Shown in pieces: positions 1 to 64,000 of a stretch of DNA of 64,000 nucleotides. The notes under the pieces were generated by a model. That model saw only the letters and a list, made by a program, of their open reading frames with translations, did no database searches and was not told where the DNA came from. Position numbers and translations under genes: made by a program. Source of the DNA: Thermophilibacter immobilis (lineage in GTDB: Bacteria > Actinomycetota > Coriobacteriia > Coriobacteriales > Atopobiaceae); contig NZ_CP063767.1 of the NCBI RefSeq assembly GCF_015277515.1, positions 930,001 through 994,000 on the forward strand, in the 5' to 3' direction. Position 1 is the stretch's first letter. Each line of letters starts with the position of its first letter.

Positions 1-1
1 A

Positions 2-382
2 GTCGTCTGCGGTAACGCCGTGGGCTCCAGACAAAAAATTCTCTATCCCTTTGCATCGGCGGCGGGCGCGGCTCTTCGACTCGTGGGCAGGGATAGTGAA
101 CACTGGGCGCAACGCATGATTGGACTCGTAGAGGGTGCACCGTCCACGGGAGACGCGGTGGGCCAGCTGTCGTGGCCCGATTGTTTTGAGACCGACGTCT
201 TCCCATCGTCATGGTGGGATGATGTGGTGGAGCTCGAGTTCGAGGGGGAGCGTTTCACGGTGCCTCGTGCCTATCATGAGGTGCTTCAGAAGCACTATGG
301 TGACTACATGGAACTGCCCCCGGAGAAGGACCGTGTCCGCCATGATTTTGAGGCGTACTATCGAGGAGAACGTACGGCCTAA
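2..382 (+). CDS. LicD family phosphotransferase, C-terminal part (cut by window edge)
   Basis: The frame is open to the left edge, so only the last ~126 codons are present; a GTG at 20 is probably internal. The tail carries the features that end LicD proteins: FPSSWW, an FEGERFTVP-like segment, and YGDYMELPPEKDR followed by a basic/aromatic stretch. LicD-family proteins are nucleotidyltransferase-fold enzymes that typically transfer phosphocholine or a related phospho-substituent to surface glycans. The gene leads a polysaccharide cluster, with a GT2 gene starting about 30 nt downstream in the same direction, so co-transcription is likely. The substrate cannot be read from the sequence. The family is fairly secure from the tail motif, but the catalytic N-terminus lies outside the window. 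Confidence 0.8.
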   Translation, partial: VVCGNAVGSRQKILYPFASAAGAALRLVGRDSEHWAQRMIGLVEGAPSTGDAVGQLSWPDCFETDVFPSSWWDDVVELEFEGERFTVPRAYHEVLQKHYGDYMELPPEKDRVRHDFEAYYRGERTA

Positions 383-412
383 AAAAGGACGGAATCATAC
401 GAGGGGCGCTTG

Positions 413-1294
413 ATGGCAAAGACCATGACGATTTTCACCCCAACGTACAATCGGGGCTACATCATCGGGGAGCTCTACCAAAGCCTTCTCGCTCAGACCA
501 GCCAGGACTTCTGCTGGCTGGTCGTTGATGACGGATCCACCGACGATACGGCATCCGTTATCTCCGGATTCATTGAAGAGGGCAGACTGGAAATCACGTA
601 CCTCCACCAGGAGAACGGTGGCAAGCAGCGGGCCCACAACACGGGCGTAGCCGCCTGTGCGACGGAACTGTTCTTCTGCGTTGACTCGGATGATACGCTC
701 GTTTCCTCGGCCGTACAGGATGTCCTCGAGCTGTGGGGCAGATGTCGTGAGGATTCCTCCCTTGCGGGCGTCATCGCCATGAGGGGGCGTTCCGTAAAGG
801 AGCCCATGGGCACCTGGTTTCCCAAGGGGCTCACAAGGACGACCATGTGGGATCTCTACTACAAGTGGCATCACAGGGGGGATACGGCCCCAATCTACCG
901 AACGGAACTGTTGCGGGCGTTTCCCTACGTCGTAGAGCCGAGCGAGAAGTTCATCGGTGAGACGTACGTCTACCATCAGATCGATCAGCACTACGAGCTC
1001 GCCGTGCTCGACAAGATTATCTGGATCTGCGAGTACCTACCCGACGGCTACACATCGCACGTGCGCCAGGTTACGCGCGAGAACCCCCGGGGCTACATGC
1101 GTCTGAAGCGCCTGTTCCTGGACTATTCGGACACCTTCCGCCTCAAAGCGGAGAACACCAGCCTCTACCTGGTGGGAGCTTACTTTGCAGGCTGCTTCGA
1201 CGAGGCCTATCGGGGACTTCCTAATAAGCCCTTGGCCACGCTCTGTGCCCCCCTCGCGTTCTTGCTCGCAAAGACTGTGTATCGTTCCCGCTAG
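413..1294 (+). CDS. Family 2 glycosyltransferase
   Basis: About 293 residues. The N-terminus has the GT-A opening TIFTPTYNRG, then the nucleotide-binding VVDDGSTDDT and the metal-binding DSDDT near residue 100, all typical of inverting GT2 enzymes acting on nucleotide sugars at the cytoplasmic membrane face. ATG at 413 is preferred over TTG at 410 because GAGGGG sits 6 nt upstream of it. The length is usual for a single-domain GT2. It lies between the partial LicD gene and the flippase gene on the same strand, which suggests a role in building the same surface polymer. Donor and acceptor sugars are not predictable here. Confidence 0.9.
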   Translation: MAKTMTIFTPTYNRGYIIGELYQSLLAQTSQDFCWLVVDDGSTDDTASVISGFIEEGRLEITYLHQENGGKQRAHNTGVAACATELFFCVDSDDTLVSSAVQDVLELWGRCREDSSLAGVIAMRGRSVKEPMGTWFPKGLTRTTMWDLYYKWHHRGDTAPIYRTELLRAFPYVVEPSEKFIGETYVYHQIDQHYELAVLDKIIWICEYLPDGYTSHVRQVTRENPRGYMRLKRLFLDYSDTFRLKAENTSLYLVGAYFAGCFDEAYRGLPNKPLATLCAPLAFLLAKTVYRSR

Positions 1295-1416
1295 AGGTTG
1301 GCGAAAGTGATGCTTTTTCGGCGGGCGATGCCAGCCATGCCTGATGGCCGCAGTCCATACCGTATGATTTGATATTCAAGTGTTCAAAGAGGGGATAGCA
1401 ATCTTGCGGAGTGCAC

Positions 1417-2697
1417 ATGGGCGATGAGAAGAAGGAGTCTCTGTCAATTCGACAGAACATGCTTTGGAATTCGGTGGGGTCGCTTTCCAATCTTGTCTGT
1501 CAGTGGGCCATCACCGTCCTCATCGTAAGGCTTTCGACGACGTATGACTCTGCGGGCATCTACTCGCTGGCCATGTCGGTGTATGGCATCTTTGCCCCCC
1601 TTGCTCAATATCGGACTTACACATATCAGATCTCTGACGTGCGTGGCGAGCACACCGTCGGGGAGTACCTTGCGTTCAGGCTTATCACCTGCCTCGGAGC
1701 ACTGGTTCTGACCATGGGCTACGCCGTGGCTACCTGCCGTCCTAATGCGCTCCCCGCGATTTTGCTCTATGCGCTCTACAAACTGTCAGGTCTTGTCATT
1801 GACGTCTTCCATGCGAGCGACCAGCAGTTCCACCGTATGGATTACATCGGAAAGTCCCTCTTCGCTCAAGGAGTCTCCTCGCTCGCGGTATTCATCCTTG
1901 CGTACCCACTTACCCAAAGCCTCGAGGCTACTATTTTCCTGATGATGGTGACAACAGTTCTAATCGGTGTATTTTACGATTACCCTCGTACCAATTTGCT
2001 TGTGCCCGTTACGCTGGGCATTACCAAAAAGAGGGCTGCACGCCTTCTCGTCCGCTGTGCGCCCATTGTCATTGCTGGCGTAGCCGCCTCGGCGGCGCCT
2101 TCCCTTCCACGTCAGTATCTCTCGACTAGCATGGGAGACTCCGCCCTAGGTATCTATGCCTCGGTTGCCGCGCCCGTCGCTATTATTCAGATGGGAGCCT
2201 CATACATTTACAACCCACTCCTCGGCTATCTCTCCGAAGCGTATGACAAGCGCGATCGCGCACAGTTTATGCGGCTTCTGATCACCACGCTGGGAGGTAT
2301 TGCGACAGTGGCCCTCGTCTGTGCTCTAGGGCTCGAGTTTCTGGGTGCCCCGCTCCTGAGGTTGGTCTACGGAGAGAGCATTGTCGGCTACGTCTACCTT
2401 CTCCAACCCCTGGTGCTATGTGCGGCAATCACAGGGATCATGTGGTTCTCGAACGACCTGCTTATCTCGCTTAGAAACTTCCGGTGCACATTCGTGGGGA
2501 GCCTGATTGCGCTTGTGGTCTCGCTTTTGGTGATGGCGCCGAGCGTGGGCGCGTGGGGTATGAATGGCGTCACGCTCACCAACGCACTTTCCTGCATTGC
2601 GGGAACTGTGTTCATGATGGTCTGTCTGCTCATTCAACTCAAGGGTCATTTTGTGACATCAGAGAAGCGGAGTTCTGACGGAGGGGAAGCGAAGTGA
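1417..2697 (+). CDS. Wzx-like polysaccharide flippase (MOP superfamily)
   Basis: About 426 residues, strongly hydrophobic, with roughly 12-14 predicted membrane segments. The N-terminus (SIRQNMLWNSVGSL followed by a hydrophobic helix) resembles polysaccharide-exporting members of the MOP superfamily, which flip lipid-linked oligosaccharides across the membrane. ATG 1417 has GCGGAG just upstream; GTG 1411 is a possible alternative two codons earlier. The stop overlaps the start of the next LicD gene by 4 nt (GTGA), so the two are translationally coupled. Its presence suggests a Wzx-dependent route for the polymer made by this cluster. No Wzy polymerase was recognised with confidence, although the large membrane proteins downstream could include one. 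Confidence 0.85.
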   Translation: MGDEKKESLSIRQNMLWNSVGSLSNLVCQWAITVLIVRLSTTYDSAGIYSLAMSVYGIFAPLAQYRTYTYQISDVRGEHTVGEYLAFRLITCLGALVLTMGYAVATCRPNALPAILLYALYKLSGLVIDVFHASDQQFHRMDYIGKSLFAQGVSSLAVFILAYPLTQSLEATIFLMMVTTVLIGVFYDYPRTNLLVPVTLGITKKRAARLLVRCAPIVIAGVAASAAPSLPRQYLSTSMGDSALGIYASVAAPVAIIQMGASYIYNPLLGYLSEAYDKRDRAQFMRLLITTLGGIATVALVCALGLEFLGAPLLRLVYGESIVGYVYLLQPLVLCAAITGIMWFSNDLLISLRNFRCTFVGSLIALVVSLLVMAPSVGAWGMNGVTLTNALSCIAGTVFMMVCLLIQLKGHFVTSEKRSSDGGEAK

Positions 2698-3549
2698 ACC
2701 AAGAGACCGCGCTCAAGAAACTTCAGGACACCGAGCTTGAGATACTCCTTGTCATACGAGACTTCTGCCGCGAGCGGGGCATCATGTGGCTCCTCGACTC
2801 CGGGACCGTGTTGGGGGCGGTTCGCCACGGGGGCTTCATCCCCTGGGATGACGACATAGACATAGCCATGCCTCGCGCTGACTATGATCGCTTCCTCGAG
2901 CTGGCAGCCAAGGGTCTGCCCACGGGCTACTCTCTGCACACCTTTGAGAACACGCCGGGCTATGCAGGCTTCTTCGCCAAGGTATACAAGGATGGTACGC
3001 GCTTCGAGACGGACGAGACGCGCGAGGCAGGATGCCCCCAGGGCATATTCGTCGACGTGTTCTGCTGGGACCGCGCGGCGTTCGATCCCAAGGAGCTCTC
3101 CGATCAGATCGACAACGCGCGCAAATGGCAGCGCCTTTCATATCTTTATCACTCTGGGATCATAACGGTGCCCCACAAGGGCCTTCTAGGTGCTGCTGAG
3201 CGCCTGGGATGTCAGATTGCTCATGGGTTCGTGGGGCTTGGCGTACAAGATCGCTCCGAGCTTCTGCGGAGCTACGAGCACTCTGTGATTCGCGACGAGG
3301 ATAGGCTTTCGAACCTCGTGATGAACCTCTCTTGGACATCTTGGCCCCCCCCTTTCTCCGGAAATTCTCTTCCCAACTTCTTCTGTGAGCTTCGAGGGTT
3401 ATGAATTCCCTGCTCCCGGACAGGCGAAGCGCTATCTGGAGCTTGCGTACGGGGACTGGCAGACCCTTCCCAAATCCGATGACCGTCACACGCATCTACC
3501 GCGTCTTCTGGACTTTGGCGATGGTAACGTTTGGAAGCAGGAAGGCTAG
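2694..3549 (+). pseudogene. LicD family phosphotransferase, frameshifted at a run of eight C
   Basis: The N-terminal part is an intact LicD domain: LLDSGTVLGAVRHGGFIPWD, then DDDIDIAMPRADYDRF, the nucleotidyltransferase metal-binding region. In this frame translation ends at 3404 with unrelated residues after about residue 219. The expected C-terminus (ILFPTSSVSFEGYEFPAP, then YLELAYGDWQTLPKSDDRHTH) lies in another frame and ends at TAG 3547-3549. The frames meet at eight consecutive C at 3345-3352; removing one C (seven C) restores one continuous LicD protein of about 284 residues. This could be slipped-strand phase variation, a fixed mutation or a sequencing error. The start is GTG 2694, overlapping the flippase stop. 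Only the truncated 236-residue product is made as written. Confidence 0.85.
3345..3352. repeat. Poly-C tract (8 C) inside the LicD gene
   Basis: Eight uninterrupted C residues sit exactly where the reading frame of the LicD-like protein is lost. A seven-C version would keep the frame. Homopolymer tracts of this length in surface-glycan genes are known sites of slipped-strand phase variation in other bacteria; here that is inference. Confidence 0.9.
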
Positions 3550-3551
3550 GA

Positions 3552-4727
3552 GTGCCACAGAAGAAGTCATACGCTCTCTTCTCGGCTCAATATCCTCCGC
3601 ACCTAGGGGGTATCGAGACCTTCACGGAGCATCTCGCCCAGGCTCTCGTGGCTCAGGGCGCTGACGTCACGGTGGTGACCAACGACACCAACGGTGTGGG
3701 CGCGGGAATCACATGCGAGAGGGGAGTGGAGGTCATCCGACTTCCGTGTGCTCCCCTCATAGGCGGAAGATTCCCCCTGCATGTGCACAATCGGGTGTTT
3801 CGCGACCTGGACGCCCAGATCCGCGTGCGTCGCTGGGATGGGGTGCTCGCTAACGCTCGCTTCTACCCGCACTCCCTCTATGGCATGAAGCTGGCGCGCT
3901 CAGTAGGAGTGAGGCCCGTGCTACTTGACCATGGTTCCGCATACCTTTCGTTTAGCAATCCCGTTCTTGATCCGTTTGTAAGAGTCTATGAGCGTGGTGT
4001 CACGGCTTGGGGGAAAAGACGCTACGATCCGGCCTACTATGGCATTTCCTCCAAGAGCGTCGAATGGCTCAAGAAATTTGGCATTGAGGCTAAGGGTGTC
4101 ATAGGCAACTCGATTGACGCGCGAGCCTATCGGGAGAGTTCCTCGGTGAGGGATTTCAGGGGAGAGCTCGACCTCGAGGACAGCTTCGTCGTAGCCAGCG
4201 TGGGAAGGCTTATCCCCGAGAAGGGCATTGCCGCCCTAATAGAGGCGAGCAGGTCACTCGAGCTGAGGGCTCGCGGAGTTGTTTTTGTCCTGGCCGGTGA
4301 CGGCCCTATGGCAGATGGGGTAAGGATGGCCCAGGGAGAGGGACTGCGCTGGGTGGGTAGGCTTGAGTCCCCTGACGTCTCTGCGCTCCTGCAGCAGGCG
4401 GACGTTATGTGCCTTCCGACGCGCTCTGAGGGATTTTCTACGACACTGCTTGAGGCCTCGGCCTGCGGGTGTCCCTCGATCGTGACTGACGTTGGGGGTG
4501 CGCGAGAGCTTATCCCAGACGAGAGCTACGGCACGATCCTGGAGTCCGCCTCGTCGGCTGGTGTTACCAGGGCAATCGCCAGGCTTTTTGACCATCCAAA
4601 TGCTGTCGCTGAGCAGCGGATCAACTGCGGGAGGCGGGCCGAAGATCTCTTCTCGTGGGAGGCCACGGCACAGTCGCTGATGCGGGTGTGGGAGGACCTG
4701 GCAGAGCGCCCCCCTAAGGGAGAATAG
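3552..4727 (+). CDS. Family 4 glycosyltransferase
   Basis: About 391 residues with a GT-B fold signature. The N-terminal domain begins YALFSAQYPPHLGGIETFTE, and the C-terminal donor-binding domain begins VASVGRLIPEKGI. The EX7E-type motif appears in PTRSEGFSTTLLEASACGCP, followed by VTDVGGARELI. Retaining GT4 enzymes transfer sugars from nucleotide donors to lipid-linked acceptors in the cytoplasm. GTG 3552 is chosen because GGAAGG lies 6 nt upstream; the frame also extends to TTG 3531 inside the LicD tail. It starts directly after the TAG of the LicD gene and probably shares its transcript. The sugar specificity is unknown. Confidence 0.9.
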   Translation: MPQKKSYALFSAQYPPHLGGIETFTEHLAQALVAQGADVTVVTNDTNGVGAGITCERGVEVIRLPCAPLIGGRFPLHVHNRVFRDLDAQIRVRRWDGVLANARFYPHSLYGMKLARSVGVRPVLLDHGSAYLSFSNPVLDPFVRVYERGVTAWGKRRYDPAYYGISSKSVEWLKKFGIEAKGVIGNSIDARAYRESSSVRDFRGELDLEDSFVVASVGRLIPEKGIAALIEASRSLELRARGVVFVLAGDGPMADGVRMAQGEGLRWVGRLESPDVSALLQQADVMCLPTRSEGFSTTLLEASACGCPSIVTDVGGARELIPDESYGTILESASSAGVTRAIARLFDHPNAVAEQRINCGRRAEDLFSWEATAQSLMRVWEDLAERPPKGE

Positions 4728-4874
4728 GCTGCATATGCTGGGTACCCTTGGGCCTGCAAGGGCGCTGAATCCCAAAGCGAGGATCTTGAGCTTAGAGTAA
4801 AGTAAGGTGTCTGGTAGTCGCTGGCTTGGTGTCCATGAGCCTAGAATAATCTGGCAGTAAGGTGAGGATTTCTC

Positions 4875-6950
4875 GTGTGGACCCTGTTTTTTGTCGCCTA
4901 CCTCCTGACGGTTGTCCTGCTGTATCTACCAGGTTTTCTCGTCTTGCTGGCGACGCGGCTCCCTCGCATAGAGGCGCTGTGCCTTGGGCCCCTTATCAGC
5001 CTGTCCTTTTATGGCGTCTGGTGCACCTCGCTCGCGTCGCTTGGCATTCAAGCCTCCGTGTCCACAGTGGCCTTGCCACTTCTTCTGGTTGGTGCGGGCG
5101 CATGGCTCATGTCCCGGGGCGTGCACAAGGATCGCGCCACGGGGATCGCGCCGGGGCGGCGCTCGTCTTGGTCCAAGATGCTTTATGGTTCGGATTGGTG
5201 CGCCCTGGTGGCCTATGTGGCCTTTGGCGTGGTGGCCGTCGCAATTGTCTTTGTGGGAAACCTCGACGGGCCCGCGTCGTTTCTTCAGGAATATGACAAC
5301 GGAGCCCATCTGGGAGAGGCCAGGAGCTTTCTGAGCAGCGGTAACTACTCCCCCTTCAGCCCGTCCCCCTATCCCCAGGTGCCTGCAGATCAAACCATGT
5401 CGCCCTTCGTCATGGGGGGAGGCTTCTACCCCGCGCTGTGGCACGCTCTTGTGGCTCTTGTCGCGGGAACTCTGGGGGCACCGCTTACGCTTGCCGTCAA
5501 CGCGACTAATGCGGCGCTCGTGGGTACCGTATTCCCTGTGAGCACGTTTTTATTGCTGCGCCGTCTTTTTGGGGCCCAGAGGCACAGCGCCCTCTGGGCC
5601 GGGGCCATGGTCACGCTCGCGTTTACGACGTTTCCCTGGGACTTCCTCTCCTTTGGACCGCTCTATCCCAACCTTCTGGGAAACGTCATCCTCTTTCTGC
5701 CAACCGTTTGCTTCATGAGGATGTTTGAGGATGGCCTGGGTGCAGGTGGGAGGATGGGTTGGGGGACGCTCTTTTTTGTGGGGTGCGTTGCGCTCGTCCT
5801 CTCGCATTCCGGCGCCGTCTTCACCATGGCGGTGCTTCTTGCCCCCTTTTGCGTGTGGCAGGGATACAGGCTCTCGAGGGCGGCCGGTAGGTCACCCGCG
5901 TTTTCTTGTGGGCTCGCGTGTACGGTTGCTCTTGGGGTGGCCTTCATCTGGTGCGTGTGCTACAAGCTTCCGTTCCTGCGCTCGGTGGTGTTGTTCAACT
6001 GGCCGGCTACCGTTTCGATCCCTCAAGCTGTGGCCGACGCCCTCTCGCTCGCCTTCTTTGAGCACACGGCGCAGCCAGTGCTTGCCTTCTTGGTTCTTGC
6101 GGGGGCCGCCTCGCTGACGCGTAAGGCGGGCGCGAGGTGGCTCGTGGCCCCCTTTGGGTTCTCCTGCGTGAGCTTCGTCGTCGCGATGAGCTCGGAGGGT
6201 CTGATCAAGCGCCTGCTCGCGGGCTTTTGGTATACGGATCCCCATCGTCTGGCAGCCAACGCGGCACTTATGGCCATTCCCCTTGCGGCCTGGGGGATGT
6301 CGGTTGTGTTCGAATGGGCTGCAAGACCCCTAGAGCGGCGCTCACTCGCGAGGCCAGCCGAGCTGGACCCATCTCTTAGGCCCTGTTCCCTTGCGCTCGT
6401 CGCAGCTCTCAGTGCCGCCATCTTTTTGCCCAGCTACGAACTGGGGGACCACCTCAGCGTCCAGACGTCATTTGGCTCCCAGGAGGAGCGCATCAATGCC
6501 CAGAATGACACGAGCGCTCCAAACGTACTGAGCTCCGACGAGATCGCTTTCTCGCAGGAGGCGCTTTTGGCTGTTCCCGAAGGGTCCCTTATCCTCAATT
6601 CGCCCAATGACGGCAGCGCCTTTCTCTATGGACTGTACGGCGCCAACGTGTACTACCGTAGGTTCGACTTGCCCTCAAACGAGCGCTCCGAATCTGCAGA
6701 CAGCCGCCTCATGAGGGAATCGCTCGACAAGTTCGCAATGGACCAATCCGTGCAAGACGCCGTGGAGAGGTCAGGGGCAACCTATCTGCTCTTGCTGGAC
6801 CAAGGGGAGGAAGCATCAGACGCACGGCGCCACTTCTGGTCGTACTATCCAGAGCAATGGCTTGGCTTCGAGTCCGTTAGCGACGAGACACCAGGGTTTA
6901 CCGTGGTGCTCGCGAGGGGAGACATGAGGCTCTATAGGATTGGTCTCTGA
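4875..6950 (+). CDS. Large polytopic membrane protein, DUF6541-like
   Basis: About 691 residues. An N-terminal block of many hydrophobic helices (roughly residues 1-480) is followed by a soluble C-terminal region of about 160 residues after the last helix. The opening (LLYLPGFLVLLATRLPRIEAL) and the overall plan match actinobacterial DUF6541 proteins, which resemble GT-C type membrane glycosyltransferases. GTG 4875 has GGTGAGGA 6 nt upstream. The 147-nt gap before it contains a TAGAAT-like -10 element near 4851. Next to the flippase and glycosyltransferases, a role in membrane-side glycan transfer or polymerisation is plausible but is only inference from topology and context. Confidence 0.7.
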   Translation: MWTLFFVAYLLTVVLLYLPGFLVLLATRLPRIEALCLGPLISLSFYGVWCTSLASLGIQASVSTVALPLLLVGAGAWLMSRGVHKDRATGIAPGRRSSWSKMLYGSDWCALVAYVAFGVVAVAIVFVGNLDGPASFLQEYDNGAHLGEARSFLSSGNYSPFSPSPYPQVPADQTMSPFVMGGGFYPALWHALVALVAGTLGAPLTLAVNATNAALVGTVFPVSTFLLLRRLFGAQRHSALWAGAMVTLAFTTFPWDFLSFGPLYPNLLGNVILFLPTVCFMRMFEDGLGAGGRMGWGTLFFVGCVALVLSHSGAVFTMAVLLAPFCVWQGYRLSRAAGRSPAFSCGLACTVALGVAFIWCVCYKLPFLRSVVLFNWPATVSIPQAVADALSLAFFEHTAQPVLAFLVLAGAASLTRKAGARWLVAPFGFSCVSFVVAMSSEGLIKRLLAGFWYTDPHRLAANAALMAIPLAAWGMSVVFEWAARPLERRSLARPAELDPSLRPCSLALVAALSAAIFLPSYELGDHLSVQTSFGSQEERINAQNDTSAPNVLSSDEIAFSQEALLAVPEGSLILNSPNDGSAFLYGLYGANVYYRRFDLPSNERSESADSRLMRESLDKFAMDQSVQDAVERSGATYLLLLDQGEEASDARRHFWSYYPEQWLGFESVSDETPGFTVVLARGDMRLYRIGL

Positions 6951-7005
6951 TAATATAGCTGCGGCTCAGGTGCCAACGTGGAATACGTGAGTATTGGGGA
7001 GGGGC

Positions 7006-8826
7006 ATGCACGAGCAGAGCGATAAACTCAAAAGGATTGCGCTAAGGGGCGGGGGCTGTGTCCTTGCAGCCATTCTTCTTGAAATGGGGACTATTTTTGG
7101 ATCCCCCGCATCAGATATTTTGAATCCTGATGATTGGTCAAAGCGCCGGATTATTTTCTTTGCGCTGCTGTCCCTGGGTGTTAGCGTAATTTACCGGCTC
7201 CTTTTGGAAGCTGGGGATACAAAGGTCTTGCATAAGGAAGACCCATTACTTCGACGGGAGCTAGTCAAAAGACTGAGCGCGGCCGTAGCTGGAGTTGCGG
7301 GAGCTCTTGGTCTTTTTGTTGTGGTACAGAGGGCCTTCTATCAGGGCGTGGATCTAAGGCCCACGCTTTTCGTGGTTGCCCTGTTTGTAAGCGTGACCCT
7401 TCTTTTTCTGAATCGTAAGAGATGCTTCCAAAAAATTGAGCTTGCCTTTCTTTACATTGCTCTGCCCTTTGGGTTGATTTTTTGCATTTGCATGCCAGTA
7501 ATTGCTGAGATTAGCTGGGATGGTCAGATTCATTTTGACAAAGCGCAGGCTCTCTCATATGTGCAGGGCGCTCAATACACCGGTGCGGATGGCATTATGA
7601 CTCAAGCTGACGCAGTGGTAAAACTCAACCTGCTAAAGAGCGGCGATATAGCAGCAGTATGGAACCCCAAACAAGATTACTCCTCGGTGGTGTCCGCTAA
7701 CGAAGCGCTGCTGGAGAGTGAGCGTACAGAGCCAATCGTGAGGACACAGGGGACGGAAACACTTGGGGGGAGTTCTTATCTCACTCCCTCGGGTGTGGGA
7801 TACATTCCCAATGCCATAGGGCTCTGGTTGGCGAGGCTTATCCATCTTCCCAGCCTTGGACAATACTTTTTTGGCAGGTTGGGTAATCTCCTGTTCTATT
7901 GTGCAGTTTTCTATTGTGCGATAAAGCAGCTAAGGGGCGGAAAGCTCATTGTGCTGTCTATAGCGCTCTTGCCAACTCCTTTTCTGATGGCATGCAACTT
8001 CGCCTACGATCCCTGGTGCTTTGCACTCATCACGTATTCTTTTTCCAAGTATGTATCCTTAATCCAGAGTAAGGATCCCGCTGGTTTCTCGGATATTTCC
8101 AAAATGCTTCTCGCGTTTTTTCTGGGCGCACTTGTAAAGGCAGTCCTCTTCCCTCTCGCCCTTATTTTCATGACACTTCCCTTGCGCAAGACGAGCATGC
8201 GGTGGTATCACCTCTCCGTCGTCTTGACTGCCCTGACCTTGCTCGGGTCGTTCTTAGTTCCCCTCGTTATAGGCGGAGCTGGTGGGGGAGATGTACGCGG
8301 AGGTTCGGATGTGAACTCTGCCCTGCAGATTGCGCATGTGCTTTCCAGTCCCCTGGATTATGCGGAGATGGTCGTGAGCTTCACAATCCTTCGCTTTTTG
8401 CCTGCTAGCACCGAGGGGTCGATGAATATGTTCGTTGGATTCCCCTATCTGCTCGCAGCTTCTTCATACTATCTGGTGGCGCCCATTTGTGAGATGGGCC
8501 TGCTGCTTTTTGTAACGCTCTACGATAGGGAAGGGGAAGATGCAGCATATGCCACGGTGAGGATCAAGATTGCCGTGGCAATAGGCGTTGCTTGTGCATA
8601 TCTGCTGATAGTTTCGGCGCTCTATGTCTCCTTTACGCCTGTTGCCCTGTCGACGATTAATGGGGTCCAGTCGCGCTATGCGCTTCCTCTCCTTGCCCCC
8701 CTTCTGCTTGTGGGCTTATGCAGTCGTCGAACCTGTAGATTTAAACAAAATAAAAGAGCGTTCACCTCTATTGTGCTTGGGACTGAAGTGGCTACGTTCG
8801 CCGCAACCTTTATAGTTATGTTCTAA
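7006..8826 (+). CDS. DUF2142-like polytopic membrane protein
   Basis: About 606 residues with roughly 12 hydrophobic helices. A large extracytoplasmic loop after residue ~165 (EISWDGQIHFDKAQALSYVQ) and a later GYIPNAIGLWLARLIHLP-FFGRLGN stretch recall DUF2142 proteins, which are found in surface-polysaccharide clusters and resemble GT-C transferases. ATG 7006 follows GGGGAGGGG closely; TTG 6994 is an in-frame alternative. Base composition is noticeably more AT-rich than the rhamnose genes downstream, which hints at a different history for this part of the locus. The function is unknown; a membrane glycosyltransferase or polymerase is the best guess. Confidence 0.65.
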   Translation: MHEQSDKLKRIALRGGGCVLAAILLEMGTIFGSPASDILNPDDWSKRRIIFFALLSLGVSVIYRLLLEAGDTKVLHKEDPLLRRELVKRLSAAVAGVAGALGLFVVVQRAFYQGVDLRPTLFVVALFVSVTLLFLNRKRCFQKIELAFLYIALPFGLIFCICMPVIAEISWDGQIHFDKAQALSYVQGAQYTGADGIMTQADAVVKLNLLKSGDIAAVWNPKQDYSSVVSANEALLESERTEPIVRTQGTETLGGSSYLTPSGVGYIPNAIGLWLARLIHLPSLGQYFFGRLGNLLFYCAVFYCAIKQLRGGKLIVLSIALLPTPFLMACNFAYDPWCFALITYSFSKYVSLIQSKDPAGFSDISKMLLAFFLGALVKAVLFPLALIFMTLPLRKTSMRWYHLSVVLTALTLLGSFLVPLVIGGAGGGDVRGGSDVNSALQIAHVLSSPLDYAEMVVSFTILRFLPASTEGSMNMFVGFPYLLAASSYYLVAPICEMGLLLFVTLYDREGEDAAYATVRIKIAVAIGVACAYLLIVSALYVSFTPVALSTINGVQSRYALPLLAPLLLVGLCSRRTCRFKQNKRAFTSIVLGTEVATFAATFIVMF

Positions 8827-8835
8827 TAGCTCCCA

Positions 8836-8897
8836 CGCTCGTCCGGATTGGGATGACGCTGCTTTGGCGGGGGTTCTGCTTTCGTTCCGGACGAGCG
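8836..8897. terminator. Hairpin between convergent genes, no T-tract
   Basis: A perfect 12-bp inverted repeat (arms 8836-8847 and 8886-8897) encloses 38 nt between the stop of the DUF2142 gene and the stop of the minus-strand GT2 gene. It is well placed to act as a bidirectional terminator, but neither side is followed by a run of T. Confidence 0.55.
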
Positions 8898-8932
8898 CTT
8901 GTATGGAGGCAGTGAGTCCTTCCAATACTTCA

Positions 8933-11362
8933 CTAGATCTGGTAGTACCAGCTTCCCGGTTCTCCCTTGGTGAAATTGGGATTGAAGTAGGGATCTCCCT
9001 CTACGAAGTACCGTGCCCATCGGTAGTTGAGGTACGAGACCTCGCGGTGGAAGCGCACCTTCTTCTCCACGTTGTTCTCATCGCCCCGCGAGAGGGACTC
9101 GTAGTGGTAGAGCTCCACCTCCGGGGTATACACGACGAGCCTCTCGGCATCTCTGACCTTGAGGCAGTAGTCGACGTCGTTAAAGGCCACCTGCAGTTCC
9201 TCGGTGTACCCCCCTGCCTCGTCAAAGACGCTTCGTTTGGTCATCATGCAGGCTGCCGTGACCGCGCTCAGCTCCCTCTGGGCGTCAAGGAGGGCGAAGT
9301 AGCCCCAGTTGTTGCGCGGAAGTGCATGTCCGAGCATTCCTGCGGCAGAGGAGCTGATGGTGAGCCCGGCATGTTGGATGGTGCTGTCGCGGTAGAGCAG
9401 GCGTACGCCCACTATGCCCACGTCTTCGCGGGAGCAGAGGCCGAGCATGACCTCAATCCAGTCCGGGGTTATGACCTCGGTGTCGTTGTTAAGTAGGAGC
9501 AGGTATTCCCCTCGAGCCTTCTGCACCCCAAAGTTCATGAGCTTGGAGAAATTAAACTCACCGGGCCAGTGTTCGACTCTTATCTTGTCGGGATGTTCCT
9601 GCTGGATGCGCTCATAGTAGGAGAAGGTCTCGGGAATCTCGCTGTTGTTCTCTATGACGACGATCTCATAGTTCTCATAGGTAGACGTGGAGAGAATGGA
9701 CTGCAGGCAGACATCGAGAACGTCCGTGTAATCCTTTGAGGGAATGATAATGGAGACGAGGGGGCGCTCTTCGGGAACGTCATAGATGACGCGATAGGTG
9801 AAGGGACGACGGGACGGGGAGACCTTGGCGCGCAGTCCCATCCGGCCAAGGTGGGCTTGGACGGCCCTGATGCCCGCCTTGGTCGCATAGGACTTGCTCC
9901 CGGCATTCTCGGCCGTCGATCCCTTTGTCATACGCCAGTGGTAGAGGACCTTGGGCACGTGGTGCACGTGACGGGCCTTCTCGACGGCTTGAAGAACCAT
10001 GTTGTGGTCCTGAGCACCATCGAACTCAGGTCTGTTGGGCTCGAGCGTTTCTAGCAGGGATCTGCGAATGGTCATGAGGTGGCAGATGTAGTTGTTGTTC
10101 CTGAGGAGGTCTATATCAAAGTCGGGCTTGAAGAAGGGCTGCGTGTACGTTCCGTCAGGCAATAGCTTGTCCTCGTCGCAGTAGAGCACATCCGTGTCCC
10201 TGCGCTCATTGAGGGCATGAGCGTACTCGAAGAGGATGTCGGGCTCCAGGACGTCGTCATGGTCGAAGAAACAGACGAAGTCACCTGTTACCACCTCGAT
10301 TCCCCTATTGGTGTTCTCGGAGATGCCGAGGTTCTGCTCGAGCGTGACAAGGCGGATGCGCTCGTCCGACTCTACACGCGTTCGTACCTCGGTTGAGAGC
10401 TTCTCGTCCTCGGGGCTGGCGTTCACGAGTACGAGTTCCCAGCTCTGATAGCTCTGGAAGAGGACTGATTCGACCATCTCATTAAAGAGCCTTAGCGGAG
10501 TCTTGAAAAGGGGAACCACGATGCTAAAGCGCGGGCTGTCGCGAAGCTCGATTCTTGACTCCTTGGCAATGGTGCCTATGCTCGCCTTCTTCTGGGCAAA
10601 CCACCAATTGTAGTCGGGGTTGAACTGAGCACTCTCGGTGTGCTTTCTGGTGGTGTCCCTCAGCTCCCTGAGGACGGGGCGATCCAGCACCTCGAAGCTG
10701 GAGAAGGCGGGATGATTCTCGTCGGTTATGTCAAAGACGAGGCGCTGGAGAATCGCTGGAACGCGAATAGAAAACTGCAGCTCGCGACGATGCTTTGTAT
10801 CGGAAAAGGGCACCTTTACGCATGCGTCACCCATAATGATGGGGTTGACGGGAATTTGCTCAAGGGTCGACGTGAGACACCGCAGAGACGCCTTGTTGTC
10901 GGTGCGATACGGCTCGCGCAGCATGCCCCGCAAGATGAAGTCTGGCCCGTCTTCGATGCAGTCCCAGAACTCCATGGTGGCGCTGTCATACATGTCGACG
11001 CGATCGAAATCGCGGATTTCCTCGCAGAGCGACTTGCGCAGTCGATAGTTGAGGCGTGACTCCCACTTTGCCGCAGAGAAGGATAGTGCGTAGGACTGAG
11101 ATGAGAGAATGGAGCCTGCCTCGCCCTCCTCGCTTAGGGTCACCTGGCAGCTTCTGGTGTCGAGCATGGGGAAGGCGGCCACGAACTGACGGCTCTCGTG
11201 CTCTTGGAATGAGGGAACCTCATGAATGGAGCAAGGAACCGCTGCCGTGCCGCTCGTCTGGGCCTTGATTGACACGCTGCGGGAGTCGGGTAGATCGTGT
11301 GCCTCAAAGCGAACGAAAACCTTGCCGCTTCCTCTGCAGGTTCCGCTTGCTACTAGTCTCAT
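8933..11362 (-). CDS. Tandem-domain family 2 glycosyltransferase
   Basis: About 809 residues. A ~270-residue N-terminal region without recognised motif is followed by two GT-A domains. The first begins RFSIVVPLFKTPLRLFNEMV with CFFDHDDVLEPD as its metal site (about residues 277-480). The second begins PLVSIIIPSKDYTDVLDVCL and carries LLLLNNDTEVI (about 534-760). ATG 11362 is chosen over TTG 11398 because GAAGGAAGG precedes it and the protein then starts MRLV, like the MRIR start of its paralogue at 22,919. Two-domain enzymes of this kind often add alternating sugars during polymer synthesis. It lies downstream of the minus-strand GT4 gene, likely in one operon. Confidence 0.88.
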   Translation of the reverse strand: MRLVASGTCRGSGKVFVRFEAHDLPDSRSVSIKAQTSGTAAVPCSIHEVPSFQEHESRQFVAAFPMLDTRSCQVTLSEEGEAGSILSSQSYALSFSAAKWESRLNYRLRKSLCEEIRDFDRVDMYDSATMEFWDCIEDGPDFILRGMLREPYRTDNKASLRCLTSTLEQIPVNPIIMGDACVKVPFSDTKHRRELQFSIRVPAILQRLVFDITDENHPAFSSFEVLDRPVLRELRDTTRKHTESAQFNPDYNWWFAQKKASIGTIAKESRIELRDSPRFSIVVPLFKTPLRLFNEMVESVLFQSYQSWELVLVNASPEDEKLSTEVRTRVESDERIRLVTLEQNLGISENTNRGIEVVTGDFVCFFDHDDVLEPDILFEYAHALNERRDTDVLYCDEDKLLPDGTYTQPFFKPDFDIDLLRNNNYICHLMTIRRSLLETLEPNRPEFDGAQDHNMVLQAVEKARHVHHVPKVLYHWRMTKGSTAENAGSKSYATKAGIRAVQAHLGRMGLRAKVSPSRRPFTYRVIYDVPEERPLVSIIIPSKDYTDVLDVCLQSILSTSTYENYEIVVIENNSEIPETFSYYERIQQEHPDKIRVEHWPGEFNFSKLMNFGVQKARGEYLLLLNNDTEVITPDWIEVMLGLCSREDVGIVGVRLLYRDSTIQHAGLTISSSAAGMLGHALPRNNWGYFALLDAQRELSAVTAACMMTKRSVFDEAGGYTEELQVAFNDVDYCLKVRDAERLVVYTPEVELYHYESLSRGDENNVEKKVRFHREVSYLNYRWARYFVEGDPYFNPNFTKGEPGSWYYQI

Positions 11363-11451
11363 GTGCCTTCCTTCAATGGAGAAGATGCGTCCAAGCAATG
11401 ATAGCGACCTCGGGGAGTTTCCTAGAATCCTACGTGAAATACGTAGAAACC

Positions 11452-13044
11452 CTAAGAGAACCTTGTGGCTCTGTGGCGTAGAAAGGCTCCCTTTATGATG
11501 CGGGGAACATATGTGAACACAAGACCCACCTTGAGGGAGGTTGATCCAGTGACCTTGCGAAAGGCGCTTCTTAGGTCGTCTGTCTGCGCCTCGAGCGAGA
11601 TGACCTTAGCCTCAAGCTGAGCAACCTTTGTTTGTTGCCTCAGGATGGCCTGACGATGACTTTGTTCAAGGTTTTCGAGATGGGAGCGATAGGCACAGAG
11701 AAGCTCAGACCACATGGTAGCGTTGAGCGAGCTGCTCGGGGCTGGGCGATAGGGTTCGAGAGAGCTGACAAAGCAAGAGTGCCAGAAGCCCTCGTAGTCG
11801 TAGGAAATGATGCCTTCCACGAAGGCTCTTCCCGCCGTTCCCAGGCCACGGGCGTACGTCTTGTCCGTGAGGATGCGGGCAAGCGCATTGGCAGCCGCTT
11901 CGGAATCTCCTTGGGCAACCCTGACGACTCCTTTATTTCCCGCAACAAGCGTGAGATAGGGAAGGTCATAGATGACACAGGGGAGTCCGGTTGCGAGGGC
12001 CTCACCGAGCGCCAAAGACCAGCCCTCCCTTTCGGAGGTCAGAAGAAAGGCGTCTGCGGACTGATAGAAGGCAGCCATGTCCTGTTCTCTTTGGGGTCCA
12101 CAGAAGACGATATGGTCCTCAAGGGGTGTGTCCACAAGGGCTGCCCGCATCCTGTCGGCGATTTCTTGATCTTCGGGTCCGATGAGCAGAAGCTGCGCAT
12201 CGGGAACCCGTCTGACGAGTTCGAACATAATGGGAATGACGCGTTCTGGGCATTTGTCCACATGAAGACGAGCAGGCCATATGATGGTGTGCCCTTGGAG
12301 AGCCGCTGCCTCGTCGGGGGGCTCAAGGGTGATTGGGTTATTAGTTACCATCACGTTACTATTGAAGTTACTCCAGAAAAGACGGTCCATCTCGCTGAGG
12401 CAGATGATGCCGCTTGCAAGCTCGTATTGGAGGGGAATATCCGCGTACCTGGCTGGCATATCGGAGTCAAGGAAGAACATCGTGAACGAGCTCTGAATGT
12501 AAAGGAATGTTGAGATGCCTAAGCTTCTTGCGGCAATAATGTCAAAGGCAAGCGTGTCCGAGAACCAATGAGTGAACACGAGGGTATCAACCGCGTTCTC
12601 TTGCAGGGTGTCCAGTAGCCTCTTGCACCTAGGTGCATAGCCGTCCTTAGTCATTCCGACGAAGGTGGGTAGAACGATCCTCTTCACCCCCTCGGGAAGC
12701 TCAAAGTCGTCCTCTCCAGGTTTGACATTAGTGAGAAGAATGACGTTGAGCCCCATGTTAAGCCACAGGTTCGTGAGGTCACGCGTGACCCTTTCCCCGC
12801 CCCCGATTCCTAGGGCGTGAAAGAAAATGGCGACGGTTCTTATCTCTGAACGTGTCGTGCGCAGGGAGCGAGCGCTGTTTGCAATGCGTATGAGCTCACT
12901 TGGCTTATCCCAGTAGCGTTGTGCAAGGAGGGGAATAGCCGCTTCGGGAGTATGCTCGGCGAGGAGCTTATCAAAGTCGGCGGGACAGGAGATGCTCTCG
13001 CCGCCCGATCCATCCGAAACGCCTTCAGACTCTATGGAACTCAT
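11452..13044 (-). CDS. Family 4 glycosyltransferase with C-terminal coiled coil
   Basis: About 530 residues. After a ~65-residue acidic leader, a GT-B fold starts at VAIFFHALGIGGGERVTRDL. The C-terminal donor domain includes IIWPARLHVDKCPERVI and the SEREGWSLALGEALATGLPC motif of GT4 enzymes. Residues ~455-500 form a short coiled coil (QQTKVAQLEAKVISLEAQ), as seen in some polysaccharide enzymes that assemble into complexes. The start at 13044 is an ATG with a weak GGTGGTGAC upstream. It is divergent from the GH25 gene across 125 nt and is followed by the two-domain GT2 gene about 90 nt downstream on the same strand. Confidence 0.88.
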   Translation of the reverse strand: MSSIESEGVSDGSGGESISCPADFDKLLAEHTPEAAIPLLAQRYWDKPSELIRIANSARSLRTTRSEIRTVAIFFHALGIGGGERVTRDLTNLWLNMGLNVILLTNVKPGEDDFELPEGVKRIVLPTFVGMTKDGYAPRCKRLLDTLQENAVDTLVFTHWFSDTLAFDIIAARSLGISTFLYIQSSFTMFFLDSDMPARYADIPLQYELASGIICLSEMDRLFWSNFNSNVMVTNNPITLEPPDEAAALQGHTIIWPARLHVDKCPERVIPIMFELVRRVPDAQLLLIGPEDQEIADRMRAALVDTPLEDHIVFCGPQREQDMAAFYQSADAFLLTSEREGWSLALGEALATGLPCVIYDLPYLTLVAGNKGVVRVAQGDSEAAANALARILTDKTYARGLGTAGRAFVEGIISYDYEGFWHSCFVSSLEPYRPAPSSSLNATMWSELLCAYRSHLENLEQSHRQAILRQQTKVAQLEAKVISLEAQTDDLRSAFRKVTGSTSLKVGLVFTYVPRIIKGAFLRHRATRFS

Positions 13045-13138
13045 GTCACCACCAGTACGTTACTTTTACAGCAATATGCCTCTATTATGGCTCAGATGAA
13101 TGCTCGGCTAAAATACTCTCGCTTGATAAATGCGACTT

Positions 13139-13150
13139 AAACGTAGCTTA
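13139..13150 (+). promoter_or_regulatory. AAACGTAGCTTA element upstream of the GH25 gene
   Basis: The 12-mer AAACGTAGCTTA, flanked so that TTAA occurs on both sides of its core, lies 19 nt before the start codon. Nearly the same 12-mer occurs upstream of the amidase gene at 27719-27730. A shared regulatory element is possible but unproven. Confidence 0.3.
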
Positions 13151-13169
13151 AACACATAGGGAGTAAGAA

Positions 13170-14780
13170 ATGGTTCTTAAAAGCAAATCGCCCGCGTCGA
13201 GTTCCTCCAAGCGTTCAGGACATGCCGTCACGCGAAGAGACGTCCTGGGTCTCATGGTGGGCGCCGGAGCCGTCATGGTGGGTGCCGTTCCCACAACGGC
13301 GGCCGCAGACGAGACGACTGAGGACACGGAAGACGAGTACGTCGCAAATAGCTGGCGCTACGAGGACGGCCAGCCCATTGATGACGTCGCGCTGATGACT
13401 CGCCTCTCACCTCAAAGCCTTACGACCGCTTGGAGCAAAGACAGCGACGGAAACTGGTGTAATAGCGTTGGTAACCCTATTCCAGGAGCCCCGCTACGTG
13501 GTATTGACGTGAGCGAGTGGCAAAAGGAGGTTGACTGGAGCTCCGCTCAGCAAGATGGAACTGACTATGTGATTATCCGCGCCGCAGCATTTGCGGGATA
13601 CTCAAGCAGCGCAAAGCGGTGGGGCAAGGATTACTGCTGGGATCAGAACGCCACAGAATGCGATAGCCTCGGCATTCCCTACGGGGCCTACATCTATTCC
13701 TACGCCACGAGCGTGGAGGGCGCAGTAAAGGAGGCAGACTATATCCTTAGCCTGCTCAAGGGGCACAGCCCAACCTATCCCGTCTACCTCGACCTGGAAG
13801 ACAACAGCATCTTGGGAGCCGATCTAAACGCGATTGCGAGGGCATTTTGCGAGCGCGTAGAGAGCGCGGGATATCAGGCGGGGGTCTACGCGAACCTGTA
13901 CTGGTGGAACAATTACCTTACGGATACGAGCCTGAGTAACTGGACTCGTTGGGTTGCCCAGTATAACGTCACCTGCGACTATGGTGGACGCTACGACATG
14001 TGGCAGGCTACTAGCAGGGGGAGCGTCGACGGCATCAGCGGCAGCGTTGACATTAATTTTGACTTTGTTGGTCTGAGCAGTGACTATGCGAACCAAACGA
14101 CATGGAGTCGCCTTTACGGTCAGGATCAGCTTGACACCATGCAGCGTATTGCCGAGACGGGCTGGTCCTCCTCAAGCTCCGTTGTCGTTGCTACGCAGGA
14201 TACATTCTGGGATACGCTTTGCGCCAGCTCATTGGCGGGGTCGTTGGACTGTCCTCTTCTTCTTACTTCGTCCAGTTCGCTCTCCTCACAGGCAAGAGTG
14301 GCGCTGCAGGAGCTCGGGGCCACGACCGCCTACGTCGTGGGCGGCCCCGTTGCCGTGTCGAGCTCCGTCGACTCCCAGATACGGGCGGCGGGCTGCCCGA
14401 CCGTGGAGCGCGTCTACGGGCAGGACCAGCAGGGCACCGCGCGGGCGGTGGCCGAGAAGCTCGGTAAAGACCATGCTGACACGTGCATAATCGCCACGTC
14501 ATGGAAATTCCAGGATGCCCTAAGCATCTCTCCCTATGCATACGCATATAAGGTACCCATCTTCCTGTGCGACTCAGGCACAAACGCGCTTGCTGAGGCC
14601 ACGCTTCAGATGATAAGAAACATGGGATTCTCGAAGGCGGTCATTGTGGGTGGTCCCGTTGCGGTTGACAGTGGGGTGGAAGTACAGCTAAAAAAGTCCG
14701 GCATTTCATCTGTTCAACGAGTGTACGGTCAAACGGAATACGAGACGAGCCAGGCCATTGCCGAGTGGGAGCTTGCGTAG
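13170..14780 (+). CDS. Secreted GH25 lysozyme with CWB2 repeats, ended early by an amber codon
   Basis: 536 residues as translated. A twin-arginine-like signal (TRRDVLGLMVGAGAVMVGA) precedes a GH25 muramidase domain at about residues 110-300 (GIDVSEWQKEVDW, YVIIRAA, YPVYLDLED), which cleaves peptidoglycan glycan strands. CWB2 repeats follow (WSRLYGQDQLDTMQRIAETG; VERVYGQDQQGTARAVAEKL; VQRVYGQTEYETSQAIAEWE). TAG at 14778-14780 interrupts the third repeat; the same frame continues to 15023 with the rest of that repeat. The paralogue at 15,106-16,950 has GAG (Glu) at the matching position, so a single G-to-T change explains the stop. The start is an ATG with AGGGAG upstream. Losing the third repeat probably weakens wall attachment. 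Confidence 0.9.
   Translation: MVLKSKSPASSSSKRSGHAVTRRDVLGLMVGAGAVMVGAVPTTAAADETTEDTEDEYVANSWRYEDGQPIDDVALMTRLSPQSLTTAWSKDSDGNWCNSVGNPIPGAPLRGIDVSEWQKEVDWSSAQQDGTDYVIIRAAAFAGYSSSAKRWGKDYCWDQNATECDSLGIPYGAYIYSYATSVEGAVKEADYILSLLKGHSPTYPVYLDLEDNSILGADLNAIARAFCERVESAGYQAGVYANLYWWNNYLTDTSLSNWTRWVAQYNVTCDYGGRYDMWQATSRGSVDGISGSVDINFDFVGLSSDYANQTTWSRLYGQDQLDTMQRIAETGWSSSSSVVVATQDTFWDTLCASSLAGSLDCPLLLTSSSSLSSQARVALQELGATTAYVVGGPVAVSSSVDSQIRAAGCPTVERVYGQDQQGTARAVAEKLGKDHADTCIIATSWKFQDALSISPYAYAYKVPIFLCDSGTNALAEATLQMIRNMGFSKAVIVGGPVAVDSGVEVQLKKSGISSVQRVYGQTEYETSQAIAEWELA
14313..14462. repeat. 150-bp inverted repeat, copy A
   Basis: This segment of the GH25 gene is the reverse complement of 15670-15819 with one mismatch in 150 bp (GTC versus ATC, a Val/Ile codon). 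Outside it the two genes diverge clearly at the DNA level. It encodes the junction of the first and second CWB2 repeats, in frame in both genes. Recent gene conversion or repeated recombination is implied. Confidence 0.95.
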
Positions 14781-15023
14781 GGCATGGTCAGCACCAATAT
14801 GGCCGTTGCAACAGGCGTTACGTTCTATGACGCCCTTACGGGTGGAGCACTCTGCGGCAGGAACAACTCCGTCCTCGTGATCACAAGCGATACGAATCGC
14901 GTCTGTTTGACGGACTTCGTCGCATCTCAGAAAAATGAGGTGGACAAGGGGTACGTGCTGGGCGGTCCCATTGCCGTTTCTGAAGCCAGCTGGATTATCC
15001 TTCTGAGAAACTATCTGTACTAG
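14781..15023 (+). pseudogene. Orphaned C-terminal end of the third CWB2 repeat
   Basis: This stretch is in the same frame as the GH25 gene, directly after its TAG. It encodes the missing part of the third CWB2 repeat: MAVATGVTFYDALTGGALCG, then NNSVLVITSD and GYVLGGPIAVSEASW, ending at TAG 15021-15023. It matches the C-terminus of the convergent CWB2 protein. No ribosome binding site supports independent translation from ATG 14784. It would be used only by stop-codon readthrough, reversion or DNA inversion. Confidence 0.8.
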
Positions 15024-15042
15024 GATTTCTTACGTAGAGACA

Positions 15043-15074
15043 CGAGGGGGCCGAGGAAATCCTCGGCCCCCTCG
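15043..15074. terminator. Bidirectional hairpin between convergent CWB2 genes
   Basis: A perfect 14-bp GC-rich stem (15043-15056 with 15061-15074) closes an AAAT loop, 20 nt after the plus-strand stop and 32 nt before the minus-strand stop. There is no T-tract on either side. Confidence 0.7.
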
Positions 15075-15105
15075 CCTTAGAGAGTCAGAAGCTCAGTGGC
15101 GATTT

Positions 15106-16950
15106 CTAGGAAGTCGCGAGTATGAGCTTCTTCCACACCGAGGAGGAGACGGCGATATTCCCACCAAAGACGTTACCCTCTCCAATCGATGCAGCGTGCG
15201 TGCTTATGAAGCCATCGATGGCAGAGGTGTTCGCATCGCTTGCAAGTACGAGGACGGAGTTGTTCCTACCGCAGAGCGCGGACCCGGTCAGGGCATCCCA
15301 GTAGGTCTCGCCAGTGGCCACTCCCATGCCCGACGCGCTCATGCCCTCGCTCAGGGAAAACTCGGCCAGTGCGGCGCTCGTCTCATATCCCGTCTGCCCA
15401 TAGACCCGCTTAACCGCGCTGCCGGTAAGGCCAAGCGAAGAGAGCTGGGCCTCGACGCTCGATGACACTGCAACGGGGCCGCCGGCAATGATGACACGGG
15501 TGTAACCGCCAGACGAGATGGCTTTGAGCGTCTCCTGGGACAAGGCGTTGGTGGACGTCTCGGCGAGGAAGATGGGCGCTCCCTTTACGTAGGAGTAAGG
15601 GCCAGAGGACAGCGCGTCCTGAAATCCGTTCGAAGTTGCGATAATGCAGGTCGAAGATCGGGCAGAGGAGAGCTTCTCGGCCACCGCCCGCGCGGTGCCC
15701 TGCTGGTCCTGCCCGTAGACGCGCTCCACGGTCGGGCAGCCCGCCGCCCGTATCTGGGAGTCGACGGAGCTCGACACGGCAACGGGGCCGCCCACGATGT
15801 AGGCGGTCGTGGCCCCGAGTCGAGCTATCTCATCTGCTGCTTCCTGAGGCAGAGAATCCTGGCTGCAAAGGAGAATCGGTGCGTCATAGGCACCGGCGAG
15901 CGACGCGGCGGAAAGGGCGTCCCAGTACGTTTCCTGCGTGGCTATGATGACCGTGGAAGATCTGGAGAACCCTGCCTGCGAGATTTCCTCCATGGTCCCA
16001 AGCTGGTCCTGGCCGTAGAGGCGCGTCCATACCTCCGAGCTCTCGGAAAGAAAGCCGAGACAGTCTGCAAGTTCGTTGCGATAGCGATTCTCCCAGCCGG
16101 CCCAATACTGCGATTGCGCGTGGTAGCGAGCCCTGACGTTATCCACCACGAAATTACAAAGGGTTGTGACAAACTGCACGTCGCTCATCGAATCGTTGAC
16201 CCCTGAGTTCTTGATGAACCAGTTGCCACCGTAGTAGTATCCCTGCTTCACATAGCTGGCTCCGCCTCCAGGACCAAACAGGCTGCTCAGGCCCCAGCAG
16301 AGGCCTTTTATGCAATCAGGACGCGAGTCGATGTCGATGCCCATGGCGATCATGCTGCCCCGAACTCCCGTGGAGCCGCTGTAGTACTGGACGTAGGCCC
16401 AGTAGTTCTGGAGCTGCGAGAACTCGGTGGGATTGGCAGCATAGGCCGCGTGCCATGCCGTGTTGAGGTCATTGCCCAGCTGCGTGTAGGCACCGTTGCT
16501 GCGGGTCTCCCCCGTGACATCCCAATCGTAGTTGTCTCCGATCACCTTGAGGCAACTGTATGTCGTGGGGTTGTAGTTATAGACGGCCTCAAGAAACGAT
16601 CCAAGCGTATGGCGGTTGTCGAACTGGAAGTAGCCCAGTGCGTGATAGCCATCCCCATAGCTCAGGCCCTGATCGTAGTTCTGGCCGCTTTCGTACTTGC
16701 AGTGAGAGAGCATCTCTGCGGAAAGCTCCATGGGCTCGATGCTGCTCACGGACCTTGTGGACATGAGGGACATAACCGATGGCGCACTATCCGATACGCC
16801 CATGTCAAAGAAGTCCGTCCTGTCGATTACCGTCCCGTACTGGTCCTCGATAACGTCGGCCGAGGCGGGAGAGGCCCAGAGAAAGGAACAGAGGAATGCG
16901 AGGACGGAGAACAGGATGCCCAAGGTCAAGCTTCTGCGTTTTTGTTGCAT
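15106..16950 (-). CDS. Secreted CWB2-repeat protein with lysozyme-like N-terminal domain
   Basis: 614 residues. A Sec signal peptide (LTLGILFSVLAFLCSFLWASPASA) precedes a ~250-residue domain containing CKYESGQNYDQGLSYGDG and HALGYFQFDNRHTLGSFLEA. This pattern of a Glu-Ser-Gly followed by a Gly-Tyr-Phe-Gln-Phe stretch recalls lysozyme-like or lytic transglycosylase folds, but I cannot assign a family. Three complete CWB2 repeats occupy the C-terminal ~300 residues (WTRLYGQDQLGTMEEISQAG; VERVYGQDQQGTARAVAEKL; VKRVYGQTGYETSAALAEFS), a module that binds secondary wall polymers. ATG 16950 has AGGAGG 6 nt upstream. It converges on the GH25 gene and shares a 150-bp inverted repeat with it. It is probably a peptidoglycan hydrolase. 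Confidence 0.82.
   Translation of the reverse strand: MQQKRRSLTLGILFSVLAFLCSFLWASPASADVIEDQYGTVIDRTDFFDMGVSDSAPSVMSLMSTRSVSSIEPMELSAEMLSHCKYESGQNYDQGLSYGDGYHALGYFQFDNRHTLGSFLEAVYNYNPTTYSCLKVIGDNYDWDVTGETRSNGAYTQLGNDLNTAWHAAYAANPTEFSQLQNYWAYVQYYSGSTGVRGSMIAMGIDIDSRPDCIKGLCWGLSSLFGPGGGASYVKQGYYYGGNWFIKNSGVNDSMSDVQFVTTLCNFVVDNVRARYHAQSQYWAGWENRYRNELADCLGFLSESSEVWTRLYGQDQLGTMEEISQAGFSRSSTVIIATQETYWDALSAASLAGAYDAPILLCSQDSLPQEAADEIARLGATTAYIVGGPVAVSSSVDSQIRAAGCPTVERVYGQDQQGTARAVAEKLSSARSSTCIIATSNGFQDALSSGPYSYVKGAPIFLAETSTNALSQETLKAISSGGYTRVIIAGGPVAVSSSVEAQLSSLGLTGSAVKRVYGQTGYETSAALAEFSLSEGMSASGMGVATGETYWDALTGSALCGRNNSVLVLASDANTSAIDGFISTHAASIGEGNVFGGNIAVSSSVWKKLILATS
15670..15819. repeat. 150-bp inverted repeat, copy B
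   Basis: Reverse-complement partner of 14313-14462 with one mismatch. The 1,207 bp between the copies (14463-15669) contains the C-terminal ends of both convergent genes, and inversion would exchange these ends in frame. Confidence 0.95.
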
Positions 16951-17159
16951 AGGGTACCTCCTGGTAAATGAAGCATCGATCCTCTCGGACGCGTCGAGAG
17001 GTCTTTTGAGAACTTGCAGCTTCGTCGAAATATGGTCTTCGTCTCGTGCGGAGTCTTCTAAAGGGTCCCCTGCGTCTACACTTCATCGCATGGGCTATCG
17101 TAGAGAGCGATACCTATACTATACGAACGCTACGCAAGAGTACACGGGAGGCTCAACCC

Positions 17160-19107
<1,948 letters not shown>

Positions 19108-20610
19108 ATGGAAGGAAGTCACGGGAGCATGTCGATGGAATTCGAGAAGGACCTCGCGGCGAAGGAGACCAACATCCCCGGCGTGCTCGTCTTCGACCTG
19201 AGCGTGCACGGGGACGCGCGCGGGTGGTTCAAGGAGAACTGGCAGCGCGAGAAGATGCGCGCGCTTGGCCTGCCGGACGTGCGCTTCGTCCAGAACAACA
19301 TAAGCTTTAACGACTGCAGGGGCGTGACCCGGGGCATCCACGCCGAGCCCTGGGACAAGCTCATCTCGGTCGCCGCGGGCTCGGTTTTTGGCGCGTGGGT
19401 CGACCTCAGGCCCGGGGCGAGCTTCGGGGAGGTCCTCACCTGCACGCTCGACCCCTCCAAGGCCATCTACGTGCCGCGCGGGGTGGGCAACGCCTACCAG
19501 GCCCTGGAGGACGGAACCGCGTACACCTATCTCGTGAACGCCCACTGGTCGGCCGAGCTCAAAAGGACCTACACCTTCGTGAGCCTGGCCGACCCCGAGC
19601 TTGGCATCGAGTGGCCCATCCCCCTTGCCGAGGCCACACTGTCCGAGGCCGACCTCCACCACCCCCCGCTGGCCGAGGCCCTGCCCATGACCCCCCGGCG
19701 CACCCTCGTGACCGGCTGCAACGGCCAGCTGGGGCGCGCCGTGCGCGCGGCCGCCGAGGGGCGCGGCCTGCCCGGCTTCGACTACTGCGACATCGACACC
19801 TTCGACATGAGTGATCCCGCCGCCTACGCGGGCGTTGACTGGTCGGGTTACGGGACCGTGATCAACTGCGGCGCCTACACCGCCGTGGACCGCGCCGAGA
19901 CGCCCGAGGGGCGCAGGATCTGCTGGGCGGCCAACGCCACGGGGCCGGCCCTTTTGGCCCGCACCTGCGCCGAGCATGGCGTCACGCTCGTGCACGTCTC
20001 CTCCGACTACGTCTTCGACGGGACGCGCGAGCTGCACGACGAGTCCGAGCCCCTCTCGCCGCTGTCCGTCTACGGGCAGTCCAAGGCGGCGGGCGACCTC
20101 GCCGTGGCGGGGTGCCCCACCCACTACGTGGTGCGCTCGAGCTGGGTCATAGGAGACGGTCACAACTTCGTCAAGACCATGCGTGCCCTCTCGGACCGCG
20201 TGGCCGACCCCTCGGACGCCCTCTCCGAGGTGCGCGTGGTCGATGACCAGCTGGGACGCCTCACCTTCGCCGACCAGATGGCCGAGGCCATTCTGCACCT
20301 GCTGGGCTACCGCGCGGGAGATCTGGAGCCGTCCGCGCCGGCGCCCTTCGGCACCTACGACGCCACGGGGGAGGGTGAGGTTCGCTCTTGGGCGGACGTC
20401 GCCGCGCACGTCTTCGAGCGCGTCAACGCCAACGGGTCGGCCGTGGCCCCCGTCTCCACGGCCGCCTACTACGCCGGCGCCGAGGGCCCCGTCGCCCCGC
20501 GCCCGGTCCACTCCGCCCTGGATCTCTCCAAGCTGGAGGCCACCGGCCTCACGCCGCGCGACTGGCAGGTCGAGCTGGACGAGTACCTCGACCGCCTGCT
20601 CGCGGAGTAG
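19108..20610 (+). CDS. rfbCD: Fused dTDP-4-dehydrorhamnose 3,5-epimerase / reductase
   Basis: 500 residues joining the last two steps of dTDP-L-rhamnose synthesis. Residues ~20-190 are an RmlC cupin (FDLSVHGDARGWFKENWQRE, VRFVQNNISF, GVTRGIHAEP with the catalytic His, VPRGVGNAYQ). Residues ~198-500 are an RmlD reductase (TLVTGCNGQLGRAV, INCGAYTAVDRAE, HVSSDYVFDGT, YGQSKAAGD with its YxxxK). I recall the same fusion from bifidobacteria and related actinobacteria. ATG 19108 abuts the rfbB stop and has AGGGG upstream; ATG 19129 or 19135 are alternatives with GGGAG nearby. Physical fusion may channel the unstable keto sugar. The product supplies rhamnosyltransferases, probably among the GT2 genes that follow. 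Confidence 0.95.
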   Translation: MEGSHGSMSMEFEKDLAAKETNIPGVLVFDLSVHGDARGWFKENWQREKMRALGLPDVRFVQNNISFNDCRGVTRGIHAEPWDKLISVAAGSVFGAWVDLRPGASFGEVLTCTLDPSKAIYVPRGVGNAYQALEDGTAYTYLVNAHWSAELKRTYTFVSLADPELGIEWPIPLAEATLSEADLHHPPLAEALPMTPRRTLVTGCNGQLGRAVRAAAEGRGLPGFDYCDIDTFDMSDPAAYAGVDWSGYGTVINCGAYTAVDRAETPEGRRICWAANATGPALLARTCAEHGVTLVHVSSDYVFDGTRELHDESEPLSPLSVYGQSKAAGDLAVAGCPTHYVVRSSWVIGDGHNFVKTMRALSDRVADPSDALSEVRVVDDQLGRLTFADQMAEAILHLLGYRAGDLEPSAPAPFGTYDATGEGEVRSWADVAAHVFERVNANGSAVAPVSTAAYYAGAEGPVAPRPVHSALDLSKLEATGLTPRDWQVELDEYLDRLLAE

Positions 20611-20721
20611 CCGGCGGCACCTCTCGACGCTCTTGTCGTGCACGGGTCCGAGGCATTCATCTGCTCCGGGCCCGTGCGCTATGATGAGGAGCGTCTCACC
20701 CTCGAGTAGGTTGGATCGAAC

Positions 20722-21873
20722 GTGGTAGAAGCCCCCACAGCCCTTAGCGTCTCGGAGCCGCGCGCCGCGCGCCCGCGCATCTCCGTCCTCGTTCCCATCT
20801 GTAACGTGGAGCGCTATCTGGCCCAGTGCCTCGACTCGCTGGTCGCGCAGACGTTTGCGGACTTCGAGGTCATCTGCATCAACGACGGCTCCACGGACGA
20901 CTCGCGCGCGATCATTCAGCGCTACCTCGACGCCGATGAGCGCTTCCGCGTCATCGACAAGCCCAACTCCGGCTACGGGGCCTCCATGAACCTGGGGCTC
21001 GACGCCGCGCGCGGCACCTACGTCGCCATCCTGGAGTCCGATGACTTCTACGAGCCCCAGGCCCTCCAGAAGCTGGTCGCGGCTGCCCAGGAGAACGACT
21101 CCGACGTGGTCAAGGCGGACTTCTGGCTCTTCTGGTCCGAGCCCGCACAGCGCCGCGAGCTCTTCCACATCGTGGACGCTGCGCAGGCCGGGCGCACCCT
21201 GCGGCCGCTCGAGGATCCCGCGATATTCTTCCGCAAGCCGTCCATCTGGTCGGCCCTCTACCGTCGCTCGCTTCTGGTGGAGAGGGGCATCCGCTTCCTC
21301 GAGACGCCGGGGGCGTCCTACCAGGACGCGGGTTTCAACTTCAAGGTCTGGGCCTCGGCCCAGCGTGCCACGTTCATTGCGGACCCCATCTTGTCCTACC
21401 GTCAGGACAACGAGAAGTCCTCGGTCAACTCGGCGGCCAAGGTGTTCTGCGTGTGCGACGAGTACGCCTCCATGGAGGCGTTTGTCAACGCGCGCGGCGA
21501 GGACCGGGAGGCTCTCACGGGTATCCTCGAGCGCATGAAGTTCGACAGCTACATGTGGAACTACGACCGTCTGAGCGACGATCTGCGCGAGGAGTTCATT
21601 ACGCGCGCGGCGCGGGAGTTCTCCGAGGCCCTTGCCGCCGACAAGGTGGACATGGGCCTCTTCGAGCCGTGGGCCGAGGCCGACCTCAGGGCGCTCGTCG
21701 CCGATCCCGCGGAATTCGACGCCTCGCGCTCGAAGTTCACCGCCCCGGGGAAGCTCAACACGTTCAGGCACTACCTCAGCCTGGGCGGAGCGTCCCTCGT
21801 GCTCAAGGTCATGGCCTACAAGACCTTCTGCCATTCCGTTCGCAGGACCAACGAGCAGGGGGGCGCCGCGTGA
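20722..21873 (+). CDS. Family 2 glycosyltransferase
   Basis: 383 residues. The GT-A domain starts after a ~20-residue leader with RISVLVPICNVERYLAQCL, then VICINDGSTDDSRAI and the metal-binding ILESDDFYEPQ near residue 110. The C-terminal ~150 residues are less conserved. The start is GTG 20722, 111 nt after the rhamnose operon. Its TGA overlaps the GTG start of the next GT2 gene by 3 nt, so the two are translationally coupled. Its position after the dTDP-rhamnose genes makes a rhamnosyltransferase role reasonable, but that is context only. Confidence 0.9.
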   Translation: MVEAPTALSVSEPRAARPRISVLVPICNVERYLAQCLDSLVAQTFADFEVICINDGSTDDSRAIIQRYLDADERFRVIDKPNSGYGASMNLGLDAARGTYVAILESDDFYEPQALQKLVAAAQENDSDVVKADFWLFWSEPAQRRELFHIVDAAQAGRTLRPLEDPAIFFRKPSIWSALYRRSLLVERGIRFLETPGASYQDAGFNFKVWASAQRATFIADPILSYRQDNEKSSVNSAAKVFCVCDEYASMEAFVNARGEDREALTGILERMKFDSYMWNYDRLSDDLREEFITRAAREFSEALAADKVDMGLFEPWAEADLRALVADPAEFDASRSKFTAPGKLNTFRHYLSLGGASLVLKVMAYKTFCHSVRRTNEQGGAA

Positions 21874-22910
21874 GCCGCATCTCCGTGATCATCCCGGTCT
21901 ACAACGTCGAGGACTACCTCGACTGGTGCCTGGGATCGCTCGAGGCGCAGACGCTCGAGGACATCGACGTCATCTGCGTCAACGACGGCTCCACGGACGG
22001 CTCCCACGACGGGCTGATCAGGTGGGCTGCGCGTGACGGGCGCATCAAGATCATCGACAAGGCCAACGGGGGCCTCTCCTCGGCCAGAAACGCCGGCATC
22101 GCGGCCGCGCGCACGGACTACGTCTGCTTCCTCGACTCCGACGACCGCTTCCATCCCACGGCCTGCGAGGAGATGGTGCGCTCGCTCGACGAGACGGGCG
22201 CGGACGTCCTGACCTTTGGGGCCACGTGCTACCCCGAGGAGGCGGGCTACCCCTGGCTCGTCGACGTCTTGAGCCCGCGCGACGCCGTCTTCGAGGGGTT
22301 CACCCCGAACATCCTCTTCAAGGAGAAGTCGCGTCCCTTCGCGTGGCGCACGGCATGTCGCACGGACTTTCTCGTGGACCACAAGATCCTCTTCGACGAG
22401 ACGCTGCGCTTTGGCGAGGACCAGGTCTTCGACTTTGCCATCTACCCCCGGGCAAAGAGGACTGCTCTGAGCTCGGCCAAGCTCTACGACTACCGCGTCT
22501 CGCGCGCGGGCTCTCTCATGGACCAGCTCAAGGACGACTTTGGTGCCAAGATGCTCGAGCACGTGAAGATTCTCGACCGCATCCTCTCCGACTGGGACGA
22601 GGGCGGCTTCCTGGCACAGTATCCTGCCGAGATGGTGGCCTTCTCGATGGACTTCGCGCTCTACGACGCGATCAAGCTGGACGATACGAGCTACCGCGCT
22701 GTCGCCGAGGCGCTCACCGGGGTCCTGGGCCGCCACTGGGGCGCGGGGGAGGTCGCTCGCCTGGACCTCGCCCCGGCCACGAGGCGCATGGCCCTTGCGG
22801 CCTGCTATCGCACGGACCTGGGGAACGTGGCCAGAAAGAGGCTCGCCCTGGACTACTACGCGCAGCAGCACGGGCGCAAGGCGGCGCTCAGGCGCCTGCT
22901 CAGAGGGTAG
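21870..22910 (+). CDS. Family 2 glycosyltransferase
   Basis: 346 residues. It opens with ISVIIPVYNVEDYLDWCLGS, followed by VICVNDGSTDGSHDGL and LDSDDRFHPTACEEM, the standard GT2 nucleotide-sugar and metal sites. GTG 21870 overlaps the preceding TGA; the frame is open far upstream but only as a shadow of the previous gene. It is likely a paralogue of the upstream GT2, since the two share the same domain plan and spacing of motifs. It is followed after 8 nt by the two-domain GT2 gene. These three genes form a compact glycosyltransferase operon that probably extends the rhamnose-containing polymer. Confidence 0.9.
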   Translation: MSRISVIIPVYNVEDYLDWCLGSLEAQTLEDIDVICVNDGSTDGSHDGLIRWAARDGRIKIIDKANGGLSSARNAGIAAARTDYVCFLDSDDRFHPTACEEMVRSLDETGADVLTFGATCYPEEAGYPWLVDVLSPRDAVFEGFTPNILFKEKSRPFAWRTACRTDFLVDHKILFDETLRFGEDQVFDFAIYPRAKRTALSSAKLYDYRVSRAGSLMDQLKDDFGAKMLEHVKILDRILSDWDEGGFLAQYPAEMVAFSMDFALYDAIKLDDTSYRAVAEALTGVLGRHWGAGEVARLDLAPATRRMALAACYRTDLGNVARKRLALDYYAQQHGRKAALRRLLRG

Positions 22911-22918
22911 GGGGTCCC

Positions 22919-25324
22919 ATGCGCATCAGACGTCGCGCGTGCTGCCGAGCGGACGGTCGCCTCTACTGCATCGTTGACCTGGAGGGAGCGGGCGGCGCTC
23001 CCGCCGCGGAGGCGTCGGCCGAGGCCTCGCTCGCGGGCAGCCCGATTCCCGCGGAGCTCTATCCCTACGAGGACGGCGCCTGGGTCGTCGTCCTGCCGTT
23101 TCTTGCTCGGGCGCGCCTGCGGGTCATGCTCGCGGTGGGGGAGGAGCGCGGCTCCTTCGACGTGAACTGCGCCCGGGCACGCTGGGAGTCGAGCCTCGTC
23201 TACCGCCTGCGCAAGGACCTGCCCCCCCGGCTGCGCGGCGTCCAGGACAGCTGGCTCCACGACCGCCTGCGACCTTCTCTGGATCGCCTTCTGGCCGGTG
23301 ACGGCGTCGACGTCTGGCGGGTGAGCGTCACGTGGCAGGGCTCCGACGAGACGGACCCCGCCCTGGAGCTCCTTGATGATCAGGGCCGCCCCCTTGAGGG
23401 GAGGGTCCTTCCCTTCGAGCGGCAGTTGCACGTGCCCACGCCCGCGGGCGTGCCCGTGAACAGGAGCTTCTTCTCGGTCGAGCTTCCCGAGGGGCTCCGC
23501 TGCTTCGTCCTGCGCGCCCGTGACCAGAGCGGCCTCGCGCGTGGGGGCTTCTGCTCCTCGGACGAGCGCTTCTGGACAGACAAGGAGCACGAGACGTGGC
23601 TCCACATGCGTGACGCCCGCGCCGACGACGCGCACTACGTGCGCTGGTTCGAGGAGCATCGCGCCAAGGGCGGTGACCTCGAGGCCCAGGCGCACGCGCG
23701 CCTTGCCTATGAGCCTCTCGTGAGTCTGGTGGTCCCCTGTTACCGCTCGGACGCGGGCTATCTGGGCGAGCTCGTCTCGTCCGTGCGCGCGCAGAGCTAC
23801 GGGAGGTGGGAGCTGCTGCTCCTGGACTCCACGCCGCAAGACGGCGTGGTCCGCGCGGCCGCCAAAAGCGCCGGCGTGCCCGACGAGCGCGTGCGCGTCC
23901 TGGACACCAGCGCGCCGAGGGGCATCGTGGGGAACACCAACGCGGGCATCGCCGCCGCGCGGGGGGACTACGTGGCCTTCTTGGACCACGATGACCTTCT
24001 GGAGCCGGACGCCCTCTTTCGCTACGTGGACGCCCTCAACGTTCCCGAGCGCCCCGACGTGCTCTTCTGTGACGAGGACCTCTTCTCGCAGCGGGGGGCC
24101 TATCGCCAGCCCATCTTCAAGACGCGCCTGAACGTGGACCTGCTCTACAGCCACAACTGCGTGACGCACCTCCTGTGCGTCCGCCGCGGCCTCGTGGACG
24201 AGATGGGCGTTTCCCCAGACGACGTCGAGGGGGCCCAGGACTACGACCTCGTCCTGCGCGCTCTCGCGCGCGGAGCCCGCTTTGCCCATGTTGCCCGCGT
24301 CCTGTACCACTGGCGCGAGCACGAGGGCTCCACGAGCGGGGACCACGCGCAGAGCAAGCCGTACGCCGAGGAGGCGGGGCGCCTCGCGCTCGCTCGTCAC
24401 CTGGAGTCGCGTGGCATCGGCGCCGAGGTCGCTCTTACCGAGCGCCCCTTCGTCTATCGGGTGCGCTACGAGCTGCCGGACCCGCACCCGCTCGTGAGCG
24501 TCGTCATTCCCTCGCGCGACCACGTGGACCTGCTACGCTCCTGCATGGGCTCGCTCCTTGAGCACTCGGCCTACGACGCCCTGGAGGTCGTCGTGGTGGA
24601 GAACAACAGCGAGCTGCCCGAGACGCGCGCCTACTATCATGACGTCCAGGCCTCGCATTCTGGGATCGTGCGCGTGATCGACGCCTCGAGCCAGGCGGGG
24701 GAGTTCAACTACTCGCGCCTCGTCAACGCGGGCGCCGCCGCCGCGCGCGGCTCCTATCTGCTGCTCCTGAACAACGACACCGAGGTCATCTCGACCGACT
24801 TCGTGGAGGAGATGCTCGGGTACCTGCAGCGTCCCGAGGTCGGCGTCGTGGGGGCCAAGCTCTACTTCAGGGACGGTCTGACGCAGCACGCGGGAATGCT
24901 CGTGGGCCCCCATGGCGCGGTGGCCCATCCCAACCAGGACTTCCCGCCCCAGCGAGAGGGCTATCTCTCCCGTGCCGTGCGCCCGGGAAACTTCTCGGCG
25001 GTCACCGGGGCCTGCCAGATGATGCGCAGGGAGGTCTTCGAGGAGGTCGGCGGCTACGACGAGGACTTCGCCGTGGGCTTCAACGACGTGGACTTCTGCT
25101 TCCGCGTTCGTGCGACGGGGAGGCTCGTGACCTTCACGCCGTATGCGGAGCTCTACCACTACGAGTTCGTATCGCGGGGCAGGGAGGTCGCAGACCCGGG
25201 CAAGCTCATGCGCTGGAAGCGGGAGCAGGCGCTGTTCGTGCGGCGCTGGCCCGAGGTCTTTGTCGAGGGAGACCCGTACACCAACCCGAACCTCGACGTC
25301 GACAGCGCGTACTATGGGCTCTAG
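22919..25324 (+). CDS. Tandem-domain family 2 glycosyltransferase, paralogue of the gene at 8,933
   Basis: 801 residues. The N-terminal ~260 residues include a region similar to its paralogue (WESSLVYRLRKDLPPRLRGV versus WESRLNYRLRKSLCEEIRDF). Two GT-A domains follow: PLVSLVVPCYRSDAGYLGEL with FLDHDDLLEPD (about 265-470), and PLVSVVIPSRDHVDLLRSCM with LLLLNNDTEVI (about 523-750). ATG 22919 follows AGGGGG. The protein is clearly homologous to the minus-strand protein at 8,933-11,362 over its full length, but with much higher GC. Dual-domain GT2 enzymes often build repeating disaccharides. The gene closes the glycosyltransferase run before the DUF4012 gene. Confidence 0.92.
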   Translation: MRIRRRACCRADGRLYCIVDLEGAGGAPAAEASAEASLAGSPIPAELYPYEDGAWVVVLPFLARARLRVMLAVGEERGSFDVNCARARWESSLVYRLRKDLPPRLRGVQDSWLHDRLRPSLDRLLAGDGVDVWRVSVTWQGSDETDPALELLDDQGRPLEGRVLPFERQLHVPTPAGVPVNRSFFSVELPEGLRCFVLRARDQSGLARGGFCSSDERFWTDKEHETWLHMRDARADDAHYVRWFEEHRAKGGDLEAQAHARLAYEPLVSLVVPCYRSDAGYLGELVSSVRAQSYGRWELLLLDSTPQDGVVRAAAKSAGVPDERVRVLDTSAPRGIVGNTNAGIAAARGDYVAFLDHDDLLEPDALFRYVDALNVPERPDVLFCDEDLFSQRGAYRQPIFKTRLNVDLLYSHNCVTHLLCVRRGLVDEMGVSPDDVEGAQDYDLVLRALARGARFAHVARVLYHWREHEGSTSGDHAQSKPYAEEAGRLALARHLESRGIGAEVALTERPFVYRVRYELPDPHPLVSVVIPSRDHVDLLRSCMGSLLEHSAYDALEVVVVENNSELPETRAYYHDVQASHSGIVRVIDASSQAGEFNYSRLVNAGAAAARGSYLLLLNNDTEVISTDFVEEMLGYLQRPEVGVVGAKLYFRDGLTQHAGMLVGPHGAVAHPNQDFPPQREGYLSRAVRPGNFSAVTGACQMMRREVFEEVGGYDEDFAVGFNDVDFCFRVRATGRLVTFTPYAELYHYEFVSRGREVADPGKLMRWKREQALFVRRWPEVFVEGDPYTNPNLDVDSAYYGL

Positions 25325-25382
25325 AATATCACCGTAGGTAGAGGAACCTGCAAAACGAGTCGAGAGAATAAAGGTAGAACTT

Positions 25383-27269
25383 ATGGCATCGCACTTCGCC
25401 CCCCAGGATGATCACGCTCAGAGCACCCCGCGGAGCTCCTCGTCCTCGTCTGCCTACTCTCGCTCTGACGTGGCCGCCTACGCCGCCGCCCGGCGCGGCT
25501 CGGGTCCGCGCGGGCGTCACACCGGGCGTACCGTTGCCATCGTGGTGGGTGTCGTGCTCGCCGTGATTCTTGTAGCGGGCGGCACAGCGGGGTTTCTCCT
25601 CTACCGCTCCGCGATGTCGGTCAAGGCGCAGGCGTCGGAGATCATGGGACAGACCTCCACGCTCACGGACAGCCTCAAGAACGGTGACGCCGACGCGCTC
25701 TCCAGCTCGGTCGACACCATCGTGGAGAAGACGGCATCCATAGACGCCGAGGTCCATACGCCCCTGTGGAACCTCGCCACCCTCGTCCCGGTGGTGGGGG
25801 AGGACATCAGGTCCGCCCAGACCCTGGGTGACGCTGCCTCCGACCTGGTGAACGAGGCTCTGGTGCCGGTCACCAAGAGCATCTCGGGCATGAAGCTCTC
25901 CGACCTGTTGCAGGACGGCACCGTCAACGTGGGGCTTGTCCAGGCGCTCTCGACCTCCCTGTCCGACGCCTCGCCGGTGATCAAGAGCTCGGCGGACACG
26001 ATCGCCGGCCTGCCCGAGGCGCACATCCCCCAGCTCGCGGACATTCTCACCAAGATTCAGGAGCCCCTGAGCAAGGCCCAGGGCGCCATCGACAAGATGC
26101 AGCCGATCTTGGACGTGCTCCCGCAGATGCTCGGTGCGGACGGCCAGACGAGGACCTACCTCGTCATCGCGCAGAACAACGCGGAGCTGCGCTCCACCGG
26201 CGGCCTTCCGGGATCGTGGGGCACCCTCACCGTCACCAACGGCAAGATCTCCATGGGCGACGACTTCCAGACGATCCTGCACGGTGACAACTTCAGGGTC
26301 TCGGCCACCGACGACGAGATCAGCTACATCTGCGCCACCATCCACACCGACCCGGCGCAGGTGAACTTCACCCCCGACTTCACGCGCGTGGGCGAGCTCT
26401 CTCGCGAGTACTGGGAGCAGGCGGGCTATGGCACGGTCGACGGCGTGATCGCCATAGACCCGGTCTTTCTCCAGAGCCTTTTGGCCCTGACGGGCGGCTT
26501 CGAGGCCCCCGACGGCACGACGGTCGACGGCACCAACGCGGCCACGGTCCTGCTCAGCGACACCTACTGGAAGTTCGGAAACGACGGCGATGCCCAAGAC
26601 GCCTACTTCTCGTCCGTGGCCGCCCTCGCCTTCCAGAACGTCATGGACAATCTGGGCAACGCGGACATGAAGGACCTCTGGAAGGCAGTCGAGCAGGCCG
26701 GCGACCAGGGACGCCTTCAGGTCTGGATGGCTTCCGACGACGAGGAGAGCGTGATGGGCACGCTGGGTCTCTCCGGCGCCCTCGCGAGCGACCCCTCCGC
26801 TCCCGTTCTGGGCGTCTACCTCGACGACGATACGATCAGCAAGATCAGCTGGTACACGTCGGCGAAGACGGACTTGGGCGAGGGGACCAACAACGCCGAC
26901 GGGACCACCACCTACAACGTGACCACGACGGTGGCCAACACCATCACCTCGGCGGAGGCGGCGGAGGCCCCCACGTACATCTCGGGTGGAAACGAGAACA
27001 AGCGAAACGTCTCTGACATGCTCGACTACGTGTATCTCTACGCACCGGCTGGGGGGTCCATCTCGAACTTCTCGGTGAGCGAAGGGGGCCTGGTGGGAGA
27101 CGTTGCCCCCAGCGACCACGAGGTCTACGGCCTGCAGGTCATAAACGCCCATATCCACGCGCGTGCCGGTGAGACCGTTACCCTCACGTATCAGGTTACC
27201 GTCTCCGCACAGGCGGCGGAGCCTCTGGCACTGCGCACGACGCCCCTGGCCCAGGAAAGCCTCATGTAG
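25383..27269 (+). CDS. DUF4012 domain-containing membrane-anchored protein
   Basis: 628 residues. A ~45-residue Ser/Ala/Arg-rich cytoplasmic N-terminus precedes one transmembrane helix (TVAIVVGVVLAVILVAGGTA). The large extracytoplasmic region contains the DUF4012 hallmark LVIAQNNAELRSTGGLPGSW near residue 260. DUF4012 proteins are found in Gram-positive bacteria beside polysaccharide genes; their biochemical role is not established to my knowledge. ATG 25383 has AAAGGTAG upstream. It follows the two-domain GT2 gene by 58 nt and may be the last gene of that operon. A role in attaching or handling the surface polymer is only inferred from location. Confidence 0.85.
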   Translation: MASHFAPQDDHAQSTPRSSSSSSAYSRSDVAAYAAARRGSGPRGRHTGRTVAIVVGVVLAVILVAGGTAGFLLYRSAMSVKAQASEIMGQTSTLTDSLKNGDADALSSSVDTIVEKTASIDAEVHTPLWNLATLVPVVGEDIRSAQTLGDAASDLVNEALVPVTKSISGMKLSDLLQDGTVNVGLVQALSTSLSDASPVIKSSADTIAGLPEAHIPQLADILTKIQEPLSKAQGAIDKMQPILDVLPQMLGADGQTRTYLVIAQNNAELRSTGGLPGSWGTLTVTNGKISMGDDFQTILHGDNFRVSATDDEISYICATIHTDPAQVNFTPDFTRVGELSREYWEQAGYGTVDGVIAIDPVFLQSLLALTGGFEAPDGTTVDGTNAATVLLSDTYWKFGNDGDAQDAYFSSVAALAFQNVMDNLGNADMKDLWKAVEQAGDQGRLQVWMASDDEESVMGTLGLSGALASDPSAPVLGVYLDDDTISKISWYTSAKTDLGEGTNNADGTTTYNVTTTVANTITSAEAAEAPTYISGGNENKRNVSDMLDYVYLYAPAGGSISNFSVSEGGLVGDVAPSDHEVYGLQVINAHIHARAGETVTLTYQVTVSAQAAEPLALRTTPLAQESLM

Positions 27270-27318
27270 ACGACCCGCAAGGGGTCCCGAGGCCCCTGTG
27301 GCGAGTGCTGGAACTTCG

Positions 27319-27379
27319 ACCATACCCAACCGCCTGTTTCGAGGGTAAAACGCCCTCGAAACAGGCGGTTGGGTATGGT
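27319..27379. repeat. Perfect 27-bp inverted repeat downstream of the DUF4012 gene
   Basis: Arms 27319-27345 and 27353-27379 are exact reverse complements around a 7-nt loop (TAAAACG). On the plus strand it is followed by TTAAAAAAG, not a T-run, so it is not a textbook intrinsic terminator. It could be a terminator of a T-less type or a palindromic repeat element. Confidence 0.8.
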
Positions 27380-27761
27380 TAAAAAAGTAGACGGGCAGCT
27401 TTGCATGAGGCTGCCCTTAGACGAACGGTGTTTGCGCAACTGGCGTCTGGGGGGCGGTCTTCTCGTGTCGAATAGCGTACGCTCGGTGTCGAGCACAGAG
27501 GACAGTGCCGAGCGAATAGCCTCTTAGTCCCTCAGGAAGACTGCGTATGCTCAGATTGGCTCCCGTTCCTCGGGAGTAAACCTCACGCTTACCGCTTCCC
27601 CTGCCGTTGGTATTCTCGCTCCCGCCCGTTACGTAGTGTGGACTTTTCACCGTGGGTCGATGGGCATGCGGGAACTATGGTAGGTTCATGCAGGCCACAT
27701 GCTCAGAGCGTGAGCATGAAACGTAGCTCATTAGCATCTTGCCCTCACGGAGGTTTCATCT
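27380..27761. other. Intergenic stretch with two small hairpins, no gene seen
   Basis: Together with the repeat before it, this makes about 490 nt without a supported gene. It contains a 7-bp hairpin (27393-27399 with 27410-27416) and an 8-bp hairpin (27698-27705 with 27711-27718). The second lies directly before the AAACGTAGCTCA element (27719-27730) that resembles one upstream of the GH25 gene. Short open frames here show no recognisable similarity. The last ~100 nt probably hold the amidase promoter and leader. Confidence 0.5.
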
Positions 27762-29450
27762 ATGTCTCCATTGTCACCTAACATTACGCGCAGAAATGCC
27801 CTCCTGTCTGCCTCGGTTGTTGCCGCCGGGCTTGCCCTCCCGGCCCCGGCCAGAGCTTTTGCGGACGAGCTTCTCGCTTCCTCGGACGTTATCGACTTTC
27901 TCTACATAGACTGCTCCACGCTGACGGCGGGAGACACTCAAAACATCGTCGTTTCCCTGAAGGAGGGGCTAACCTTTCAGGACGCCTCGTTGCAGGTGCA
28001 CAACAGCGATACCGCTGAGGACCTCACCCTTGATTTGGCTGGCTCGACGGACGTCTCCCTGCTGTTTACCTTCGCGCCCGCGACCGTGGGGGAGTACGTG
28101 GTGTCCAGCCTCTCTCTCGTCACGGAAGACGGTCAGAGTCTCGTAGACTTCTCTGACTGTGATGGCTCGTATCGGTCCTTTACGGCGACCTCGGCCATAG
28201 CGGCAATGTCTCTCGAAGTTGAGCCTACCAGCGATGACTCCGAGCCGACGCTTGAGGTCTACTCGGCCGACGAGGACGGCGAGACCATACAGCTCGACTC
28301 CATTGAGGAGGGCATCTCATCCTCTGCGGCAGAAACCTCTGCGACTGTGACTACGATGAGCATGAGGTCCGTCTCCTCCAAGAACCTCGTGGTCGCCCTT
28401 GATCCGGGCCATGTGGCGGTGAGCTCTGGTGCCGTGGGAGTCAACGGTACCACCGAGGCGTCGTGCACTTGGAAGATTGCTCAGTACTGCAAAGCAGAGC
28501 TCGAGACCTATCAGAACGTGAGCGTTGTCCTCACCGTGAGCCAGAGCGAGGCGCTTAGCAGCAGCACGGAGCTCAAGGTGCGCGTTCAGCGAGCGGTCGA
28601 CGCAGGTGCCGACGTCCTCGTGAGCCTTCACCTGAACTCGACCAGCGAGGGAGGCTCGTCAGGCACCGCCTACGGAGCTGAAGTCTGGGTCCCCTACTCT
28701 GCTGACTATAATTATGAAACCCATGTGGTTGGGGAGGCCCTAGGTAATCAAATCCTTGCTGAGCTCGAGAAACTCGGGCTCTCAAATCGCGGCACCAAGG
28801 TAAGGCCAAACGATCGCCATTACACCCAGTATGACTACCCGGATGGCACCATCGGAGACTACTACGGTATCATTCGCTATGCACGCGAGTCGAATCTCCC
28901 TGCCATCATTGTCGAGCACGCCTTTATCAATAATGGGAGCGACTACTATGCTTATTTGAGCAGCGATTCAAAGCTCCAGCGCCTGGGTGCTGCCGATGCG
29001 ACGGGCATAGCAAGCTACTATGGTCTGAGTCAGGTTGAGGGTGCGGTCTACCGTCTCTATAATCCCAACAGCGGAGACCATCACTACACCATGGACTCCA
29101 ACGAATACTCCACGCTTGGGAGTATCGGCTGGAAGCAGGAAGGGGTGGCGTGGATTTCGCCTGACTCTTCTACCACGCCTGTCTATCGCCTTTACAATCC
29201 CAACAGCGGCGATCATCACTATACAATGGACGTTCACGAGTACCAGACGCTCGGGACTATAGGTTGGAAACAAGAAGGTGTGGCTTGGTACTCCGATGAT
29301 GCTCATGGTGTTACCGTCTACCGTCTGTTTAATCCCAACGAGACCGTTGGCACTCACCACTACACCATGGACTCAAACGAGTATGCGACGCTTAAGATTC
29401 TTGGCTGGAAGCAGGAGGGCGTGGCTTGGTACGGAATGTCGGTCGGCTAG
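27762..29450 (+). CDS. Secreted N-acetylmuramoyl-L-alanine amidase with DUF5648-type repeats
   Basis: 562 residues. A twin-arginine-like signal (ITRRNALLSASVVAAGLALP) is followed by a ~170-residue domain of unknown type. An Amidase_3 zinc domain covers about residues 208-425: ALDPGH, the zinc Glu in NGTTEASC, SLHLNS, and the catalytic Glu in IIVEHAFIN. Three ~46-residue repeats of the form VYRLYNPNSGDHHYTMDSNE with GWKQEGVAW, matching DUF5648, end the protein. The enzyme cleaves the amide bond between muramic acid and L-alanine in peptidoglycan outside the cell. ATG 27762 has GGAGG 8 nt upstream. It is followed directly by a glucosaminidase gene carrying the same repeats. Confidence 0.92.
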   Translation: MSPLSPNITRRNALLSASVVAAGLALPAPARAFADELLASSDVIDFLYIDCSTLTAGDTQNIVVSLKEGLTFQDASLQVHNSDTAEDLTLDLAGSTDVSLLFTFAPATVGEYVVSSLSLVTEDGQSLVDFSDCDGSYRSFTATSAIAAMSLEVEPTSDDSEPTLEVYSADEDGETIQLDSIEEGISSSAAETSATVTTMSMRSVSSKNLVVALDPGHVAVSSGAVGVNGTTEASCTWKIAQYCKAELETYQNVSVVLTVSQSEALSSSTELKVRVQRAVDAGADVLVSLHLNSTSEGGSSGTAYGAEVWVPYSADYNYETHVVGEALGNQILAELEKLGLSNRGTKVRPNDRHYTQYDYPDGTIGDYYGIIRYARESNLPAIIVEHAFINNGSDYYAYLSSDSKLQRLGAADATGIASYYGLSQVEGAVYRLYNPNSGDHHYTMDSNEYSTLGSIGWKQEGVAWISPDSSTTPVYRLYNPNSGDHHYTMDVHEYQTLGTIGWKQEGVAWYSDDAHGVTVYRLFNPNETVGTHHYTMDSNEYATLKILGWKQEGVAWYGMSVG

Positions 29451-29488
29451 TTTCGCCGTTGGAATCGTACACACATGGAAGAATATGT

Positions 29489-30535
29489 ATGCTCATGCGA
29501 CGTATTGCTCAGACTACGGCGGTTATCCTTGCAGCTTCAGCCCTGTTTTTTGCGATTCCACTGACAGTTGCACAGGCGATGGAACAAGACTGTGCTGTCT
29601 ATCGTCTTTATAACCCCAATGACGGGGACCATCATTACACAACGGATTCCAACGAGTATGCGACGCTCGCGTCTTACGGTTGGAAGCAGGAGGGGGTGGC
29701 GTGGACTTCGCCTGAGTCGTCTAATACGCCCGTCTACCGTCTCTACAATCCCAACAGTGGCGATCACCACTACACAAAAGATGCCAATGAGTATGCGACG
29801 CTTGCGTCTTATGGTTGGAAGCAGGAGGGTATTGCATGGTATTCGGATGATTCCCAGTCCGTTGCGATCTACCGTCTCTACAATCCCAATGCCACCATCG
29901 GGACTCATCATTACACTATGGATTCTAATGAGTATGCAACGCTTAAGACCCTTGGTTGGAAGCAGGAGGGCGTGGCGTGGTATGCAATAGACACGACATC
30001 CACAGCTAAAACACCCATTATGGGGGCCTCGACCACGACGATCTCCCAGATGGTCTCTTACTACAAGAGCATGGGAGCCACGTATCCCTCGTCTGTCTAC
30101 ACGCAGTACGGCGCCTCGACCATCAAACAGTTCTGCACAATCCTTCTGGAGGAGGCCAACTCCGAGGGGGTTCGTGCTGAGGTCCTCTTTGCCCAGGCTA
30201 TGGTCGAGACGGGTAACTTGCAATTCGGGGGCTCCGTCAAGGTGGCGCAGTGCAACTTCGGTGGGCTCGGAGCTCTCGACGACGGCGGCTCGAGTGCCGA
30301 CTTTAGCTCGTACGGGAGCGACGGCGTGCGCATGGGGCTTCGTGCCCAGGCTCAGCATCTCAAGGCATATGCTTCCACGGCCGAGCCCAACAACACCTGT
30401 GTGGACCCGCGCTTTCAGTATGTCACTCGTGGCTGCGCGCCCCTGGTCGAGGATCTTGGCAGCGGAAAATGGGCGAGCGACCCGTCCTATGCGTCCAAGC
30501 TCCTGCGAGTGATGAGTCTTCTCGCCCAGAAGTAG
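29489..30535 (+). CDS. Secreted glucosaminidase with N-terminal DUF5648-type repeats
   Basis: 348 residues. A Sec signal peptide (RIAQTTAVILAASALFFAIP) is followed by three DUF5648-type repeats (about residues 35-172) nearly identical in style to those at the C-terminus of the preceding amidase. A glucosaminidase domain ends the protein (TIKQFCTILLEEANSEGVRA, QAMVETGNLQFGG with the likely catalytic Glu, CNFGGLGA). It should cleave the N-acetylglucosaminyl linkage of peptidoglycan. ATG 29489 has GGAAG about 7 nt upstream; the frame extends further upstream without a signal peptide. It starts 38 nt after the amidase stop, so co-expression is likely. The repeats probably target both enzymes to the same wall component. 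Confidence 0.9.
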   Translation: MLMRRIAQTTAVILAASALFFAIPLTVAQAMEQDCAVYRLYNPNDGDHHYTTDSNEYATLASYGWKQEGVAWTSPESSNTPVYRLYNPNSGDHHYTKDANEYATLASYGWKQEGIAWYSDDSQSVAIYRLYNPNATIGTHHYTMDSNEYATLKTLGWKQEGVAWYAIDTTSTAKTPIMGASTTTISQMVSYYKSMGATYPSSVYTQYGASTIKQFCTILLEEANSEGVRAEVLFAQAMVETGNLQFGGSVKVAQCNFGGLGALDDGGSSADFSSYGSDGVRMGLRAQAQHLKAYASTAEPNNTCVDPRFQYVTRGCAPLVEDLGSGKWASDPSYASKLLRVMSLLAQK

Positions 30536-30612
30536 TTTCCCTGACTGGTACTAAATTGGCTCCCAGCGGATTGTTCTAGCTATAGATAGGCTTTCGGGGT
30601 ATTATGTCTCTT

Positions 30613-30670
30613 GTGGCCTTTCGGCCACGGGTATCGCGCGCGAGCGCAGCTTTTTGTCCTGCGGGACAAA
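30613..30670 (+). promoter_or_regulatory. Structured leader of the cold-shock gene
   Basis: Two hairpins lie in the leader: GTGGCC/GGCCAC (30613-30628) and a 7-bp stem TTTGTCC/GGACAAA (30653-30670), the second just upstream of the ribosome binding site GAAAGAAAGG. A -10-like TATAGA lies near 30582. Cold-shock mRNAs often have temperature-responsive leaders, so control of translation is plausible. Confidence 0.45.
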
Positions 30671-30686
30671 GAAAGAAAGGCACGAC

Positions 30687-30890
30687 ATGGCTCAGGGTAC
30701 TGTTAAGTGGTTCAATCCGGACAAGGGCTACGGCTTCATCTCTCGTGAGGATGGTGACGATCTGTTCGTCCACTACTCTGAGGTCGAGATGGACGGCTTC
30801 AAGACTCTGGACGAGGGCCAGGCCGTCGAGTTCGAGATCACGACCGGTCAGAACGGCAAGCTCCAGGCGTCCCACGTACACAAGATCTAA
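30687..30890 (+). CDS. Cold-shock protein, CspA family
   Basis: 67 residues, the usual size for a bacterial cold-shock domain. It starts [20 protein letters not shown], containing the RNP1 motif (KGYGFI), and later has [14 protein letters not shown], matching RNP2 (LFVHYS). The protein binds single-stranded RNA and DNA and acts as an RNA chaperone. ATG 30687 has GAAAGAAAGG upstream; an upstream extension of the frame is untranslated leader. It has its own intrinsic terminator, so it is a single-gene unit. The symbol is left blank because several csp paralogues are usual in one genome. Confidence 0.97.
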
Positions 30891-30917
30891 GCCCTATTTA
30901 CTTATAGAGAGCTGAGA

Positions 30918-30947
30918 GGAGGCCCACACAGGTGGGTCTCCTTTTTT
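30918..30947 (+). terminator. Intrinsic terminator of the cold-shock gene
   Basis: A 10-bp stem with one G-T pair (30918-30927 with 30932-30941) and loop ACAG is followed by six T. It sits 27 nt after the stop codon. Confidence 0.92.
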
Positions 30948-31133
30948 ATGCATGTCCACTGGGGCGCGGGGTCGCCGGGGCTTTCCGGTGAGAGGCAGAT
31001 GAAGACGCCGCAAGCGCCCCGCGGGTTCGAGCTTGCATGCTCAGAGCGGGGCACTTTCGTCACATGGAAGTCAAAAAAAGCCGCATACGCCCCTCAGAGT
31101 TTCCGGTCCTCCTTCTCGCCCCCCTCCGCGTCC

Positions 31134-31162
31134 TTGACAGCACTTCGAGTTCAGGCTAGATT
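31134..31162 (+). promoter_or_regulatory. Sigma-70 type promoter of the ABC exporter operon
   Basis: A perfect -35 TTGACA (31134-31139) and a -10 TAGATT (31157-31162) are spaced 17 nt apart and end 30 nt before the ATG of the first exporter gene. Nothing else was recognised between the cold-shock terminator and this promoter. Confidence 0.85.
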
Positions 31163-31192
31163 GCCCACACACACGGGGCGAGAAGGGAAGCG

Positions 31193-33034
31193 ATGGGCAG
31201 CGGTGCACCGACGGAAGACGCGGTCCTGACGAGGGCGTCTTCAGCTGATGAGGAGCAGGGGAGCGCAGCAGGAGGCTACAGCAAGCGCACGTCGATGCGG
31301 CTTCTGCTGAGCCTCCTTTCTCCCTACAAGGCGCTTGTCGCGGGCACGCTGCTCATGCTCCTGTGCGACACGGCGGGCATGCTCTACGTTCCCACCCAGC
31401 TCTCGGCCATCATCAACGTGGCCGTTACCACGCACGACGTCAACGCGCTCATGCGCCACGGCGTGGCCATGCTCATCGCGGCGCTCGTGGGCTCGGGAGG
31501 CTACATCTCGTCGACCTACCTGGCCTCGCAGCTGTGCGCCAAGGTGGGCCGTGACCTGCGCATGGGCGTCTACGAGTCCTCGCTGGCCTTCTCGGGCTCC
31601 GACTTCAACCGCTTCGGTACGGGGTCCATGATCACGCGCACGCTCTCCGACGTCAACGTCATACAGCAGACGCTGCTCATGACCATACTCATGATCGTTC
31701 CGGTGCCCCTGATGTGCGCGATCTCAATCATCTTGGGCTTCTCGACCGACGCCGTCATGGGACGGGTCCTGCTCGTCGTGACGTTTGCCTCGCTCGCGAT
31801 TTCGGTGGCGGCCGTGCTCCACTCCGCGCCCATCTTCACGCGTCTCCAGGGCTTCATAGACGCGATGAACGTGCGCCTGCGCGAGGCGATGACCGGTGTG
31901 CGCGTGATACGCGCGTTTGGCAAGGAGGCCCACGAGCGCGGCCGCCTTGACGAGACCTTCACGGACTACGCCACCAACGCCATCAGCGTGAACCTCATCT
32001 TCGCGGTCACCGACTCCATGACCTTCTTCCTGATGAACGCCGTGGAGGCCCTGATCATGTGGCTCGGCGCCGACCGCGTGGGGGTCCATGCGATGCAGAT
32101 CGGCTCGATCTCGGCGCTCGTGGAGTACGCGATGCTCATCATGTCCTTCATGATGATGGCTCAGTTCGCCCTCCTCTCCGTGCCGCGCGCGCTGGCCTGC
32201 CTGGCGCGCGCCTCCGAGGTCCTGGGCCTCTCGCCTGAGATTCGCGACCTCGCCTCGTGCTCCCCGGCGGATGACCCTGCGGTCGACGAGGTGGCCCGCT
32301 TCGACCAGGTGAGCCTGCGCTTCTCGGACGCCGACGAGGACACCCTGCACGACCTCAGCTTCTCCCTCAGGCGCGGCCAGGTGACGGCCATCATCGGAAA
32401 CACCGGCTCTGGCAAGTCGACGATCGCCAAGATGCTCCTGCGCTTCAACGACGTTACGGCGGGAAGCCTGCGTTTCGGCGGCATCGACGTGCGCAACCTC
32501 GCCCAGGCGGACCTGCGAGCCCGCATCGCCTATGTCCCCCAGAAGGCGTGGCTCTTCTCGGGCACGATCGCGCAGAACCTGCGCCACGGCAACGACGAGG
32601 CCTCCGACGAGCGGCTCTGGCACGCCCTCGAGGTCGCCCAGGCCTCCTTCGTCCGCGAGCTGCCGGAGGGGCTGGGCACGCGCGTGGCCCAGGGCGGGAC
32701 GAACTTCTCGGGCGGGCAGCGCCAGCGGCTCGCCATCGCCCGGGCTCTTGTGCGCGAGGCCGATCTCTACGTCTTCGACGACTCGTTCTCCGCGCTCGAC
32801 TACAAGACCGACGCGGCGCTGCGCCATGCGCTCTCGGCCGAGCTCTCCGGCGCGGCGACGCTCATCATCGCCCAGCGCGTGAGCACGATCCACGACGCCA
32901 ATCAGATCGTCGTCTTGAAGGACGGCTCGGTCGTGGGCAGGGGAACCCACGAGGAGCTCATGGACGGCTGCCCCACCTACCGAGCCATAGCCGACTCCCA
33001 GACCAGGGGGGAGGGCGACCATGGCGGACGATAG
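31193..33034 (+). CDS. ABC exporter subunit with degenerate nucleotide site
   Basis: 613 residues: six transmembrane helices (about 40-330), then a nucleotide-binding domain. The domain shows Walker A GNTGSGKST, a Q-loop, signature NFSGGQRQRLAIARAL and Walker B YVFDDSFSALD. The catalytic Glu after Walker B is Asp here, the mark of the degenerate half of heterodimeric exporters such as TM287/288. These proteins export drugs, lipids or peptides with ATP. ATG 31193 has AAGGGAAG upstream and a strong promoter before it. It overlaps the next gene by 14 nt, consistent with a paired heterodimer. The substrate is unknown. Confidence 0.93.
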   Translation: MGSGAPTEDAVLTRASSADEEQGSAAGGYSKRTSMRLLLSLLSPYKALVAGTLLMLLCDTAGMLYVPTQLSAIINVAVTTHDVNALMRHGVAMLIAALVGSGGYISSTYLASQLCAKVGRDLRMGVYESSLAFSGSDFNRFGTGSMITRTLSDVNVIQQTLLMTILMIVPVPLMCAISIILGFSTDAVMGRVLLVVTFASLAISVAAVLHSAPIFTRLQGFIDAMNVRLREAMTGVRVIRAFGKEAHERGRLDETFTDYATNAISVNLIFAVTDSMTFFLMNAVEALIMWLGADRVGVHAMQIGSISALVEYAMLIMSFMMMAQFALLSVPRALACLARASEVLGLSPEIRDLASCSPADDPAVDEVARFDQVSLRFSDADEDTLHDLSFSLRRGQVTAIIGNTGSGKSTIAKMLLRFNDVTAGSLRFGGIDVRNLAQADLRARIAYVPQKAWLFSGTIAQNLRHGNDEASDERLWHALEVAQASFVRELPEGLGTRVAQGGTNFSGGQRQRLAIARALVREADLYVFDDSFSALDYKTDAALRHALSAELSGAATLIIAQRVSTIHDANQIVVLKDGSVVGRGTHEELMDGCPTYRAIADSQTRGEGDHGGR

Positions 33035-34850
33035 GGACCTCGAGGCCACGGGCGCGGGCGCCGAGAGGCGCGGGGCCGACCCCGCGAGCTCCCGCAGGAC
33101 CGTGGGCAGGCTCTGGCTGGCGGCCGCCGGCCAGCGCTGGAGGCTCGTCGTTGCCGCCGCCTGCTCGATTGCGAGCGTGGCGGGAAGCGTGGCCGCGACG
33201 GCCTACAGCGCCCACCTGATGGACCTGCTCTGGGAGAACATCCAGGCGTCCTTCTCCGCGGGCGAGCCCTTCGTGGTCACGCTTCACAACGGCGGTGCCC
33301 AGATCCTGACGTTTCTGGGCCTCTGGACGTGCTCCTGGCTGTTCTACACCGTCCAGACGCTCGTCATGGCGAGCTTCGCCGAGCGCCTCAACCTCGCCCT
33401 GCGCTCCCGGATCTCTCTCAAGCTCGGGCGGCTTCCGCTTGCCTACTACGACGCTCACCAGCCCGGCGACGCGATCAGCCGAGCCACGAACGACCTCGAC
33501 AAGATCTCGGAGGTCCTGCAGCGCGGCCTCCTCCAGATCATGACCTCGGTGGTCACCGTGATCTGCTCCGTGGCCGTGATGTGCACCTACAGCCTCACGC
33601 TCGCGAGCGTCTTCGCGTGCTTCGTGCTCGTTTCGTTCATGGTGACCAAGGTCGTGGGCGTCCGGACTCTCAAGGTCGCCTCAAGGCGCCAGGCGCTGCT
33701 CGGCACCCTTACGGGGCGCGTTGAGGAGGCCTACAGCGGGCGCGCGGTCATCAAGGCCTTCGGTCGCGAGCCCCAGAGCCTCGAGGAGATTCGCCAGGCC
33801 GCCGACGACCTCGCCGAGGTCTCCGCCTCGGCGGACTTCCTCACCAACGCGATCGCGCCGGCCATCCGCTTCCTCATGCGCCTGTGCCAGGTCGCGGTGG
33901 GGCTTCTCGCCGGCGGCATGCTCGTGGCCGGCCAGCTCTCCGTGGGAGTCTTCCAGGCGTTCTTCCAGTACGTGCTCAAGGCGTCCGAGCCGCTCATGCA
34001 GCTCTCGCTCACCATGAACATGCTGCAGGGCGCCCTGGCCGCCGCCGAGCGCGTGTTCGCGCTGCTCGACGAGGACGAGATCGTGGCCGACCCGCCGGTG
34101 CCCGCCCAGCTTGCGGCGTCCTCGGGCGGGCGCGTGGCCTTCGAGCACGTGTGCTTTGGCTACGCGCCAGACCAACCGCTCATGCGCGACGTGTCCTTCG
34201 TGGCCGAGCCGGGGCAGAAGGTCGCCATCGTCGGGGCCACGGGCGCCGGCAAGACGACCCTCATCAACCTGCTCATGCGCTTCTACGAGGTCGACGGCGG
34301 GCGCGTTACGCTCGACGGCGTGGACACGCGCGAGCTCACGCGCGCGGATCTGCGCCGCCGCTTTGGCATGGTGCTGCAGGACGCCTGGCTCTTCGAGGGG
34401 ACCATCGCCGAGAACATTGCCTACGGGAAGCCCGGGGCGACGACCGAGGAGGTCGAGGCCGCCGCCCGCGCCGCGCACGTGGACTTCTTCGTGCGCACGC
34501 TGCCGCGCGGCTACGACACCATGCTCTCCAACGACGCCGAGAACGTCTCGCAGGGCCAGCGGCAGCTGCTCACCATCGCCCGCGCGATGCTCACGGACCC
34601 GTCCATCCTTATCCTCGACGAGGCCACCTCGAGCGTGGACACCCGCACCGAGCAGGCCATTGTGCGTGCGATGGAGGCCGTCATGGAGAACCGCACGAGC
34701 TTCGTCATCGCGCACCGCCTCTCCACGATCGTGGATGCCGACCTCATCTTGGTGATGGAGTCCGGCACCATCATCGAGCAGGGTACCCACAGCGAGCTTC
34801 TGGCCGCCGGCGGTGCCTATGCCGAGCTCTACCGCAGCCAGTTCGCATAG
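33021..34850 (+). CDS. ABC exporter subunit with complete catalytic site
   Basis: 609 residues, with six transmembrane helices followed by a nucleotide-binding domain: Walker A GATGAGKTT, signature NVSQGQRQLLTIARAM and Walker B LILDEATSSVD with the catalytic Glu present, then the H-loop IAHRLS. It is the consensus partner of the preceding degenerate subunit, and the two should form one heterodimeric exporter in the cytoplasmic membrane. ATG 33021 lies within the end of the first gene, so translation is coupled. A Lys/Arg-poor cytoplasmic N-terminus of ~30 residues precedes the first helix. A T-less hairpin lies about 90 nt downstream. Confidence 0.93.
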   Translation: MADDRDLEATGAGAERRGADPASSRRTVGRLWLAAAGQRWRLVVAAACSIASVAGSVAATAYSAHLMDLLWENIQASFSAGEPFVVTLHNGGAQILTFLGLWTCSWLFYTVQTLVMASFAERLNLALRSRISLKLGRLPLAYYDAHQPGDAISRATNDLDKISEVLQRGLLQIMTSVVTVICSVAVMCTYSLTLASVFACFVLVSFMVTKVVGVRTLKVASRRQALLGTLTGRVEEAYSGRAVIKAFGREPQSLEEIRQAADDLAEVSASADFLTNAIAPAIRFLMRLCQVAVGLLAGGMLVAGQLSVGVFQAFFQYVLKASEPLMQLSLTMNMLQGALAAAERVFALLDEDEIVADPPVPAQLAASSGGRVAFEHVCFGYAPDQPLMRDVSFVAEPGQKVAIVGATGAGKTTLINLLMRFYEVDGGRVTLDGVDTRELTRADLRRRFGMVLQDAWLFEGTIAENIAYGKPGATTEEVEAAARAAHVDFFVRTLPRGYDTMLSNDAENVSQGQRQLLTIARAMLTDPSILILDEATSSVDTRTEQAIVRAMEAVMENRTSFVIAHRLSTIVDADLILVMESGTIIEQGTHSELLAAGGAYAELYRSQFA

Positions 34851-34882
34851 GCCCGCGCCTGGTGGGAACCAGCCATTCAAAT

Positions 34883-34925
34883 TTGAAAATCTTTATGTAT
34901 GCCCGGAGTCGTACATAGAGATTTT
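34883..34925. repeat. Imperfect dyad downstream of the ABC exporter genes
   Basis: AAAATCTTTATGTATG and CGTACATAGAGATTTT form a 16-bp inverted repeat with three mismatches around CCCGGAGT. A related ACGTACATAAATG occurs near 34993. The pair may be an operator or part of a terminator region. Confidence 0.4.
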
Positions 34926-34938
34926 CTCCAACTGAGAA

Positions 34939-34970
34939 ACCCCTGATGGCGGATGCGAGCCATCAGGGGT
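34939..34970. terminator. Hairpin after the ABC exporter operon, no T-tract
   Basis: A perfect 12-bp stem (34939-34950 with 34959-34970) closes an 8-nt loop, between the exporter operon and the convergent zinc-ribbon gene. The sequence after it is CAAAGGATTT, so only a weak T-run is available. Confidence 0.55.
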
Positions 34971-35042
34971 CAAAGGATTTATTAGCGAGTGCAGACGTAC
35001 ATAAATGTTTTTGAGGGGACTTGGGTCAGCTTGCCCGCGGGC

Positions 35043-35279
35043 CTACGCGCTGGGACAGGAGTCGCAGGCCGCGCCCGAGACCTTCTCGGCATGGGAGCCC
35101 TTGGTGCGCTGGTCGGTGTTGTAGAAGCCCGATCCCCTGAAGACGATGCTTGAGGGGTCGAAGAGACGCTCGGCTTCGTGGCCGCAGCTGGGGCAGACGA
35201 CCTTGGGCCGCGCGCTCATGGGGTGCTCCACCTCGAACGTTGCGTCGCAGGCCGGGCAGTGGTAGTCATAACGAGCCAT
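35043..35279 (-). CDS. FmdB-like zinc ribbon protein
   Basis: 78 residues. The N-terminus is MARYDYHCPACDATFEVEHP, with a second Cys pair in VVCPSCGHEAERLF, the four-Cys zinc ribbon of the FmdB putative regulatory family. A short tail (VSGAACDSCPSA) holds two more Cys. ATG 35279 has GGAGG 5 nt upstream; the frame extends nine codons further without support. The function of this small family is poorly known; regulation of amide or one-carbon genes was proposed for the founding member. It is transcribed divergently from the HAD-TPK gene. Confidence 0.88.
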   Translation of the reverse strand: MARYDYHCPACDATFEVEHPMSARPKVVCPSCGHEAERLFDPSSIVFRGSGFYNTDQRTKGSHAEKVSGAACDSCPSA

Positions 35280-35331
35280 GTTTCCTCCGAAGGTACCGCT
35301 TTGCAAACGTCTGATACTGTACCCAATGTCG

Positions 35332-35357
35332 CGCGCCTCGGGGCGCGGGTTTTTTTT
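35332..35357 (+). terminator. Terminator-like hairpin with T8 and no gene before it
   Basis: CGCGCC/GGCGCG with loop TCGG (35332-35347) is followed by GG and eight T. No plus-strand gene ends here, so it may stop antisense readthrough from the exporter operon or act in the leader of the next gene. Confidence 0.6.
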
Positions 35358-35449
35358 CGGTCGGTCCTGGCTGGCGCCAGCGTGCGCGCGCCCAGTCGAA
35401 ATCCTGGGCTATCATGTGACGACACGCAGGGCGGACGCGAGGGAGCGCA

Positions 35450-36799
35450 ATGGACATCAGCGGGGCGATCTTTGACTGCGACGGGACCCTGGTCGACTCG
35501 ATGGACATGTGGAGGAGCGTCATCTCGTGGATGTCCGAGCGCTACGACGTGCCCGACGTCGATTTCGCGCGCGTGGAGATGCTTCCCCTGCGCGACACCT
35601 GCACGCTCTTCCATGACGAGCTCGGGGCGGACCTCTCGGCCGAGGACATTTACGAGGAGGTCTGCGCGCATCTGCGTGACGTCTACGAGCACGAGGTAGA
35701 GGCCATGCCAGGAGTCCGCGCCCTCCTGGACGAGCTCGCGGCTGCGGGCGTGCCCTTGGCCGTGGCCTCGTCCACCCCGGTTCGCGAGCTGAGAAGCGCC
35801 CTGGGGGCCCACGACCTTCTGGGCTACTTCGAGACCCTCGTGAGCACCGAGGACGTGGGCGGCCGCGACAAGGACTGCCCCGACGTCTACCTCGAGGCGG
35901 CGCGCAGGCTCGGCTCGGACCCCACGACCACCTGGGTCTTCGAGGACGCCCCCTTTGGCGTGCGCACGGCCCGCGAGGCGGGCTTCGCCGTTGTCGGCCT
36001 CCTCAACGACCACGACGGACGCCGTGAGGAGGACTTTGCCCCCGCCGACATCCTCGCGCACGGCCTTGCCGAGATCTCGCTCGCGCGTCTGCGCGACTAC
36101 GAGCGGACGGTTGCCACTGCGTCGCCGCGCGAGCCGCTTGGCGTGCTCGTCGTTGCCGGCTCGCCGGACCCGAGCTCGCCGGCGCTCGTGGCCGAGCTCG
36201 CCCGCGCCTCCGCCTACGTCATCTGCGCCGACCGCGGCGCCGACGCCTGTCGCGCGGCGGGCGTGTCCCCGGACGTCTTCTGCGGCGACGAGGACTCGGT
36301 CTCCGCGGATGCTGCGGCGTGGGCCCGCTCCTCAGCTGCCACGACCGTGGACTTTCCTACGGAGAAGTACGCGACCGACCTCGCGATCGCCCTGGACTGC
36401 GCGGCCCACGAGGCCGCGCGCAGAGAGGCGTCCCTCTCGCTGACCCTCACCTGCGCCTCGGGAGGTCGACCCGACCATGCCCTGGCGGTCGTGGGGCAGC
36501 TCGCCCTCGCCGCGCGGGGAGGGGCCGCGGCGCGACTCGTCGAGGACGACTACGAGATGCGCGTCGTGTCTCCGGCATCTGCGGACGTCTGGGAGCTCGG
36601 ACCCAGCGCCGTGGGCAGGACCTTCTCGGCCGTGGCCCTGGAGCAGGGCACCCGCGTCGACGAGGAGGGCATGCGCTGGCCCCTCGCCGACAAGCCGATG
36701 GAGCTCCTGGGCGACCTGGGCGTGTCGAACGTCGTCACCCGTCCGGACGCGCTCGTGCGCTGCCGCGCGGGCGCCGTCGCGGCGTTTCTGATCGCCTAG
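35450..36799 (+). CDS. Fusion of HAD hydrolase and thiamine pyrophosphokinase
   Basis: 449 residues with two enzymes. Residues 1-220 are a HAD-superfamily phosphatase of the phosphoglucomutase-like type (FDCDGTLVDSMDMW with nucleophile Asp, VASSTP, and KDCPDVYLEAARRLG then VFEDAPFGVRTA). Residues ~230-449 match thiamine pyrophosphokinase, which makes thiamine diphosphate from thiamine and ATP: CADRGADACRAAG, FCGDEDSV, FPTEKYATDLAIAL, CASGGRPDHALAVVGQL and a conserved SNVVTRPDALVRCRAG tail. ATG 35450 has AGGGAG upstream. The HAD part might dephosphorylate a thiamine-related compound, but that is inference; fusion to a housekeeping kinase hints at metabolite repair. No TPP riboswitch was seen upstream. 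Confidence 0.88.
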   Translation: MDISGAIFDCDGTLVDSMDMWRSVISWMSERYDVPDVDFARVEMLPLRDTCTLFHDELGADLSAEDIYEEVCAHLRDVYEHEVEAMPGVRALLDELAAAGVPLAVASSTPVRELRSALGAHDLLGYFETLVSTEDVGGRDKDCPDVYLEAARRLGSDPTTTWVFEDAPFGVRTAREAGFAVVGLLNDHDGRREEDFAPADILAHGLAEISLARLRDYERTVATASPREPLGVLVVAGSPDPSSPALVAELARASAYVICADRGADACRAAGVSPDVFCGDEDSVSADAAAWARSSAATTVDFPTEKYATDLAIALDCAAHEAARREASLSLTLTCASGGRPDHALAVVGQLALAARGGAAARLVEDDYEMRVVSPASADVWELGPSAVGRTFSAVALEQGTRVDEEGMRWPLADKPMELLGDLGVSNVVTRPDALVRCRAGAVAAFLIA

Positions 36800-36878
36800 C
36801 GCGTTGCGCGGTGGTTCCTTGGCGTCTCTGCATGGTGTCCCTGCGCCATAAAAGTCCATAATGGGTTGGGCTTTTTCG

Positions 36879-36906
36879 TTGCAGAGGCCCGACGCTGTGC
36901 TATATT
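36879..36906 (+). promoter_or_regulatory. Promoter of rpmB
   Basis: TTGCAG (36879-36884) and TATATT (36901-36906) are separated by 16 nt, about 60 nt before the rpmB start. Confidence 0.7.
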
Positions 36907-36967
36907 CATACGGCTTTGGAAAGTTGCGGGCGCGCCTGAGTCCCGCGCCCCCGAGGAGGTACGAGTC

Positions 36968-37156
36968 ATGTCGAAGGTCTGTGAGTTCTGCGGCAAGCAC
37001 GCCGTTGCCGGTCATTCCATCAGCCACTCTCACCGCGTGGTGAACCGCACGTTCAAGCCGAACATCCAGCGGGTCACCGTCGTCGTCGATGGTCACCGTC
37101 GGAAGGCCAACGTCTGTTCGCGCTGCCTTAAGTCCGGTAAGATCGCGCGCAGCTAG
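36968..37156 (+). CDS. rpmB: Ribosomal protein L28 (bL28)
   Basis: 62 residues. The sequence SKVCEFCGKHAVAGHSISHS, then HRVVNRTFKPNIQRV and NVCSRCLKSGKI, is the zinc-binding (four-Cys) form of L28, part of the large ribosomal subunit. ATG 36968 has GGAGG upstream; a longer frame upstream is not supported. It is flanked by its own promoter and a strong terminator, so it is monocistronic. Having the C-plus form matters for zinc economy: many actinobacteria carry a zinc-free second copy elsewhere. Confidence 0.97.
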   Translation: MSKVCEFCGKHAVAGHSISHSHRVVNRTFKPNIQRVTVVVDGHRRKANVCSRCLKSGKIARS

Positions 37157-37179
37157 CGCCGCACAGAGCACGTCCAAGG

Positions 37180-37208
37180 GGAGGCCGCCACGAGCGGCCT
37201 CCTTTTTT
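37180..37208 (+). terminator. Intrinsic terminator of rpmB
   Basis: A perfect 9-bp stem (37180-37188 with 37194-37202) closes loop CACGA and is followed by six T. Confidence 0.95.
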
Positions 37209-37332
37209 GCGGCGCATGAGGGCCACGGGCCGGCCGTTCGTGAGGGCCGCTCAGAGGGTTGCTCACGAATCGTGGGCCAGGGCAGCCCGGCGGGCGGTTT
37301 GCCGTTGCGTGCGCTCTGCGAATTCCGGGAGG

Positions 37333-37367
37333 CAGAATCCATTTACGTTATACTGAATCGGATTCTG
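37333..37367 (+). promoter_or_regulatory. Promoter region of the Asp23/Gls24 gene with a flanking dyad
   Basis: CAGAATCC (37333-37340) and its exact reverse complement GGATTCTG (37360-37367) bracket a -10-like TTATACT (37348-37354), 36 nt before the start codon. The layout looks like a repressor operator over the -10 region. No clear -35 element was found. Confidence 0.45.
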
Positions 37368-37402
37368 AATGATCACTCTTCTTTTCCAGCGAGAGGAGAC
37401 AC

Positions 37403-37750
37403 ATGTCTGGTGTCGTTCCGGGAACGCTTAAGGTGTCCAACGACTGCATCGCCGACCTCGCGGGCTACGCCGCCCTCGAGTGCTACGGCGTGGTCGGCAT
37501 GGCCGAAATCGACGAGCAGGCCGGGGTGGCGCGTCTCCTGCCGTCCTTCCGCCTGCGCAAGGGCATCGACGTCGCCGCCGAGGACGGGCGCGTCGTCGTT
37601 GACCTTCACGTGATCGTGGAACAGGGTGTCAACATGGCCTCGGTCGTGGGAAACCTCACGAGCTCCGTCAGGTTCCTGCTCAAGCAGATCGCCGAGCTCG
37701 CAAACGTTGACGTGCGCGTCCACATCGAGGGCCTGCGCAACGCGCGCTAG
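37403..37750 (+). CDS. Asp23/Gls24 family envelope stress protein
   Basis: 115 residues covering one complete Asp23 domain: VSNDCIADLAGYAALECYGV, then GIDVAAEDGRVVVDLHVIVE and NVDVRVHIEGLRN. Members of this family bind membrane anchors near the cell envelope and are linked to alkaline or envelope stress. ATG 37403 has GAGAGGAG upstream. The gene next to it encodes a DAK2 protein, a pairing that is widespread in Firmicutes (yloU-yloV), so the two are likely one operon. The dyad at 37333-37367 may control it. Confidence 0.93.
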   Translation: MSGVVPGTLKVSNDCIADLAGYAALECYGVVGMAEIDEQAGVARLLPSFRLRKGIDVAAEDGRVVVDLHVIVEQGVNMASVVGNLTSSVRFLLKQIAELANVDVRVHIEGLRNAR

Positions 37751-37787
37751 ATACCCGTATCGACCAAGGAACCGAGGTTCTACGAAG

Positions 37788-39449
37788 ATGATTTCGACCG
37801 TCATCCGCAGGTGCTTTCCCGCGGCAGCCCAGGTCGTGGCCGACCGCGCCGAGGACATCAACAAGCTCAACGTCTTTCCCGTCCCCGACGGCGACACCGG
37901 CACCAACATGTCCCTGACGCTCGGTACCGTCGTGCGCGAGGTCCAGGCCCTGCCCGAGGGCGCCTCGATCGAGGACATCGCCCGGGCGATCACCCACGGC
38001 TCGCTCATGGGCGCGCGCGGCAACTCGGGCGTCATCACGAGCCAGATTCTGCGTGGCATCGCCGAGGGGCTCTGCGACGCCAAGGGCCAGGAGGACCCCA
38101 CGCCCGCCGACATCGCGCACGCCTGGAGGCGTGGCGTCAAGGTGGCCTTCAAGGCCGTTCGCAAGCCGGTCGAGGGCACGATCCTCACGGTCCTGAAGGA
38201 CGTCTCCGCCCGCGCCGACCAGCTCGAGAAGACCAAGATCACCACGCGAGAGATGCTCGACGCGCTCGTCGTGGAGGCCTACGAGTCCGTGGCGCGCACC
38301 CCCGACCTCCTGCCCGTCCTCAAGGAGAACGGTGTCGTGGACTCGGGCGCCTTCGGCTTCGCCACCTTCCTCGAGGCCTTCGTCAACGCCGCCCTGGGCA
38401 AGTCCGACGGGCTCACCGACTTCAAGACCACCGTCGACGCCAAGGCCGACGTCACCTCCAAGGTCGCCATCGAGCTCAACGACGACTGGGAGGGCTCCCA
38501 GTACCGCTACTGCAACGAGTTCCTCTTCCACGCCGAGAAGCCCTTTGACGCCGACGAGGCCCTCTCCTACCTGGCCACGCTCGGCGACTGCGAGCTCGTC
38601 GTGGGTTCCTATCCCGACTTTAAGGTCCACGTGCACTCCAACGAGCCCAACCTCGTGCTCGCCTACATGCTGCAGTACGGCCAGATCTTCGAGGTCTTCA
38701 TCCACAACATGGACATGGAGTCCCAGGACCGCACGGCCAAGATCGCGGCCGACCAGGCGGGCGCGCCGAGCACGCAGGCCAAGAAGCCCCTGGGCTTCGT
38801 GGCCGTGGCCGCCGGCTCGGGCGAGGCCGACATCCTGCGCTCGCTCGGCGTCGACGTGGTCGTCTCGGGAGGCCAGACCATGAACCCCTCCACGGCCGAC
38901 ATCCTCGCCGCCATCGACGAGGTCAACGCCGAGTCCGTCATCGTCTTGCCCGACAACGGCAACATCCGCATGGCCGCGGAGGCCGCGGCCTCCGCCTGCG
39001 ACTCCGCGCGCGTGGCCGTGGTCCCCACCAAGACCGTGCCCCAGGGCTTCTCGGCCATGTTCGCCACGGACCTGGACGCCTCTCTCGAGGACAACGTCGA
39101 GGCCATGACCGAAGCCATCGCCGAGGTGCGCGGCGGCGAGGTCACGCGCGCCGTGCGCGACTCCGCGGCCGCCGACGGGACGCCCATCCACGCGGGCGAC
39201 GTCATGGGCATCCAGGACGGCTCGATCGAGCTCGTGGGTGACTCCCTCGACGGCGTCACGCTCGAGCTCATCGCCCGCATGCAGGCGGACGAGGAGGGCG
39301 ACTCCCTCACGATCCTCGCGGGCCAGGACCTGGACGATGCGGCCTTCTCGGCGCTCGTGGACGCCATCGAGGCCGCCCAGCCCGACCTCGAGGTCGACCC
39401 GCACCGCGGCGAGCAGCCCCTCTACCCCGTGATCTTCTCGATCGAGTAG
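37788..39449 (+). CDS. DAK2 domain protein, YloV/FakA-like
   Basis: 553 residues. The N-terminal DAK2 domain has the nucleotide-binding motifs INKLNVFPVPDGDTGTNMSL and HGSLMGARGNSGVITSQILR. A central region and a C-terminal domain follow (VVSGGQTMNPSTADILAAID and VLPDNGNIRMAAEAAA). This is the plan of FakA, the ATP-binding subunit of fatty acid kinase, which phosphorylates fatty acids bound to a FakB partner. No FakB (DegV) gene is adjacent; one would be expected elsewhere. ATG 37788 is 37 nt after the Asp23 gene, and longer upstream frames are shadows. RecG starts 8 nt after its stop. Confidence 0.92.
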   Translation: MISTVIRRCFPAAAQVVADRAEDINKLNVFPVPDGDTGTNMSLTLGTVVREVQALPEGASIEDIARAITHGSLMGARGNSGVITSQILRGIAEGLCDAKGQEDPTPADIAHAWRRGVKVAFKAVRKPVEGTILTVLKDVSARADQLEKTKITTREMLDALVVEAYESVARTPDLLPVLKENGVVDSGAFGFATFLEAFVNAALGKSDGLTDFKTTVDAKADVTSKVAIELNDDWEGSQYRYCNEFLFHAEKPFDADEALSYLATLGDCELVVGSYPDFKVHVHSNEPNLVLAYMLQYGQIFEVFIHNMDMESQDRTAKIAADQAGAPSTQAKKPLGFVAVAAGSGEADILRSLGVDVVVSGGQTMNPSTADILAAIDEVNAESVIVLPDNGNIRMAAEAAASACDSARVAVVPTKTVPQGFSAMFATDLDASLEDNVEAMTEAIAEVRGGEVTRAVRDSAAADGTPIHAGDVMGIQDGSIELVGDSLDGVTLELIARMQADEEGDSLTILAGQDLDDAAFSALVDAIEAAQPDLEVDPHRGEQPLYPVIFSIE

Positions 39450-39457
39450 ACGCTCGC

Positions 39458-41620
39458 GTGGGGACGCGCCTTGCCATAGCGACTGCCGCAGAGAGGGTGC
39501 AGAGAACCTGTGCTCTCTCTGACGCTGTCTCGCGGCTGCGCTACGTCTCGGGCCAGCGCGCCCAGGCGCTCGAGCGCCTGGGGATCCTCCGCGTGCGCGA
39601 CCTCCTGCTCCACGTGCCCCACCGCTACCTCGACTTCACCCATCAGGTCCCCATAAGCCACGCGGACGTGGGGCAGGACGCCACGATCGTCGCCACCGTC
39701 GACAAGGTCGAGCTCAAGCGGCCCCGCCCGCGCATGCAGATCGTGGAGCTCTCGGTGATGGACGACACGGGCGTCCTCGTGGCCACGTTCTTCCGCCAGC
39801 CCTGGATCGCCGAGCAGGTCAAGGTCGGCGACGTAGTGGCCCTGTCCGGCAAGGTGAGCTTCGCCTACGGCTTCAGGCAGATGAAGGCGCCCTTCCACGA
39901 GGTCCTGGACTCGCCCTCCGGGCGCGGCTCCTACGCGCGGGTCCTCCCGGTCCACCCGGTGGGGGAGGGCGTCACGGCCTCCTGGATGCGTCGGATCGAA
40001 GCGGCGGCCCTGGCCGACGTGGGCGACGTGGGCGACTGGCTGCCCGTCCGCCTCGCGTGCTCCCACGGGCTCATGACGCTCGCCCGCGCCCTGCGCGAGG
40101 TCCACTTCCCGTCTACGACGGCCGCGGCCGAGGCCGCGCGCAGGAGGCTCGCCTACGACGAGCTGCTCTGCCTCCAGCTCGCCCTCCTCACGCGCCGCAC
40201 GGTCGAGCTCGCGGGGGCGACTCCCCAGGTGCACGTCACGTCCGGGCCGCACCTCGCCGCGCTTCTCGCGGCGCTGCCCTTCACGCTCACCGCCGAGCAG
40301 CGCGCCTGCGCCGACCAGATCCTGGCCGACATGGCCGCTCCGCACGTGATGAACCGCCTGCTTTTGGGCGACGTAGGCACCGGCAAGACCGCCGTGGCCG
40401 CCGTGGCGCTCGCGGCCGTGGCCGACACGGGGACCCAGGCCGCCGTCATGGCCCCTACCTCGGTCCTCGCGCGCCAGTACGCCGAGAAGCTCGGCCCCGT
40501 GCTCGACGCCGCCCACGTGAGCTGGGCGCTCGTCACGGGGTCCACGCCCTCCGACGAGCGCGCACTCAGCTCCGACGCGCTCGCGAGAGGCGAGCTCACG
40601 GTGTGCTTCGGCACGACTGCGCTGCTCTCGGAGGACCTCGAGTTTTTGGCCCTGTCGCTCGTGGTCATCGACGAGCAGCATCGCTTCGGCGTGGACCAGC
40701 GCGCCGCCCTCCGGCGCAAGGGCGCGGGCGCCGACCTGCTCGCCATGACGGCCACGCCCATCCCGCGCACGCTGGCCCTGTCAATCTACGGCGATGTAGA
40801 GCTCTCGCAGATCAGGAGGCGCCCGCACGCGGGCGCCGGCGTGAGCACCAGGGTCGTGACGCCCGACAACCTCGACCTGGCCTGGGGCGCCATCCGCGAC
40901 GCCTGCGCCCGGGGCCACCAGGCCTACGTGGTGTGCCCCCTCGTCGACGACGCCGATGACGGCTCGGAGCTCGACGACGTCCCCGAGTCCGTGCGCTCGA
41001 CGTCGTCTCGGCTGCGCTCCGCCACCGCGACCGCGGACGACCTCTCCTCCCGCGTGCTGCCGGACCTGACCTCGGACCTCATCCACGGGCGCATGTCGGC
41101 CGCCGAGAAGGACCGCGCCATGGAGCGCTTCCGCGCGGGCGCCACGGACGTCCTCGTGGCGACGACCGTCGTGGAGGTGGGCGTCGACGTGCCCAACGCG
41201 ACGGTCATGGTCGTGCTCGACGCCGATCGCTTTGGGCTGGCGACGCTGCACCAGCTCAGGGGCCGCGTGGGCCGCGGCGACGCCGCGGGGGTGGTCTTTC
41301 TGTCGTGCGCCGCCAGGCGCGGCAGCGCCGCCCGTGCGCGCCTGGCGGCGCTCGAGGCCACCTCGGACGGCTCAGAGCTCGCCGAGCTCGACCTGCACCT
41401 GCGCCACGAGGGGGAGGTCCTGGGCTACCGCCAGCACGGTGGCGTGTCGCTGGAGATCTCCGACCTCGACCAGGATCGCGACCTCGTCGAGGCGGCCCAC
41501 GGCGACGCCCGCGCCCTGGCCCAGGACGACCCGCGCCTCGCGGCGCCCGCGCACCGCGCCCTGGCGCTCGAGGTGCGCGACCGGTTCGGGGCCTACTTCG
41601 AGGAGCTGGAGCACGCATGA
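39458..41620 (+). CDS. recG: ATP-dependent DNA helicase RecG
   Basis: 720 residues. A wedge/OB domain (about 60-170, with VPHRYLDFT and ATVDKVELKRP) is followed by helicase motifs: Walker A LLLGDVGTGKTAVA near residue 304, motif II VVIDEQHRFGV near 404, MTATPIPRTLALS, and in domain 2 HGRMSAAEKDRAM and VVEVGVDVPNATVMV, RGRVGRGD. RecG reverses stalled replication forks and branch-migrates Holliday junctions. GTG 39458 has no strong ribosome binding site, so coupling to the preceding gene (8-nt gap) is likely. Its TGA overlaps the ATG of rsmD. The length is within the family norm. Confidence 0.96.
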   Translation: MGTRLAIATAAERVQRTCALSDAVSRLRYVSGQRAQALERLGILRVRDLLLHVPHRYLDFTHQVPISHADVGQDATIVATVDKVELKRPRPRMQIVELSVMDDTGVLVATFFRQPWIAEQVKVGDVVALSGKVSFAYGFRQMKAPFHEVLDSPSGRGSYARVLPVHPVGEGVTASWMRRIEAAALADVGDVGDWLPVRLACSHGLMTLARALREVHFPSTTAAAEAARRRLAYDELLCLQLALLTRRTVELAGATPQVHVTSGPHLAALLAALPFTLTAEQRACADQILADMAAPHVMNRLLLGDVGTGKTAVAAVALAAVADTGTQAAVMAPTSVLARQYAEKLGPVLDAAHVSWALVTGSTPSDERALSSDALARGELTVCFGTTALLSEDLEFLALSLVVIDEQHRFGVDQRAALRRKGAGADLLAMTATPIPRTLALSIYGDVELSQIRRRPHAGAGVSTRVVTPDNLDLAWGAIRDACARGHQAYVVCPLVDDADDGSELDDVPESVRSTSSRLRSATATADDLSSRVLPDLTSDLIHGRMSAAEKDRAMERFRAGATDVLVATTVVEVGVDVPNATVMVVLDADRFGLATLHQLRGRVGRGDAAGVVFLSCAARRGSAARARLAALEATSDGSELAELDLHLRHEGEVLGYRQHGGVSLEISDLDQDRDLVEAAHGDARALAQDDPRLAAPAHRALALEVRDRFGAYFEELEHA

Positions 41621-42204
41621 GAATCGTGGGCGGCAAGTGGCGCGGGAGGTCCGTGGCGGCGCCCGAGGGGCGGCAGACCACCCGTCCCACGACGGACCGC
41701 GCGCGGGAGTCCATCGCCTCGATGATTCTCTCGGCGGCCGGGCTCGACCTCTCGGGTGCCTCGGTGCTCGACGCCTTCGCGGGCTCGGGGGCCATGGGCC
41801 TCGAGCTCGTCTCGCGCGGGGCCGCGCGCGCCACCTTCGTGGACCGCGACCGGACGGCCGCCCGCCGCGTGCGCGCGAGCGCGCAGGCCCTGGGGGCGCG
41901 GCCCGAGGAGTTTTTCTCCCTGGCCGGCGACGTCTTCGCCCTGGCGGCCCGTGGGCTCGCGGGTGCGCCCTTCGACGTGGTCTTTCTCGACCCGCCCTAC
42001 GCCGTGGGGGCGACGCGCGCCTCGGAGCTCGTGAGGGCTCTGGCCCGGACGGGACAGCTCGCGGACGGCGCCCTGGTGGTCTACGAGCACTCCGCCGGAC
42101 AGGACGGGCTCGCGGGGCCCGGCCTGTCCGGCCTGCGCTCCAAGACGCACGGCATCACGACCGTTGACCTTCTGGTCTCACACGCAGATGGGTGGAAGCA
42201 ATGA
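41617..42204 (+). CDS. rsmD: 16S rRNA (guanine-966-N2)-methyltransferase RsmD
   Basis: 195 residues. It starts MRIVGGKWRGRSVAAPEG, then RPTTDRARESIASMI, the typical RsmD N-terminus. SAM-binding motif I is VLDAFAGSGAMGLE, and the catalytic DPPY motif is in VVFLDPPYAVG. It methylates G966 of 16S rRNA during 30S assembly. The ATG overlaps the recG stop (ATGA). Its own TGA overlaps the ATG of coaD in the same way, making a tightly coupled recG-rsmD-coaD unit; rsmD-coaD adjacency is very common in bacteria. Confidence 0.96.
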   Translation: MRIVGGKWRGRSVAAPEGRQTTRPTTDRARESIASMILSAAGLDLSGASVLDAFAGSGAMGLELVSRGAARATFVDRDRTAARRVRASAQALGARPEEFFSLAGDVFALAARGLAGAPFDVVFLDPPYAVGATRASELVRALARTGQLADGALVVYEHSAGQDGLAGPGLSGLRSKTHGITTVDLLVSHADGWKQ

Positions 42205-42731
42205 GCAGCACTATCACGCACGTCGTCGTCCCGGGGACCTTCGACCCGGTCACGCTCGGGCACGTCGACGTCATCCGCCGCGCGCGGCGGCTCTTTCCCC
42301 GCGTCACCGTGGCCGTGGCCTCCTCGGCCAACAAGAACGGGTACGGCACGGCCTTCTCGCTTGCTGACCGCGTGGAGATGATCCGTGAGGCGCTCGCGCT
42401 CGAGGGACTGCCGGACGATGTGGGGGTCGAGTCGTTCTCCGGGCTTCTCGTGGACTTTTGCCACGAGCTGGGGGCCGGCGGGGTGGTCAAGGGCCTGCGC
42501 GCCATGACCGACTTCGAGTACGAGCTGCAGCAGGCCGACCTCAACAGTCACATGGCCCCTGACCTCGAGTCCGTCTTCGTCATGTCGAGCCCCACCTACG
42601 GCTACGTCTCGTCCTCGATCGTGCGCGAGATCGCCTCGATGGGCTCCGACGTGAGCATCCTGGTTCCCGCCAACGTCAACGCGCGCCTGCGTGCGCACTA
42701 CGCTGCCGAGGATGGGCCCGAGCGCGCTTGA
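42201..42731 (+). CDS. coaD: Phosphopantetheine adenylyltransferase
   Basis: 176 residues. It transfers AMP from ATP to 4'-phosphopantetheine, the fourth step of coenzyme A synthesis. Motifs: VVPGTFDPVTLGHVDVIRRA with the TxGH nucleotidyl-transfer site, KGLRAMTDFEYELQQADLN, and SSPTYGYVSSSIVREIASMG (the ISSTxxR-like site). ATG 42201 overlaps the rsmD TGA; GTG 42192 is an unlikely alternative. Coupling with acyl carrier protein and plsX a few kb downstream is a matter of neighbourhood, not of operon structure. Confidence 0.96.
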   Translation: MSSTITHVVVPGTFDPVTLGHVDVIRRARRLFPRVTVAVASSANKNGYGTAFSLADRVEMIREALALEGLPDDVGVESFSGLLVDFCHELGAGGVVKGLRAMTDFEYELQQADLNSHMAPDLESVFVMSSPTYGYVSSSIVREIASMGSDVSILVPANVNARLRAHYAAEDGPERA

Positions 42732-42777
42732 GGTTCTCGTTGACGGCCGAGGCCGTTTCGTGCAACCCTGTCCAATC

Positions 42778-42786
42778 TGCTACTAT
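42778..42786 (+). promoter_or_regulatory. Extended -10 promoter before the SepIVA-like gene
   Basis: TG-C-TACTAT (42778-42786) forms an extended -10 about 70 nt before the start codon. No good -35 was found, as is common with extended -10 promoters. A closely similar TGCTATAGT element precedes rpmF. Confidence 0.5.
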
Positions 42787-42855
42787 GCATGTAAATGGGG
42801 CCATGCCATGCCACGCAAGCCATGCGTCCTTTGAGCTACGCGAGAGGAGCCCTGG

Positions 42856-43353
42856 ATGCAGCCAGGTGAGGAAATTGAGAGCTTGGTCGACGAGCTCGAG
42901 CAGATCGTGAACGAGGGCAAGTCGCCCCTCATGGACAATGGCCAGAAGAAGATCGTCGACGCCCAGGACGTCTACGAGATCCTGGACGAGATTCGCCGCC
43001 TGTTCCCGCAGGAGTTCCAGGACGCGCGCCGCATCCTCAAGGAGGAGCAGGAGACGCTCGACCGCGCCCAGCAGCAGGCCAGTTCCATCATCGCCGACGC
43101 CCAGCAGCAGGCCATGATCCTCGCCGGCGACCAGGAGGTCGTCCGCCTGGCCCAGCAGCAGGCCGACGGCGTGCGCGACCAGGCCGCGCAGTACGAGCGT
43201 GACACCCGCTACAACGCCGAGGAGTACGCCGACACGGTCCTCGCGCACCTCGAGGAGAACCTCAAGTCGCTCACCGGCTCCGTCTCGCGCGTGCGCCAGA
43301 CCCTGGACGAGAACTCCGGCGCCCGCAACACCACCAACAACGTTCCCTGGTAG
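42856..43353 (+). CDS. DivIVA-domain septation protein, SepIVA-like
   Basis: 165 residues, highly charged, with a long coiled coil (about 50-110, rich in Gln and Ala: EEQETLDRAQQQASSIIADA). The N-terminus (IVDAQDVYEILDEIRRLFPQ) resembles DivIVA-like proteins. In mycobacteria a protein of this type (SepIVA) lies just before DUF177 and rnc and is needed for division. Here the order SepIVA-like, DUF177, rpmF, plsX, acpP, rnc, smc closely matches that. ATG 42856 has GAGAGGAG upstream. The role in septation is inferred from this synteny; an F-type ATPase b-subunit-like annotation would be a misreading of the coiled coil. Confidence 0.8.
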   Translation: MQPGEEIESLVDELEQIVNEGKSPLMDNGQKKIVDAQDVYEILDEIRRLFPQEFQDARRILKEEQETLDRAQQQASSIIADAQQQAMILAGDQEVVRLAQQQADGVRDQAAQYERDTRYNAEEYADTVLAHLEENLKSLTGSVSRVRQTLDENSGARNTTNNVPW

Positions 43354-43356
43354 CCG

Positions 43357-43944
43357 ATGAGCCCTCTGATCATCTCGCTTGACGAGCGCCTCTCCAATCC
43401 CGGTGACACGCTGCCGGTGGCGGGCCATCTTGACCAGGATGGCTATGCCCTGGGCGACCACGAGTTTTCGCTGCCCGACGGCATGGACTACGACGTCGTT
43501 CTCACCAACGCCGGCGAGGGCGTCCTCGTCACGGGCCTGCTCAAGGCTCACGTCGTGGGAGCGTGCGACCGCTGCCTGGAGGAGGCCGCCTTCGACGTGG
43601 CCTCGGAGGTGGACGAGTACTACCTCTTCGAGGAGCCCGAGGACCTCTCCGACGACGAGGACGAGGCCGACTACGAGCTCGTCGGCGACGACCACACGAT
43701 CGACCTCGCGGGCGCCCTCGTCTCGGCGCTCGTGATGGAGACGCCGTTCGTGGTGCTGTGCCGGCCCGACTGCAGGGGGCTCTGCCCCGTCTGCGGCGCC
43801 AACCTCAACGAGGGCGACTGCGGCCATGGCGCGGCCCTGGAGGCCGCGCGCGAGGAGGACCGCCTCATGGCGAGCCCCTTCGTGGCCCTCTCCGGGCTTG
43901 ATCTGGGCGAGGGCGGCTCTGCGGACGAGGTGCCCGGGGAGTAG
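43357..43944 (+). CDS. DUF177 (YceD-like) protein
   Basis: 195 residues. It has the DUF177 core: GACDRCLEEAAFDVASEVDE with the conserved Cys pair, an acidic insert, DLAGALVSALVMETPFVVLC, and a zinc-binding tail (CRPDCRGLCPVCGANLNEGD). YceD proteins are linked to rRNA or L32-related metabolism because they nearly always sit before rpmF, as here. ATG 43357 starts 4 nt after the preceding stop, so the gene is coupled to the SepIVA-like gene. The L32 gene lies 413 nt downstream with its own promoter, so it can also be expressed separately. Confidence 0.93.
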   Translation: MSPLIISLDERLSNPGDTLPVAGHLDQDGYALGDHEFSLPDGMDYDVVLTNAGEGVLVTGLLKAHVVGACDRCLEEAAFDVASEVDEYYLFEEPEDLSDDEDEADYELVGDDHTIDLAGALVSALVMETPFVVLCRPDCRGLCPVCGANLNEGDCGHGAALEAAREEDRLMASPFVALSGLDLGEGGSADEVPGE

Positions 43945-44357
43945 ACGGTCTTCTCGCCGCGGCCTCTGTGGTCTTCTTGCCGGCTTGTTGGGGCTTTGGC
44001 TGCCTCCTCCTCTCTCCCTCATCGGATTGGGGCGCTTTCTTTATCCTCATTAAAGCCTGATGTCCTTCTTTATGAAAAAACATGCATAAGGGGCTCTTTT
44101 ATGAGCTTTTTCTCATAATGGTCTCCTCGAGCGCGACCGAATATCAAAAGTGTGCTCAAATCGAGGAGGGAAGCGTCAGCTTCGCTCCGTCATCCCAGCC
44201 GCGGCGGGATGTGGGCGTGAAAAAATGCTGACAAGACATAGGGCGAGGTGCTATTCTCCGGAAGGCGTGCTATAGTATTCCATCGCATGACCGGTGATGG
44301 CCCCGCCCGCGCGTAAGCGCGAGGCGTTGGTTCGTGAACTGAACAGGAGAGTCTGAC
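43945..44357. other. 413-nt intergenic leader before rpmF
   Basis: No coding frame is supported here. The stretch starts with a T-rich segment and a weak hairpin (GCTC/GAGC with a following T5 near 44090-44118) that may end the DUF177 transcript. It goes on through an AT-rich block with dyads near 44100-44125, and ends with the rpmF promoter and a ~75-nt leader containing GCGCG/CGCGC-type pairing around 44310-44325. I recognise no known riboswitch, but autoregulation by ribosomal proteins is possible. Confidence 0.5.
44268..44276 (+). promoter_or_regulatory. Extended -10 promoter of rpmF
   Basis: TG-C-TATAGT (44268-44276) lies 81 nt before the rpmF start. A possible -35-like CTGACA is at 44228-44233, too far for this -10, but it could serve CTATTC at 44251-44256. 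Confidence 0.6.
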
Positions 44358-44537
44358 ATGGCAGTACCCAAGCAGAAAAAGGGTCGCGGCGCCACCCACA
44401 CCCGTCGCTCGGCCAACAGCAAGCTCGAGGCCCCGGCTCGTTCCGTGTGCCCTCAGTGCGGTGCCCCCAAGCTCCCGCACCACGTGTGCCCCAACTGTGG
44501 TCACTACAAGGACCGCGAGGTTATCGTCACCGAGTAG
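44358..44537 (+). CDS. rpmF: Ribosomal protein L32 (bL32)
   Basis: 59 residues. It starts AVPKQKKGRGATHTRRSANS, the invariant L32 opening, and continues KLEAPARSVCPQCGAPKLPH and HVCPNCGHYKDREVIV, a four-Cys zinc ribbon. It is a component of the large ribosomal subunit. ATG 44358 has CAGGAGAG upstream. Its position between DUF177 and plsX is the classical arrangement. A weak hairpin (44561-44567 with 44581-44587, then TTT) after the gene may terminate part of the transcripts before plsX. Confidence 0.97.
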   Translation: MAVPKQKKGRGATHTRRSANSKLEAPARSVCPQCGAPKLPHHVCPNCGHYKDREVIVTE

Positions 44538-44560
44538 CGGCTCTCTCAACGCGCGCCTTC

Positions 44561-44589
44561 GAGGCCGGCCCCCACAGGGTCGGCCTCTT
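44561..44589 (+). terminator. Weak terminator after rpmF
   Basis: GAGGCCG/CGGCCTC pairs over a 13-nt loop and is followed by only three T. It would allow partial readthrough into plsX. Confidence 0.5.
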
Positions 44590-44725
44590 TGCTGTCAAGG
44601 ACGGGGCCCGCGCGCGAACGCCCTTGGGCGAGGGGCAGCATACTGCGAGAGGTACCCCGCGCCAGGCCTTGCGTCATACTGGAAGAGCAGTCCATCGGGC
44701 CGAGGGGCCCTAGCGAGGAGGAAGC

Positions 44726-45715
44726 ATGACCACCATCTGCGTCGACGTCATGGGTGCCGACAAGGAGCCCGCCGTCCTGCTCGAGGGCGTGGCCGCGGCC
44801 CTGGAGGGGGACCCCGAGCTCGAGGCCCTCGTGGCCGGGGACGCCTCCGTCGTGGAGCCCTTCTGCGCCGCTCACGCCCGTGCGCGGGCCCTGGTCACTA
44901 CGGAGGTCATCGCGATGTCTGAGCATCCCGCGAGCGCGGTGCGCAAGAAGAGGGACGCGAGCATCGTGCGTGCCGCCGCCGCCGTGCGCGCCGGCGAGGC
45001 GGACGGCCTGTTCTCGGCCGGCTCCACGGGCGCCGTCCTCACGGCCGCGACCTTTGGCGTGGGGCGCGTGCGTGGCATCAAGCGCCCGGCGCTGTCGCTC
45101 TCGTTTCCCGGGACCTCGGGCCGCTCGACCGTGTTCCTGGACATGGGCGCCAACGCGGACGTGAAGCCCGACGTCATCGTGCAGTTCGCTCAGATGGGAC
45201 GCGCCTACGCGCGCACGGTCCTGGGCGTGGACGAGCCCCGGGTGGGGCTTCTCACCAACGGCTCGGAGGAGACCAAGGGCTCCGAGATGGCGCTCGCCTA
45301 CCACGAGGCGCTCGCGGCAGGCAACTGCGGATTCTCGGGTAACGCCGAGGGGACCGACCTTCTGGCCGGGACCTTCGACGTGATCGTGGCCGACGGCTTC
45401 ACCGGCAATGTCGCCCTGAAGTCGGTGGAGGGCACGGGCAAGTTCATGATCGGTCGCCTCAAGGCCGCGATGGGGGAGTCCCTCTCCCACAAGATCGGCA
45501 TGGCGCTGCTCAAGGACCCGCTTAAGAAGATGGCCTCCGACCTCTCAGGTGACGAGTACGGCGGCGCGATCCTTCTGGGCCTGCGCGCCCCCGTCGTCAA
45601 GGGTCACGGGGCCACGAGCGCGCGGGCCGTCTGCCAGGGCACGCTCTTCGCCGCGAGCCTCGCGCGCTCCGGCCTCTGCGCGCAGATCGCGGACGCCTGC
45701 GAGATCGCGCGCTAG
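44726..45715 (+). CDS. plsX: Phosphate acyltransferase PlsX
   Basis: 329 residues. It makes acyl-phosphate from acyl-ACP, the first step of phosphatidic acid synthesis with PlsY. Motifs: TICVDVMGADKEPAVLLEGV, MSEHPASAVRKKRDASIVRA, GLFSAGSTGAVLTAATFGVG, and LTNGSEETKGSEMALAYHEA, all usual for PlsX. The C-terminus has GAILLGLRAPVVKGHGATSA. ATG 44726 has GAGGAGGAAG upstream. The gene is followed by acpP and rnc, the typical fatty-acid/phospholipid cluster. The protein is soluble but associates with the membrane. Confidence 0.96.
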   Translation: MTTICVDVMGADKEPAVLLEGVAAALEGDPELEALVAGDASVVEPFCAAHARARALVTTEVIAMSEHPASAVRKKRDASIVRAAAAVRAGEADGLFSAGSTGAVLTAATFGVGRVRGIKRPALSLSFPGTSGRSTVFLDMGANADVKPDVIVQFAQMGRAYARTVLGVDEPRVGLLTNGSEETKGSEMALAYHEALAAGNCGFSGNAEGTDLLAGTFDVIVADGFTGNVALKSVEGTGKFMIGRLKAAMGESLSHKIGMALLKDPLKKMASDLSGDEYGGAILLGLRAPVVKGHGATSARAVCQGTLFAASLARSGLCAQIADACEIAR

Positions 45716-45806
45716 CCCCAGCGGGCCGACGCGCGCCCAGACGAGTAGAATCAACACGACAAGACAGCATCGGACGCGGGGCTGCCCGCGCACAGAAGGG
45801 ACCAGC

Positions 45807-46046
45807 ATGGATCGTGACGCCATTCTCGAGAAGGTCGTATCCGTCGCACAGGACACGCTCGACATCGCCGACGGCGTCGAGCTCACCGAGGGCACCAACC
45901 TCAAGGACCTCGGGGCCGACTCGTTTGACCTCCTTGAGTTCGTGACCGCGCTCGAGGACGAGTTCTCCTTGACCCTCGACGACGAAGCCGTGGGCACGAT
46001 CGCCACGATCGGCGAGGTCGTCGACGCCGTCGAGAGCGCGCAGTAG
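45807..46046 (+). CDS. acpP: Acyl carrier protein
   Basis: 79 residues. The phosphopantetheine attachment site is the Ser in DLGADSFDLLEFVTALEDEF; the usual DSL motif is DSF here, an accepted variant. A conserved start (ILEKVVSVAQDTLDI) and end (IATIGEVVDAVESAQ) complete the four-helix carrier. It shuttles acyl chains in fatty acid synthesis and supplies acyl-ACP to PlsX. ATG 45807 has AGAAGGGACC upstream. The gene sits 91 nt after plsX, with a possible -10 TAGAAT at 45747, and 14 nt before rnc. Confidence 0.95.
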   Translation: MDRDAILEKVVSVAQDTLDIADGVELTEGTNLKDLGADSFDLLEFVTALEDEFSLTLDDEAVGTIATIGEVVDAVESAQ

Positions 46047-46060
46047 GTGGGGGCCGTTCG

Positions 46061-46789
46061 TTGAAGATGCACCAGAGGGTGGCCGAGGCCGAGAGAATCT
46101 GCGGCCACCATTTCACAAACCAGCAGCTCATTGTCTCCGCCCTCACGCACCCCTCCGCGGTGGAGGGTCGTCCCGTCTCGGCCTCCTACGAGCGCCTCGA
46201 GTTCCTGGGGGACTCCGTGCTCGGCGCCATCATGGCCACCGACCTGTTCGAGCGCTTTCCCGAGATGGACGAGGGCGAGCTCACGCAGGCCAAGATCGCG
46301 CTCGTCTCGGGCAGGATGCTCTCGAGCGTGGCCGACGAGCTCGGCGTGGGGCGGCTCATCGTGATGGGCGAGTCCGAGCTGGGCACGGGCGCGCGCGGCA
46401 TGCACTCCGCGCTCGAGAACGTCTACGAGTCGATCGTCGGGGCTCTCTACCTGGACGCGGGCTACGAGGTTACGCACGACTTCGTGCTCTCGACGCTCGG
46501 GCCGCAGGTCTCGGCGTCGCTCGCCATGAAGCCGATCAGCCCCAAGTCCCGCCTGCAGGAGGTCTCGCAGCGCGACTGGCACTGCGGGCCCGAGTACAAG
46601 CTCCTCTCCGAGGAGGGCCCCGCGCACGACCCCACCTTCACCTCGGCCGTCCTGGTCGAGGGGCGCAGGATCGGGCGCGGCACGGGCTCCTCGAAGAAGT
46701 CCTCCGAGAGCGCCGCCGCCGTGGACGCCCTCGTCCGCTTCGGCTACGCCGACGAGGGCGACTTCGAGGGCGCGGCAACCACCAACTAG
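46061..46789 (+). CDS. rnc: Ribonuclease III
   Basis: 242 residues. The RNase III signature ERLEFLGDSVLGAIMATDLF carries catalytic acidic residues, and ALENVYESIVGALYLDAGYE carries the second metal-binding site. The C-terminal third is a dsRNA-binding domain (PKSRLQEVSQRDWHCGPEYK to GSSKKSSESAAAVDALVRFG). It cuts double-stranded RNA in rRNA maturation and mRNA decay. TTG 46061 is chosen because AGGTGGGGG lies 7 nt upstream; ATG 46067 is the alternative. It precedes smc with a 20-nt gap, as in many Gram-positives. Confidence 0.96.
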   Translation: MKMHQRVAEAERICGHHFTNQQLIVSALTHPSAVEGRPVSASYERLEFLGDSVLGAIMATDLFERFPEMDEGELTQAKIALVSGRMLSSVADELGVGRLIVMGESELGTGARGMHSALENVYESIVGALYLDAGYEVTHDFVLSTLGPQVSASLAMKPISPKSRLQEVSQRDWHCGPEYKLLSEEGPAHDPTFTSAVLVEGRRIGRGTGSSKKSSESAAAVDALVRFGYADEGDFEGAATTN

Positions 46790-46809
46790 CGCCAAGGAGG
46801 CCCTCCCCC

Positions 46810-49800
46810 GTGTATCTGAAGTCCCTCACGCTCAAGGGTTTCAAGTCGTTCGCCGACCGTACCCAGATGGTCTTCGACCCCGGCCTGACCGTGGTCGTGG
46901 GACCCAACGGCTCCGGCAAGTCGAACGTCTCCGACGCGATCCTGTGGGTCCTGGGAGAGCAGAGCGCCAAGATGCTGCGCGGCCAGGCCATGGAGGACGT
47001 GATCTTCTCGGGCTCGTCGGCGCGGGGAGCCGTGGGCGTGGCCGAGGTCACCCTCGTGCTCGACAACGCCGACCACACCCTGCCGATCGACTTTGCCGAG
47101 GTGGGCGTCACGCGGCGGATGTATCGCTCCGGGGAGTCCGAGTACCTGATCAACGGGGCGCCCTCGCGCCTCATGGACGTCCAGGACATCCTGCACGACT
47201 CGGGCCTGGGCAAGGACACCCATTCGATCATCAGCCAGGGCAAGCTCGACTCGATCCTCTCGAGCCACCCGGAGGAGCGTCGCGCCCTCATCGAGGAGGC
47301 GGCCGACATCTCCAAGCACCGCCGCCGCAAGGAGCGCAGCGAGCGCAAGCTCGCCTCCATGGACGAGAACCTCTCGCGGGCCAAGGTGCTCGCGCGCGAG
47401 ATGGGACGCCAGCTCAAGCCCCTCGAGCGCCAGGTCGACAAGGCCAAGCGCGCGCACGACCTGCAAGACGAGCTTGCCGGCCTCACCCGCCAGCTGGCCG
47501 TCGACGATCTGCGCCGCCTGCAGGAGGACTACGAGCGCCTCTCCGCGCGCGGCCGGGAGGTCGACGCCGCGATCGAGCTCGCGCAATACCGCTTCGACGA
47601 GAAGGGGCGCGAGCTCGAGAAGCTCCAGTCGCTGCTCGAGCAGAAGGGGCTGTTCGTGGGTGACCTCGGTGAGCAGCGCCGTCGCATGCAGGATATCCTC
47701 GGCCGCATGGACTCCGACATGCGCCTGCTCGAGGAGAAGGGCAAGAACATGGTCGCGCGTCTCTCCGACATGCGCATGCAGCTGTCGGTGACCCAAAAGC
47801 AGCGCGCCGACGTCGCGCGCGAGCGAGAGGGTGCCGAGGCGGAGCGCTCTGACCTGTCCGTGCGCGTGGCAGACCTCAAGCGCAGCACGGACGAGCTCGC
47901 GCGGACCTCGCACGACGCCGTCGAGCGCCGCCGCGCCCTGGACGCAGAGCTCGCGCGCCTCACGGCCGACGAGCGCGCCGCGAGCTCGGAGGCGGACAGC
48001 GAGACGCTCGCCTACGCCAAGCTCGAGGACCAGGTCTCGAACGCCAAGCTCGAGGACCAGATGTTCGCCTCGCGCCTGGCGCAGCTCGAGGAGTCCACGC
48101 GCACGGCGTCCGAGGCCCTCTCCGAGCGCGCAGACGCCGCCGAGCGCGCCGCGTCCGAGCTCGAGGGCGCCCGGACGCGCGCCGACGGGCTCGCGGCGTC
48201 CATCTCGATGCGCGCCGCCGAGCTCGAGGCCGCGCGCGCCGCCGAGGCCGAGGCGCGCGGGAGGCTCTCCTCGGCCCAGGCCACGCTCGATGCGCTGTGC
48301 TCGGTGGACGCGGGCGTGGAGCAGGCGAGCCCGCTCGCCGCGGCCCTCGCCGACGAGCGGGCCGCCAACGTGGAGTGCCGCCTTGCCGACCTCATCGACG
48401 CGGACCCCGCTATCGAGGCGCTCGTGGAGCAGCTGCTCGGAGATGACCTCGCGGCCCTCGTCGTCGCGGACGCTGTCTCGGCGGGCTCGCTCGCCGAGCG
48501 CGCGCTCGGCCTGGAGGGCGTCGACGGGCGCGCCGCGATCGTCTCGCGCCGGGTGGCTCGTGCGGCCGCGGCTGCGGCCGACGCCCCGGGCACAGCCCTC
48601 ATCGACCGCCTGCGCATCGCCGACGACGCGCACGAGCTCATCTGCGCCCTTCTCGGCGACGTGCGGCTCGTCGGGAGCGCCTCCGAGGCTGTGGCGGCCC
48701 ATGAGAAGCTCCCCGCGCTCACCTACGTCACCGCGGACGGCGCGGCCGTCCTGCCCGACGGCCGCGTCCACGTGGGGTCGGCCCCCACCAACGAGACGGG
48801 CGCCCTCGAGCGCAAGCGGCGCATCCGCGCGCTCGACGAGGGCATGACCGCGCTCATCGACGCCCGTGACGTAGCTGCCGCCTCCGCGGCCTGCGCCGAG
48901 GCCGAGCTCGCGTCCGTGCGCGACCAGAGCGTCGCGGCGAAGGGGGAGGTCGCCCGGCTCGCAGCGGAGCTCTCCTCGGCCACTTCCGAGCGGGGCCGGC
49001 TGGAGGCGCAGCTCGCTCACGCGACCTCCGAGCGCACCCAGGTCACCAAGGCCCGCGAGGCCGCCCAGGCCCGCGGGTCCGAGTCCCAAGGCAAGATCGA
49101 CGCCCACCGCGCCGCCGCCCGCGCCGCCCGCGCGCGCGCCGACGAGCTTGCCGGCCGCCTCGCCGAGAAGAAGGACGCGCACGAGGAGGCCATCCGCACC
49201 CAGGGCAAGGCGAGCCACGCCCTGTCCGACGCCCGCCTCGAGCTGGCCATGGCCTCCGAGCGCCGCCGCAACCTCGACGCCCGCCTGCGTGACCTCGACG
49301 CCCGCCTGCGCTCCCTGGCCGCGCGCATCGAGGCCACCGAGAGCGGGTCGCGCTCCCTGGAGGTCGTGAGGCTGCGCGTCGACCCCCTGCACGACCGCTA
49401 CGACGCCATCCGCGAGCGCGCCCTCGACTGGGCGGCCCGCCTCAGGGACCGGGCCTCGCTCGCCGAGGCCGACTCGGACTCGCTCAAGCGCACCATCGGC
49501 GACGCGCGCCAGGCCGTGAGCGAGGCCAGCGAGGGGCTCGAGGGCGCCAAGCGAGCCTCCTCCGACGTCAAGGTCGACCTCGCCAAGCTCGAGGTGCAGG
49601 TCCAGGGGGCCATCGACGCCATCTGCGCGACCGGCGCCGTGCTCGACGAGGCTCTCACGCTGCCCGCGCCCGACGACCGCGAGGACGCGGAGCGTCGCGT
49701 GGCCGATCTCACGGCGCAGATCGCGTCCATCGGCCCGGTGAACGAGGTGGCCATGGACGAGTACCTGCGCCTCAAGTGCCGCGCCGACTACCTGGACGAG

Positions 49801-50349
49801 CAGGTGGCGGACCTCGAGAGCGCCCATGGCTCGCTCAGGAAGATCACGGCGGCCATCGACCGCAAGATGCGCCGGCGCTTCGTCGTGATCTTCGAGCGGG
49901 TCAACCAGAGCTTCTCGGAGATCTTCTCGCTGCTGTTCCCCGGTGGCCAGGCGCACCTCGAGCTGACCGACCCCGACAACCTCTCCGAGACGGGCGTCGA
50001 GATCGTGGCACAGCCGCGCGGCAAGCGCATCGCCAAGATGATGCTCATGAGCGGCGGCGAGAAGTCCCTGACGGCGCTCGCGCTGCTCTTCGCGGTCTAC
50101 CGGGTGCGCACCGTGCCGTTCTACGTGTTCGACGAGGTGGAGGCCGCGCTCGATGACTCCAACCTCTCCAAGCTGCTCGATGCGATCGAGGAGCTCAAGA
50201 AGACCACGCAGCTGATCGTGATCTCGCACCAGAGGCGCACGATGGAGCAGGCCGACGTGCTCTACGGCGTCTCGATGCAGGCCGACGGCGTGAGCCACGT
50301 GGTCTCCCAGAGGCTCGACCGCACGACGGGAAAGGTGGTTGATGCATAG
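46810..50349 (+). CDS. smc: Chromosome segregation protein SMC
   Basis: 1179 residues. N-terminal ATPase head with Walker A VVVGPNGSGKSNVSDAI (residues ~28-44) and an R-loop-like FKSFADRTQ; two very long coiled-coil arms; a hinge around residues 500-660 (VECRLADLIDADPAIEALVE); and the C-terminal head with signature LMSGGEKSLTALALLF near 1078 and Walker B YVFDEVEAALDD near 1103. It forms the condensin-like complex with ScpA and ScpB that organises and resolves the chromosome. GTG 46810 has AAGGAGG about 9 nt upstream. It is directly followed by ftsY, whose ATG abuts its stop. The long antisense open frame is a composition artefact. Confidence 0.97.
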   Translation: MYLKSLTLKGFKSFADRTQMVFDPGLTVVVGPNGSGKSNVSDAILWVLGEQSAKMLRGQAMEDVIFSGSSARGAVGVAEVTLVLDNADHTLPIDFAEVGVTRRMYRSGESEYLINGAPSRLMDVQDILHDSGLGKDTHSIISQGKLDSILSSHPEERRALIEEAADISKHRRRKERSERKLASMDENLSRAKVLAREMGRQLKPLERQVDKAKRAHDLQDELAGLTRQLAVDDLRRLQEDYERLSARGREVDAAIELAQYRFDEKGRELEKLQSLLEQKGLFVGDLGEQRRRMQDILGRMDSDMRLLEEKGKNMVARLSDMRMQLSVTQKQRADVAREREGAEAERSDLSVRVADLKRSTDELARTSHDAVERRRALDAELARLTADERAASSEADSETLAYAKLEDQVSNAKLEDQMFASRLAQLEESTRTASEALSERADAAERAASELEGARTRADGLAASISMRAAELEAARAAEAEARGRLSSAQATLDALCSVDAGVEQASPLAAALADERAANVECRLADLIDADPAIEALVEQLLGDDLAALVVADAVSAGSLAERALGLEGVDGRAAIVSRRVARAAAAAADAPGTALIDRLRIADDAHELICALLGDVRLVGSASEAVAAHEKLPALTYVTADGAAVLPDGRVHVGSAPTNETGALERKRRIRALDEGMTALIDARDVAAASAACAEAELASVRDQSVAAKGEVARLAAELSSATSERGRLEAQLAHATSERTQVTKAREAAQARGSESQGKIDAHRAAARAARARADELAGRLAEKKDAHEEAIRTQGKASHALSDARLELAMASERRRNLDARLRDLDARLRSLAARIEATESGSRSLEVVRLRVDPLHDRYDAIRERALDWAARLRDRASLAEADSDSLKRTIGDARQAVSEASEGLEGAKRASSDVKVDLAKLEVQVQGAIDAICATGAVLDEALTLPAPDDREDAERRVADLTAQIASIGPVNEVAMDEYLRLKCRADYLDEQVADLESAHGSLRKITAAIDRKMRRRFVVIFERVNQSFSEIFSLLFPGGQAHLELTDPDNLSETGVEIVAQPRGKRIAKMMLMSGGEKSLTALALLFAVYRVRTVPFYVFDEVEAALDDSNLSKLLDAIEELKKTTQLIVISHQRRTMEQADVLYGVSMQADGVSHVVSQRLDRTTGKVVDA

Positions 50350-51252
50350 ATGGGCCTGATGGACAGCCTGAAGAAGGGCCTCAAGCGCTCGCGCGAGGCG
50401 ATAAACGAGATCTTCTACATGGGCGGCGAGGTCGACGAGGACTTCTGGGAGGACCTTGAGGACACGCTCGTGATGGGCGACATGGGTGCCGAGGTGGCCC
50501 TCTCGGTGACCGACGACCTGCGCGAGCAGGCGGCCCGCGAGAACCTCGTCCGCGCCGATCAGCTTAAGGACGCCCTCGCCCGTCGCCTGGCGGCGGAGTT
50601 TCCCGCAGCCGCGCGCGACCCCTTCGAGGACCTGCCGAGCTGCGTGGTCTTTGTGGGCATCAACGGGGCCGGCAAGACGACGACCGTGGGCAAGCTCGCG
50701 GGCCGCGCGAGGGACGCGGGGACGAGCTGCCTGATTGGGGGCGCCGACACCTTCCGGGCCGCCGCGATCGAGCAGCTCGAGGTCTGGGGGCGTCGCGCCG
50801 GCGTCGACGTGATCACGCGCGAGCGCGGGGCCGACCCGGCGAGCGTCTGCTACGACGTCGTGGAGGAGGCCGAGCGACGCGGCAGCGAGCTCGTTTTAGT
50901 GGACACGGCCGGCAGGCTCCACACCTCGGCCGACCTCATGCGCGAGCTTGCCAAGCTCGTGGGCGTCACGCGCAAGCGCTCGGCGGCACCGGTCTCGGTG
51001 GTGCTCGTGATCGACGCCACGACGGGGCAAAACGGCCTCGCCCAGGCGCGCGAGTTCAACGACGCGCTCGACCTCGACGGCCTTATCGTCACCAAGCTCG
51101 ACGGGACCGCCAGGGGTGGCATCGCCCTGGCCATCTCCAGCCAGTTGGGGCTGCCCATCTACCGCATCGGGGTGGGGGAGTCGCTCGACGACCTCCAGAT
51201 CTTCGACGCGCTCGACTTCTGCCGCGCCCTCGTGGGCGAGGAAGGGATGTAG
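50350..51252 (+). CDS. ftsY: Signal recognition particle receptor FtsY
   Basis: 300 residues. The NG domain shows G1 VGINGAGKTTTVGKLAGRA near 102, GGADTFRAAAIEQLEVWGRR, VDTAGRLHTSADLM (G3), VTKLDGTARGG (G4) and the closing GVGESLDDLQIFDALDFCRA. It lacks the long acidic N-terminal A domain of some FtsY proteins, so membrane binding must rely on the short N-terminus (DSLKKGLKRSREAINEIF, an amphipathic helix). It receives ribosome-SRP complexes at the membrane through a GTPase pair with Ffh. It abuts smc and is followed within 3 nt by ffh. Confidence 0.97.
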   Translation: MGLMDSLKKGLKRSREAINEIFYMGGEVDEDFWEDLEDTLVMGDMGAEVALSVTDDLREQAARENLVRADQLKDALARRLAAEFPAAARDPFEDLPSCVVFVGINGAGKTTTVGKLAGRARDAGTSCLIGGADTFRAAAIEQLEVWGRRAGVDVITRERGADPASVCYDVVEEAERRGSELVLVDTAGRLHTSADLMRELAKLVGVTRKRSAAPVSVVLVIDATTGQNGLAQAREFNDALDLDGLIVTKLDGTARGGIALAISSQLGLPIYRIGVGESLDDLQIFDALDFCRALVGEEGM

Positions 51253-51255
51253 CTC

Positions 51256-52629
51256 ATGTTCAACTCACTGTCCGACCGCCTCCAGGACACCTTCGGGCGG
51301 CTGCGCGGCAAGGGCCGCCTCACCGAGGACGACATCAACGTCGCCATGCGCGAGATCCGCATGGCGCTGCTCGAGGCCGACGTCAACTATCGCGTGGTCA
51401 AGGGGTTCGTGGCCCGCTGCAAGGAGAAGTGCCTCACCTCCGAGGTCATGGACTCGCTCACCCCGGCGCAAAACGTCGTCAAGATCGTGCTCGACGAGCT
51501 CACGGTCCTTCTGGGGTCCACGGACTCCAAGCTCACGCTTGCGCAGAACCGCACGCCCAACGTGATCATGCTCGTGGGCCTGCAGGGCTCGGGCAAGACG
51601 ACGGCCGCGGCCAAGCTGGCCTACCTGCTCAAGGGCCAGGGCCACAGCCCGCTTCTGGCGGCCTGCGACACGCATCGCCCCGCCGCCGCCGACCAGCTCG
51701 CCACCCTGGGTGGCGAGATCGGCGTGAGCGTGTACCGCGGGGACGGCGTCGACGCCGTGGCCGTGGCCTCCGAGGCCGTTCGCGAGGCGGTCGACCACCT
51801 GAACGACCTCGTGATCGTGGACACGGCCGGTCGCCTCCAGATTGACGAGGAGATGATGAACGAGGCCGTCGCCATCAAGAGGGCCGTGCGGCCCGACCAG
51901 ATCCTCATGGTCCTGGACGCCATGGGCGGCCAGGACATCGTCAACGTGGTCAGCGAGTTCGCCACTCGAGTGGACTTCGACGGCGTCATCATGTCCAAGC
52001 TTGACGGCGACGCGCGCGGCGGCGGGGCGCTCTCCGTGCGCGAGGTCACCGGCAAGCCGATCAAGTTCGTTTCGATGGGGGAGAAGCCCGACTCGCTCGA
52101 GGTCTTCCACCCCGACCGCATGGCCAAGCGAATCCTGGGCATGGGCGACGTCGTGGGCATCATCGAGCAGGCCGAGAAGGTCGCCGACGAGCAGCAGGTG
52201 GCCGACGCCGAGCGCATGCTGCGCGAGGGCTTCACGATGGACGACCTGCTCTCCCAGATGCAGCAGATCAAGAAGATGGGCGGTCTCCAGAAGATCGCGG
52301 GCATGATTCCCGGCATGGAGCGCGCGATGGCCCAGGCCCCCGGGGCCGCCGACGAGGACCAGCTCGTGCGCATCGAGGCCATTATCCACTCCATGACCAG
52401 GGGCGAGCGCGTCCGCCCCAAGACCATCAACGGCCAGAGGCGCCGCCGCATCGCCGCCGGATCTGGGCGCAGCGTTCAGGAGGTCAACCAGCTCATCAAG
52501 CAGTGGGGCGAGATGAACAAGATGATGGGAAAGATGCGCGGCCTCACCCAGCAGGGCGCGGTCGGCAAGAAGAGTCGACGTGCGATGCAGTCCATGATGC
52601 GCAACATGGGCATGGGCGGCCGCCGCTAG
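51256..52629 (+). CDS. ffh: Signal recognition particle protein Ffh
   Basis: 457 residues. N domain (SLSDRLQDTFGRLRGKGRLT), G domain with G1 MLVGLQGSGKTTAAAKLAYL near 106, CDTHRPAAADQL, IVDTAGRLQID, and GVIMSKLDGDARGG. The Met-rich M domain is at about 300-457 (FTMDDLLSQMQQIKKMGGL; KMMGKMRGLTQQGAVGKKSR), where signal sequences and SRP RNA bind. It targets membrane proteins co-translationally with FtsY. ATG 51256 is 3 nt after ftsY. Its TAG is part of CTAG at 52626-52629, which also provides the stop of a convergent minus-strand remnant. I did not find the SRP RNA gene nearby. Confidence 0.97.
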   Translation: MFNSLSDRLQDTFGRLRGKGRLTEDDINVAMREIRMALLEADVNYRVVKGFVARCKEKCLTSEVMDSLTPAQNVVKIVLDELTVLLGSTDSKLTLAQNRTPNVIMLVGLQGSGKTTAAAKLAYLLKGQGHSPLLAACDTHRPAAADQLATLGGEIGVSVYRGDGVDAVAVASEAVREAVDHLNDLVIVDTAGRLQIDEEMMNEAVAIKRAVRPDQILMVLDAMGGQDIVNVVSEFATRVDFDGVIMSKLDGDARGGGALSVREVTGKPIKFVSMGEKPDSLEVFHPDRMAKRILGMGDVVGIIEQAEKVADEQQVADAERMLREGFTMDDLLSQMQQIKKMGGLQKIAGMIPGMERAMAQAPGAADEDQLVRIEAIIHSMTRGERVRPKTINGQRRRRIAAGSGRSVQEVNQLIKQWGEMNKMMGKMRGLTQQGAVGKKSRRAMQSMMRNMGMGGRR

Positions 52630-53291
52630 CCCTCGGCGGCGGTTTCGTCCGTGAGATGGACGCGCCCGTTGTAGTCGAGCGAGATACCAATGGACGCCAA
52701 GGGGTCTCCTGGGCGCGGACGCTCGGGGTTGAGGATAAGTATGTCAGGAATGCGTATTTTGCGCTCTTCGAGGTCCTCGCCAATGGGGCGTAGGCTGATC
52801 TCCTCGTTGAGGGAGCGGTAGGGGACCTCGAACCCACCGTCTTGTGCAGGAAGCCTGAGGCGTAGCGCAAGCTTGCTCTCCATGGGGGACCAGGAGTCCT
52901 GGCAGGCAAGAGGCAGAGCCGCGCGCACCCTTTTGATTCCGTAGCCTGTTCCCATCCTGAGCAGAAGTCCTCTGATGTCCTGGAGAGTGGCGAGAGGTTT
53001 TTCGCGCCGGAAGAAGCCGTCCGGGACTCGCGGGTCGATTGTATAGGTACCGCACAGCTCGCTCATGAGCAGGGCGAGTTCGTGGACGGTGCAGATACGT
53101 GCCATCTGAAATGCGATGAGCCCGAGGGAGCTTACGCACGGTCCCTCGCCGAGGCGGACGAAGGCTCGCCGGGGAGGCCTCAGTTTAGTGACGTGCCTGA
53201 TGACAAGGTCAGATGTATGACTGTCGTTATCGGTCGAGACAAGCAGGTGCAGGGGAGTCGACAGCTTCCCAAGAAACGAGCCCTCCCGCAA
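52626..53291 (-). pseudogene. Remnant of an AbiEi-like / endonuclease-fold protein family
   Basis: The frame encodes 221 residues and resembles the middle of a protein family I recall from Coriobacteriia genomes: a substrate-like FHVLV region (here PLHLLVSTDNDSHTSDLVIR), ELALLMSELCGTYTIDP, and DSWSPMESKLALRLRLP followed by ISLDYNGRVHL, similar to the EYDGR stretch of DUF559/Vsr-type nucleases. The beginning (about 50 residues) and the end after DYNGRVHLTDET are missing. The stop is shared with the ffh TAG on the other strand. Intact relatives are often called AbiEi antitoxin-like or endonuclease-domain proteins, with no proven role. It is most likely a decayed copy; recognition is from memory of the family. 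Confidence 0.55.
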
Positions 53292-53313
53292 ATCTCTCTA
53301 GGTCGATTTTTTT

Positions 53314-53427
53314 GGGTTTGGGTTCGCTTGCGAGGCTACGTTACAAGCAGGAAGCCTAATCTGCGCAGGTATGGTGTCAGGGCATGCCCGTGCAACCTCG
53401 ATTGCGTAGACGAGCGAACCCAAACCC
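53314..53427. repeat. 15-bp inverted repeat enclosing an 84-nt structured stretch
   Basis: GGGTTTGGGTTCGCT (53314-53328) is the exact reverse complement of 53413-53427. Inside are CGAGG (53331-53335) with CCTCG (53396-53400) as an inner stem, and the palindrome GGGCATGCCC (53380-53389). The whole 114-nt unit could fold as an RNA or be a miniature mobile element with terminal inverted repeats. Confidence 0.6.
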
Positions 53428-53435
53428 GGAAAGGG

Positions 53436-54896
53436 TTAGTTGTGTATGACGACGACGTCACCGACCTGAATGAGGTCGTAGAGCGACTGGCCGTCCGCGT
53501 AGCTCAGGTTAATACAGCCGTGGCTCCCGTTCCAGGTGTAGATCTGGCCGCCGAACGTGGAGCGCCACGGCGCGTTGTGGAAGCCGACGATGTTCCGTAC
53601 GACGCCCATCCAGAACTGGACGTGGCTGTCCCACTCGGGCTCGTTGGTCTCGGCGTTGACGGGCCCCGTGAGGTTGATGTTGCCGGAGAGGCGGTTGGTC
53701 ACGGTCCAGACGCCCGTGGGGGTGCCGCGGTTCAGGCTGGGCTGGCCGGTCACCGTGTCGGCGTCCCAGATGAGAGTGCCGTTGTCGTAGAAGTAGATGT
53801 GCTGCGCGGGGATGTCCACGTCGATGTAGCGGGTGCCCCAGTCCTGCCCTCCGGGGTTCACCTGGGCGGCCTCCTGCAGGGTGGGCAGGGCGAGGGTCGT
53901 GGGCTGGCCGGCCTGGATGGCGGCCGCGAGCTCGTCGGCCGCAGTCTCGCCGTCGATGAGCCAGCCGTAGACGCTCGCGCCGAACGCCGCGGAGCCGTCG
54001 TTGACGGTCTCCACGACACCGTCGGGGCGCGTGTAGGTGCGCTCGGCCCCCACGGTGTCGAGCAGCTCGGAGAGCTCGCCGTGGCACCAGGTCGCGATGG
54101 CGTCGGTGTCGAGCGACACCGAGAGGTCGTCCGCGATCGTGACCCACCCGGCGATCTGGTCGGCGGTGACGTTGTAGACGTCCTGGTCAGCGAGGGTGAG
54201 GGTGGTGGCCGCCTGGACGTAGGCGTTGGCCTGGGCGACCGCGTCCTCGATCGAGCCGCCCGTGGAGAGGCACTCGTCACCGAGGACCACGGAGGCCGCG
54301 TGCTGGGCGAAGGCGGTCGACAGAACGCCAGCGACCGCGTCGACGTCAAGGTACTGGGCGATGACCCGATCGTCAAGCGCGAAGGAGGCCGAGGAGGAGT
54401 CGTAGGAGATCACGTCGCCGGAGTCCTCGCTGGCCGCCTGGCGGCTCTCGTCCATGGCGGGGGCGAGAAGGGCGGCGAGCTTGTCGTGGTCGAAGCTGAC
54501 GCCAGCCTCGGCGGAGAGGTCGTGGGTGCGGGTGACCTCGACCGGCCACGCCCAGGCGCTGACCTGCGTGAGCGCCGAGCGGGCGTAACTTGCCCCGTCG
54601 CAGGTGAGATCGATGTCGGAGCCGAAGACGGTGAGGTCGACGCCGTTGCCGGTGACGTGCGTCTGGAGGGCGGCGACGGCGTCGCTCTTCTGCGAGCCCA
54701 CGGCGGAGGCGGTCTTCAAGGAGACGTCGGCTCCGTCAAGTGTCGTGTGGGGCATGAAGACGAAGCTGAAGACGGCGACTCCCCCCAGGTAGACGGCCAG
54801 AAGGACGCCGACGATGACGACGGGTGCGATCCAGCGCCTCCTGTGAGATTTGTTCGCACGCTTGGTCGCGCGCTCTGCGCTCATGTGGTTGGGCAT
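53436..54896 (-). CDS. L,D-transpeptidase with YkuD domain
   Basis: 486 residues. A basic cytoplasmic N-terminus and one membrane helix (IAPVVIVGVLLAVYLGGVAV) precede a long extracytoplasmic region with two PG_binding_4-like units. A C-terminal YkuD domain (about 365-486) follows: GTRYIDVDIPAQHIYFYDNG, PTGVWTVTNR, and the catalytic SHGCINLSYADG. The enzyme makes 3-3 peptide cross-links, or attaches proteins, in peptidoglycan. ATG 54896 has GAGGT about 7 nt upstream; ATG 54884 is an alternative. It is divergent from the SpoU-type methyltransferase gene, with both promoters in 124 nt. Confidence 0.93.
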   Translation of the reverse strand: MPNHMSAERATKRANKSHRRRWIAPVVIVGVLLAVYLGGVAVFSFVFMPHTTLDGADVSLKTASAVGSQKSDAVAALQTHVTGNGVDLTVFGSDIDLTCDGASYARSALTQVSAWAWPVEVTRTHDLSAEAGVSFDHDKLAALLAPAMDESRQAASEDSGDVISYDSSSASFALDDRVIAQYLDVDAVAGVLSTAFAQHAASVVLGDECLSTGGSIEDAVAQANAYVQAATTLTLADQDVYNVTADQIAGWVTIADDLSVSLDTDAIATWCHGELSELLDTVGAERTYTRPDGVVETVNDGSAAFGASVYGWLIDGETAADELAAAIQAGQPTTLALPTLQEAAQVNPGGQDWGTRYIDVDIPAQHIYFYDNGTLIWDADTVTGQPSLNRGTPTGVWTVTNRLSGNINLTGPVNAETNEPEWDSHVQFWMGVVRNIVGFHNAPWRSTFGGQIYTWNGSHGCINLSYADGQSLYDLIQVGDVVVIHN

Positions 54897-55020
54897 GCTT
54901 TGCACCTCGTACTTTGCTCGTCGGACGTGTCCAGGACGCGTGAGCGCCACTGGGCTATCGTACTCTAGGTGGGGGATTCGAGGGCGTCGCATTAGTTTCA
55001 CAAGGCCAAAGGAGAAGAAT

Positions 55021-55842
55021 ATGGCACAAGTCTTTCGGTTGGCCGAACTCGACGACGAGCGCCTCGACGCGTTCGCGCGCCTGACCGACCGGCAGCTGAG
55101 GGGCGCGCTCGAGGCCGAGCGGGGAATCCTCGTGGCCGAGTCGCGCCTCGTCGTGGAGGTGGCGCTCGAGGCGGGGGTCGTCCCGCTCGCGTTTCTCGCC
55201 AACGAGCGACAGCTCGCGGCCTGCGCCGACCTGCTGGGGCGCGCGGGCGACGAAGTCCCCGTCTACGTGCTGCCCGACGAGGAGATGGCGCGCCTCACCG
55301 GCTACCAAGTGACGCGGGGCCTTCTGTGCGCGATGCGCCGCCCGCCCGAGCGCCCCTTTGACGAGGTCGTGGCCGGGGCCCGCCGCGTCGCCGCGCTCGA
55401 GGACCTCGTGGACGTGACCAACGTGGGAGCGCTCTTCCGCTCGGCCGCCGCCCTGGGCGCGGACGCGGTCGTGCTCTCCCCGGGCTGCGCGGACCCGCTC
55501 AACCGCCGGAGCGTGCGCGTCTCCATGGGAACGGTCTTCCAGGTCCCCTGGGCGCGCGCCGAGAAGGGCACCTGGCCCGACAAGACTCTCTCCGACCTGC
55601 GCGAGCGCGGCTTCTCCTGCTGGGCGATGGCCCTGGGCCCCGACGCCGTGCCCATCGACGACCCTACCCTCGAGCTGGGCGAGAAGCGCGCGCTCCTCTT
55701 TGGCAGCGAGGGGCCGGGCCTCTCCGAGCGCGCCCTTGCCGCCTGCGACCGGCGCCTGGTCATTCCCATGGCCAACGGCGTCGACTCCCTGAACGTCGCC
55801 GCCAGCTCCGCTGTCGCCTTCTGGCACCTCTTCCGTCACTAA
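55021..55842 (+). CDS. SpoU/TrmH family RNA 2'-O-methyltransferase
   Basis: 273 residues. After an N-terminal substrate-binding region, the SPOUT domain shows motif 1 VTNVGALFRSAAALGADAVV, motif 2 LLFGSEGPGLSERAL and motif 3 VIPMANGVDSLNVAASSAV. It methylates ribose 2'-OH in rRNA or tRNA with SAM. ATG 55021 has AAAGGAGAA 7 nt upstream; the frame also runs upstream through the divergent promoter but without support. The precise target (for example 23S rRNA G2251 or another site) cannot be told from the sequence. A nested hairpin element follows the gene before the convergent ftsH. Confidence 0.92.
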   Translation: MAQVFRLAELDDERLDAFARLTDRQLRGALEAERGILVAESRLVVEVALEAGVVPLAFLANERQLAACADLLGRAGDEVPVYVLPDEEMARLTGYQVTRGLLCAMRRPPERPFDEVVAGARRVAALEDLVDVTNVGALFRSAAALGADAVVLSPGCADPLNRRSVRVSMGTVFQVPWARAEKGTWPDKTLSDLRERGFSCWAMALGPDAVPIDDPTLELGEKRALLFGSEGPGLSERALAACDRRLVIPMANGVDSLNVAASSAVAFWHLFRH

Positions 55843-55910
55843 GTTCCTGTTCCAAGCCCAGCACCGACGGCTCCGCCCCACGAAGACGCAAGACGTCCTA
55901 TGTCCTGGCT

Positions 55911-56013
55911 GGCTGACCCCCGCCTTTCCAAGAGAGACATTCTGAGAGATCCCTCCCCCTGCAAGCAGGGGGAGGGATCTCGAAGATGAGCGATGGAAAG
56001 GTGGGGGTCAGCC
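55911..56013. repeat. Nested inverted repeat between the methyltransferase and ftsH
   Basis: Outer arms 55911-55930 and 55994-56013 pair over 20 bp with one mismatch. Within them, 55946-55962 and 55965-55981 form a perfect 17-bp GC-rich stem. Neither strand has a T-run after the stem. The outer right arm ends 10 nt before the ftsH stop. It may be a bidirectional terminator or a palindromic repeat element. Confidence 0.85.
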
Positions 56014-56022
56014 CCGTACCGG

Positions 56023-57927
<1,905 letters not shown>

Positions 57928-58091
57928 CGGTAGGAAACCTTTCGCGTCGCGCCGAGTCCGAGTGAGGGGCCCGTACGCGAGCCCTTGGGTCTCTCATACC
58001 CAAATTACCCGCGCGCGGTCGCAGGGGGCGAAACTCCACGTGCGGCCCCGGGGTGCGGCTCCCCGGGGTCGGGGTACGCCCTCACTCGTTC

Positions 58092-59990
58092 TCAGGCCCG
58101 GCGCTCGGGGAGCTCGCCTGCGCGATAGGCGTCGAGAAGCGCGCGCAGGTCCGAGATCTGGTCGCGGATGTCCGTGCCAGTGTCGGTGTCGCCGATGGTG
58201 AGCGGGCGCGGTTCGACCTCGAAGCGGTCGTCGTCGCTCATGATGTCGGCGTTGAGGTCGAGCACGTCCGCGATGGAGCCGAAGGGTCGGTGCGCCTTGA
58301 TGCGCATGCCCGTGGGGTCGGCGATGAGCGTGTAGCCCGCGATGCCCGTGGTGGCGTGATAGGCCTGGCAGAAGCCCCCGTCGATGACCACGAGCCTGCC
58401 GCCTGCCCGCACGGGGCGCTCGCCAGACGAGGCGTGGACGGGTGTGTGGCCGTTGATGATGTGGCCGCGCTCGGGGTCCGCGCCAAACTCCGTGAGGATG
58501 CGCCGGCAGACGTCCGCGTCGTCGGTGAGGGCGAAGTAGGGGTCGCGCGGCTCGACCCAGGTGGAGCGGTCGGTGAAGTAGGTGCGCTCAAAGGTCTTGA
58601 CGACGCGTCCCGAGAGGGGCGAGAGACGACCGCACCACAGGTACCACATCCAGTCCAGGGAGGGCTGGTCGTGCTCGAGCCAGGCTCGTCGGGCCATGCG
58701 ATCGGCGTAGTCGTAGTAGGCCCGCCCGGACAGGAGACGGCCCTGGTGGGGCACCGAGCAGAAGGTCCCGTCCTCGTTCATGGGGACGCAGGCGTGGAAG
58801 AGGACGTTGTCGTTGTGCACGAGGTAGGCGCTGCCGTGCTCGTAGAGGAAGCCCACGTGGGCCCGCAGCTTGTCGGATGCGCGCACGGCCGCCAGGAGGT
58901 GGCCCATCACGCGCCCCTCGTCCTCGGAAAGGGCGTAGGGGTCTCTCGGGTCCAGGGTGGGGAAGTCGCGCGTGCGCAGCTCGAAGGCGTGCCCGCCGAC
59001 CACGGCCACGCCGCGCTCGGGGTCGACCTTGTCCAGGAGCAGCCGGTCGTCCATCCGCCAGTTGGGGTGTCGGCGGATGGTCTGGCCCTCCAGCTTGAAG
59101 AGGATGACCGAGATGGCCTTCTCGACCGGGGCCATGACGTCGTCGTCCTGATAGGTGGCCTCGGCGAACAGGGCCAGCTCGCGCAGGCTCACGCCGTAGG
59201 GCCCCTCGAGGATCTTGAGACTGTCGTAGTGGATGTTGTTGCGGATCACGGCGGCCAAACACGCGGCCGAGCCGGCCGCCGCGCCCATCCAGACGATGTC
59301 ATGGTTGCCCCACTCGAGGTCGATCGAGTGGTAGGACCCAAGGCGGTCGAGGATCTTGTCGGCGTGGGGCCCCCGGTCGAAGACGTCGCCCACCAGGTGG
59401 AGGTGGTCGACGGCGAGCCTCTTCACGAGGGCGCACAGGGAGGTGACGAAGTCATCCGCGCTGCCCGTGTCGATGATCGTGTCGATGATGCGCTGGTGGT
59501 AGGCGAGGCGTGCGTTCTGCTCGTCGGGCGAGGCGTGGAGCAGCTCGTCGATGATGTAGGCGTAGGCGACCGGCATCGCCTTGCGCACCTTGGAGCGCGT
59601 GTAGGACCCGGAGAGGTGGCGCGCCAGGCGCACGAGGCGCATGAGGGCACTGGCGTACCACTCCTCGGTGAGGCGCCCCTCGTCGGCGAGGCGGCGCAGC
59701 TTGCGGTCGGGATAGTAGATGAGGGTGCAGAGGTCCGCCTGCTCCTCGTGGGTGAGCTCGAGGCCGAAGATGGTCTCGACGCGCTCGCGGATGACGCCCG
59801 AGCCGTTGTTGAGGATGTGCTCGAAGGCCTCGTACTCCCCGTGGACGTCCGAGACGAAGTGCTCGGTGCCCTTGGGCAGGTTAAGGATGGCCTCGAGGTT
59901 GATGATCTCGGTGAAGACGGACTGCACGGTGGGGAACTTCTCGGACAGAAGCTCGAGGTACTTGCGCTGCGGGCAGAGTTTCTCTGACAT
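58092..59990 (-). CDS. fbp: Class III fructose-1,6-bisphosphatase
   Basis: 632 residues, the size of the Firmicutes-type class III enzyme, which is unrelated to the common class I FBPase. It has calcineurin-like metal-binding motifs: FVSDVHGEYEAFEHIL near residue 47, LVGDVFDRGPHADKIL, and EWGNHDIVWMGAAAG. The N-terminus (KYLELLSEKFPTVQSVFTEI) is also diagnostic. It converts fructose-1,6-bisphosphate to fructose-6-phosphate in gluconeogenesis, feeding sugar nucleotide synthesis such as dTDP-rhamnose. ATG 59990 has AGAAGGAAGGG upstream. It is divergent from ileS, separated by the T-box leader. Confidence 0.95.
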   Translation of the reverse strand: MSEKLCPQRKYLELLSEKFPTVQSVFTEIINLEAILNLPKGTEHFVSDVHGEYEAFEHILNNGSGVIRERVETIFGLELTHEEQADLCTLIYYPDRKLRRLADEGRLTEEWYASALMRLVRLARHLSGSYTRSKVRKAMPVAYAYIIDELLHASPDEQNARLAYHQRIIDTIIDTGSADDFVTSLCALVKRLAVDHLHLVGDVFDRGPHADKILDRLGSYHSIDLEWGNHDIVWMGAAAGSAACLAAVIRNNIHYDSLKILEGPYGVSLRELALFAEATYQDDDVMAPVEKAISVILFKLEGQTIRRHPNWRMDDRLLLDKVDPERGVAVVGGHAFELRTRDFPTLDPRDPYALSEDEGRVMGHLLAAVRASDKLRAHVGFLYEHGSAYLVHNDNVLFHACVPMNEDGTFCSVPHQGRLLSGRAYYDYADRMARRAWLEHDQPSLDWMWYLWCGRLSPLSGRVVKTFERTYFTDRSTWVEPRDPYFALTDDADVCRRILTEFGADPERGHIINGHTPVHASSGERPVRAGGRLVVIDGGFCQAYHATTGIAGYTLIADPTGMRIKAHRPFGSIADVLDLNADIMSDDDRFEVEPRPLTIGDTDTGTDIRDQISDLRALLDAYRAGELPERRA

Positions 59991-60160
59991 CAGGCGAATC
60001 CCTTCCTTCTGGGTTGAACTAACCTCCTACCATGCGCGTCCCCCGCGCGCGCCGCAACCGCCTTCTCGGCGTCCGGCTGACGTCCCCCGCGCGTGCGGCG
60101 CGCGTCCACGGTTTCTGCACGTCTTTCTCGCTCGCGGCGCGACGGCTTCGTTGCCGGTGC

Positions 60161-60190
60161 GTGACGCGCGCCGTCGCCTGCGACGATAGT
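60161..60190 (+). promoter_or_regulatory. Probable promoter of the ileS T-box transcript
   Basis: GTGACG (60161-60166) and GATAGT (60185-60190) are spaced 18 nt and lie just before Stem I of the T-box. The match to consensus is moderate. The ~170 nt upstream toward fbp hold no recognised gene. Confidence 0.45.
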
Positions 60191-60204
60191 GCTACCATCT
60201 TCGA

Positions 60205-60452
60205 CCAAGGCGATGACGGGGAGCGTAGTCGGGATCGCGCGGTCAGAAGAGAGCGAGGACGGTGGGATCTCGCGGTCGCGTCCCGGCGAGAATCACCCCC
60301 GAGCCGCGGCCCCAAAGCCATACGTGGCAAGTAGGCGTCGCCGGAGTGGCCGCCGAGACAGGCCAGCCGAGTACGGCGGATATCCGCTCGCTGGGTGGCT
60401 GCGAAGCATGGCGTGAGCGCTTCGTCCCAGCAGGAGGGACGGGCGCTTTTTT
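60205..60452 (+). promoter_or_regulatory. T-box riboswitch, isoleucine specifier ATC
   Basis: The leader shows Stem I hallmarks: GACGGGGAGCGTAGTC, then AGAGAGC with GGTGGGATCTC, and a specifier loop with GAGAATCACC where ATC (60292-60294) is an Ile codon. The T-box region is CTGGGTGGCTGCGAAGC (60391-60407), followed by the terminator. Uncharged tRNA-Ile would pair at the specifier and the UGG bulge and favour antitermination. The bulge reads UGGC rather than the UGGU expected for an A discriminator. Confidence 0.88.
60417..60452 (+). terminator. Attenuator of the ileS T-box
   Basis: GCGCTTCGTCCC (60417-60428) pairs with GGGACGGGCGC (60436-60446) with one bulge and a G-T pair, followed by six T (60447-60452). 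It lies 27 nt before the ileS start. Confidence 0.9.
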
Positions 60453-60479
60453 CGTGCCCGAAGACGAAGGGAAACGAGC

Positions 60480-63287
60480 GTGGCGAACGAGTACAAGAAG
60501 ACGACCAACCTCCCGAGCACGAGCTTCCCCATGCGGGCGAGCCTGGCCAGAAACGAGCCCGCGCGCCTCGCGGCGTGGGAGGAGGCCGACGTCTACGACC
60601 TCATGCTGAAGAAGAACGAGGGCCACGAGAAGTTCGTCCTGCACGACGGGCCCCCGTACGCCAACGGCCCCATCCACCTGGGCCACGCGCAGAACAAAAT
60701 CTCCAAGGACATCATCAACCGCTACTGGTCCATGCGCGGCTTCCAGACGCCGTACGTCCCCGGCTGGGACTGCCACGGCCAGCCCATCGAGCACAAGGTC
60801 GAGACCATGCTCGGCACCAAGAAGTTCAACGCCCTTCCCACCGAGAAGATCCGCGAACTCTGTCGCAAGATGGCCGTCGAGCAGGTCGACACCCAGCGTC
60901 AGGGCTTCAAGCGCCTGGGCGTTCTCGCCGAGTGGGACAACCCCTACCTCACCTACGTCAACGACTACGACGCCACGGACGTGGAGGTCTTCAAGGCCAT
61001 CTACGACTCCGGCGCGATCTATCGCGGCCGCAAGCCCGTGCACTGGTGCACGCACTGCCACACGGCGCTCGCCGAGGCCGAGATCGAGTACGGCGACGAG
61101 GTGAGCCCATCGATCTACGTGCGCTTCGCGCTCACGAGCGTGCCTCGGGGTCTGGAGGCCTACGCCGGCGCCACCGATGTCGTGATCTGGACGACCACGC
61201 CCTGGACGCTGCCGGCCGACACCGGCGTCATCCTGGGGCCCGACTTCGACTACGTGGCCGTGCTCCACGACGGGCGCGCCCAGATCATGGCCGACGCCCT
61301 GAAGGAGCGCGTCTGCGAGATCGCGGGCTGGGGCGTGGAGCTCGTGCGCGGCGCGGACGGCGAGCCCTGGCGCGCGACGGGCTCCGAGCTCGCGGACAAC
61401 ACCTACGAGCAGCCGGTCTTCTCGGACTACGAGGGCCGCTTCATCACCGCCGACTACGTGAGCCTCGACGACGGCACCGGCGTGGTCCACACGGCCCCCG
61501 GCCACGGCGTGGACGACTACAACGCCGGCATGAAGTGGGGCCTCGACCTGGTCATGCCCGTCGATGACGACGGGCGCTTCTTCGCGGGCGAGAAGATCGG
61601 CACGGGCGGGCCGTGGTCGGGCATGGAGGTCAACGAGGCCAACCCCCGGATCATCGCGTGGCTCGCCGAACGCGGGACCCTGGTAGCCGCAGTGGACATC
61701 ACCCACAGCTACCCGCACTGCTGGCGCTGCAAGAATCCGGTGATCTTTCGCGCCACGAGCCAGTGGTTCGTCTCGATGGACAAGACCGGCCTGCGCGAGC
61801 GCGCCCTGGGCGAGCTCTCCCGCGTGAGGTTCTACCCGGCCCACGCCGCCCGGCGCATAGGCTCCATGGTGGAGGGGAGGCCCGACTGGTGCATCTCGCG
61901 CCAGCGCAACTGGGGCGTGCCCATCCCGGCCTTCACCTGCGCCGACTGCGGCGAGACCGTCATGAACGACGCCACCCTGGACGCCGTGATAGAGCTCTTC
62001 CGCGAGCGCGGATCGGACTGCTGGTTCACCGATGACCCGGCGAGCTACCTGGGTGACGCCTGCGTCTGCCCCGCGTGCGGAGGCCACCACCTCAAGCCCA
62101 ACCGCGACATCCTGGACGTCTGGTGGGACTCCGGCGTCTCGCACACGGCCGTCTGCCGGCACCGCCCCTACCTGAAGTTTCCCGCCGACATGTACCTCGA
62201 GGGCTCCGACCAGCACCGCGGCTGGTTCATGAGCTCGCTCATGACCTCGGTGGGCGCCTACGGCGTGGCTCCCTACCGCTCCGTGGTTTCGCAGGGCTTC
62301 ACCCTAGACGGCCAGGGCCGCAAGATGTCCAAGTCGCTCGGAAACGTCATCGACCCTAACGAGGAGTGCGCCACGCGCGGCGCCGACATCGTGCGCCTGT
62401 GGGTCTCGTCGGTCGACACCTCCACCGACGTCCCCTGCGACGACGAGATCCTCGACCACGTGGGCGAGGCGTATCGTCGCTTCCGCAACACCCTGCGCTT
62501 CCTGCTCGGGGAGGTCGAGGGCCGCTTCGACCCGGCCACCGACGGCGTGGCTACGAGCGAGCTGCTACCCTTCGACCGACTCGCGCTCGCACGGATGTGC
62601 CAGGTCCATGACCAGGTGAGCGCGGCCTACGAGGGCTACCGCTTCAACGTGGTCTTTCGCACGCTCTACGACTACGTGATCGGAGACCTCTCCAACGGCT
62701 ACCTCAACGCCACCAAGGACCGCGTCTACTGTGGCGCCGCGAACGGCTTCGAGCGCAGGAGCGCGCTCACCGTCTGGGCGCAGCTCCTCTCGATGCTCGT
62801 CCACGACCTGCAGCCCATTCTCGTCTATACGACCGACGAGGTCATGAGCCACCTGCCCGCCTCGCTGCGCGACGGCCAGACCTACGCCGCCCTGCTCGAC
62901 TGGTACGAGGCCCCGCTGTCCCCCGCGGACTACGAGCCCCTGCTCGCGGCCTACGAGGCCATGGTCGATGCCCGCGCCGCCTTCACCAAGTCCTACGAGG
63001 AGGCCCTTGCCAACGGTACGGTGGCCGAGAAGACCCCGCAGGCCGCGCGCGCCACGCTCGCGGCGCCGGAAGAGACCCTCGAGGTCCTGCGCGCCTCGGG
63101 CGTTGACCTGGCCGAGCCGTTCGTGTGCTCCGAGGTCGAGCTCGTGGGGGGAGCCGAGCTCTCCTGCGTCGTCGAGGCCGCCCACGGCGAGAAGTGCCCG
63201 CGCTGCTGGAACTGGCGCGAGCTGGGCGCCGACGGCCTGTGCGCGCGCTGCCACGATGCCGTGGCCGCCTGCGCGGACGGGGAGTAG
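60480..63287 (+). CDS. ileS: Isoleucyl-tRNA synthetase
   Basis: 935 residues. Class I synthetase with HIGH-type motif PYANGPIHLGHAQNKISKDI near residue 58, an editing (CP1) domain (VIWTTTPWTLPADTGVILGP), KMSKS motif DGQGRKMSKSLGNVI near 615, and a C-terminal zinc finger (CPRCWNWRELGADGLCARCH). It charges tRNA-Ile and edits valine. GTG 60480 has AAGGG upstream. It is controlled by the T-box leader before it. The form with the C-terminal zinc finger is the bacterial (IleS1) type, not the mupirocin-resistant IleS2. lspA follows, apparently in the same operon. Confidence 0.97.
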   Translation: MANEYKKTTNLPSTSFPMRASLARNEPARLAAWEEADVYDLMLKKNEGHEKFVLHDGPPYANGPIHLGHAQNKISKDIINRYWSMRGFQTPYVPGWDCHGQPIEHKVETMLGTKKFNALPTEKIRELCRKMAVEQVDTQRQGFKRLGVLAEWDNPYLTYVNDYDATDVEVFKAIYDSGAIYRGRKPVHWCTHCHTALAEAEIEYGDEVSPSIYVRFALTSVPRGLEAYAGATDVVIWTTTPWTLPADTGVILGPDFDYVAVLHDGRAQIMADALKERVCEIAGWGVELVRGADGEPWRATGSELADNTYEQPVFSDYEGRFITADYVSLDDGTGVVHTAPGHGVDDYNAGMKWGLDLVMPVDDDGRFFAGEKIGTGGPWSGMEVNEANPRIIAWLAERGTLVAAVDITHSYPHCWRCKNPVIFRATSQWFVSMDKTGLRERALGELSRVRFYPAHAARRIGSMVEGRPDWCISRQRNWGVPIPAFTCADCGETVMNDATLDAVIELFRERGSDCWFTDDPASYLGDACVCPACGGHHLKPNRDILDVWWDSGVSHTAVCRHRPYLKFPADMYLEGSDQHRGWFMSSLMTSVGAYGVAPYRSVVSQGFTLDGQGRKMSKSLGNVIDPNEECATRGADIVRLWVSSVDTSTDVPCDDEILDHVGEAYRRFRNTLRFLLGEVEGRFDPATDGVATSELLPFDRLALARMCQVHDQVSAAYEGYRFNVVFRTLYDYVIGDLSNGYLNATKDRVYCGAANGFERRSALTVWAQLLSMLVHDLQPILVYTTDEVMSHLPASLRDGQTYAALLDWYEAPLSPADYEPLLAAYEAMVDARAAFTKSYEEALANGTVAEKTPQAARATLAAPEETLEVLRASGVDLAEPFVCSEVELVGGAELSCVVEAAHGEKCPRCWNWRELGADGLCARCHDAVAACADGE

Positions 63288-63291
63288 GGCC

Positions 63292-63822
63292 TTGTCGGCG
63301 ACGAGTGGTGACCGGGCGGAGGGAGCGGGTCTCCCGCGCGGCCGGCGGCTGGCCTTGTTCTGCGGCCTCGCGGTGGCTGTGGTCGCGCTCGACCAGCTCG
63401 TGAAGGCGGCCATGCGCGCCCTGCTCGTGGTGGGGGAGCCGCGCGCGCTCGTGCCGGGTGTGCTGGACCTCTCGCTCGTCTACAACGAGGGCGCGGCCTT
63501 CTCGCTGGGCGAGGGGGCCGGCCCCCTCTTCGTGCTCGTGGCCGTGGTCATCTGCGCCTGCGGCCTGTGGCTTGCCTGGAGGCGCACGGACGCGCCGATG
63601 ACGCTCGTGGCCTCGGTCGCCTGCGTGGCGGGGGGAGGCGTGGGCAATGCGATCGACCGCGTGGTTGCCGGCCGCGTGACGGACTTCTTTGCCACCACCT
63701 TCGTGGACTTCGCCGTCTTTAACGTGGCCGACGTCTTCATCACCTGCGGCGTCGTGGCGAGCTTCGTCTTGTGGGCGCGCTGGGACAGCGCTCGCGAGCG
63801 CGCCGGGGCGGTGGGGAAATGA
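63292..63822 (+). CDS. lspA: Lipoprotein signal peptidase LspA
   Basis: 176 residues with four membrane helices. The catalytic Asp pair is in GNAIDRVVAGRVTDFF and FNVADVFITCGVV. VYNEGAAFSLGEGAGPLFVL is also typical of signal peptidase II. It cleaves lipoprotein signals after lipid modification. TTG 63292 is preferred: GGGGAG lies about 8 nt upstream and the first helix (LALFCGLAVAVVALDQLVKA) is then complete with the conserved D-Q. It starts 4 nt after ileS. ileS-lspA is a common pairing. A downstream rluD, often the next gene, is not within the window. Confidence 0.95.
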   Translation: MSATSGDRAEGAGLPRGRRLALFCGLAVAVVALDQLVKAAMRALLVVGEPRALVPGVLDLSLVYNEGAAFSLGEGAGPLFVLVAVVICACGLWLAWRRTDAPMTLVASVACVAGGGVGNAIDRVVAGRVTDFFATTFVDFAVFNVADVFITCGVVASFVLWARWDSARERAGAVGK

Positions 63823-64000
63823 GTTGCGTGCAACATTGCATAAAGTAGGCCATTTATACGGACTCACGCATACTTTGAGCGAGGTGCCGTCCTCTGGAGC
63901 TTTGGGGGTGGACTTGTCAGCAGATTCTTCCGGCCACGTCGAGTAGGCGGAAGAAGTCTGGCCAAAGACGCGCTGGTAGAGGAGCTGCCCGTCGGACGGC
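63823..64000. other. Right-edge stretch, possible partial minus-strand gene
   Basis: 178 nt after lspA. On the minus strand one frame is open from the right edge (PSDGQLLYQRVFGQTSSAYS and so on) and enters the lspA region without a stop; the first dozen codons end in G or C. I do not recognise a family. It may be the end of a gene that lies outside, or a chance open frame. A small palindrome GTTGCGTGCAAC lies at 63823-63834. Confidence 0.25.

What the first reader, a model, noticed from the sequence alone, without database searches (positions are those of the whole stretch)
13170..16950. Possible invertible DNA switch that swaps the C-terminal ends of two convergent wall hydrolases
Convergent CWB2 genes share a 150-bp inverted repeat with one mismatch (14313-14462 and 15670-15819) that encodes the same peptide in frame in both. 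Recombination between the copies would invert 14463-15669 and exchange the C-terminal ends of the proteins without breaking the frame. In the orientation shown, the GH25 lysozyme carries an amber codon (14778-14780). After inversion it would receive the intact C-terminus of its partner, and the partner would receive the amber. One strain could thus alternate which hydrolase keeps a full wall-binding module. The repeat is nearly identical while the flanks are diverged, as expected from recent recombination. No recombinase gene lies in the window, so RecA-dependent exchange is the simplest route.
Basis: partly seen in the sequence, partly recalled or inferred. Interest (0 to 1): 0.85.

Follow-up and report, generated by a model that had tools for sequence, protein, structure and literature searches.

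The report
Shared DNA patch between two wall-hydrolase genes
Two neighbouring bacterial wall-cutting enzyme genes that point at each other share a nearly identical 150-letter patch inside otherwise very different anchor regions, which is best explained by DNA copying (gene conversion) between them; a flip that swaps their tails is possible but nothing shows it happens.

Summary
In detail: 14313-14462 and 15670-15819 are a 150-nt inverted repeat with one mismatch (Val/Ile), in the same codon phase, in a GH25 lysozyme gene and a convergent gene with a weakly matched VgrG3-like domain, each with three CWB2 domains. Flanking module identity is about 50%. The amber is real; no CUA tRNA was found.

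The evidence favours local gene conversion over an established switch. (1) The closest GH25 orthologue (L032) carries the same tail (99/96), so the present orientation is probably ancestral. (2) The repeat is a GC3 island (48 of 50 codons) inside genes at 0.64 and 0.73, so it was not simply copied from ordinary sequence of either gene; repeated GC-biased exchange or an imported patch would fit. (3) No resolvase-type recombinase was found in the genome; the nearest integrase-type match is about 72 kb away.

Against this: a more distant GH25 gene (G134) has a tail nearer to the partner's. Inversion by homologous recombination is possible and would swap tails in frame (618 and 532 aa). No reads or same-species strains could be tested. 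Anchors of these hydrolases differ across the order, so the patch fits a pattern of anchor shuffling.

The parts
13170..14780 (+). GH25 lysozyme gene with C-terminal CWB2 anchor; 536 aa up to the amber; frame continues open to the stop at 15021-15023
   Evidence: PF01183 5e-24, PF04122 6.9e-30; PDB lysozymes and Cwp6/Cwp8
14778..14780 (+). in-frame amber codon inside the third CWB2 domain of the GH25 gene
   Evidence: the domain 3 match 14718-14984 reads through 1 TAG; no CUA tRNA among 51 found; absent from the orthologue in L032
14109..14369 (+). CWB2 domain 1 of GH25 gene
   Evidence: genome 944109-944369
14409..14681 (+). CWB2 domain 2 of GH25 gene
14718..14984 (+). CWB2 domain 3 of GH25 gene, interrupted by the amber
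14313..14462 (+). repeat copy 1: end of CWB2 domain 1, linker, start of domain 2; GC3 48/50
15670..15819 (-). repeat copy 2 in the partner gene, same codon phase; one mismatch (V/I)
14463..15669 (.). 1207-nt segment that a crossover between the copies would invert
   Evidence: arithmetic; inversion itself not observed
15043..15074. perfect 15-bp-stem palindrome between the two convergent stops; possibly a terminator for both directions (inferred; not among the T-tailed hits)
15106..16950 (-). partner gene: N-terminal signal-like stretch, VgrG3-like muramidase-type domain, three CWB2 domains (15763-16023, 15451-15723, 15136-15408); 614 aa, intact

Best explanation
The repeat is a gene-conversion tract. 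Two old, diverged CWB2 anchor modules lie in inverted orientation 1.2 kb apart, and ordinary (presumably RecA-dependent) homologous recombination has recently copied about 150 bp from one to the other, so a short stretch at the domain 1/domain 2 junction is identical while the rest stays diverged. The patch was already, or became, GC-rich: either repeated exchange with GC-biased repair drove it there, or a GC-rich homologous patch from another lineage entered one gene and was then copied to the other. Shown: the identity, its edges, the GC3 island, and the same head-tail linkage in the closest orthologue. Inferred: copying rather than crossing over, RecA, and the direction (the peptide looks GH25-like, so GH25 to partner is the likelier direction). 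The amber is probably a recent point mutation that leaves this genome's GH25 with an incomplete anchor. A crossover would invert the segment as an occasional by-product, but nothing shows that the cell uses this as a switch.
For: Amino-acid identity GH25/partner is 49-52% before, 98% within and 52% after the repeat. Of 49 identical residues inside, 0 differ in the third base, against 19 of 37 before and 35 of 57 just after. GC3 is 48/50 in the tract against 364/567 in the rest of GH25 (binomial 1e-7) and 413/564 in the rest of the partner (3e-5); the two copies are not independent. AT-ending codons inside the tract occur only at offsets 12 and 22; the nearest outside are at -6 and +50 (GH25) and -1 and +51 (partner). 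The tract peptide is 76% identical to the L032 GH25 orthologue, against 57% and 68% in its flanks. Linkage: the GH25 suffix is sister to the L032 GH25 suffix, 99/96; holding GH25 and partner suffixes together is weakly rejected (p-AU 0.043). A second pair of related anchor modules in the window (two DUF5648 genes, direct orientation) shows no such patch: best 150-nt window 122/150, longest run 20. Precedent: recombination between inverted tuf or kan duplicates gives mostly conversion and some inversion (PMC8262849, passages; PMC5485169, abstract).
Against: No close donor was found for the GC-rich patch: in 140 family genomes the best long match is 71% over 163 nt, besides pieces of 23-48 nt at 77-96% (five candidates scored per genome); in 395 order genomes the best peptide other than its own is 79%. 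The GC3 jump in the partner alone (0.23) is not unusual among window genes; only that in GH25 (0.32) is the largest of 31, and 3 of 105 lower-GC3 genes elsewhere have a jump of 0.31 or more. The linkage argument rests on one close relative; the domain-1 tree is unresolved (GH25+L032 52/76). The more distant GH25 gene of G134 has a tail closer to the partner's (54% against 45%); grouping the three GH25-headed tails is weakly rejected (p-AU 0.037) and partner+G134 is not (0.33) (groups named after seeing the identities). An even number of inversions, or frequent flipping sampled in one state, would look the same.
Confidence: 0.65

Rival explanations
1. Reversible anchor switch: homologous recombination at the 150-bp copies flips 14463-15669 often enough that cells alternate which hydrolase carries a complete CWB2 anchor and which ends at the amber.
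For: Frame, phase, domain order and the central palindrome are all compatible with both orientations. The tail swap would give 618 aa and 532 aa products. A distant GH25 gene (G134) carries a partner-like tail. In C. difficile all three CWB2 domains are reported necessary and not interchangeable in order (PMC5842191, passages), so truncation should matter. Reversible inversions at 16-bp inverted repeats without an adjacent recombinase gene are reported in Eggerthella lenta; its authors suspect site-specific recombination acting in trans (PMC13174815, passages). The tail after the amber has not decayed: 56/80 identical to L032 against 69/105 before it.
Against: The present linkage equals that of the closest orthologue. 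There is no second orientation in any data at hand. In L032 the GH25 gene is intact, and its convergent CWB2 neighbour is a decayed remnant whose repeat-equivalent is deleted, so the arrangement is not maintained there. A single amber in one tail is also what a fresh null mutation looks like.
Confidence: 0.17
2. Site-specific inverton: a tyrosine or serine recombinase acts at a short site inside the repeat.
For: Nine PF00589 stretches exist in the genome. Enzymes can act in trans.
Against: No PF00239 match in the genome at E 0.001. The nearest PF00589 match is about 72 kb from the GH25 gene. A repeat of 150 bp wholly within coding sequence with a GC3 island is unlike short recombinase sites (recalled).
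Confidence: 0.03
3. Constraint, not recombination: the 150 nt are kept identical by selection on protein or DNA.
For: The region is better conserved than its flanks between GH25 and L032 (76% against 57% and 68%).
Against: 0 of 49 shared residues differ in third base between the copies, while 22 of 38 shared residues differ in third base from L032 in the same stretch; protein constraint cannot do that. The tract uses codons that are rare in five GC-rich genes of the window (ATA 0.09, CGG 0.08, GTT 0.06), so codon optimisation is unlikely.
Confidence: 0.03
4. Assembly or consensus artefact at the repeat or at the amber.
For: The repeat is about one short read long, and raw reads were not available.
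Against: The genome is one contig, 99.93% complete. The orientation agrees with the closest relative. The two copies differ at one base, and each keeps its own distinct flanks.
Confidence: 0.04

Closest known systems
Gene conversion and inversion between inverted duplicate genes (tuf genes of Salmonella; kan cassettes)
   Same: Inverted homologous stretches within genes, homogenised by homologous recombination, with inversion as a minority product (PMC8262849 passages, PMC5485169 abstract).
   Different: Here only 150 bp of two otherwise diverged genes are alike, the copies are 1.2 kb apart, and a crossover would create chimeric proteins. RecA dependence was not tested.
GC-biased gene conversion in mammalian X-chromosome palindromes
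   Same: Near-identical inverted arms with higher GC than their flanks (PMC8981503, abstract).
   Different: Bacterial, 150 bp, within coding sequence. GC bias is one of two explanations here; import is the other.
hsdS inversions of type I restriction systems
   Same: Inverted repeats and recombination switch HsdS sequence variants (review passages PMC11868660); that they swap parts of coding sequence in frame is recalled.
   Different: [quoted passage not shown] None lies near here, and no second orientation has been seen.
CwpV switch of Clostridioides difficile
   Same: A phase-variable CWB2 protein; for the two CwpV papers only search listings were seen.
   Different: As recalled, that switch lies upstream of the gene and controls expression by RecV; it does not exchange protein tails.

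Membership tests
CWB2-anchored protein (PF04122) | three CWB2 domains in series | tested here: met
   three in the partner; three in the GH25 frame, the third cut by the amber
GH25 lysozyme | PF01183 over its whole length, above cut-off | tested here: met
   86 bits against cut-off 27, profile 1-180/180
VgrG3-like muramidase domain (partner) | PF21277 above cut-off | tested here: inconclusive
   26.8 bits for the whole protein against cut-off 27, 28.8 for the domain alone, 6 of 6 members of the alignment match; PDB VgrG 4noo E 2.6e-4 with the profile; partial coverage, catalytic residue not checked
Gene-conversion tract between paralogues | sharply bounded identity, including synonymous sites, between otherwise diverged copies in one genome | tested here: met
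Gene-conversion tract between paralogues | donor and recipient inferred from relatives with the unconverted state | tested here: inconclusive
   peptide nearest to the GH25 orthologue; no partner orthologue joined to CWB2 was found among those inspected
Invertible DNA switch | inverted repeats flanking a segment | tested here: met
Invertible DNA switch | both orientations present among cells or strains | not testable with these tools
   no reads; one genome per species held; the closest orthologue has the same linkage
Invertible DNA switch | dedicated recombinase near the segment | tested here: not met

The most novel reading that the evidence does not exclude
A recombinase-free anchor switch: two wall hydrolases of different chemistry share one in-frame recombination patch kept identical (and GC-rich) by long-running exchange, so that inversion swaps their wall-binding tails and an amber in one tail decides which enzyme is firmly anchored. 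More widely, such patches would be the route by which hydrolases of this order trade anchors.
Probability: 0.16. Interest if true: 0.75.

Novelty: new member of a known kind. Interest (0 to 1): 0.4.

Why it matters
If the plain reading is right, it is a clean natural case of gene conversion between diverged inverted anchor modules, with a composition island marking the exchanged patch. It also gives a possible molecular route for the anchor changes seen among wall hydrolases of this bacterial order. If the bolder reading is right, it would be a switch that needs no dedicated enzyme and toggles which hydrolase stays on the wall. The two can be told apart by one PCR or by existing long reads.

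Tried and rejected
Chance repeat: rejected. Protein or codon constraint: rejected on synonymous sites. Amber suppression: no CUA anticodon among the 51 tRNA genes found by RF00005 and read by ARAGORN. Donor search for the patch: own genome 2 places, 140 family genomes, 395 order genomes at E 1e-9, one exact 33-base pattern in viral contigs 0 matches, two protein scans of viral contigs without relatives, plasmids no match with the GH25 gene, phages 8 records with the partner's module, all under 60% identity.

Is the pattern general? In 55 CWB2 ORFs of 12 genomes, 20 in-frame tracts of at least 60 nt and 92% were found: 18 in one CWB2-rich genome (G137), 1 in G036, 1 in G000. GC3 was higher inside than outside in 9 of 10 modules (Wilcoxon 0.01, the two G000 modules included), but the G137 cases look like recent duplicates, most with high GC3 throughout, so I do not use this as proof of GC bias. 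The broader tract search (up to 8 longest pairs shown per genome) also shows short inverted near-identical pieces between CWB2 genes of G134 (57 and 47 nt, 93-94%), a 177-nt 99% direct pair in G137 and a 70-nt inverted pair in G125 that I did not pursue.

Genus relatives: 7 of 31 genus genomes hold CWB2 domains, own included; in the six others the genes lie all on one strand with another architecture, not informative on orientation. G134's partner-like tail then lowered my main odds from 0.68 to 0.65 and raised the switch from 0.15 to 0.17 and the novel case from 0.14 to 0.16. Of the 84 genomes with a module match I inspected only those whose loci were fetched. Structure prediction of the partner without an alignment failed (mean pLDDT 40) and was not used. 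One search failed its positive control (missed the known repeat) and is replaced. In one search the window rows came out empty through a name clash and were redone; its gene list is automatic and includes a few doubtful ORFs. Literature searches listed no report of this locus or of a CWB2 tail exchange by inversion; listings only, most papers there unread.
Full report
WHAT IS THERE. The two arms at 14313-14462 (+) and 15670-15819 (-) are 150 nt long with 149 matches. Both start at codon position 1 of their gene and span 50 codons, covering the end of CWB2 domain 1, the linker and the start of domain 2. The single mismatch changes a codon (Val/Ile), so 49 of 50 residues are shared. Plus-strand gene: GH25 lysozyme (13170-14780, 536 aa to the amber). 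Minus-strand gene: 614 aa (15106-16950), whose N-terminal domain matches VgrG3-like lysozyme domains weakly but in 6 of 6 aligned members. These two genes hold the six CWB2 domains found in the 2.16-Mb single-contig genome, and a search with the repeat found no third copy (40 of 57 candidates scored). Of four inverted pairs of 60 nt or more listed in the window it is the only one above 80%.

THE AMBER. TAG 14778-14780 falls 20 codons into CWB2 domain 3; the frame then stays open to 15021-15023, and the tail still scores as CWB2. The orthologue in L032 (Collinsella sp. AK_207A) has no stop there. All 51 tRNA genes found were read and none has a CUA anticodon. The tail after the amber is as similar to L032 (56/80) as the part before it (69/105), so the stop looks recent. 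In C. difficile, removal of any one of the three CWB2 domains is reported to stop wall binding (PMC5842191, passages), so this GH25 probably binds the wall poorly; that is inference.

CONVERSION, NOT COMMON DESCENT OF THE WHOLE MODULE. Outside the repeat the modules are old paralogues: 49-52% identity before, 52% after. In the repeat no third base differs among 49 shared residues, while 19 of 37 differ just before and 35 of 57 just after. Recent local copying is the simplest account. In the window a second pair of shared anchor modules (DUF5648 in an amidase and in a glucosaminidase gene) shows ordinary patchy similarity, best 122/150, so near-identity is not the local rule.

A COMPOSITION ISLAND WITH THE SAME EDGES. 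The tract has GC3 48/50. The rest of GH25 has 364/567 and the rest of the partner 413/564. AT-ending codons vanish at the repeat's start and return within two codons of its end in both genes; in GH25 the clean run starts about five codons earlier. Among 31 window genes (automatic list) the GH25 jump is the largest (0.32, next 0.25); the partner's (0.23) is not exceptional. In 105 lower-GC3 genes of other loci, 4 reach 0.96 in the 50-codon window with the largest jump and 3 have a jump of 0.31 or more. The level 0.96 is that of GC-rich genes of the same window (five sampled, 0.89-0.96). A simple copy of ordinary sequence from one of the two genes would have kept that gene's GC3, so the patch was GC-enriched either by repeated GC-biased exchange, as argued for X-chromosome palindromes (PMC8981503, abstract), or because it came from a GC-richer homologue. 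No donor was found. I cannot decide between these.

ORIENTATION. The closest GH25 orthologue is L032 (= G209, same order, another family; catalytic part 60%), next to a homologue of the same glycosyltransferase (46%). Its tail is sister to the tail now attached to GH25 in the window (99/96; 68% against 52-57% for GH25/partner and partner/L032). So head and tail are probably in the ancestral combination since that split; either no inversion, an even number, or flipping sampled in this state. L032 also has a convergent CWB2 gene, but it is a remnant in broken frames that lacks the repeat-equivalent stretch and shows no match to the partner's catalytic domain beyond chance. No long inverted repeat between the two remains there.

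A RESULT THE OTHER WAY. Among the loci held, GH25 is joined to CWB2 in four further genomes, at 38-43% in the catalytic part: head first in G134 and G036, anchor first in G352 and G435. The tail of the G134 gene is closer to the partner's tail (54%) than to GH25's (45%). Holding the three GH25-headed tails GH25, L032 and G134 together is weakly rejected (p-AU 0.037), holding partner and G134 together is not (0.33); these groups were named after seeing the identities, and the tree is poorly resolved. So over longer time GH25 heads have probably carried different tails. That fits tail exchange of some kind, by this route or by ordinary transfer. Not all 84 genomes with a module match were inspected.

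ANCHOR SHUFFLING AROUND IT. The partner's catalytic domain (58-67% identity in five genomes) sits on choline-binding repeats in G395 and G090, on DUF5648 in G035 and on PKD in G031. A more distant homologue in G051 (49%) sits on ricin-type repeats, though its domain does not reach PF21277. G089 looks like G090 by sequence but was not scanned over its full length. The glucosaminidase that carries DUF5648 in the window carries CWB2 in G020 and G028. Catalytic parts and anchors thus recombine repeatedly; a shared in-frame patch between two anchors is what would make such exchange easy. That link is inference.

MECHANISM AND ODDS. In Salmonella, recombination between inverted copies gave inversion in 5 of 59 recombinants in one assay and up to a quarter in another (PMC8262849, passages). 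With a repeat of this length 1.2 kb apart, rare inversion is physically plausible and would yield 618-aa and 532-aa products (arithmetic). A recombinase-driven switch is unlikely: no PF00239 match in the genome, nearest PF00589 match about 72 kb from the GH25 gene. Reversible inversions at inverted repeats without an adjacent recombinase gene are reported in Eggerthella lenta, whose authors suspect machinery acting in trans (PMC13174815, passages), so absence of a neighbour gene is not proof. My odds: conversion tract 0.65, used switch about 0.17, the rest spread over site-specific inversion, constraint, artefact and the unknown.

LIMITS. No reads, no same-species strains, one close informative relative, unresolved domain-1 tree, weak assignment of the partner's enzyme.

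Noticed in passing
27762-30535: An Amidase_3 gene and a Glucosaminidase gene overlap by 25 nt and carry the same DUF5648 module at opposite ends (300-nt direct repeat, 76%), so the second gene's module lies right behind the first's.
   Followed up: partly
L071:7266-8837, L073:8907-10505: In two genus relatives the glucosaminidase carries three CWB2 domains instead of DUF5648, next to a second CWB2 gene on the same strand: anchor exchange between species.
   Followed up: partly
L163:4484-6823 (minus strand): A GH25-headed CWB2 gene of another genus (G134) whose tail is closer to the window partner's tail than to the window GH25's tail. Coordinates are those of the reverse complement as printed.
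   Followed up: partly
L032:7946-8912: Decayed convergent CWB2 gene beside the intact GH25 gene; the stretch between domain 1 and domain 2, where the window has its repeat, is deleted.
   Followed up: partly
window genome C1:860794-870757: Several phage-integrase-type matches cluster within 10 kb; could be an invertible or integrative locus of its own.
   Followed up: no
L157:401-470 and 588-657: A perfect 70-nt inverted repeat with high GC in a relative, arms 117 nt apart; which gene it lies in was not checked.
   Followed up: no
window genome C1:1631723-1631814: A selenocysteine tRNA gene is present (ARAGORN).
   Followed up: no
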